From a virus: DNA of 27,000 nt. Shown here one piece after another: positions 1 to 27,000 of this stretch; within the stretch, counting starts at the first letter, position 1; every line of letters begins with the position of its first letter. The translations under genes were made by a program, and so were the position numbers. The notes below the pieces were generated by a model. The model made no database searches and had not been told where the DNA came from. It worked only from the letters and a program-made list of their open reading frames with translations. The stretch lies in the IMG/VR virus record IMGVR_UViG_3300021956_000067, positions 1-27,000 of that record; one strand, given 5' to 3'.

Positions 1-47
1 CAGGCATTCCAGTGGTCACAGCAGACACACCGGCCAACATCATACAT
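1..47 (-). CDS. Start of a possible Cys-rich small protein (runs off the window)
   Basis: A minus-strand reading frame begins at an ATG 12 bases after the stop of the preceding gene and stays open to the window edge. The visible residues read MYDVGRCVCCDHWNA, with Cys and His closely spaced as in a small metal-binding segment. The ribosome binding site is poor. It is placed here because every other minus-strand gene in this block is packed end to end with its neighbour. Too little is visible to suggest a function. Confidence 0.3.
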   Translation of the reverse strand, partial: MYDVGRCVCCDHWNA

Positions 48-58
48 CGTTTGACCAG

Positions 59-265
59 TCACGAACAGGCCTTGGAGTTGGCACAACTCAGCATTGAAGA
101 AGAAACACCGCGAGCAAGATTTGGCTCGCTGTTCACTTGATCTGATTCATAGCCCCACTGCCGCATAAATGCCAGTTGAGCTGGCGTCCAGGCAGTTTGG
201 AATGTGCGTTTTTCAACCCACTGTTTGGCAGCGTTGAAATAGAGAACCCGCGTGTTGGTGTGCAT
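59..265 (-). CDS. Hypothetical 68-aa phage protein
   Basis: Small soluble protein of the leftward block with no recognised family. It has several aromatic residues in its first half (W17, F22, W26, F33, W37). The ATG at 265 is chosen because a TATAAATA box ends exactly 5 nt upstream, the geometry seen at several other genes here. There is no Shine-Dalgarno sequence, so translation may start on a leaderless transcript. The preceding gene ends 24 bases upstream. No membrane segment or signal peptide is visible. The protein is unknown and the call rests on packing and start geometry. Confidence 0.55.
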   Translation of the reverse strand: MHTNTRVLYFNAAKQWVEKRTFQTAWTPAQLAFMRQWGYESDQVNSEPNLARGVSSSMLSCANSKACS

Positions 266-270
266 GCGGG

Positions 271-278
271 TATTTATA
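271..278 (-). promoter_or_regulatory. TATAAATA late-promoter-like box
   Basis: On the minus strand TATAAATA is followed by CCCGC and then the ATG of the 68-aa gene. The octamer is identical to the core of the T4 late promoter. It is one of seven TAAATA-containing boxes in the window, all at gene boundaries. The factor that would recognise it is not encoded in this window. Confidence 0.5.
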
Positions 279-289
279 AACGGCTAATA

Positions 290-640
290 TTATTCTGGTT
301 TGACGCTCACACGCTCTACACCGCAGTGTGGTATCAGCAAGCTCCTACGATATTCCCAAATGCCTGGAGTGCCAGTTTTGCGTAAATGCTCACGCAAGAT
401 ATATTCTCTTGGGATACGCAACACATAGAGATCTTCTGCTGTTTTGAACTTCCAACGATAGTAGTCATCTGCTGTGTTCACAGTTTCAGCCAAATAGACC
501 TGTTGCTGTCCACTCAAGGCTCCTGTGGTGATATCCACTGTGACCTGATCCACAACGTCAATACGCCGGGTGGTTTCAAAATCCCGGTAGTTGCCCGCGG
601 CCATGGCCAAGTTCCAATACTTGAGTTTGGGAACCTTCAT
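290..640 (-). CDS. Hypothetical 116-aa phage protein
   Basis: Mixed alpha/beta protein without a recognised family. It is charged throughout and aromatic-rich in the middle (DDYYRWKF), with no transmembrane segment. The start ATG overlaps the TGA of the upstream 42-aa gene as ATGA, which implies translational coupling, and an AGAG lies at Shine-Dalgarno distance. It is the longest of the small overlapping genes in the leftward block. Its function cannot be read from the sequence. By position it may be an early host-interaction protein, which is inference only. Confidence 0.65.
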   Translation of the reverse strand: MKVPKLKYWNLAMAAGNYRDFETTRRIDVVDQVTVDITTGALSGQQQVYLAETVNTADDYYRWKFKTAEDLYVLRIPREYILREHLRKTGTPGIWEYRRSLLIPHCGVERVSVKPE

Positions 641-765
641 ACTTTCATCTCTGCTTCCAAAGCTTCACGTATGATAGCCATGGCACGCTCCTCGCCATAC
701 TCTCTTATGAGTCGTGCGATCAAGCCACGCATTCTTGCCACTTCTAACAGTCTCATGGTTTTCAT
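637..765 (-). CDS. Hypothetical 42-aa helical microprotein
   Basis: The reading frame encodes 42 residues rich in Arg, Glu, Leu and Ala, with the spacing of one or two amphipathic helices (for example RGLIARLIREYGEERAMAII). Two in-frame starts are possible. ATG 765 sits 4 nt after a CTAAATA box. ATG 756 has an AGGA at normal spacing and would give 39 residues. Its TGA overlaps the next gene's ATG as ATGA, which supports it being real. The function is unknown; small helical phage proteins of this kind often bind host proteins, but nothing here shows it. Confidence 0.6.
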   Translation of the reverse strand: MKTMRLLEVARMRGLIARLIREYGEERAMAIIREALEAEMKV

Positions 766-769
766 CCTG

Positions 770-776
770 TATTTAG
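770..776 (-). promoter_or_regulatory. CTAAATA late-promoter-like box
   Basis: On the minus strand CTAAATA is followed by CAGG and the ATG at 765, almost the same string (CTAAATACARGATG) as found on the plus strand at 12638-12651. It lies just after the TAA of the upstream 53-aa gene. Confidence 0.5.
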
Positions 777-777
777 G

Positions 778-939
778 TTATTGTTCCAAATCTCGTATCA
801 ACAGGGCCAACTGACGTTGAGCAGCCGCAATGCGTTGTGCCTGCCCCACTGTGTAGTTGTTGCGACTGTGGATCAAACGCACTGCCTGAACAGCAGTGCG
901 GCGTAGTTCAGCAATGTCTTGTTTGAGCACTGGGTTCAT
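778..939 (-). CDS. Hypothetical 53-aa helical microprotein
   Basis: The frame encodes 53 residues, largely helical and rich in Arg, Gln, Ala and Leu (stretches such as QAQRIAAAQRQLALLIRD). The start ATG overlaps the TGA of the upstream 59-aa gene as ATGA, and a GGAG lies 8 nt upstream of it, so translation looks coupled and well primed. No family is recognised. Net charge is basic and there is no membrane segment. It is real by overlap, start signal and packing; its role is unknown. Confidence 0.65.
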   Translation of the reverse strand: MNPVLKQDIAELRRTAVQAVRLIHSRNNYTVGQAQRIAAAQRQLALLIRDLEQ

Positions 940-1115
940 TGTTGGCACTCCAGTTCTCTTTTGAGATATTCATTGACCCAGGCTTCAGCCGCTGGCTTGG
1001 TAAAATAAAAATGTCGTTGTTTGACACAGTTATAATAGGTATTGATATAGTATGTTGTCAGTCCGGTTGGACCAACTTCTTCGTGTATCACAAGATGATC
1101 TGCTGGGTATTTCAT
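936..1115 (-). CDS. Hypothetical 59-aa microprotein
   Basis: The frame encodes 59 residues, tyrosine-rich in the first half (TYYINTYYNC) and helical and charged in the second (EAWVNEYLKRELE). The start has a GGGAG sequence 7 nt upstream and overlaps the previous TGA as ATGA. Its own stop overlaps the next start the same way. The layout, a short beta-like N-terminus followed by one helix, is seen in small phage inhibitors and adaptors, but no family is recognised. Confidence 0.65.
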   Translation of the reverse strand: MKYPADHLVIHEEVGPTGLTTYYINTYYNCVKQRHFYFTKPAAEAWVNEYLKRELECQQ

Positions 1116-1270
1116 TGCGTTTCTCCCAAATCGCGGCGAGCACGATCAATCAAATGAGCCAGCACCTGAGCCCAGGCCTTGTCAGTGTAGTGTGATTTCA
1201 TGTGTTCAACGCTGTCAAAACCAGCGTCGCGAGCATAGTGCTCAATCTGTTGTTGAACAGGGTTGATCAT
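1112..1270 (-). CDS. Hypothetical 52-aa microprotein
   Basis: The frame encodes 52 residues, helical, with His, Asp and Arg spread along it (IEHYARDAGF, LIDRARRDLG). The start ATG overlaps the TAA of the 61-aa gene (TAATG), and a GGAGG lies 7 nt upstream, one of the best ribosome binding sites in the window. The stop overlaps the next start as ATGA. This is a real gene by every local signal, with no recognisable function. Confidence 0.7.
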   Translation of the reverse strand: MINPVQQQIEHYARDAGFDSVEHMKSHYTDKAWAQVLAHLIDRARRDLGETQ

Positions 1271-1455
1271 TATTGTGCCTCCATCAAACGAACAGTTTCA
1301 ATACAAGTGCGAATATAATCGCGTCGGCGTTGGATCAGATCTGGGCGATCCTTTTTCTGACCACCACTGCTCAAATACACATTGCGAAGTGGGTAAGATA
1401 CACCAATCTGTCGCTTGAGATCTTGGATGGATTGTGCGAGATGTGCGTTTGCCAT
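1270..1455 (-). CDS. Hypothetical 61-aa basic protein, first gene of a leftward operon
   Basis: Encodes 61 residues, strongly basic in the middle (GGQKKDRPDLIQRRRD), with helical ends. The start ATG has AGGAG at good spacing and lies about 30 nt downstream of the predicted transcription start of a near-consensus sigma70 promoter. Five more small genes follow with overlaps or short gaps, so this is the head of the operon. Basic charge suggests nucleic acid or acidic-protein binding, but that is inference. No family is recognised. Confidence 0.7.
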   Translation of the reverse strand: MANAHLAQSIQDLKRQIGVSYPLRNVYLSSGGQKKDRPDLIQRRRDYIRTCIETVRLMEAQ

Positions 1456-1490
1456 TTGTTGCTCCTGTGAAGCGTTGTTGCGATAATGTT

Positions 1491-1519
1491 AGTATAACAA
1501 AAAGGGATTTTGAGGTCAA
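1491..1519 (-). promoter_or_regulatory. Sigma70 promoter of the leftward microprotein operon
   Basis: On the minus strand TTGACC (1519-1514) and TATACT (1496-1491) are separated by exactly 17 bases, close to the bacterial consensus. Six bases after the -10 begins ATCGCAACAACG (1484-1473), which also occurs at the same offset downstream of the promoter at 2192-2164. The -35 lies inside one arm of a perfect palindrome. Confidence 0.8.
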
Positions 1520-1546
1520 TGTAAACCCAAAGTATTACATTGACCT
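1513..1546. promoter_or_regulatory. Perfect 12-bp inverted repeat over a promoter -35
   Basis: AGGTCAATGTAA (1513-1524) and TTACATTGACCT (1535-1546) are exact reverse complements separated by 10 bases. On the minus strand the hairpin follows the stop of the 190-aa gene and is trailed by a short T-run, so it might terminate that transcript. Its distal arm contains the -35 (TTGACC) of the next promoter, so it could also be an operator. Confidence 0.6.
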
Positions 1547-1555
1547 GTAGGGTTA

Positions 1556-2128
1556 TTATGCTGCCTCTAACATACGAATCAGACGCATATCTAACACTTT
1601 CTCTTGTGCCTGTGGTTGCCAGTAATCACGAATCTTCTTAACATCAGGAAAATCATTGGTTTTCCAACGCTCGTTGTTCATCATTTTCAGCGTCATTGAC
1701 GTCTTGTAAGCGGCGTATTGCTGATCAGTGATTGCCTCAGCCGCTAACAAAGTTTCAGCCATCCATTGATCGCGGCCCAAATCCATAGAACAGAAATAGC
1801 CATCTTTAAGCACAATGGCACCATACACACGATACCAACCACGATCTTCAGTGCCATGGCAACTGGGATCATCGCGATAGCCTTCTGGACCATTGGCCAT
1901 CAACCATTTACATACCTTGAGCATGGCCTTGTAAAAACCCATGACATCTTTGTGTGCTGTCATAGCACTCACGCGATATTCACCAATCATACCTTTGGTA
2001 AGGTATGTGTTTAACTCTGACGCAGAACCAATGCTGACAGCGTGATCCTTGATTTCATCATACAAGATCTCATACAAATATTCATTTACGTGGCTAAAAA
2101 CAGCCTTGGTAAGTTTGGTTGATGCCAT
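1556..2128 (-). CDS. Hypothetical 190-aa phage protein
   Basis: Unknown soluble protein of 190 residues, mostly helical, with a Trp/Tyr-rich centre (GWYRVYGAIVLKDGYF) and a charged C-terminus. The start is set at ATG 2128 because AGGAG lies at correct spacing; the frame extends 15 codons further upstream, but that would run through the leader and promoter. It is transcribed from its own sigma70 promoter at 2192-2164 and ends just before the palindrome at 1513-1546. No catalytic motif is recognised. Its position as a leftward, sigma70-driven gene opposite the structural genes suggests early expression, which is inference. Confidence 0.75.
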   Translation of the reverse strand: MASTKLTKAVFSHVNEYLYEILYDEIKDHAVSIGSASELNTYLTKGMIGEYRVSAMTAHKDVMGFYKAMLKVCKWLMANGPEGYRDDPSCHGTEDRGWYRVYGAIVLKDGYFCSMDLGRDQWMAETLLAAEAITDQQYAAYKTSMTLKMMNNERWKTNDFPDVKKIRDYWQPQAQEKVLDMRLIRMLEAA

Positions 2129-2163
2129 TTGTGTATCTCCTGATACGTTGTTGCGATATGTGT

Positions 2164-2192
2164 AGTATAGCAAATGGCGATTTATTGGCCAA
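2164..2192 (-). promoter_or_regulatory. Sigma70 promoter of the 190-aa gene
   Basis: TTGGCC (2192-2187) and TATACT (2169-2164) on the minus strand with a 17-base spacer. As at the other leftward promoter, GTAATACT lies about 10 bases upstream of the -35 (2210-2203) and ATCGCAACAACG starts six bases after the -10 (2157-2146). The remaining gap up to 2278 holds a run of eight T (2211-2218) and a TATACT at 2268-2273, five bases before the rightward ATG at 2279, with no convincing -35. Confidence 0.75.
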
Positions 2193-2278
2193 CCTATACT
2201 TTAGTATTACTTTTTTTTGGCGGGTTATTATTGTTGTAAAAACCCCACACTTTACCAGAATCATAAGTATACTTGAAT

Positions 2279-2617
2279 ATGAATCAAGATAACAAATCAC
2301 CAAATTGGGGCGGTGCCCGTCCTGGAGCAGGCCGTCCCAAAGGATCAGGCAACAAGATCCGGATTGAAGACTTGATTGACGCCATTGAAGTCCGGGCTGG
2401 CGTGCCTTTTCCTGAACAGATTGCTGACAACTATGTGGGTGCCATTGCTCGTGAAGACTGGAGCCAGGTTCAGATGTATGACCGTGCCCTGTTAAACAAG
2501 ATTGTGGCAGACAAAACTGAAGTTGAAGTCACAGATTCAGCTGCCAACATTGAAACACGCCGCCAAGCTTTTGCAGAAGCCATAGCCCAAATAGCTGGTA
2601 TTAACAAGGAACAATAA
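2279..2617 (+). CDS. Putative terminase small subunit
   Basis: Encodes 112 residues. The N-terminus has the motif GGARPGAGRPKGSGNK (about residues 10-25), a basic Gly/Arg/Pro stretch characteristic of many phage small-terminase and related DNA-binding proteins. The rest is helical, with a segment about the catalogue of such proteins: PFPEQIADNY, then a Tyr-containing helix and KIVADKTEVEV. Small terminases recognise packaging sites and feed DNA to the large subunit. It is the first rightward gene, upstream of the large terminase. ATG 2279 is preferred to TTG 2273; no Shine-Dalgarno is visible, but TATACT lies 5 nt upstream. It could instead be an unrelated DNA-binding protein with the same N-terminal motif. 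Confidence 0.5.
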   Translation: MNQDNKSPNWGGARPGAGRPKGSGNKIRIEDLIDAIEVRAGVPFPEQIADNYVGAIAREDWSQVQMYDRALLNKIVADKTEVEVTDSAANIETRRQAFAEAIAQIAGINKEQ

Positions 2618-2620
2618 ATA
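2613..2620 (+). promoter_or_regulatory. AATAAATA late-promoter-like box
   Basis: The box overlaps the TAA stop of the upstream gene and is followed by ATACT and then ATG 2626. Box plus spacer, AATAAATAATACT, is close to the T4 late promoter. The downstream gene has no Shine-Dalgarno sequence. Confidence 0.5.
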
Positions 2621-2625
2621 ATACT

Positions 2626-2781
2626 ATGCCTCTAACCAAGTCAACATCCAAAAAAGCCTTCAACAAAAATGTTGGGGCTGAAGTCGCTGCTGGACGTCCT
2701 GTCAAGCAAGCTGTGGCCATTGCATACGCGGTCAAGCGTGAGGCAGCCAAGAAACCCAAATCCAAAGGAAAATCCAAATGA
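2626..2781 (+). CDS. Small basic Lys/Ala-rich phage protein (51 aa)
   Basis: The frame encodes 51 residues beginning MPLTKSTSKKAFNKNVGAE, with a central AAGRPVKQAVAIAYAVKREA and a Lys-rich tail. Very similar small proteins occur widely in phages (start MPL-KG-SKKAFSKN, then GKPQKQAVAIAYSVKR); their role is not established as far as I know. It has a charge pattern suited to binding DNA or an acidic partner. The start is 5 nt after a TAAATA box with no Shine-Dalgarno sequence. The TGA overlaps the next ATG as ATGA. Family membership is recognised from the pattern; its function is unknown. Confidence 0.75.
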   Translation: MPLTKSTSKKAFNKNVGAEVAAGRPVKQAVAIAYAVKREAAKKPKSKGKSK

Positions 2782-3242
2782 AATCAACCCAATCAGATCG
2801 CGGCTTGCAGTTTGACGGCATTGGTCAAGGTCCAGCCAAGGGCTCAACCAAATACAAACACAACCACTGGTCAGGCCATTCAAACGATGGTCGCCTTGTG
2901 AACTATCCAGGTCAGCAACGCAATGGTGCCGTGGCCAGCCAGCCAAAGAAAGGCACAGGACCTTCAGTGACCAAGGACGCTTATCGTCAAGCTCCGTATG
3001 ATGCACTGCCTTCAAGCACCAAGATCAAGAACCCAGACTACATCAATGGTGGTGCACAGGTTCGCAACCCAGGTGGCACACGTGCCTGGGATCCAAAGAA
3101 GGGTCAGAACTATTCAGGCAACCCTGACCGCATTCGCGTTGGTCAATCTGGTGGCAACTCATACGGTGAACTCAGCCGTGGACGCACTCCTGTGAGCCGT
3201 GACAGTGAATCATTCAACTACGGTCCCAAGAGCCAGTATTAA
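2778..3242 (+). CDS. Hypothetical 154-aa Gly/Asn-rich protein
   Basis: Encodes 154 residues of low complexity, rich in Gly, Ser, Asn, Lys and Tyr, with no long hydrophobic stretch and few helices expected; it looks extended or disordered (for example SGHSNDGRLVNYPGQQRN). It is coupled by ATGA overlap to the 51-aa basic protein. Strong bias to polar residues and its place among small structural genes make a minor virion component possible, which is inference. No family is recognised. Confidence 0.7.
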   Translation: MKSTQSDRGLQFDGIGQGPAKGSTKYKHNHWSGHSNDGRLVNYPGQQRNGAVASQPKKGTGPSVTKDAYRQAPYDALPSSTKIKNPDYINGGAQVRNPGGTRAWDPKKGQNYSGNPDRIRVGQSGGNSYGELSRGRTPVSRDSESFNYGPKSQY

Positions 3243-3253
3243 TAGGAACTGAA

Positions 3254-3601
3254 ATGGCACAAGCAACCTTTACACCCACAGGCAGCACCTACGCTGTGAG
3301 CTTTTCAGCCACAGCAGCCAACACAGTGATGACTGGCCAATCAGTTGATTTAGGCACACTGTTCAAGATTGACAATGCTTCTGGCAACTTGGCCTTTGTG
3401 GCTTTCAGTTCAAACGCAGCAGTGGTAGCCAATGTGAGCCATCCCACACCTGGCGTGGCCAACAGCAAGCCAATCATTGCTGTTCGCACAGGAGAAACTG
3501 TGTATGTGAATCCTGGACTGGGCCAATACCAAGGCAACGTCTACATTGGCATCATCAGTGTGTCAGGCACTGGCAACATCTACATCCAGGCAGGAGTATA
3601 A
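3254..3601 (+). CDS. Putative small structural beta protein (decoration-like)
   Basis: Encodes 115 residues, Ala/Thr/Ser/Val-rich, with alternating hydrophobic residues typical of a beta-sandwich (for example YAVSFSATAAN, GNVYIGIISVSGTGNIYIQAGV). It has no cysteine and no charged clusters, as in phage head-decoration or fibre-base proteins. AGGA lies upstream of the ATG at normal spacing. The next gene starts one base after this stop. Composition suggests a virion surface protein; the precise role is unknown. Confidence 0.7.
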   Translation: MAQATFTPTGSTYAVSFSATAANTVMTGQSVDLGTLFKIDNASGNLAFVAFSSNAAVVANVSHPTPGVANSKPIIAVRTGETVYVNPGLGQYQGNVYIGIISVSGTGNIYIQAGV

Positions 3602-3602
3602 T

Positions 3603-3872
3603 ATGAGAACATCAACCACCAACCCACAAAGCAAGGCCATCAATCAACGTCGTGGTCCTACCACAGGCAATGAGAACCCTGGCGGCAAGCGTAGTGAGTT
3701 CATGACAGCCAAAAGCAAAAGTGGCAGTGAACGATCAGCCCTGGCCAACATGGTCACAGACGCAGTGGCAGCACGCGGTCGTGGCATGCGAGGCTTCCGT
3801 GATTCAGCAGTAGAAGGCATCAAAATGGATGTCAACGTGGGTCGTGGCCCACGCAAAGGAAACAAGGCCTAA
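3603..3872 (+). CDS. Hypothetical 89-aa basic protein
   Basis: Encodes 89 residues, very rich in Arg, Gly, Ser, Lys and Asn, likely disordered at the N-terminus with a short helix around residues 40-55 (RSALANMVTDAVAARGRG) and a basic tail (VGRGPRKGNKA). ATG 3603 is chosen over an upstream ATG in frame because AGGAG sits 6 nt before it and the previous gene ends just before it. High basic charge suggests DNA contact or capsid-interior location (inference). No family is recognised. Confidence 0.65.
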   Translation: MRTSTTNPQSKAINQRRGPTTGNENPGGKRSEFMTAKSKSGSERSALANMVTDAVAARGRGMRGFRDSAVEGIKMDVNVGRGPRKGNKA

Positions 3873-3884
3873 CCACAGGCTTTG

Positions 3885-3907
3885 GGGCAGCGTCGCTACC
3901 GCTGCCC
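3885..3907 (+). terminator. Strong hairpin between genes (possible terminator or attenuator)
   Basis: GGGCAGCG (3885-3892) and CGCTGCCC (3900-3907) pair perfectly around a 7-base loop. The following stretch, ACTTATTTGATTTGTT, is T-rich but not an uninterrupted T tract. It may end or attenuate transcription of the preceding small genes or protect an mRNA end. Confidence 0.5.
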
Positions 3908-3939
3908 ACTTATTTGATTTGTTATGAAAGGAAAATGCT

Positions 3940-4719
3940 ATGAACAAACCAACCTCTGAGCTTGAGACTCAAACCAATCCCTGGGCAGAAGACGCCCCAG
4001 AACCCCGAGCCAAATCCAAACCTGTGAAACCAGAGACTGCATTGCCAGCCTCCAATCGCGACTTTGACCTGGAAGGCTTGATGACAGACTTCCCCACAGC
4101 CAAAGAACTGGAACGCTTTGTGTTTGATGAAACAGGCGTTGTGCTGAACCTCAAAGGTCGTGCCAACAAGCTCAAATACCAAGTGGCCATGGATGTGCTG
4201 AATGGTCAGCCTGTGGATCCCAAGTTCATTGGCAAGGACAATCCATACCTTGAGAAAACTGACATGGTGCCTGAAGAGCCCATGAAGCCCACACCAGAAC
4301 GTGCAGCAGGTATCCCCAGTCGTGCTGAACTGCAGAACGAGTTCTTCACTGCGTTTGTGCCACACAGTGATCCAGACTATCGTGCTCAAGGTCGCAAGAT
4401 GCACTGCACCTTCCGCAAGTATAAGAATGGTTGTATCACCTACGAAGTCATGGGTCCCATTGAACCCAAGCCAGTGGGCGAAAAGATTGACAAGTGGGGC
4501 AAGGTTCGCCCCGAAATCATCAAGTGGGTTGACCCACGCACTGGTGAACAGATTGTGCAGCGTGATGATGGCACACTCACTCCAGTGGGACGTAGATTGC
4601 GTGCCATGATGCAGACCCTGCGTTACAACAACACCAATCAATGGATCCGCTATGTGGACCGTGATTTCATTACCCTGGACCAGCGTGCTGCTGCCAATCC
4701 TTGGGATTTGGACGACTGA
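3940..4719 (+). CDS. Hypothetical 259-aa phage protein
   Basis: Encodes 259 residues. The first 40 are Pro/Glu/Lys-rich and probably disordered; the rest is mixed, with a segment FVFDETGVVLNLKGRANKLKYQ and a compact centre containing two Cys (KMHCTFRKYKNGCITYE). An AAAGGA sequence gives a good ribosome binding site. The TGA overlaps the next ATG (TGATG). Similar proteins near packaging genes are, to my knowledge, uncharacterised. The place before the terminase could suit a packaging accessory role, but nothing in the residues shows one. Confidence 0.75.
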   Translation: MNKPTSELETQTNPWAEDAPEPRAKSKPVKPETALPASNRDFDLEGLMTDFPTAKELERFVFDETGVVLNLKGRANKLKYQVAMDVLNGQPVDPKFIGKDNPYLEKTDMVPEEPMKPTPERAAGIPSRAELQNEFFTAFVPHSDPDYRAQGRKMHCTFRKYKNGCITYEVMGPIEPKPVGEKIDKWGKVRPEIIKWVDPRTGEQIVQRDDGTLTPVGRRLRAMMQTLRYNNTNQWIRYVDRDFITLDQRAAANPWDLDD

Positions 4720-5027
4720 TGAACGATCCAAGAGATTCTGAAATCCGTGCTGCTGTGGAACGGCGTCGTGCTGATGACACCAAAATAATGCAGAAGGTCA
4801 ATGCTGTGAACCGTGAAGCTTTCTACCTGAAGTTTCCTGGGCAGCTTGAGCACATTCAGCGACTGACCTCTGAACGACTCATGCACTGCCTAAACAAGCC
4901 ACCTGGCACGGACCTTGACAGTCCAGACACTTGGCCAGCCACAGCTGAAGAGATCGCAGACCTGGCTCATGCCCTGTATCACATTGATCAGGTGCGTCAG
5001 GTCTGGTGCAAACCCACACAGGAGTAA
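4719..5027 (+). CDS. Hypothetical 102-aa helical protein
   Basis: Encodes 102 residues, mostly helical and charged, starting MNDPRDSEIRAAVERRRADD. The start ATG overlaps the TGA of the 259-aa gene, which implies coupling; a longer in-frame version from TTG 4701 would lie inside that gene. GGAG near its end serves the next gene, the methyltransferase, whose GTG starts 3 bases after this stop. A small-terminase role is conceivable from size and position next to the large subunit, but no helix-turn-helix can be made out. Confidence 0.7.
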   Translation: MNDPRDSEIRAAVERRRADDTKIMQKVNAVNREAFYLKFPGQLEHIQRLTSERLMHCLNKPPGTDLDSPDTWPATAEEIADLAHALYHIDQVRQVWCKPTQE

Positions 5028-5030
5028 ACT

Positions 5031-5570
5031 GTGCTGTATGACATAATCTATGCTGATCCACCTTGGCATTATGCTGCACGGAAAACAGGAACCAAGTTTG
5101 GTGGTGGGGTCACTGACAAGTATCCCACAATGACCATACCTGAAATCTGTGCTGTGCCTGTGCCAGCCGCGGCGGATTCAGTGTTGCTGATGTGGACCAC
5201 AATGCCCTATCTTGACCGCTGCATTGAACAGGTCATACCAGCCTGGGGATTCCGCTACATTACCTGTGCGTTTACCTGGGTCAAGACCAATCCACAGTCG
5301 GGCACCATATTCAAGGGTGTGGGCAACTATACCAAATCCAATGCTGAACTGTGCCTGTTGGCCAAACGTGGTGCAGGACTGCCAAGAGTGCATCGTGATG
5401 TGGCACAGGTTGTGCTGGAACCACGCAGAGAACACAGTCGCAAGCCTGATCGTGTGCGAGATGACATTGTGCGATTGTTTGGCGACAGACCCAGACTGGA
5501 AATGTTTGCCAGGACCACAGCACCTGGCTGGGCAGTGTGGGGCAACCAAACGGACAAGTTTGATGCTTGA
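5031..5570 (+). CDS. MT-A70 family adenine N6 methyltransferase
   Basis: Encodes 179 residues of an MT-A70-type DNA methyltransferase, which transfers a methyl group from S-adenosylmethionine to N6 of adenine. Seen: the catalytic DPPW at residues 9-12; NYTKSNAELCLLAKRG around residues 102-117, the SAM-side family motif; and the C-terminal block REHSRKPDRVRDDI followed by RLEMFART and GWAVWGNQ, a classic ending of phage members. The start is GTG, supported by GGAG 6 nt upstream; no ATG gives a complete N-terminus, since DPPW comes so early. Such enzymes can protect phage DNA against host restriction. No matching endonuclease is nearby, so it is a solitary enzyme here. Its end overlaps the large terminase start by 8 bases. 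Confidence 0.93.
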   Translation: MLYDIIYADPPWHYAARKTGTKFGGGVTDKYPTMTIPEICAVPVPAAADSVLLMWTTMPYLDRCIEQVIPAWGFRYITCAFTWVKTNPQSGTIFKGVGNYTKSNAELCLLAKRGAGLPRVHRDVAQVVLEPRREHSRKPDRVRDDIVRLFGDRPRLEMFARTTAPGWAVWGNQTDKFDA

Positions 5571-7173
5571 TCCCAATGTGTTAATGCGGCGTAGCCTGCG
5601 TTGGTGTCTGGACCAGCATGGCATCGCTCCTGAAGCCTACCGCACAATGACCACAGACCAGCAGCAGAAACTGCAGGAGTTTGTGATTGCCATTGCGGAT
5701 GACATGCAATACAACCAGCTGAAGTATTTCAGACCGTTTGAACATCAGACCAAGTTCTTTGTGACCTCAACTGACAGAAGAGGCATCCTTGCTGCTAACC
5801 GTATTGGCAAAACTGTTAGCACCTGTTATGAAACTGCAATGCATCTCACAGGACAGTATCCTGACTGGTGGACAGGCAAACGCTTTGCCAAACCCATCAC
5901 TGCCATGGTTGCTGGTGAAGGTTGGAGCCAGGTTGCACTGGTTCTACAGCAAGAACTACTGGGGTCTCAAGATGTTAAATTGGTTGAATCGCTTGGCACA
6001 GGTGCTGTTCCTCGTGACGCTATTGTGTTTGATACCATGCGTAATGATGGGGCAAACTGTATTGGTTGTGAAATTCGTCATAGTTCTGGTGGAAGGAGTT
6101 ATTTGCTGTTTGCTAACTACACCCAAGAAGTCAGACAGCTCCAGGGTTTCAAGCTTGACCTTGCGGTGTTTGATGAGCAACCCCCGGACGATTTCTTTAG
6201 TGAAATAGTCACACGAACTGCTACCACACAGGGCATGGTGCTGTGTTCGTTTACACCACTCAAAGGACTCAACGGCTTGGTAAGCAAGTTCTGGAACCGT
6301 GAACCAGGCTATGACTATGTGCGTGTGAGTTGGGATGATGTTCCAGAATATGACCTTTGGGGCGAACCATTCTTGTTGAACTCAACAAGGCAGCAGCTGG
6401 AGCGTGATTACTTGCCACACGAGCGTGAAGCACGTATTCAAGGCAAGCCAATCATGGGCAAGGGTGCTGTGTTCCAACTGCGTGAATGGCCCACATACAA
6501 AACAGGTGACTTCAACTTCCAGGAGATGCGAAACATCCACAGAGTTATCAGCTTGGACTTGGGCTTGGTCAACGACAAAACAGTGATCAGTTTGATCTAC
6601 TGGGATCCATATGAACGCACAGCTTGGCTGCATCGCCAGATTGTGGTGCAGGGTGTGGAGGAGGCTGTGCCCACACAGTATATCAACCATCTCTTAAGAC
6701 CTGAAGTGTTTGGCACGCCCATTGTGCTGCCAGCTGATGCTTCAACACAGGGCCGCTACACCATGAGCTCAAACAGCATCCGCGAGCTGTTTGAACAGTA
6801 TGAACTCAATGTGTGGGAAAAGCCCATAATGAATCCTCCTGATCCACAAGGGCGTGTGACCAATCACAAAAGCTATGGTATCAACGCCATGCGGCAGATG
6901 TTGGAGTTTGGCACCTTGATGATCAATGAGAACTGCACTGACTTCCTGCGTGAAGCACAGAACTACTATGTAGACCAACAGGGCAGATTTTCAGACCCAG
7001 ATGATTGTATAGACTCAGCACGTTATGGCTTGCTGGCCTGCTTGCAGGGCATTGCTGAACCCTGGGACAATCGCACGCCTGCTGAAAGAATGGCAGCACA
7101 GCGAGATAGATACGTCAAACGAGATGATTCAAACAAAGCACCGTGGAAAAAGGCCTATGACCCAGCGGTGTAA
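5563..7173 (+). CDS. terL: Terminase large subunit (packaging ATPase and nuclease)
   Basis: Encodes 536 residues. The ATPase has Walker A (ANRIGKT, residues 78-84), Walker B (LAVFDEQ, Asp204-Glu205) and a coupling segment MVLCSFTPLKG (about 225-235). The nuclease domain shows RVISLDLG (Asp332), LPADAS (Asp392) and CIDSARYGL (Asp484) as likely metal ligands. It powers DNA translocation into the prohead through the portal and cuts the concatemer. The frame is open 117 codons further upstream, but that stretch overlaps the methyltransferase and lacks family features, so ATG 5563, overlapping the methyltransferase stop, is preferred; ATG 5584 is an alternative. The motif order is that of a complete, intact enzyme. 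Confidence 0.95.
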   Translation: MLDPNVLMRRSLRWCLDQHGIAPEAYRTMTTDQQQKLQEFVIAIADDMQYNQLKYFRPFEHQTKFFVTSTDRRGILAANRIGKTVSTCYETAMHLTGQYPDWWTGKRFAKPITAMVAGEGWSQVALVLQQELLGSQDVKLVESLGTGAVPRDAIVFDTMRNDGANCIGCEIRHSSGGRSYLLFANYTQEVRQLQGFKLDLAVFDEQPPDDFFSEIVTRTATTQGMVLCSFTPLKGLNGLVSKFWNREPGYDYVRVSWDDVPEYDLWGEPFLLNSTRQQLERDYLPHEREARIQGKPIMGKGAVFQLREWPTYKTGDFNFQEMRNIHRVISLDLGLVNDKTVISLIYWDPYERTAWLHRQIVVQGVEEAVPTQYINHLLRPEVFGTPIVLPADASTQGRYTMSSNSIRELFEQYELNVWEKPIMNPPDPQGRVTNHKSYGINAMRQMLEFGTLMINENCTDFLREAQNYYVDQQGRFSDPDDCIDSARYGLLACLQGIAEPWDNRTPAERMAAQRDRYVKRDDSNKAPWKKAYDPAV

Positions 7174-7188
7174 CAACAAAGGAACCCC

Positions 7189-7410
7189 ATGAGATCAATA
7201 GAGTTAGCAGAATACCTGGTGCTGCTGGGCGATGGTGCCACAGTGCTGTGTGAACGACACGCACAGGCCTTGGCTTCTGCGTTTGCTGCCGCACAACAGC
7301 CATTGGAAATGTATCCCATTGGACCAGAAGATGAAGAAGGCATGGCCACTGAAAATATGAGCTGCCAAGCCTGTCACATGGCAGCAGTCAAGGATTCCAC
7401 ACTACAATAA
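7189..7410 (+). CDS. Small Cys/His protein, possible zinc-binding (73 aa)
   Basis: Encodes 73 residues with CERHA (Cys21, His24) near the N-terminal third and CQACHMA (Cys59, Cys62, His63) near the end. The CxxH and CxxC-H pairs could bind one zinc ion. Similar small proteins lie near terminase and portal genes in other phages, with function unknown. AAAGGA gives a good ribosome binding site, and the gene starts 15 bases after the terminase stop. It ends before an intergenic stretch carrying a CTAAATA box. Confidence 0.7.
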   Translation: MRSIELAEYLVLLGDGATVLCERHAQALASAFAAAQQPLEMYPIGPEDEEGMATENMSCQACHMAAVKDSTLQ

Positions 7411-7430
7411 CCCTGGTTTAAGCCCCATCG

Positions 7431-7437
7431 CTAAATA
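7431..7437 (+). promoter_or_regulatory. CTAAATA late-promoter-like box before the portal
   Basis: CTAAATA lies 24 bases before the portal ATG. Unlike other copies, it leaves room for a leader containing the AAGGAAAA ribosome binding site, so the portal would have a conventional leadered mRNA. Confidence 0.45.
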
Positions 7438-7461
7438 AGATATCTACAAGGAAAAGTCCCA

Positions 7462-8202
7462 ATGTTGGATATCAAACAAATACCAGTTGACCAGATCAAT
7501 CAAAACCGCAAGATCAACGCCAACTTTGTAAGAATGAAAAACCAAATGGACGTCAAAATGGCGTCTTATTTGCGTTACCTGGCCACAAAAAATGCTGTCA
7601 ATCGTGCGAGTGATTATCATTATCTTTGTCTTGCTGTCACTGATTCAACTGCTCCGGTTAACGGCATTGATTATATCCATCCATCAGTGAAACCTGTGGT
7701 GGACTATGCCACTGCTGTGATTACCAAAGGCCTGGCTCCCAATGGCGAAATCAACTTTGAGTTTGTGGCTGATGGTGCTGATGATGAATACGCAGCACGC
7801 CAGGCTACAGAAATGGTCAGCCATGTTGTTAATGAAATGAACGATCCGCATTTTGTGCTGGAGCGTTGGGTCATGGATGCCAACATGCACAAAAACGGCA
7901 TGATGATGATCAAGCCTGTGCGTGAACCCATCACACGCTATGTTGAAACACAAGGCACCATGGATCAACTGCGTGCTTTTGAGCAGCAGGCCATTGACGG
8001 TGGACTCACACCTGTGCGTCAAAGCCGCAAGCGTGTATCAGTGGATCTGGAGCGTGTGGCTGCTGAAATGTCTGGTGGCATTCAGGGCCAGTTGGACGAG
8101 CATGTTCAAAGCCTAATCCAAGACCGTTTGGAATCAGCCAATCAAGAACAGGACATGGAAGACCTGGCAGCTGAAGGTGCTGAACACGCAGCAGCCATTT
8201 AA
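7462..8202 (+). CDS. Portal protein, N-terminal part (ends at an in-frame TAA)
   Basis: Encodes 246 residues, the N-terminal wing region of a P22-like podovirus portal: YIHPSVKPVVDYATAVITKG near residues 75-95, then ATEMVSHVVNEMN and the LERWVMDANMHKNGMMMIKP segment near 135-155, typical of the family. The portal is the dodecameric ring at one capsid vertex through which DNA is packed and ejected. The frame stops at TAA 8200-8202, but the same frame continues open five codons later into the rest of the portal. AAGGAAAA precedes the ATG. Either the gene is broken by one nonsense change, or two polypeptides are made. The product alone would lack clip and stem regions. Confidence 0.85.
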   Translation: MLDIKQIPVDQINQNRKINANFVRMKNQMDVKMASYLRYLATKNAVNRASDYHYLCLAVTDSTAPVNGIDYIHPSVKPVVDYATAVITKGLAPNGEINFEFVADGADDEYAARQATEMVSHVVNEMNDPHFVLERWVMDANMHKNGMMMIKPVREPITRYVETQGTMDQLRAFEQQAIDGGLTPVRQSRKRVSVDLERVAAEMSGGIQGQLDEHVQSLIQDRLESANQEQDMEDLAAEGAEHAAAI

Positions 8203-8217
8203 GGCGACCAAGAAGAC

Positions 8218-9738
8218 ATGCTGGCAGATGCCATTGCTCGCAACTCAATCTATGTGGCCAAATACAAGCTCACAGGCTACAACATCAAGATCAAATTCCA
8301 CCCCATTGCTCAACACTACTGGATCTGTGACCCCACTGTGCCAGAAATGCGTGACCAACCATTCTGTGGTTACTATGATCCCATGACAATCCAGGAAGCC
8401 ACAGAGCTGTATCCTGGTATCAACCTTGCTGAGTTTGAGCGTTTTGCTGAATACAACATGAATGGTGCGTATCAAGCAGGCTCAGTGCTCAACAACCTTG
8501 CTATCCACGCAAGAGATTCAGTGCCTGTCATGGGTATTCCTGTGTCAAGTGCTGCATCAGCGGACCCAGACAGTCGTCAGGTTTCAATTGTTACGGTATG
8601 GAACAAGTATGACATTGACGGGGACGGCGAGCTGGAACTGATTGAACTGATATATTCGGGCTCCTACATCATATCTGCCCGTGAAGTTGAATTCATCCCA
8701 GTGGCCAACATGTGTCCCAAGCCACTTCCTGGCAACTTCTACGGCATGAGCATTGCTGAAAGTGTGATTCCCATGCAGGAATACAACACTTCCGCAGCTC
8801 GTGCTGAAATCCAGTTGGGCTTGCTGACTGCCACTCCACGCATTGGTGTCAAACCAGACCGTGTGGATTTTGAAATGATGCAGGACGGCGAAGCTGCCAT
8901 CTTTATTCTTGATTCAAAGTTTGATCCTGCCAAAGACATCTACCCAATGCCAGCTCCTGCTGGCAACCTCCAGTTCTTGGAAGTGGCAATGACTCGTATC
9001 CAACAGGATACCATGGCCATGGTAGGCATGACCACGCCATCAGATGTGTTTAATCCAGAAGTTATGGCACCCGGCAACTCAGGGGTGAAACTTCAAATGG
9101 CTCTTACTCCCAATCAGATCATTCAAGACAACACTGTGCGTAACAGTGCAGATGGATTGAAGGAAGCACTATGGTTGGTCTGGCGAACCCTAATTCAATA
9201 CGGTGATGACTATGGTGTCAAACGCCTGGCACAAAAGAGTCACCCAGATGGCAAGCCAGAGTTCTTGGATTTCAAGGCCTGGGATGACATGAACTTCTGT
9301 GATCGCAAGCACATTCAGATTGAATTGGCCTTGGGCATGCAAAGTCAAGAGAATGCTTTGGGTCGTCTACAGATCATTCAGCAGGCACAGACACAGTTAT
9401 ACCAAACCACACAAGGCATGGTTGCGTCAGGCACGCTCACCCCTGAAATCTACGCCAAGGTCAAGAAGCCTTTTGCTGACACCTTGTATGTGTTGGGCGT
9501 AAAAGACTGCGATACCTACTTGCCGTCAGATGAAGAAGTCATGAAGATGATTGAAGCAGGCAAACAAGCTGCTGCCAACAAACAACCCAGCCCAACAGAA
9601 CAGAAAGATCTGTCTGTGGCCAAACTCAATGAAGCCAAGACACAGCAGATTGGTGCTGAACTACAGGGTCAAGACCCAGATACGCAACTTAACTACATGG
9701 CCATAGCAATGGGCAAGGCACAAGACTACGGTCACTAA
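8218..9738 (+). CDS. Portal protein, C-terminal part
   Basis: Encodes 506 residues in the same frame as the preceding part. Family features: KYDIDGDGELELIELIYSG near residues 123-141, then PLPGNFYGMSIAESVIPMQE, LLTATPRIGV and a long helical C-terminus with NAADGLKEAL-like segments and Gln-rich ends, all matching P22-like portals. ATG 8218 is the first Met after the TAA; the only ribosome-binding-like sequence is an AAGG 13 bases upstream, too far to be good. If TAA were a sense codon, the joined protein would be 758 residues, a normal size for this portal type. The split is therefore more likely a lesion or sequencing/population variant than two evolved genes, though reinitiation is possible. 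Confidence 0.85.
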   Translation: MLADAIARNSIYVAKYKLTGYNIKIKFHPIAQHYWICDPTVPEMRDQPFCGYYDPMTIQEATELYPGINLAEFERFAEYNMNGAYQAGSVLNNLAIHARDSVPVMGIPVSSAASADPDSRQVSIVTVWNKYDIDGDGELELIELIYSGSYIISAREVEFIPVANMCPKPLPGNFYGMSIAESVIPMQEYNTSAARAEIQLGLLTATPRIGVKPDRVDFEMMQDGEAAIFILDSKFDPAKDIYPMPAPAGNLQFLEVAMTRIQQDTMAMVGMTTPSDVFNPEVMAPGNSGVKLQMALTPNQIIQDNTVRNSADGLKEALWLVWRTLIQYGDDYGVKRLAQKSHPDGKPEFLDFKAWDDMNFCDRKHIQIELALGMQSQENALGRLQIIQQAQTQLYQTTQGMVASGTLTPEIYAKVKKPFADTLYVLGVKDCDTYLPSDEEVMKMIEAGKQAAANKQPSPTEQKDLSVAKLNEAKTQQIGAELQGQDPDTQLNYMAIAMGKAQDYGH

Positions 9739-9760
9739 TGAATTTTGAAAAGGAAATGCA

Positions 9761-10147
9761 ATGATTTCAGATGAAGCCTTTGATGCTTACAACACCCGCT
9801 TGACTGTGGATGTGTCAAACATAGACCGTCTAACACCCAGTCAGCGTGACACTGTCAAACACTATGGATCACAAGCAGAAGCACTGTTGAAAAACCGTGA
9901 CCTGGCACAGTTTGTGCACCACTTCAAGTTTCAAGTCACAGATGCCATAGCCAGCATCACTCTACACAACACAGATGCCAACACAGAGCGTGTGGCCTTG
10001 GCCAATCACCTGGCAGGTGTGGACGCATTTGTGGCCAGCTTGAAACGTGCTGTGTATTACAAAAACAAAATTCTAGCCTGGGAACAACAGCCTGCCAATC
10101 CTCGCAACAAAAGCGAATTAAAACAGGTTTTTGATCCCAACCAATAA
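9761..10147 (+). CDS. Hypothetical 128-aa protein between portal and scaffold
   Basis: Encodes 128 residues, predominantly helical, with His and Asp scattered (FVHHFKFQVTDAIA; LANHLAGVDAFVASL) and a basic, Asn-rich C-terminus. AAAAGGAAA gives a strong ribosome binding site. Its position between portal and scaffold is occupied in many podoviruses by small uncharacterised or head-assembly proteins. There is no motif for a protease, which is sometimes found at this site. The stop TAA is part of a palindromic TAAATA box. Confidence 0.75.
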   Translation: MISDEAFDAYNTRLTVDVSNIDRLTPSQRDTVKHYGSQAEALLKNRDLAQFVHHFKFQVTDAIASITLHNTDANTERVALANHLAGVDAFVASLKRAVYYKNKILAWEQQPANPRNKSELKQVFDPNQ

Positions 10148-10150
10148 ATA
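10143..10150 (+). promoter_or_regulatory. AATAAATA box within a palindrome, before the scaffold
   Basis: AATAAATA sits in the perfect 14-base palindrome CCAATAAATATTGG (10141-10154) and overlaps the TAA of the upstream gene. It lies about 47 bases before the scaffold ATG, which has its own AGGAAAA ribosome binding site. Confidence 0.4.
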
Positions 10151-10197
10151 TTGGACCAAGGTAACCCACGGGCCCTTGCTTACAATTTAGGAAAAAT

Positions 10198-11349
10198 ATG
10201 ACACAACTGATCAAGCCTAATGCTCCAGACAGCACGGCCACTGACACAAGTGCTGTTCCGTCATTTGACGCAATAGCAGAGAAGATGACCGCGATGCGTG
10301 AACTCACCATCCGTAACCAGATTCGTGCTACAAATGACACAGCGACAGGTCCGGAGGGGACGGCAGAAACCTCAAGCCCTGTGGCACCAGATGAGATAGT
10401 GCCAGAAGATGACGCCATGCTTGATCATGGTGTTGATGAAGCCACTGAAGAGGACACCGCCCAGGAAACTGTAAGCACTCCAGACGCAGACACAACCAGC
10501 GACGAATTGATTGACTTTATTGAGTTCGCAGAGGAAAACCCAAACGCCAAGTTTAAGTTTACTCGCAACGGCAAAGAAGTTGTCATAGACGCCAAAAAGG
10601 CAGCATCAATACTGGGACAAGGTGGAGCCATCCACGAGGAAGCACGCCAGTTGAAGGTAGAGCGAGCTGAGTTTGACGAGTATATCAGAGAACAACGAGC
10701 ACGCCAAGAAGGTCTTACACTGGCCATGGAGTTTACAGTCCAACCTCAATTGCAAGCCGCGTATGATGAGATCTTGAAAACACAGAACTATCAAACGGTC
10801 TTCAGCCAACAGTTGGCACGCACGCAGGACGCAGCTCAACGAGCACGTATCCAAGCAAGCATGCAGCAGAATGAGCAATACATTCAGCAACAACAGACAG
10901 TGATAGGCCATTTGAAACCAGCTGTGGATCAGTTCAAAGAAATACGTCGCGAGCAAGTGCGGGAAGTATTGGAGAACAACCGCAAGAGTTTCCAAGACAA
11001 GGAGTTGAAAAACGAATATGTCTACAATGAACTGCGTGAAAAGATCTCCAAGGTATGGACAGGCTCCAAGGCCGAGATCATTCCTGGTATTGCCAACATT
11101 GACCTGATAAGTTCAGACGAAGCATTGTTGGCACTGGTGCGTGATGGTTTGAAATACCGCAACGCCAGCAAGCCCAAGACCGCTGGAAACTCAATTGCTG
11201 CATTGACAGCAAGGCGTGGCAATACACAAGGTGGCAAAAATGCCAACGGTGAGATTGAGAAACTTCGTGAAGCAGCCAAGGGCGGCGATAAAAAAGCCGC
11301 AGACAACCTCCTGGTGCAGAGACTGCGTCAGATAAGAGGTGGTAGATAA
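10198..11349 (+). CDS. Scaffolding protein
   Basis: Encodes 383 residues arranged as a podovirus scaffold: an acidic, Thr/Asp/Glu-rich disordered N-terminus (to about residue 110), a segment resembling KFKFTRNGKEVVIDAKKAASILGQGG found in this family, a long Gln/Arg/Ala-rich coiled coil (about 150-300), and a basic Gly/Lys/Arg-rich tail ending LRQIRGGR, suited to capsid binding. It templates prohead assembly and leaves before DNA fills the head. It lies directly before the major capsid gene, the usual order. AGGAAAA precedes the ATG. Confidence 0.85.
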   Translation: MTQLIKPNAPDSTATDTSAVPSFDAIAEKMTAMRELTIRNQIRATNDTATGPEGTAETSSPVAPDEIVPEDDAMLDHGVDEATEEDTAQETVSTPDADTTSDELIDFIEFAEENPNAKFKFTRNGKEVVIDAKKAASILGQGGAIHEEARQLKVERAEFDEYIREQRARQEGLTLAMEFTVQPQLQAAYDEILKTQNYQTVFSQQLARTQDAAQRARIQASMQQNEQYIQQQQTVIGHLKPAVDQFKEIRREQVREVLENNRKSFQDKELKNEYVYNELREKISKVWTGSKAEIIPGIANIDLISSDEALLALVRDGLKYRNASKPKTAGNSIAALTARRGNTQGGKNANGEIEKLREAAKGGDKKAADNLLVQRLRQIRGGR

Positions 11350-11376
11350 AAATAGCCTATATATTGGAGAATTAAA

Positions 11377-12546
11377 ATGGCAGAAATCACCACAAGTCAA
11401 ATTGGTAACGGCACCACAGCCTATGGTTCAGACATCGTTGTCAAGGACCTGGACCTGGACGTATCCAACCGCGTCAAAGACGACACCCCTGTTCTAAACA
11501 TGGCCATGAGCAAGAAGCGTAAGGTCAACAGCACATTGCCGCTGTGGACTGACGACATCTATCGCTTGCCACAAGCTCAAGCCGTGCAAGAAGGTGCTGC
11601 TGTATCAACCAGCAACGCTGAAAGCAATGGTCGTTACAACCTGGGCAACTACACCCAGATCTTCCAAACCACAATCGCTGCATCAGGCACAGCTCGTGCT
11701 GTTATGCAAGCAGGTGGTGACCCACAAGCATATCAAGAAGTCAAGCAGCTGATTGAGCTGATGTTTGACGTTGAAATGCAATTGGTTCGTGCTGACCAGA
11801 TTGGAACACAATACAGTGGTCAATCAGGCACAGCAATCAGCCCAGCAACTGACCAGACAGAAGGTCGTCGTATGGGTTCGCTGAACGCTTTCGCTGGAAC
11901 ACACAGTTTCAACCCAAGCGGTGCAGCTATTGCCAACATCACAACCAACACCAACAACGCTAGCAGCGACAGCTCTACAGCCAACGTTGGTAACCTGGTA
12001 ATCAACTCAAACGGAACACAGTTCTACACTGGAACATTTACTAACCAAGTATTCCAGCCTGTGATTTACAAGCAGTTGGTTACAGTTGCTGAGCAACGTT
12101 ACAATGCCAAGATCCGCACCATGGTTGTTCCTACCAGCCTACGCACAATGATCTCTGACAACATTGTTAACTCAAACACCAGCATCAACCGTCGTAACGT
12201 TGAGCGTGGTGACACCATTCAAACTTATGAAGGTGACTTCAACTACACCTACGAAATCTATGATTCTTGGATCATGGATCAAGCTGGTGTAAGCGACCAA
12301 ATCTACTTCCTGAACGAAGACGTGCTCCAGTGGGGTAGTCTACGTGATCTGGGACCAAACAACGAAGTGTTCTCAAACGCTGACGCAAGTTTGGACCAGT
12401 TCTTGATGGAAGGAACATTGATTGTTCGCAACCCAGCTGGTGTTGGCGTATTGCACAACATCTCTACCACAGGTGCCAGCGTAAGCGGTCCTCGTGGAGC
12501 TGCGTTTGTTTCTCGCACCAACGCTGGTGCCGGCGACACCTACTGA
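11377..12546 (+). CDS. Major capsid protein (SU10/DUF5309-type)
   Basis: Encodes 389 residues of the family known from phage SU10 and relatives (DUF5309). Seen: an N-terminal Gly/Thr segment, TPVLNMAMSKKRKVNSTLPLW-like beginning of the core, a long helix around ELMFDVEMQLVRADQ, and GRRMGSLNAFAGT just after the spine helix, a hallmark region of these capsids. The C-terminal half is beta-rich. It forms the hexamers and pentamers of the icosahedral or elongated shell. GGAG precedes the ATG at good spacing, codon usage is regular, and a strong terminator follows, as expected of a highly expressed gene. Confidence 0.88.
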   Translation: MAEITTSQIGNGTTAYGSDIVVKDLDLDVSNRVKDDTPVLNMAMSKKRKVNSTLPLWTDDIYRLPQAQAVQEGAAVSTSNAESNGRYNLGNYTQIFQTTIAASGTARAVMQAGGDPQAYQEVKQLIELMFDVEMQLVRADQIGTQYSGQSGTAISPATDQTEGRRMGSLNAFAGTHSFNPSGAAIANITTNTNNASSDSSTANVGNLVINSNGTQFYTGTFTNQVFQPVIYKQLVTVAEQRYNAKIRTMVVPTSLRTMISDNIVNSNTSINRRNVERGDTIQTYEGDFNYTYEIYDSWIMDQAGVSDQIYFLNEDVLQWGSLRDLGPNNEVFSNADASLDQFLMEGTLIVRNPAGVGVLHNISTTGASVSGPRGAAFVSRTNAGAGDTY

Positions 12547-12581
12547 TCAGTTTCCAATTAGTTCTTGTAACAGATCACAAC

Positions 12582-12605
12582 AAGGGGGCTTTGGCCCCCT
12601 TTTTG
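12582..12605 (+). terminator. Rho-independent terminator after the capsid gene
   Basis: AAGGGGGC (12582-12589) and GCCCCCTT (12594-12601) form an eight-base-pair stem with a TTTG loop, followed by a run of T (12600-12604) and GTTT. This is a textbook intrinsic terminator separating the head operon from the tail genes. Confidence 0.92.
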
Positions 12606-12637
12606 TTTGGGCAAAAACCCGCTATACTACCACCCTA

Positions 12638-12644
12638 CTAAATA
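12638..12644 (+). promoter_or_regulatory. CTAAATA late-promoter-like box after the terminator
   Basis: CTAAATA is followed by CAAG and ATG 12649. A TATACT at 12623-12628 could be a sigma70 -10, but it has only a poor -35. The box comes right after the terminator, where a new promoter is needed for the tail genes. No Shine-Dalgarno sequence precedes the ATG. Confidence 0.55.
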
Positions 12645-12648
12645 CAAG

Positions 12649-13242
12649 ATGAGCCACGACATAAACCAACCTGAATACCTTGATGACAAGGATCCCGAAA
12701 AGAATCACGACTATTGGAGACAAGATCATGGTGGCATGGTCACCAATCACAATGGTATTGCTGACAAGTTGCTGAAAAACGATGAACTGTATCGTTCAAT
12801 GAAGGGCGATTGGTCAAGAACCAGCTGGAATGCCAGCCAAAACATTCGCACCACAACTGGTCGCGAAGATGGCAAGTTCTATATCCGTCGTGAGCAAATG
12901 AACGCTGAAGCAGTGGCTCGTCGCTGTCAAGAATACCGCAAGGCTGCTGAACAGGGATTTCCGGATCCCCTGGCACCCATTGGCGATGATGGTAAGCTGA
13001 CCTACAAATGGATGGACTTGCCCAATGTTGTGAGCATACGCATCAGTGATCAATACTTTGGTGGCATGCCCTGGGCAGCAATCAAACATGATCGCACACT
13101 CAAGGCTCAGTTCTACCGAGTGGTAGAAAAGGAATACAATCAATACGTTTGCTACCCAGGTGGCAAGTTGCCCATTCCCATTGATGTTCCGTATCCAACC
13201 AAGCAAGGGCAACAAAAGTTCTTTAAGGGACACACAATATGA
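12649..13242 (+). CDS. Hypothetical 197-aa head-tail region protein
   Basis: Encodes 197 residues, polar, rich in Asp, Asn, Lys, Arg and Tyr, with an N-terminal acidic, disordered-looking segment, a helical middle (MNAEAVARRCQEYRKAAEQG) and a C-terminus KLPIPIDVPYPTKQGQQKFF. No family is recognised. The start is ATG 12649, immediately after the TAAATA box; an upstream TTG lies inside the terminator-promoter region and is rejected. The stop overlaps the next ATG as ATGA, coupling it to the adaptor candidate. Position between capsid and adaptor suggests a head-completion or assembly role (inference). Confidence 0.7.
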   Translation: MSHDINQPEYLDDKDPEKNHDYWRQDHGGMVTNHNGIADKLLKNDELYRSMKGDWSRTSWNASQNIRTTTGREDGKFYIRREQMNAEAVARRCQEYRKAAEQGFPDPLAPIGDDGKLTYKWMDLPNVVSIRISDQYFGGMPWAAIKHDRTLKAQFYRVVEKEYNQYVCYPGGKLPIPIDVPYPTKQGQQKFFKGHTI

Positions 13243-13985
13243 GTTTCCAAATCCCCTCAGCAGATGACTTAGTTGATTTCATCAAAGACTTCACTGGCAG
13301 CACCAATGATGCTGAAATCAAAAAATGTATCTTCTTGGCTGAAATGTCAATGCGTAACGTGGAGCTGCCTGCACTGCGTTGCGATCCCTATGCTGTTGAA
13401 AACATTGGCGTGGCTGATCAGTATGGCAAGATACCAATCCCGCCAGACATGAACAAGCCCATCTTGTTCTTCAAACAAGGTCAGCCAGGAGGCAATCCCA
13501 GCAGTCAAACCGGACCATGGATTGTGTATGACCGTATTGGTGACAGAGACATCATCACACAGGGCATGATTGCTCAGTTGTATTTGCAACCTGTGAACGT
13601 GCCTGCTGTGATCCGTGGAAAGTTTTCAGAAGTGGGCGACAAGTATCAGTTCTTGCCGTATATTGGTGAGGGCGATCTCATCAACATGTATTACTACAAG
13701 GCCTGGCCTTTGTTGTTCTCACCTGTGGAAGGTGGTTCGCCAGGCGAAACAGTGCAATCAAATGCTGTGCTGGCCACTTGGCCTGAAGGCTATGTGTATG
13801 GCACACTACGTGAATACTACATCAAGCGTCACAATGACCAAGACGCAGCAACATACGCAGCCAAGTTTGACAATGCTTGGAACACAGTAGAGGATCAAAA
13901 CAATCTGGGCAAGTGGTCAGGTGGTCACACACGCCTAACTTCCGTTTGGCAACCAAGACAATATCGTCAATATAACATCAAGTAA
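13239..13985 (+). CDS. Putative head-tail adaptor (gp4-like)
   Basis: Encodes 248 residues with a helical N-terminal part (DDLVDFIKDFTGSTNDAEIKK, then FLAEMSMRNVELPALR) followed by a beta-rich middle with IPIPPDMNKPILFF and a late GYVYGTLREYYIKRHNDQDAATYAAKFDNAWN, a layout often seen in podovirus adaptor/tail-tubular A proteins, which attach below the portal and begin the tail. The ATGA overlap couples it to the upstream gene. It lies in the usual place between capsid and tail fibre genes. The call rests on layout and position rather than on a diagnostic motif. Confidence 0.55.
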   Translation: MSFQIPSADDLVDFIKDFTGSTNDAEIKKCIFLAEMSMRNVELPALRCDPYAVENIGVADQYGKIPIPPDMNKPILFFKQGQPGGNPSSQTGPWIVYDRIGDRDIITQGMIAQLYLQPVNVPAVIRGKFSEVGDKYQFLPYIGEGDLINMYYYKAWPLLFSPVEGGSPGETVQSNAVLATWPEGYVYGTLREYYIKRHNDQDAATYAAKFDNAWNTVEDQNNLGKWSGGHTRLTSVWQPRQYRQYNIK

Positions 13986-13996
13986 GGACTGGCACA

Positions 13997-16879
13997 ATGT
14001 CAACATCAAGTTTATACACTTTTGGTAGCACAGCCAATGTCAGTGCCAACAACTTTACTACGCTTTACAATGCCGGCGGTCAGAATATCACGCCCAGCAC
14101 AGGATATGGCAACGCCAATGTGGAAAGCTTTTTGGCTGAGGGCACAGATGGTGGCAACACCATTGGTAATATCAAAGCCACAGGCAACATTTCTACCACA
14201 GGTAATGTGCTGGCCAATGCAGGTGTTTACGCTGCCAACTACTACTATGCCAACGGTGCTCCGCTAAACACACAAGGCAACTATTCAAATGCCAATGTGG
14301 CAGCATACTTGCCCACATACACAGGCAACTTGGCTGGTGGCAATCTTGCTATCACACATGACGCTGTGGTTTCTGGCAACATTACTTCTGGTATCAACAT
14401 CACTTCAGGTGCTGACATTCAAGCTACAGGCAATATCCGCACACTGGGCCCGTCTGGCAACATCACAGGCGTAAACTATGTCAGTGCCAGCTACTATTTG
14501 GGCGATGGCGGCTTGCTGTCAAACATTGGTGGCAGCTATGGCAACGCCAATGTCAGTGCATACTTGGCTGCTGGTATCTCCAGCAACATTGTCACAACTG
14601 GTAATATCACAGGCAACTACATTTTTGGTAATGGCAGCCAACTAACTGGCTTGCCAGCAACTTATTCAAATGCCAATGTGGTATCACTGCTGGCCAACTT
14701 TGGCAGCAATGTGATTTCAACCACTGGCAACATTGACGCTGGCAACATTTCAGCGACAGGCAACATCACTGTGGCTGGTAGTTTGAATTCAGATGACATC
14801 ACATCAGCTGGTGTTACAGTTTATGGTGATCAGATCATCACAGGCAACTTGACTGTTCAAGGCACAACCACAACAATCAATTCAAACACCATTGTTACCA
14901 ATGACAAAACCATTACAGTGGCCAATAACCAATCAACAGCAGCCAATGTCAACGGTGCTGGCTTGGAAGCAGGCAATCCTGCTGTGGCTACCTTGCTTTA
15001 CAATGCTCTAACCAACAGTTGGCAAAGCAATGTGGGCGTTACGCCTGTGGCCAACCTTACACAAGAACTGGGCAACAACCAAAACCGTTGGAGCACAGTG
15101 TATGCAGGTGCCATTGACGCTTCTGGCAATGTGTCAGCAGCAGGCAATGTGGCTGGTGAATATGTTATAGCCAACACAGCACTGTGGTTTGGTAGTGACA
15201 CACCAAGTGAAGCCATTACTGCTGATAACTTGACCATGAACTTTGTGACTAATGGTCAAACAAGATTGAGTATCACCTCTGGTGGCGGCAACCTGCAAGG
15301 TAACTTGATCCTAAACAACTCAATTGGCAACGGTATTCTCAACAGTTATGGTGTTGTGGCCAATGGCAACATCTTAGCATCTGGCTTTGTAAGTGCTGCA
15401 GGCAATGTCACAGGTGCCAATGTCAACACTGATTATGTAAACTTTGGATCTGGTTATGGTAACCTCACTGGTGGAGAACTGTATCTTGGCAACACCCTGG
15501 GCAGCTATCAGAATCAGGTTCGCTTGGTGGCCAATCAGAACATTGGTTATTTGCAAGTTGGCACCACAGGCAGCAATGGTTTATTCAGATTCAGCAAATG
15601 GTTGAACGCCAACACTGCTCTGGAAGTTGATACTGCCAACAATCGTGTGGGTATCAACAAAAATGCTCCTACAGTGGCATTGGATGTGGCTGGCGAGATA
15701 TCAGCCACAGGCAATATCACAGGCAACTATATCCTGGGCAATGGTTCACAGTTGACTGGGCTACCTGAGATTTATGGCAATGCCAATGTGGCCACATTCT
15801 TGGCAGCATTTGGTTCAAATACTATTGTGACCACAGGCAATATCACAGCGGGCAACTTCATTGGGTCTGGTGCTTATTTGAGCAGTTTGCCAGCAGGCAA
15901 TGTAACAGGAACTGTAAGCAGTGCCAATGTGGCCAGCCTGGTCAATGTTAGCAATGCCAACTCAACGTCTGGTAGTTCATATTACATGGCATTTGCCAGT
16001 GGTCCAGGCAACAATCAAGTTCAGATAGATGATTTTGGTCAAGGATTTACTTACACACCGAGCTCTGGAACCATTTACACCACACAAGGTTTATTCAGTG
16101 GCAATGTCACAGCGTCTGGCAATGTGATTGCTGGCAATGTAACCACAACTGGATTGATCACAGCCGCAGGTAACATTATAACCACTGGCAACATCTCAGG
16201 AAACTATTACATTGGTAATGGTTCGTTGTTGACAGGTATTGTTGCTGTTTCCAGTTACGGCAATGCCAACGTTGTGGCCAACCTGGCTGCATTGGGATCA
16301 AACCCAATCAGTTCAACTGGTAACATCACAACCACTGCCAATATTTCTGGCAACTACTTCCTGGGCAATGGATCGCAGTTGACTGGATTGCCAGCCACTT
16401 ACGGCAACGCCAACGTAGCAGCCAATTTGGCAGCATTTGGTTCTAATCCAATCAGTTCTACAGGCAATATCACAACCACTGCCAACGTATCAGCCAACTA
16501 CTATCTTGGTAATGGTTCGCAGTTGACAGGTATCTCAGCCAGTTTGCCAGCCAACATCACAGGCAATGTGTTTACATCTGTAGTCTACAGTTATGGTAAT
16601 GCCACAGGCACAATAACACCTGATATCAGTTTAGGTTCTATCCAGACCATGACCTTGACAGGCAACATCACACTCAACAGTTTGGCCAACGTCAACACAG
16701 GACAGACAGCAACATTTGTGATTTCGCAAGATGCCACAGGCAACAGACTGCTCACAAGCACCTGGAAGTTTGCGTCCAACGTTCGCACATTGTCAACAGC
16801 AGCCAATGCCATTGATATGATTTCTGTTAGCTACATTGGCAATACATATTACGCATCACTGATCAGAGGATTCCTATAA
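13997..16879 (+). CDS. Tail fibre with repeated TGN/LGNGSQLTG modules
   Basis: Encodes 960 residues. Most is built of repeated modules with the pattern TGNITGNYILGNGSQLTGLP followed by TYGNANVA and LAAFGSN; clear copies begin near residues 205, 573, 730, 778 and 826. Residues about 285-385 contain TTINSNTIVTNDKTITVANN and NRWSTVYAGAI, a segment shared with fibres of T4-like and aquatic phages. The last 90 residues (SQDATGNRLLTSTWKF, then IDMISVSYIGNTYYASLI) form a conserved C-terminal domain also present in the second fibre here. Such proteins are trimeric beta fibres that reach the host receptor. AAGGA precedes the ATG; its TAA overlaps the ATG of the next gene (TAATG). Confidence 0.88.
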   Translation: MSTSSLYTFGSTANVSANNFTTLYNAGGQNITPSTGYGNANVESFLAEGTDGGNTIGNIKATGNISTTGNVLANAGVYAANYYYANGAPLNTQGNYSNANVAAYLPTYTGNLAGGNLAITHDAVVSGNITSGINITSGADIQATGNIRTLGPSGNITGVNYVSASYYLGDGGLLSNIGGSYGNANVSAYLAAGISSNIVTTGNITGNYIFGNGSQLTGLPATYSNANVVSLLANFGSNVISTTGNIDAGNISATGNITVAGSLNSDDITSAGVTVYGDQIITGNLTVQGTTTTINSNTIVTNDKTITVANNQSTAANVNGAGLEAGNPAVATLLYNALTNSWQSNVGVTPVANLTQELGNNQNRWSTVYAGAIDASGNVSAAGNVAGEYVIANTALWFGSDTPSEAITADNLTMNFVTNGQTRLSITSGGGNLQGNLILNNSIGNGILNSYGVVANGNILASGFVSAAGNVTGANVNTDYVNFGSGYGNLTGGELYLGNTLGSYQNQVRLVANQNIGYLQVGTTGSNGLFRFSKWLNANTALEVDTANNRVGINKNAPTVALDVAGEISATGNITGNYILGNGSQLTGLPEIYGNANVATFLAAFGSNTIVTTGNITAGNFIGSGAYLSSLPAGNVTGTVSSANVASLVNVSNANSTSGSSYYMAFASGPGNNQVQIDDFGQGFTYTPSSGTIYTTQGLFSGNVTASGNVIAGNVTTTGLITAAGNIITTGNISGNYYIGNGSLLTGIVAVSSYGNANVVANLAALGSNPISSTGNITTTANISGNYFLGNGSQLTGLPATYGNANVAANLAAFGSNPISSTGNITTTANVSANYYLGNGSQLTGISASLPANITGNVFTSVVYSYGNATGTITPDISLGSIQTMTLTGNITLNSLANVNTGQTATFVISQDATGNRLLTSTWKFASNVRTLSTAANAIDMISVSYIGNTYYASLIRGFL
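16256..16543 (+). repeat. Tandem 144-bp repeat inside the first fibre gene (2 copies)
   Basis: Copy 1 (16256-16399) and copy 2 (16400-16543) align over their length, each encoding 48 residues that include NANV, SNPISSTGNITTTAN and LGNGSQLTG. They differ mostly at third codon positions. Diverged copies occur elsewhere in both fibre genes. Confidence 0.8.
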
Positions 16880-17664
16880 TGCCAACACTGCCCACAGCAC
16901 AAGGTTTTTGGAGCAACACCAATGAACGCAGGGAAGGAACTCCCAGCACCAATTCAAGCTTGACCTTTACAATCCCTGCGGGTGTGGCCAACATAAACAC
17001 CACAATCAAACAGTTTGGCACAGGCTCAATGTTTGGCAACACAGGTGGTGGCTATATTCAGACAGTGACTTCAAATCAATCACTGAGTGTGGGCACAGGA
17101 GACTTTACTGTGGAAGGATGGGTTTATGTTCCCACTGCCAGATTGACCACAGGTGGCACTGCTGATATTATTGTCAATAATGCCAGTCAAGGTCTTGGTA
17201 TACGCATGGGTCAGACTTTCAACAACGCAGGTGGTATCAATGCTCTCAGCGTTTTTGCTCGTAATGGCACCGACGGTCCCTATGTCACTGTGTCCTATCC
17301 AAGAGATGCCTGGACTCATTTTGTGGTTCAACGCAATGCCAACGCTGCCACACAATACTCTTTTTGGATCAATGGCGTCAAACAGACCATAGCAGGTGGT
17401 GGTAACCTAAACTCACAAAACTTTGCCAACGTAGGCACCAATGCACTGACCATAGGCAACTATAACTCTGGTGGCACTGGAGCTGAAAACCTGCGTGGTA
17501 TCTATGTGGACGAACTCACTGTGGCCAAAGGCATAGCGAGATATGATCCCATTGGTAACATTGTTGTTCCTGTGTATAGTTTCAACGTGGATGAATACAC
17601 AGGCATTTTGATGCATATGGATGGCACATCAGGTTCCACAACTTTTGTCAACGCAACGAGCTAA
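16879..17664 (+). CDS. LamG/concanavalin-like adhesin partner of the first fibre
   Basis: Encodes 261 residues with features of a LamG-type jelly-roll domain: a strand DFTVEGWVYV (about 75-84), a DAWTHFVVQRN strand, YSFWINGVKQ, then a closing LRGIYVDELTVAKGIARYD (about 210-230). These domains often bind carbohydrates, so it likely contacts surface polysaccharide. The start overlaps the fibre stop as TAATG, so it is translated with the first fibre. No signal peptide or catalytic triad is seen. Fold assignment is from the strand pattern, not a search. Confidence 0.8.
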   Translation: MPTLPTAQGFWSNTNERREGTPSTNSSLTFTIPAGVANINTTIKQFGTGSMFGNTGGGYIQTVTSNQSLSVGTGDFTVEGWVYVPTARLTTGGTADIIVNNASQGLGIRMGQTFNNAGGINALSVFARNGTDGPYVTVSYPRDAWTHFVVQRNANAATQYSFWINGVKQTIAGGGNLNSQNFANVGTNALTIGNYNSGGTGAENLRGIYVDELTVAKGIARYDPIGNIVVPVYSFNVDEYTGILMHMDGTSGSTTFVNATS

Positions 17665-17666
17665 TC

Positions 17667-17936
17667 ATGTATAGACTTCAACTACGCTACGATCTATTTC
17701 CAGAAGAACAACACAGTTATGGTGTTCGCGAAATCACAGAAGATGTTTTTGTGAGCCTGGCCACTGGTGTGCCTGTGCCTGCTGACATTGAACACGAACA
17801 AATCTATCGCAACAGACCAGGCGACGCCAGTTATGTTGCTGTGTGGGATCCAGAAAACAACTGCTGGGTAAACAATCTTTCAGAAGAGCAAGCTCGTGCT
17901 GCTTACAAGCCCTGGTGGCGTCAGGATTACCCATGA
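17667..17936 (+). CDS. Hypothetical 89-aa protein in the fibre cassette
   Basis: Encodes 89 residues, with an N-terminal part YRLQLRYDLFPEEQHS, a middle strand SYVAVWDPENNCWVNNL and a Trp-rich tail YKPWWRQDYP. No family is recognised. The ATG comes two bases after the LamG gene's stop, with no clear ribosome binding site, so coupling is likely. The TGA overlaps the next ATG (ATGA). Small proteins between fibre genes are often fibre-assembly chaperones, but this is inference from place alone. Confidence 0.65.
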   Translation: MYRLQLRYDLFPEEQHSYGVREITEDVFVSLATGVPVPADIEHEQIYRNRPGDASYVAVWDPENNCWVNNLSEEQARAAYKPWWRQDYP

Positions 17937-18085
17937 GTGGTGGTGTTGAGATTGGTTCTGGCATTGAGATTGGTTCTGGCATCACCATTGGTGATGTTGT
18001 GGCCTACAATGTAGAATTCATCACTGAAGATGGTGTTTACTATTTCATCACAGAAGATGGCCTAACCCTAATTGAGGAACAATAA
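17933..18085 (+). CDS. 50-aa protein with internal repeats
   Basis: Encodes 50 residues made largely of two short repeats: EIGSGIEIGSGITIG near the start and FITEDGVYYFITEDG near the end. ATG 17933 is chosen because it overlaps the previous TGA as ATGA; its TAA overlaps the second fibre's ATG as TAATG. The beta-type repeats suggest an extended fibre-like element. The function is unknown. Confidence 0.65.
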   Translation: MSGGVEIGSGIEIGSGITIGDVVAYNVEFITEDGVYYFITEDGLTLIEEQ

Positions 18086-19914
18086 TGACAACGGGAAATA
18101 TCAAATTCAGTCAACTACCCAATCTACCAGCAGCCAATATCACTGCTGCTACGATTGCTCCTGTGGTTGAAAACAACACCAACTACAAGGTCACTTTGGC
18201 CAACTTGACCAGTTACATCAACAATGGTGGCAACATCACAGCAACCACAATAAGTGCGTCAGGCAACATTACAGGTGATTACTTTATTGGTGATGGTTCA
18301 CAATTAACCAACTTGCCAACCTCACCATTAGCAGGCACTGCTACTGGTGATATTGACATGAATGCTTACGCATTGAGATCTGGTTTGATCACTTCTACAT
18401 CTACGTCGTCGCCATATAATTTGGATCTTTTTGTCACAACCAACTACGCAGGTTATGGTGGTGGTGCTGGTGGTGCTGTGTATTTGGGAACTGAGAATGG
18501 CCCTACTGCTGAAGCACAAGCCAATATTTCTGTTGGTAGCAGCTGCAGAATCAAGGCCAATGTTATTGGAGTGTATCTTGGAACCACAACATCTGTCTCT
18601 GGCGATGTTTACGCCACTGGCGTTTATCATGGTGATGGCAGCGGATTGAGCAATGTGTCTTCAACACTGCCCAGCACATTCACTGTGACAGGTAACATTG
18701 TGGGTGGCAACCTAAGTGCCACAGGTAATGTCACAGGCAATTATATTCTGGGCAATGGTAGCCAACTCACCGGCCTGCCATCTACATATTCAAACGCACA
18801 AGTTGCCACATATCTGGCGTCTGGCAATGTGACCAGCAACATTATCACCACAGGCAACATCACAGGTGCTGTGCATATTGGTTCTGGTGCTGCGTTAACC
18901 AATTTGCCAGCAGCCAACATTGTGGGCACAGTGGCCAATGCAACCTATGCTACCACTGCTGGCACAGCAACATCGGCTACCACTGCTGCCAATGCAACCT
19001 ATGCTACCACAGCTGGCACAGCAACTTCAGCTACCACAGCTACCACAGCCACTTCAGCTACTACAGCTACTACCGCAGTCACAGTGACTTCAGCCAGTCA
19101 GCCTGCTATTACCAGTGTGGGCACGCTGACCAGTTTGAGTGTGAGTGGCAACGTCACAGCCAACTACTTTGTTGGTAATGGATCAGCATTGACTGGTATA
19201 ACAGCATCTGCTGGCAATAGCATTGTGAGTGGCAATAGTTTTGCCAACGTGGCTGTGGCCAATGGCAAAGTTTGGATCAACGGTGGCAATACAATTGGTT
19301 ACTATAATCTGGCCAACGTAACAGGTTTGCAAAGCAACACAATGATTATCACCAATGGTGCCAGCAATGCCTATGTCACATTGGCAGGCTCTGGTGATAT
19401 TGTATTAAATCCAGCCCAAAGTGGTGTTTTAAGCACTGGAAACGTGTATCTGTCAACTCTGCGAATCCAAAGCAGATCATTGACCAATGCTGCTGATGGC
19501 ACATTCAGCGGCACTGTTGATACCAATGCGTTAACTGTAAATGCCAATGCTGTAGTATATGGCACTTTGTCTGTGAGTGGCAAAACCACGCTTGGTCCTT
19601 ATGTCCAAACTGTGGTCACTGTTGGTAATACCAGCACATCTATAACACCCAATGCCAGCACAGCTCCTGTGTTGAAGTTCACGGCAAACAACAACTTTAC
19701 ACTGAATGTGCCATCAAATATGACTGCGGGTCAAAGTCTGACCATGATTTTCACACAAGATGCCACAGGCAACAGAGTGATGACTGCCAACACCGCATAC
19801 AAGTTTGCCTATGGTGTGAACACCCTAAGCACCACAGCCAGTTCAACTGACGTGCTCACAGTGTTCTATGATGGCACCAACTATCTAACCAACCTAATCA
19901 AAGGATACGCATAA
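18085..19914 (+). CDS. Second tail fibre (paralogous C-terminus)
   Basis: Encodes 609 residues. It contains two modules of the TGNYILGNGSQLTGLP type (near residues 65 and 225), an Ala/Thr-rich stretch (about 285-335) with NATYATTAGTATSATTA twice and then short ATS/ATT repeats, a SASQPAITSVGTLTSLSVSGN segment widely found in phage fibres, and a last domain TFTQDATGNRVMTANTAYKFA-like that is clearly homologous to the end of the first fibre. It starts by a TAATG overlap and ends by a TAATG overlap with the glycine-rich gene. Likely a second receptor-binding fibre or an arm of the same apparatus. Confidence 0.87.
   Translation: MTTGNIKFSQLPNLPAANITAATIAPVVENNTNYKVTLANLTSYINNGGNITATTISASGNITGDYFIGDGSQLTNLPTSPLAGTATGDIDMNAYALRSGLITSTSTSSPYNLDLFVTTNYAGYGGGAGGAVYLGTENGPTAEAQANISVGSSCRIKANVIGVYLGTTTSVSGDVYATGVYHGDGSGLSNVSSTLPSTFTVTGNIVGGNLSATGNVTGNYILGNGSQLTGLPSTYSNAQVATYLASGNVTSNIITTGNITGAVHIGSGAALTNLPAANIVGTVANATYATTAGTATSATTAANATYATTAGTATSATTATTATSATTATTAVTVTSASQPAITSVGTLTSLSVSGNVTANYFVGNGSALTGITASAGNSIVSGNSFANVAVANGKVWINGGNTIGYYNLANVTGLQSNTMIITNGASNAYVTLAGSGDIVLNPAQSGVLSTGNVYLSTLRIQSRSLTNAADGTFSGTVDTNALTVNANAVVYGTLSVSGKTTLGPYVQTVVTVGNTSTSITPNASTAPVLKFTANNNFTLNVPSNMTAGQSLTMIFTQDATGNRVMTANTAYKFAYGVNTLSTTASSTDVLTVFYDGTNYLTNLIKGYA
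18934..19041 (+). repeat. 54-bp tandem repeat (2 copies) plus short repeats in the second fibre
   Basis: Two 54-bp copies (18934-18987, 18988-19041) encode NATYATTAGTATSATTAA-type sequence. They are followed by shorter GCTACC/ACAGCC-based repeats to about 19080. Such repeats can change copy number by slippage or recombination and so alter fibre length. Confidence 0.75.
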
Positions 19915-20762
19915 TGGTCTTACCATTTGGCATGGATGCTCTTTTTGCCATTCCGCAAGCCAGCGGTGGCACACAAAGCACTATCACAGTGTCTGGACAG
20001 CCATACCGTTTGCACACTTTTTATGGCAGTGGTTCTTTTGTGCTCAAAAGTGCAGCCACTGTGGAATACTTTATTGTAGGAGGTGGCGGCGGCGGTGGTG
20101 GCTCAGGTGGTGGCGGCGGCGGTGGCGGCCAAATTGTCAGCGGCACTTACAGTGCAGTCGCTGGCACTTATACTGTGACTGTTGGAGCTGGCGGAGCACA
20201 ATCAACAGCTGGGTTGGCCAGCAATGGCGGCAACTCCAGTGTGTTTAGCCAAACAGCCACAGGTGGTGGTGGTGGTGCTGGATATGGTATTAGTGTTCCT
20301 GTCAACGGTGCCACTGGTGCCAACGGTGGTGGCGGTTCTGGACAAGGCGGTGTTGGAGGTTCAGCAACTTCTGGCAATCCTGGCGGTAACGGAACCACAA
20401 TAGGATCAGGCAATGGTAATTTTGGTGGTGGCGGTGGTGGTTATGGCAGTGCTGGACAAAATGCCACCAACAACGTCAAGGCTGGCAATGGCGGATCTGG
20501 TATTACTGATAGTTTTTCTGGCGTCAGCACATATTATTCAGCAGGTGGTGGCGGTGGAGCACAAAGCACCTTGAACACTACATTTGGAACTGGTGGTTCA
20601 GGTATTGGCGGCAATGGTGGCTATAACAATGTGGCCGCCACAGCTGGTTCTGCTAACACAGGAGCTGGTGGTGGCGGCGGTGGATCAGGCGTTACTGGAC
20701 AATCAGGTGCACAAGGCGGCAGTGGCATTGTAATGATCAGATATGCGTTAACTATAGTTTAA
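19914..20762 (+). CDS. Glycine-rich adhesin-like protein
   Basis: Encodes 282 residues. After a short N-terminal part (QASGGTQSTITVSGQPYRLH, then VEYFIVGGGG) come repeated poly-glycine blocks separated by Ser/Thr/Asn/Ala-rich linkers, to a short end GIVMIRYALTIV. Glycine-rich domains of this type occur in phage tail proteins; in phage S16 the gp38 adhesin packs such blocks as polyglycine II helices at the fibre tip. The poly-Gly here is not collagen, as Gly is not every third residue. The TAATG overlap with the second fibre suggests co-production as its tip. Whether it truly folds like gp38 is inference. Confidence 0.75.
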   Translation: MVLPFGMDALFAIPQASGGTQSTITVSGQPYRLHTFYGSGSFVLKSAATVEYFIVGGGGGGGGSGGGGGGGGQIVSGTYSAVAGTYTVTVGAGGAQSTAGLASNGGNSSVFSQTATGGGGGAGYGISVPVNGATGANGGGGSGQGGVGGSATSGNPGGNGTTIGSGNGNFGGGGGGYGSAGQNATNNVKAGNGGSGITDSFSGVSTYYSAGGGGGAQSTLNTTFGTGGSGIGGNGGYNNVAATAGSANTGAGGGGGGSGVTGQSGAQGGSGIVMIRYALTIV

Positions 20763-20771
20763 GGAACAACA

Positions 20772-22673
20772 ATGGCTCAAATCAAAAGTCAATTAGACGA
20801 AGCAAGAATCCCATTTGCTAAGATGACATTCTCTCCAGATGTGCCATCAACAGCCTTGGGACCCAACGAATACAACGCAGGCGTCAATGTGGAAACAGAT
20901 GTGCGTGGTATTCGCAGTCAAGCAGGTGATGAAGAAATCCTAACTGCTGTTCCTGGCACACCAACTTATGTCAGTTCCAACTATCGTCGCAATGGCGAGT
21001 TTTGGTTTATTGTTGCTACCACAGAAGGCAAGTGGTGGGCAACCAATGGCACAGATGTGGATTGGTATGATATCACTCCTGGTGGCGGCACATTCACAGG
21101 TTATGCTCAAAACACCAACATCACAGAAGCCTGGAACGGCACTGTGCCGTTTTTCAATGACAGCCTAAATCCTCCCATGTTCCTGCCAGACACAGCAGGT
21201 GCTGTGTTGATTCCGTATTCAAACACATTGCCTGCCAGCATTTCCAACATTGTTTCACTTGCTCCAACATATCCTGACCGTTATCGTTTGACATTCAAAG
21301 CTGCTGTGACAACCGCTTACACAGCCGGTGAACAAATTGTGATCAGTGACGTCAACAACTACATCAACGGTGTTTACACTGTGGCAGGTGGCACTACCAC
21401 CTATGTGGATTATATCGCAGTGCCAGGTGCCAGTTACCCAGGTGGTGGTGTAGGATCCGTGGCTCCAAAATATGCCTGGAACTACAACCCCAACTGGAAG
21501 AGTTATTATGCTGGTTGGATGCGTATCTACAACACCCCCAACGTGGGTTCAATCCTGGTGGCTGGTAATCTAACTGCCACTCAACTGGACGACACAGACA
21601 TAAACTATCCTGTCACAGTGCAGTGGAGTCAAAACTTTGGTCTCAATGAAGCTCCGCTGACCTGGCAACCCACAGTGACCAACGTGGCCAACCAGTTGGA
21701 AGTGCCCTTGCGTGGCACATGTGTGGATGCGTTCCCATCAAATGGTCAACTGTTCTTGTGCTCATATTGGGACACTGTGGTGTTTAGTCCTTTGAACTAT
21801 ACCACAACATCAACACCTATCCTGGGTGTGCGATTGTTTAACCAAGGACGTGGCATGCTCACAAGCAATGCCTGGGCCAACACAGACAAACTGGTATACG
21901 GTGTAGACAGCAGAGACATTTGGGTGTTTGATGGCAATGACTTTCAGGGCGTTGGCAATCAGCGTGTGAAGAACTGGTTCTATGATCAACTGGACCCTGC
22001 TCATGTTCAGCAGATGTTCATGGAAGTAAACACACAACGCAACCAAGTTGAAATCTATTACACAGACAAAAACTATGATCCCATCACCAATCCTGGTGGA
22101 TCACCCAACAAGATGATCTCATATCGCTATGATTTGGATTGCTGGAACGCTCCAAGAGATGTATCAGAAGCTACCTTTGCTTGTGAATCACCTGTGTGGT
22201 CCTATGATGATCCTGATTGGTCCAGCAACGAAGGATCACGCACAGTGGTCTATGCTCGCGGTGTCACTGATGTTCCATTGGTTCAGAAAGACCAAGGCTA
22301 CAGTTGGATTGATGGCGGTGCCATTGATTCAGTGTTCCGCAGAGACAATATCAAAATGCTGCCCAACTATTCCGGCAAAGTCATGGTTCATCGCATACTG
22401 CCAGAAGTTGTAAACATGGGCAACAGTGAGCTGCCCATCTATCCATCAACAGGCAACATTTCAGTTACCATTGAAGGTGCTGATTCTGTGGGTTCAGAAC
22501 CTGTCAGCACAGTGGCTGTTGAAATGCCCATTGACACTGCCAATCCTTGGGCACAGATCAATCAAAACGCTTTCCGTGTAAACTCCATTGAACTCAGTAA
22601 CTCATCCAATGTAGACATTTGGATGTGTAGTGCCACCACATGGCAATATACACAAGTTGAGGATGACCGCTGA
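20772..22673 (+). CDS. Putative tail nozzle/stabilisation protein (gp10/gp12-like)
   Basis: Encodes 633 residues, beta-rich, with many aromatic-containing strands, beginning with an N-terminal KSQLDEARIPFAKMTFSPDV and a PNEYNAGVNVETDVRGIRSQAG motif common at the start of podovirus nozzle-like proteins, followed by repeated blades (for example GKWWATNGTDVDWYDITPGG; WVFDGNDFQGVG). These features suggest a beta-propeller tail protein closing the channel, as P22 gp10 or T7 gp12 do. AAGGA precedes the ATG. The TGA overlaps the next ATG (TGATG). The family call is tentative but size and position fit. Confidence 0.6.
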   Translation: MAQIKSQLDEARIPFAKMTFSPDVPSTALGPNEYNAGVNVETDVRGIRSQAGDEEILTAVPGTPTYVSSNYRRNGEFWFIVATTEGKWWATNGTDVDWYDITPGGGTFTGYAQNTNITEAWNGTVPFFNDSLNPPMFLPDTAGAVLIPYSNTLPASISNIVSLAPTYPDRYRLTFKAAVTTAYTAGEQIVISDVNNYINGVYTVAGGTTTYVDYIAVPGASYPGGGVGSVAPKYAWNYNPNWKSYYAGWMRIYNTPNVGSILVAGNLTATQLDDTDINYPVTVQWSQNFGLNEAPLTWQPTVTNVANQLEVPLRGTCVDAFPSNGQLFLCSYWDTVVFSPLNYTTTSTPILGVRLFNQGRGMLTSNAWANTDKLVYGVDSRDIWVFDGNDFQGVGNQRVKNWFYDQLDPAHVQQMFMEVNTQRNQVEIYYTDKNYDPITNPGGSPNKMISYRYDLDCWNAPRDVSEATFACESPVWSYDDPDWSSNEGSRTVVYARGVTDVPLVQKDQGYSWIDGGAIDSVFRRDNIKMLPNYSGKVMVHRILPEVVNMGNSELPIYPSTGNISVTIEGADSVGSEPVSTVAVEMPIDTANPWAQINQNAFRVNSIELSNSSNVDIWMCSATTWQYTQVEDDR

Positions 22674-23773
22674 TGAGCCAATATCCAATAGAAAGCAATG
22701 ATCAACTGTTTCAAGCAGTAAACTATTTGCTGAGTGGTCCGGGTGGTTTGGGACAAAACTTTCAAGGCTTCAGTGCTTATACCGCAGCATTCTTGACAGG
22801 CAACTATCGCATTCCATTCACCTATGCCAGTGTGAGCAAGGTTGCCAGCGGCAAAGACACTGAATATACTGTTGTATTGACTACCAATTATTCTGGCATT
22901 GACATAGGATACACAGTGGTTGGTGCCAGCATAGGATCTGGAGCAGTGGTCACTGCTCTTGATTACAGTTCCACAAATGGATATGTGGTCACACTGAGTG
23001 CAGCAAACACTGATGATATAAGTGCTGAAACCATTGTGTTCTATCCACCAGCCAGCATAATCAAACCTATCAACATTGATCCCGCCATTGCTTGCTCAAG
23101 TGCTGTTCAAATAGATGATCGCACATTTCAATACAATTTCAGTTCAACACAACCAAGCCCACCTTTTGCCAATGGCAACAACTTGAGAGGGTCAGGTTGG
23201 ACAGGAGCCATATATGATGGATCTCCATTCTACAATGGTTATCAAGGTGTTATTGGTGTAATCAAATGCACCACAGATTACGTGATATTCAGAACCAATG
23301 GTAGTTTTCCAGGCATTGGTGATGATTATGGTGGTGGCAATGTTTATGTTAACAACATGGATGAAGCATTGTCCACTGATTGTAATGCTCGTGTGACTGT
23401 AACAGGTGGCACTGACAGAGTGTTTATATCTGCTCAGTTGGATAACATCATTGCCTACACTGGATCTGGAGATTTGTTCTATAGAGTTCAACTCAATAGA
23501 TACATTGGCTTACCAAACAATGATCCTATCAACCCTGACTTTGTTTTCAATCTAACTGCTACCATTGCGGAAAAATCATACAACTTCACTGGACTCTCAG
23601 GTCCAGGAACATTGGATCAAATTGACACTGTGTTCAGCACAGTGGTTGATTCTCCTGGACCAGGTTACTATTGGTATATTCTCGAAGTGTTGTTTTCTAC
23701 TCCAGACACTGTTCTGGTTGAAACAGCAGAATTCAGACTGCGTAGCCTGTCAGCACAGGTTGTCAAACAGTAA
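22673..23773 (+). CDS. Putative tail protein (366 aa)
   Basis: Encodes 366 residues, beta-rich, with an N-terminal QLFQAVNYLLSGPGGLGQNF and GFSAYTAAFLTGNYRIPFTY, a segment seen in tail proteins of aquatic phages. Further strands alternate Thr, Val, Asn and Tyr. There are no catalytic motifs. It is coupled to the nozzle candidate by TGATG overlap, so it probably belongs to the same tail substructure. Its exact position in the virion cannot be told. Confidence 0.65.
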   Translation: MSQYPIESNDQLFQAVNYLLSGPGGLGQNFQGFSAYTAAFLTGNYRIPFTYASVSKVASGKDTEYTVVLTTNYSGIDIGYTVVGASIGSGAVVTALDYSSTNGYVVTLSAANTDDISAETIVFYPPASIIKPINIDPAIACSSAVQIDDRTFQYNFSSTQPSPPFANGNNLRGSGWTGAIYDGSPFYNGYQGVIGVIKCTTDYVIFRTNGSFPGIGDDYGGGNVYVNNMDEALSTDCNARVTVTGGTDRVFISAQLDNIIAYTGSGDLFYRVQLNRYIGLPNNDPINPDFVFNLTATIAEKSYNFTGLSGPGTLDQIDTVFSTVVDSPGPGYYWYILEVLFSTPDTVLVETAEFRLRSLSAQVVKQ

Positions 23774-23802
23774 GGCTAAACCACCTGGTCAAACAGGGTA
23801 AA

Positions 23803-23809
23803 CTAAATA
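23803..23809 (+). promoter_or_regulatory. CTAAATA late-promoter-like box
   Basis: CTAAATA is followed by TTAAA and ATG 23815 with no Shine-Dalgarno sequence. It lies 30 bases after the previous stop, in one of the few real gaps of the tail region, so a promoter for the last two genes is plausible. Confidence 0.5.
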
Positions 23810-23814
23810 TTAAA

Positions 23815-24153
23815 ATGAAAAAAGTCAAAGTCCAAGTTCAATTCCCCAAGGTGGGTGCTCAATACGCACAGCAACAAACCAACAAGGCTGTGGCAGCTAC
23901 CAAGAACCCCATCACACGTGAACAGGCCACTGAAACTGCTCGCAAGCTGATTGCTGAAACAGGTGCACCTCCCAAGGAGATTGCTGAGATTGGACGCAAA
24001 GCCGCAGCAGCATTACACGACAAAAAGAAATATCCTGAGTTTGTCAAATACATGATTGACAAAGGTATTGCCACAGCAGAACAACTAAAAAAACCAAACT
24101 TCCAAATCCTGTCAACCATGGTAGTATTGGGCAAAGTCGCAGAGGAAATGTAA
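23815..24153 (+). CDS. Hypothetical 112-aa helical basic protein
   Basis: Encodes 112 residues, helical, Lys/Ala/Glu-rich, with a basic beginning MKKVKVQVQFPKVG and helices such as REQATETARKLIAETGAPPKEIAEIGRKAAAALHD. No family is recognised. The start follows a TAAATA box by 5 nt. It lies directly before the large modular protein, whose ATG comes 1 base after this stop. Small helical proteins beside ejection proteins sometimes form part of the internal core; here that is inference. Confidence 0.7.
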   Translation: MKKVKVQVQFPKVGAQYAQQQTNKAVAATKNPITREQATETARKLIAETGAPPKEIAEIGRKAAAALHDKKKYPEFVKYMIDKGIATAEQLKKPNFQILSTMVVLGKVAEEM

Positions 24154-24154
24154 A

Positions 24155-27000
24155 ATGGCCAAGAATGCCCTGGTAAAAAAATTAGAACAAAAAGGTCGCG
24201 GCCCTGATACGATTCTGGCACACATCACCCCTGAAGAAGCACAGCTACTTGAGGCTCACGGTGGTTCAGGAACTATAAATCCAGAGACCGGTTTACCAGA
24301 GTTCTTGCCTGATTGGATCACTGGCCTGTGGGACAAGTTCACAGGCTTTGTGCGTCAATATGCACCTGTGATCATGCCTGCTGTGGCAATCTTTGCCCCT
24401 ACCTTGATTCCAAGCATTGGAACTTGGTTGGGTGCTACAACTGCCACAGGAGCAGCGGTCTTGGGATCAGCGGCTCTTTCTGCTGGTGTGACTTTGGCCG
24501 CAGGCGGCAGTTTGAAAGACGTGTTGACATCTGCTGCCCTGGCAGGTGCCACAACTTACTTGACTCCTGTGTTGGGACAAAAGATTGCCGGTGCTGTGGG
24601 CGTGGCCAGTCCTGTAGCAGCACAGTTGATTGGCACAGCAGCCACTTCAGGCGGACTTGCTGCCCTGCGTGGTGGCACTGTGAAACAAGTTATTGCTGCC
24701 GCAGCTACAGGTGCTGCCAGTAGCTACTTGGCAGGTGTGGCCAGAGACGCATTTGCCGGTATCAACAATGGCATGGCATCTGGCAAGATCTCTGCCAACG
24801 TTACCCAAAAAGGTGCCCAGGATTCTGTGTATGTTGCTGCTGACGCTGCCAACTTGAAAGCTGCTGGACTTAATGAATCACAAGTTGTGCAAGCACTGAA
24901 AGATTCTGGTGTCAATGGTATTTCTGCTGAGATAGCTGCCAAAGGCACATTCCAAGGCAGCACTGCTGCTGATGTTGCTGCCAACGTGGCAGCCAGCATG
25001 CCATCCGGTAGTTATTCAGGTGATCCTGCTGCCAAAAGCATCACAGCTGGCAACAACTTGGATTTGCTGCAACGCATTGAAGATTCCCAAACTATTGGAC
25101 AAGATGCCGCACAACTCAAAGCACAAGGTTTGAGTCAAGCCCAGATCAAAGAAAACTTGATGGCCACAGGTGTCAGCGAAAGTGCTGCTAACTTGGCAGC
25201 TCAACGTGCTGTTGGTGGCGGCAACGCTGCTTCAATCGCCAGCGAAATACAAAACTATTACAAAACCACACCAATCTACAGCAATACTGAAAACGTAGTC
25301 AGTCGTGATCTTGGTCAAGCAATGACTGCTGAACAGCAGGATGCCTGGCGTGCTCAACCTTACAAAGCAGAAGTTGCGGCCGGTAAACTGACCAATAGCG
25401 AAGCTGCTATTCTCAGTCAAAATGGTTATACACCTGCGGATGTGACCAAACTTACAGGCCTGGGCTACACAGGTTCAGATCTTGTAGATCTGGCATCAAC
25501 TGGTGTCACAGCCAGCACACTCACAGGTTTGGGTGATACCAAGTTTGCTGAAACCAATATCAATGACATGTTGAAGGCTGGTGCTTCAATCAATGATATC
25601 AGTTATGCCAATAGATTGGTTGGTGCTGGCACTATATCAGCAGACAACGCACAAAAACTGTTGATGAAAGATCTTACTGGCACACAAATTTACAACGTTG
25701 CCAGCAAAGGAGATGCTGTTGTTAACAAAATTATCAACAGCAATTTGAACAGTGCTTCTATTGATAAGTTGATGAATTATGGCTATGATTTGAGCAAGGC
25801 AGCCGATGCTGCGGCCAAAGGTGTTGACATCAACGGTATTATTTCCAAATCCAATGGTTCAACCAGTTGGTTAAGCGAAGTCAACACAGCTATTAACAAT
25901 GCTACCGCTGTTGCCCCTGCTCCTGCGACACCAGGTGCTCCTGTGACTACTGGACCTGTTATGCCAACTGAAGTTGCTCCGCATTACACAGCAGGAACCA
26001 CAGCAGCTGACATTGATTTTGCTATTGCTGACGCACAGCAACTCAAAGCACAAGGTCTAAATGGCACACAGATATCCAGTGTTCTCAAAGCATCTGGCAT
26101 GAATACTACCATGGCCACTTACCTTGGCACAGAGGTAGCACGCAATACTTCAATAGCATACTTAAAATCTGACCTAAACTCGTTTACCAATCACGGCAGC
26201 ACACCAGTGTATGGCAAGGCCCCTGAATCCACAACACCCGCACCAGCACCCACACCTGCTCCAAGCGGTCCAACCATTCCTGTCAAAATGCCTGATGGCA
26301 CAGTGGGCACATATGATCCTGCCACAGGTGATGTTCACGACGCCGGCGGCACCAAAATCGTGAGTGGCACAGAACCCACACCTGGCACTGGCACCAACGT
26401 AGCTGGACCCTACAGAGTGGATGTCAGTGGATTGATTGCTGATGACAACATGAGTCCTACTGTGCGTGCTCAACACTTAAAAGGTGCTATTCCTGATGGC
26501 ACTGTATTAGCCAACGCTGACACCCCAGGTGCCTACATTGATCAAGCATCAAATGCTTGGGTTGTCAAATCTGGACCTACAGAGATTACCAAACCAATCA
26601 CACCAGTTGATATCACACCAGGTTCAAGAGATGTTGTTCCTGTAGATGTTACTCCAGTGGCACCTGCACCTGTTGCACCCACAGAACCACCTCCTACAAC
26701 CACACCCAGTGGTCCAGGCAATGTAGTTGCTCCTCCGGGCACAGAAGTTGTGTATGATGAATTGGGCAACACCTATTTCTTCAATCACAACACAGGTGAA
26801 ATCCTGGACAACAGCGGCAAGGTCATTTACACACCGCCTGTGGAAACACCTGCTCCGCCACAGGCTCCTGCTCCTACGCCAGCACCCACACCTGCTCCAC
26901 AGACACCTGTGCCTCCACCTGGACAACAGTTGGTCAGTGATGAAACTGGCAAATCATATTTCTTTGATCCTGAAACTGGTGTGATCACAGACACAGAAGG
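24155..27000 (+). CDS. Large modular virion protein, 3' end beyond the window
   Basis: The frame is open from ATG 24155 to the window edge, more than 940 codons. AGAGGA precedes the start. Visible parts: residues about 68-198, an Ala/Gly-rich hydrophobic region (PVIMPAVAIFAPTLIPSIG onward) that could insert into or cross a membrane; then three copies of a helical module LKAxGLxxxQ(I/V)xxxLxxxGV near residues 230, 317 and 630; then Pro/Ala/Thr-rich linkers separating short modules of the type GxxYxxxxTGxxxDxxG near residues 715, 870 and 930. Place after nozzle and tail genes and the hydrophobic region suit an ejection (internal) protein. A tape-measure-like or structural role is possible. No lysozyme motif is seen in the part available. 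Confidence 0.8.
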   Translation, partial: MAKNALVKKLEQKGRGPDTILAHITPEEAQLLEAHGGSGTINPETGLPEFLPDWITGLWDKFTGFVRQYAPVIMPAVAIFAPTLIPSIGTWLGATTATGAAVLGSAALSAGVTLAAGGSLKDVLTSAALAGATTYLTPVLGQKIAGAVGVASPVAAQLIGTAATSGGLAALRGGTVKQVIAAAATGAASSYLAGVARDAFAGINNGMASGKISANVTQKGAQDSVYVAADAANLKAAGLNESQVVQALKDSGVNGISAEIAAKGTFQGSTAADVAANVAASMPSGSYSGDPAAKSITAGNNLDLLQRIEDSQTIGQDAAQLKAQGLSQAQIKENLMATGVSESAANLAAQRAVGGGNAASIASEIQNYYKTTPIYSNTENVVSRDLGQAMTAEQQDAWRAQPYKAEVAAGKLTNSEAAILSQNGYTPADVTKLTGLGYTGSDLVDLASTGVTASTLTGLGDTKFAETNINDMLKAGASINDISYANRLVGAGTISADNAQKLLMKDLTGTQIYNVASKGDAVVNKIINSNLNSASIDKLMNYGYDLSKAADAAAKGVDINGIISKSNGSTSWLSEVNTAINNATAVAPAPATPGAPVTTGPVMPTEVAPHYTAGTTAADIDFAIADAQQLKAQGLNGTQISSVLKASGMNTTMATYLGTEVARNTSIAYLKSDLNSFTNHGSTPVYGKAPESTTPAPAPTPAPSGPTIPVKMPDGTVGTYDPATGDVHDAGGTKIVSGTEPTPGTGTNVAGPYRVDVSGLIADDNMSPTVRAQHLKGAIPDGTVLANADTPGAYIDQASNAWVVKSGPTEITKPITPVDITPGSRDVVPVDVTPVAPAPVAPTEPPPTTTPSGPGNVVAPPGTEVVYDELGNTYFFNHNTGEILDNSGKVIYTPPVETPAPPQAPAPTPAPTPAPQTPVPPPGQQLVSDETGKSYFFDPETGVITDTE

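Follow-up and report, generated by a model that had tools for sequence, protein, structure and literature searches.

An in-frame TAA codon that interrupts the portal gene of an uncultured short-tailed phage is, with a probability that we put at about nine in ten from sequence comparison, a sporadic, private and non-adaptive nonsense base in a normal SU10-type portal, rather than a conserved or engineered split of the gene. The codon was seen in one contig only, a stretch of a twin contig that is identical but for this one base has no stop there, and more than 100 relatives are free of stops, all of which argues for a one-off mutation or sequencing error and not for a portal made in two pieces. 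A single-base change from the glutamine codon CAA to TAA would have interrupted an otherwise normal gene. The changed base may belong to a genuine allele carried by a defective or minority genome, which would then depend on a co-infecting phage for wild-type portal, or it may be a base error in the contig, and we give these two options about equal weight.

The interrupted gene

The portal gene occupies positions 7462–9738, on the plus strand, of the window (the whole 27,000-nucleotide stretch of viral DNA that was analysed). Its TAA, codon 247 at 8200–8202 (plus strand), is in frame with both the ATG at 7462 and the stop at 9736–9738, and the frame is open again after it up to that stop. The next in-frame ATG is at 8218, with only 15 bases between it and the TAA. 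The gene is in this way annotated as two ORFs on the plus strand: an N-terminal fragment of 246 aa (7462–8202) and a C-terminal fragment of 506 aa (8218–9738) that begins at the internal ATG. A preliminary description of the window had reported this division of a single frame and noted that a joined protein of 758 aa would be of normal size. Both the ORFs and their coordinates were confirmed, and the frame read through the TAA has 758 positions, in keeping with the 751–767 aa of most relatives.

The same description called the portal P22-like, an assignment that did not survive: the sole Pfam match is SU10_portal and the sole PHROG match is phrog_1216, and a P22-like portal was rejected. These profiles place the interrupted gene among the SU10-type portals (Pfam PF23899). 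Both halves match SU10_portal and phrog_1216 in register, and the two fragments fit the SU10_portal profile in order, the N-terminal one over profile positions 49–151. The pieces score 43.2 and 126.1 bits against PF23899 and the intact gene of the twin contig 167.2 bits, where the curated cut-off for membership is 30 bits. The gene lies between a terminase large subunit (TerL) gene at 5563–7173 and two genes that are likewise of SU10 type, an SU10_MCP major capsid gene at 11377–12546 and an SU10_adaptor gene at 13239–13985. SU10 gp6 is a dodecameric portal (PMC9509320). The likeness to this SU10-type (Kuravirus) portal lies in the profile match of both fragments and in the capsid and adaptor genes nearby; the sequence similarity is remote only (best PDB match, E = 5.5e-12), and the private stop is a feature of the gene described here. 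The portal of the uncultured podovirus MW202484 (ctfne034, Manatee Spring) is 51% identical and shares the terminase–portal gene order, but its gene is intact and its helical hairpin is shorter where the window has the stop.

Just upstream of the terminase gene, and overlapping its start, the window also holds an MT-A70-type DNA methyltransferase gene (5031–5570), which is present in only a handful of related loci.

The twin contig and the portal family

The IMG/VR contig IMGVR_UViG_3300021952_000242 (L002) was returned by a search of viral contigs with each portal piece, and in it the portal is a single ORF of 757 aa. Window positions 4903–9675 (plus strand) align to it without gaps and with one mismatch in 4,773 bases. 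This sole mismatch is at 8200, where the window has T and L002 has C, giving TAA in the one and CAA (Gln) in the other; the C-to-T step that the preliminary description had postulated is thus seen directly. We scanned the whole viral collection for the exact pattern with either C or T permitted at 8200, a scan that may omit records very close to the window; it returned only L002, with CAA, and no second contig with the stop. A near-identical second contig of this kind settles most of the question that the stop raises.

Apart from the CAA codon, the L002 portal differs from that of the window at its 3′ end. Beyond 9675 the two sequences diverge, and in L002 the last ~20 portal residues take a different form, one typical of the family. 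The portal is followed there by an HNH-endonuclease-like ORF of 111 aa and then by the next gene, which is 96.8% identical to that of the window. With a different 3′ end, L002 is not strictly the same genome as the window: either the two are separate genotypes that are nearly identical, or a chimaeric 3′ end is present in one of the contigs. That L002 could itself be the chimaeric contig is a point against our preferred reading of the TAA as a private nonsense base.

The HNH-like ORF lies between the portal and the next gene at L002:4858–5193 (window 9739–9760) and is missing from the window. No relative of it was found in the other viral contigs scanned. The bases flanking it differ from those of the window, as expected near a mobile endonuclease.

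We compared the gene with its relatives at 222 loci, 199 of which cover more than 90% of the portal in one piece; they comprise 108 distinct sequences, L002 included. Alignment to related portals had been proposed in the preliminary description as a way to see which residue occupies the site, and it gave a clear result: a sense codon stands there in 108 of 108 distinct sequences, encoding mostly L, V, I or A, and Q in L002 only. In fact none of the 108 (222 loci) has an in-frame stop anywhere in the portal. The methionine that would restart translation, residue 253, is Met in 3 of the 108 and Ile, Val or Leu in nearly all, and a conserved restart was accordingly rejected. An evolved split gene, which should show both a shared stop and a conserved restart in relatives, is therefore contradicted by both counts (0/108 stops and 3/108 Met), including by the measure that the preliminary description had itself set out for such a split.

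The TAA falls within a variable helical hairpin of about residues 196–260 (8047–8241, plus strand), recognized by its low conservation, by a structure model and by its shortening in MW202484. Residues 221–240 are the least conserved stretch of the portal, with a mean identity of 0.31. An AlphaFold model places helices at 196–225 and 232–260 between strands, with a local pLDDT of about 61–89; the monomer model as a whole is weak (mean pLDDT 56), too weak for a fold search. In the 51%-identical MW202484 portal the hairpin is mostly deleted. A chain break here would be better tolerated than elsewhere, which is again a counterpoint to a purely disruptive base.

Restart, readthrough and intron

These features bear on the possibility of a functional two-piece portal, in which translation would terminate at the TAA and reinitiate at ATG 8218, and the two chains would co-assemble. 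The short distance between stop and ATG and the position of the break in the variable hairpin, mostly missing from the MW202484 portal, speak for it, as does a modest Shine-Dalgarno match: an AAGG lies 12–13 nt upstream of ATG 8218, and its energy of –4.7 kcal/mol surpasses that of about 89% of internal ATGs (the intact twin has –4.0). Against it, the spacing exceeds the 5–10 nt of genuine starts, the stop occurs in no relative, the ATG is not conserved, and the twin is identical bar the stop base, so that nothing has evolved around the stop. The preliminary description had judged the ribosome binding site poor; this is right as to spacing, but the AAGG match is present and makes some restart physically possible. 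Lying too far upstream and being nearly alike in the intact twin, the match does not amount to an evolved restart signal. Restart at ATG 8218 is possible, to go by the sequence, and nothing suggests that it evolved. A literature search turned up no description of a split portal, and we consider a functional two-piece portal very improbable. A portal of this kind that arose recently, with the stop fixed in the strain and chains joined in the variable hairpin that still assemble, seems slightly less probable again. Were the stop both fixed and functional, the portal ring would tolerate a break in its chain, and nothing found supports such a case.

Readthrough or recoding, by which an amino acid would be inserted at the TAA and full-length portal made, would agree with a frame that is open on both sides of the TAA and with the Gln found there in the twin. 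TAA is, however, the commonest terminator, ending 16 of the 22 listed ORFs of the window (the portal stop itself counted), and the TAA at 5025–5027 is a gene end conserved in 98 relatives. ARAGORN found no tRNA gene, and hence no suppressor tRNA, in the window, which is a fragment, so that a tRNA may lie elsewhere. The recoding that one study describes in phages concerns TAG and TGA (PMC11210395). With TAA the commonest terminator, a single internal case and a window devoid of tRNA genes, the sequence does not look like that of a stop-recoded phage. Terminator usage and the missing tRNA led us to reject recoding of TAA, and we regard readthrough as more doubtful than either form of two-piece portal. 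Even taken together, a functional two-piece portal and a readthrough portal are improbable.

An intron or other insertion, whose removal would restore the gene, has a precedent of sorts among related contigs, where a group I intron splits the major capsid gene in two cases. It is excluded here: the gap-free alignment to L002 has no extra bases, and Rfam gives no match in the window. The group I intron just mentioned is ~250 nt long, contains no ORF and splits an SU10-type major capsid gene after about codon 32 (L242:5089–5313, and L243; Rfam RF00028, 64.8 bits). The two related contigs come from different samples and are the same contig pair as L121/L123.

Of the options that the preliminary description had left side by side, a lesion, a population variant or a sequencing error is thus supported, given the single base that separates window and twin and a stop found in no relative; readthrough and an evolved two-piece portal fall away, there being no conserved stop or restart and no recoding.

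Nonsense codons elsewhere and other features of the window

A second private stop was found in the portal at locus L283, one of 68 loci related to the MW202484 portal: an in-frame TAA at codon 652 (L283:4094–4096), whose counterpart in four close relatives is GAA. The major capsid gene of L060/L127 and a scaffold-like gene of L091 likewise carry private nonsense codons, both near contig ends. Singleton nonsense codons are thus a recurrent, low-rate feature of contigs of this kind. A random substitution in the stretch shared with L002 has a chance of about 3.8% of creating a stop, which makes one nonsense change unremarkable across the many genes scanned. No other in-frame stop was found in the window genes that were checked, and general decay of the contig was rejected on this ground. 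Two apparent stops in relatives' TerL genes are no lesions, as they sit a short way upstream of the true start codon, and those in relatives of the gene at 12607 are situated at gene ends.

The result for the portal is an ordinary one. It does carry a caution: when a metagenomic contig has one private nonsense base, annotation divides an essential gene in two, and the outcome can pass for a split protein. No relatives were found in genome contigs, and we infer no host.

Downstream, the window encodes two large, repetitive, G/N/T-rich tail-like proteins (13997–16879 and 18085–19914) in which the motif 'GNGSQLTGL' recurs. The first of these proteins matches PF06598, the Chlorovirus glycoprotein repeat.

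Follow-up and report, generated by a model that had tools for sequence, protein, structure and literature searches.

The question raised by this locus is why one phage should carry two fibre genes that end alike and are each followed by a different adhesin-like ORF. The window, i.e. the whole stretch of 27,000 nucleotides that was analysed, comes from a freshwater-type, short-tailed (podovirus-like) phage. It is proposed that positions 13997-20762 form a receptor-binding island, flanked by adaptor and nozzle genes and built from plug-and-socket modules (Table 1). Each fibre gene would encode a shaft, presumably a trimer, that has an N-terminal virion anchor of its own and ends in a socket of about 95 residues with a beta-sandwich fold; the ORF that follows, its start codon overlapping the stop of the fibre gene (TAATG), would encode an adhesin, the first 18 or so residues of which may act as a plug fitting the socket of its own fibre, while the adhesin body would be one of many exchangeable lectin-like folds. 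The window virus would thus bear two modules on two different anchors, and one particle most likely shows two fibre types, with a jelly-roll/LamG-like and a glycine-rich tip respectively. Taken as a whole, this explanation is considered probable, and binding of two surface structures by the window phage is a plausible prediction.

Table 1. Features of the proposed receptor-binding island and its borders (positions in the window)
Feature	Position	Strand	Remarks
Head-tail adaptor gene	13239..13985	+	Pfam SU10_adaptor 27.8 bits (cut-off 27); phrog_2941; left island border
Fibre 1 (slot 1), 960 aa	13997..16879	+	SLY-type N-terminus, repetitive shaft; shaft matches PF06598
Dock (putative socket) of fibre 1	16583..16879	+	~98 residues and stop; from alignment, AF2 and relatives
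Adhesin 1 (putative), 261 aa	16879..17664	+	Jelly-roll/LamG-like; TAATG-coupled to fibre 1
Putative plug of adhesin 1	16879..16932	+	First 18 residues; from covariation; pLDDT <50 for residues 1-11
89-aa ORF	17667..17936	+	No family match
50-aa ORF (slot 3)	17933..18085	+	ITIGGG...FITEDG type; no family match
Fibre 2 (slot 2), 609 aa	18085..19914	+	IKFSQLPNL-type N-terminus, shaft
Dock (putative socket) of fibre 2	19618..19914	+	~98 residues and stop; from alignment
Adhesin 2 (putative), 282 aa	19914..20762	+	Gly_rich_2 E 1.3e-23; phrog_2295 E 3.5e-41; TAATG-coupled to fibre 2
Putative plug of adhesin 2	19914..19967	+	First 18 residues; from covariation
Nozzle-type tail gene	20772..22673	+	Own assignment, from gene order; phrog_3287 'virion structural protein'; right island border

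The common fibre end and its neighbours

The fibre and adhesin ORFs were confirmed at their coordinates, and the two fibres do have a C-terminal domain in common, as the earlier note claimed, with 42% identity over the last ~98 residues and 40 invariant columns of 100 (global score 204 over 100 residues vs 31.4 +/- 8.0 in 500 shuffles, about 21.6 SD). Relatedness extends beyond the final 90 residues, since the shafts also share a family of 73-nt DNA repeats, present in six copies in fibre 1 and two in fibre 2. The domain, here called the dock, is widespread in viral contigs (80 of 497 candidate stretches were kept in the search), shows both the profile match and the C-terminal position on a fibre by which the family is defined, and stands at the very C-terminus of 100 out of 102 closed, non-redundant ORFs. 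Cultivated phages with this dock include Caulobacter phage S2B and phage DSL-LC06. In the PHROG comparison, for which 88 of 95 docks were used, 46 matched the 'tail fiber protein' family phrog_4549. The dock of fibre 1 was modelled by AF2 with a pLDDT of 94.2, and its proposed description is that of a beta-sandwich socket. The fold is like that of the C-terminal domain of the Pa223 capsid spike (PDB 9ny6_C, chain 187-294; Z 9.1, rmsd 4.3 over 100 residues, identity 14% or less), and a sequence-profile match (E 0.0016) was obtained with residues 700-783 of 793, the C-terminal region, of fibre chain 9cuy_g; we know of no adhesin partner for either. The structure alignment of docks was made without L018 and L019. 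Fusion of dock and adhesin was considered as direct proof of the pairing and rejected: L014 alone has the domain well short of the C-terminus (tail 120), with a match that is partial.

Both fibres are indeed joined to different adhesin-like ORFs by TAATG, with a 1-nt overlap. TAATG occurs at other junctions of the window as well, between the small ORF and fibre 2 (18085) and at the end of the nozzle gene (22673). Among 120 docks (158 dock ORFs minus 3 open, 1 internal and 34 duplicates) an ORF starts within 15 nt of the fibre in 104 cases, and 80 of these 104 ORFs overlap it by 1 nt; at arbitrary stops a -1 overlap occurs in 7.4% (2143/28874). Junctions of -1 or -4 follow 82/121 dock fibres and 39/48 nozzle genes, as well as 11/63 portal, 0/78 MCP and 0/73 adaptor genes. 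Docks without a partner within 15 nt (16/120, and 2/15 newly found docks of the V subtype), together with the dock fibres of L065 and L187, where the nozzle gene comes directly next, suggest that a dock may also act alone.

Relatives of the nozzle-type gene were found in 39 viral contigs. Over 38 intervals, de-duplicated for identical flanks only and with a few similar contigs (L084/L172) counted twice, the island ranges in length between 2.9 and 10.7 kb. By our own reading two complete fibre-adhesin pairs are uncommon, being present in four of the 38 (window, L010, L099, L020).

Covariation of dock and putative plug

From 100 pairs 95 were compared, three having been dropped as too short (L207, L183, L094) and two because the partner was a nozzle homologue (L065, L187). 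Distance between docks is correlated with distance between adhesin residues 1-18 (rank r 0.25, z 6.9 by permutation with no correction for descent); the correlation is unchanged after partialling out fibre N-terminus distance and keeps its value of 0.25 among non-homologous bodies (4073/4465 pairs). The peak lies at adhesin residues 8-16 (z 9.8, likewise by permutation uncorrected for descent), with a fall to about zero at residues 20-36. Plug distance and fibre N-terminus distance are themselves weakly related (r 0.13). When homologous bodies were excluded, the nearest plug gave the correct dock subtype in 18/18 V and 72/77 A cases, and the same kind of call from adhesin residues 19-36 in 3/18 and 60/77; within subtype A these residues correlate with the dock too (r 0.19, homologous bodies included). 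Within the window's own lineage plug calls were correct for V in 18/18 and for A in 23/25 cases, one of the two errors being L010, the plug of which differs from that of window pair 1 despite 72% identity of the docks.

Thirteen new pairs from a dock-only search were all assigned correctly by the plug (13/13; mean 2.4 and maximum 12 in 2000 label shuffles), and adhesin residues 19-36 were not predictive in these newly fetched pairs. A post hoc plug motif written as a regular expression, which matched 15/18 V and 0/77 A plugs, recognised only 3/13 new V pairs and was rejected as over-fitted, its place being taken by nearest-neighbour calls. A scan of genome_contigs gave 85 pattern matches that came down to one locus, which did not suffice for a further test set. 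In the monomer AF2 model of adhesin 1 the first 11 residues are disordered.

The covariation bears out the earlier view that the fibre end goes with the downstream ORF. Exchange of tips, also suggested there, is seen among relatives, where unrelated adhesin bodies stand on one dock type and plugs change while bodies stay. A natural plug swap is provided by LamG bodies 65-74% identical to one another which have different plugs and dock subtypes (L147 vs L066/L149/L070), and the glycine-rich body of the window is 53-54% identical to the bodies of L102 and L117, which bear the other plug. We lean, if only slightly, towards a general docking standard, in which sockets and ~18-residue plugs form matched subtypes evolving apart from anchor and body, so that phages of several lineages may fit many lectin-like folds at any fibre position, the plug being changed with a new socket type. 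In L012 a slot-1 N-terminus is joined to a shaft, dock and glycine-rich adhesin 99.7% identical to slot 2 of L011; the joint is either a deletion through the shaft repeats or an assembly chimera, and it was kept out of the evidence.

Adhesin bodies and alternative explanations

The label 'glycine-rich' was correct: adhesin 2 belongs to Pfam Gly_rich_2 (PF21722, 84.7 bits vs a cut-off of 24.3). In an all-Pfam scan to E 0.1 this family alone matched the ORF, and a gp38 model should be among those of the Pfam library; in a phmmer search against PDB the best 60 of 80 matches were antibody fragments only, from which no conclusion on S16 gp38 is drawn. 'LamG-type' has indirect support for adhesin 1, whose own Pfam score is below threshold but 10 of whose 16 aligned relatives match Laminin_G_3. 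Its AF2 model (pLDDT 76.2) resembles jelly-roll lectin-like domains (Foldseek E 3e-6, TM 0.48). Among the 89 complete adhesins of the 95, Laminin_G_3 was matched by 21, Gly_rich_2 by 19, GLEYA and PA14 by 3 each, kelch and DUF7483 by 1 each, with others in addition.

Tfa and T4 gp38 usually sit as an overlapping gene right behind the fibre, and it could be supposed from this position that each downstream ORF encodes a folding chaperone of that kind, dedicated to its fibre and gone before virion maturation; Pam3 gp25 is such a chaperone (available part of PMC9608196). However, the 89 downstream ORFs match 13 Pfam families, with no chaperone family, Tfa included, in that number, and unrelated folds, among them PA14/GLEYA and kelch, occur on one dock type, with bodies kept as plugs change, which makes chaperones quite improbable here. 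It might also be argued that the C-terminal domain is itself the receptor-binding or trimerisation tip and that the proteins encoded downstream are virion components in their own right, linked to it by gene order and translational coupling. Partnerless docks would agree with this, as would the TAATG habit of the nozzle genes and the resemblance of the dock fold to phage spike domains, C-terminal ones and others. Against it stands the covariation, which is centred on the first ~18 residues of the adhesin and persists when bodies are non-homologous, when the fibre N-terminus is partialled out and when one lineage is taken by itself; this explanation is held to be unlikely.

The earlier note suggested that a fibre base had been duplicated and its tips exchanged, so that one particle, or alternating ones, may bind two surface structures. 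A common domain, shaft repeats and two pairs would fit such a history, but the common part is C-terminal and tip-proximal, a second complete pair is rare among the intervals, and two distinct conserved types of N-terminus are found on the fibres, the SLY/GLY type coming after the adaptor gene (slot 1) and the IKFSQLPNL type in the second slot, so that a duplicated base is hardly credible. Slot-2 N-termini in relatives were called by the IKFSQLP motif pattern, by our own reading; a slot-2 profile search gave one locus only, the N-terminal match having, it is thought, been overwritten by repeat matches. As to alternation, no inverted repeats of at least 20 nt were found in 13900-20900 and the modules are co-directional in one tight gene string, which makes co-expression of both modules more likely.

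Relation to known systems

A separate tip adhesin on a fibre is already known from T-even gp37/gp38. In Salmonella phage S16 the structure of the gp37 trimer with its gp38 tip adhesin (PDB 6F45) has, according to the available part of PMC6851490, a helical attachment domain with three tryptophans in gp38 and one copy of gp38 per trimer. The plug-and-socket modules proposed here are like the T-even system, as far as its partial description goes, in that a separate downstream gene encodes an adhesin which would cap the trimeric fibre end via its N-terminal part, in that one adhesin type is glycine-rich, and in the gp38-like position of the adhesin gene directly downstream of the fibre. Here, unlike in the partly described S16 gp38, a peptide of ~18 residues would do the attaching, the putative socket forms a separate domain family, and the bodies come in many folds. 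S16 gp37 is absent among the VIA-align matches listed for the dock, which excludes nothing. Pam3 gp24/gp25 likewise combine a glycine-rich distal domain with a separately encoded fibre partner, yet in the available part of PMC9608196 the glycine-rich portion is built into the fibre, which has a Tfa-like chaperone as its partner, whereas here 0/89 ORFs match a chaperone family. The glycine-rich tail-fibre adhesins of Hafunaviridae are also encoded in a hypervariable region and track host range (PMC8651126, in part), but these are archaeal myoviruses, and pairing of plug and dock is not described in the available part of that paper.

The new element is a single socket family that would serve many adhesin folds, together with matched plug subtypes; in the literature, partially covered, a description of a plug/dock family was not found, which is not proof of its absence. 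The plug-and-socket reading predicts that the 18 residues are necessary and sufficient. If the plug alone sets the socket fit, receptor specificity could be read and predicted from two short regions next to each other, and environmental phages would change host range by exchanging genes at a defined joint. For unannotated viral contigs it offers a rule for finding tip adhesins: locate the dock domain and take the next ORF.

Concerning the two small ORFs between the modules, ORFs resembling the 89-aa one come after the LamG adhesin in several relatives. The 50-aa ORF has an ATGA overlap upstream and a TAATG overlap with fibre 2, and a leader of its type is fused to an adhesin body in some relatives.

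Gene layout of the window and orientation of its fibres

The head and tail block of the window, a 27-kb virus record, is podovirus-like by PHROG and Pfam matches (terminase, portal, major capsid protein, adaptor) and is followed by the fibre-adhesin stretch and then by a gene matching phrog_3287, which we call the nozzle gene from its position. The coordinates of the two fibre and two adhesin ORFs proposed in the earlier note were confirmed, as was its common fibre C-terminus, the last ~98 residues being 42% identical, about 22 SD over shuffles. The TAATG which it had reported is present at both fibre/adhesin junctions; the same overlap is found between a small upstream ORF and fibre 2 and between the nozzle gene and its neighbour, so TAATG alone is not specific to such pairs.

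Its suggestion of a duplicated fibre base with exchanged tips is inverted as regards the base. The common domain is C-terminal and the N-termini are of two types; by convention the fibre N-terminus is the virion end, hence the common domain is tip-proximal. Among 38 non-identical adaptor-to-nozzle intervals, scored with our own N-terminus patterns, the SLY/GLY type of fibre 1 starts after the adaptor gene in 34 and the IKFSQLPNL type of fibre 2 is present in 12. Fibres in the second position (slot 2) end in the shared domain in 6 cases and in another tip (WKRVALS type) in 6.

The portal gene is split by an in-frame stop; both halves match phrog_1216 and 72 single-frame ORFs spanning both were found among the fetched loci. 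The stop may be a sequencing error, a nonsense change or recoding. The WW-domain match in the 948-aa open ORF is unusual for a phage virion block.

Coordinates of the fibre-adhesin genes and accompanying features in the window and in related loci (L handles)
Locus	Position	Feature	Detail
Window	5031-5570	MT-A70 type adenine methyltransferase gene	immediately ahead of the terminase frame, overlapping it
Window	7462-9738	portal gene	stop at 8200-8202
Window	13997-16879	fibre 1	
Window	16879-17664	LamG-like adhesin	
Window	17933-18085	leader ORF, ~48-50 aa	ITIGGGITIG-type repeats, TED-rich end, ahead of slot 2
Window	18085-19914	fibre 2	
Window	19914-20762	glycine-rich (Gly_rich_2) adhesin	
Window	24155-26998	open ORF, 948 aa	WW domain (PF00397, 27.8 bits) close to end
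L070	10353-11240	leader-body fusion	
L149	10065-10901	leader-body fusion	
L171	14075-15052	leader-body fusion	
L157	19880-20809	leader-body fusion	
L020	9802-10677	leader-body fusion	
L099	6347-6727	ORF, 126-127 aa	after V-type adhesin
L011	2404-3945	fibre	compared with L012
L012	3216-5144	fibre	compared with L011

The dock module in other viral contigs

Viral contigs were scanned with the shared domain (the dock), the nozzle and the capsid protein as queries; the scan results, the window, a partial window copy and three phage records make a set of 217 sequences. The first-type dock lies at the extreme end of 100 of 102 non-redundant closed ORFs, and subtype V (end like YLTTVSPEFV) is homologous to it (profile-profile E 6e-15). 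Over both subtypes an ORF starts within 15 nt of the dock in 104/120 cases, with a one-base overlap in 80 of these 104. The overlap habit is shared by nozzle junctions (39/48) and is absent at capsid (0/78) and adaptor (0/73) junctions. Against the pairing, the remaining 16 of 120 docks have no partner ORF, nor do two newly fetched V docks; in L065 and L187 the dock fibre runs directly into the nozzle gene. A Pfam scan of 89 complete downstream ORFs assigned the partners to unrelated families (Laminin_G_3 21, Gly_rich_2 19, GLEYA 3, PA14 3, kelch 1, DUF7483 1, others). Two phage isolates, DSL-LC06 and Caulobacter phage S2B, carry the module. In our verdict the fibre-dock-adhesin arrangement is a real and general module.

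The 38 intervals hold no dock in 6 cases, one in 27 and two in 5, and by our reading two complete fibre-adhesin pairs are present in four (window, L010, L099, L020). The gene order of L010 matches the window: fibre, LamG-like, 82 aa, 54 aa, fibre, glycine-rich. The L011 and L012 contigs are 99.7% identical from the fibre shaft on with different N-termini, which may reflect a deletion through shaft repeats or an assembly chimera.

Proposed plug-dock matching

Most likely each fibre trimerises and is anchored near the adaptor/nozzle by its own N-terminus with sockets at the far end, where the coupled adhesin, produced beside it, would dock via its first ~18 residues (the plug); two anchors would give two fibre types per particle. 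The arrangement of a fibre with a tip adhesin is already known, and S16 gp37/gp38 (PMC6851490) resembles the window modules in working principle, not in membership. In the literature searched, as listings and excerpts, no description was found of a single socket family that accepts many adhesin folds, its subtypes matched by those of the plugs.

In 95 fibre-adhesin pairs (100 minus 5 dropped), related to one another and uncorrected for kinship, distance over adhesin residues 1-18 correlates with dock distance (r 0.25, z 6.9). Partialling out the fibre N-terminus leaves this value unchanged, and pairs of non-homologous adhesin bodies give an equal one; along the adhesin the signal is highest at residues 8-16 and about 0 at 20-36. 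Against a plug-only signal, residues 19-36 also correlate within subtype A (r 0.19). The nearest plug, homologous bodies excluded, predicts dock subtype V in 18/18 and A in 72/77 cases, whereas residues 19-36 give V 3/18 and A 60/77; within the window's own lineage, where both subtypes occur, the plug gives V 18/18 and A 23/25. A search with V docks only yielded 13 new independent pairs, all 13 predicted as V. L099 and L020 have one dock per subtype each, with a matching plug at every dock. Matching is opposed by the first plugs of the window and L010, which differ despite 72% identical docks.

Natural plug swaps exist, as judged from sequence comparison: the LamG body of L147 is 65-74% identical to those of L066, L149 and L070 yet their plugs differ, and the glycine-rich body of the window shares 53-54% identity with those of L102 and L117, which bear the other plug. 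Acidic residues are scarce in plugs (0.38 vs 1.11 per 18 in residues 19-36); an aromatic residue occurs in 90/95 of them, with no clear enrichment (2.28 per 18 vs 2.07 downstream). An explicit plug motif failed to generalise, matching 3/13 of the new pairs.

Structure models and small ORFs

The AF2 model of the dock, built from 86 sequences, is confident and beta-rich (pLDDT 94.2, pTM 0.82), and we read the predicted fold as a sandwich. Its top PDB match is the Pa223 capsid spike, residues 187-294 (Foldseek 6e-6; Z 9.1, rmsd 4.3, 100 aligned); by sequence profile the dock comes closest to the terminal part of a solved tail fibre chain, 9cuy_g (E 0.0016). The model of the LamG-like adhesin has moderate confidence (pLDDT 76.2), with values below 50 at residues 1-11, as would be expected of a plug lacking its socket. 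Its fold matches are jelly-roll domains; the lectin-like region of the binding domains of clostridial neurotoxins ranks first, and pentraxin is among them. At 9-15% identity, we read no more into these resemblances than a shared fold.

A leader similar to the small ORF ahead of slot 2 is fused to a glycine-rich or repeat-type body in five relatives, as if the ITIGGG-type leader were a third anchor for adhesins. The small L099 ORF, with look-alikes in L138, L157 and L020, matches PF23140 'Podophage GP4 fiber I protein gp80' (E 6.6e-29).
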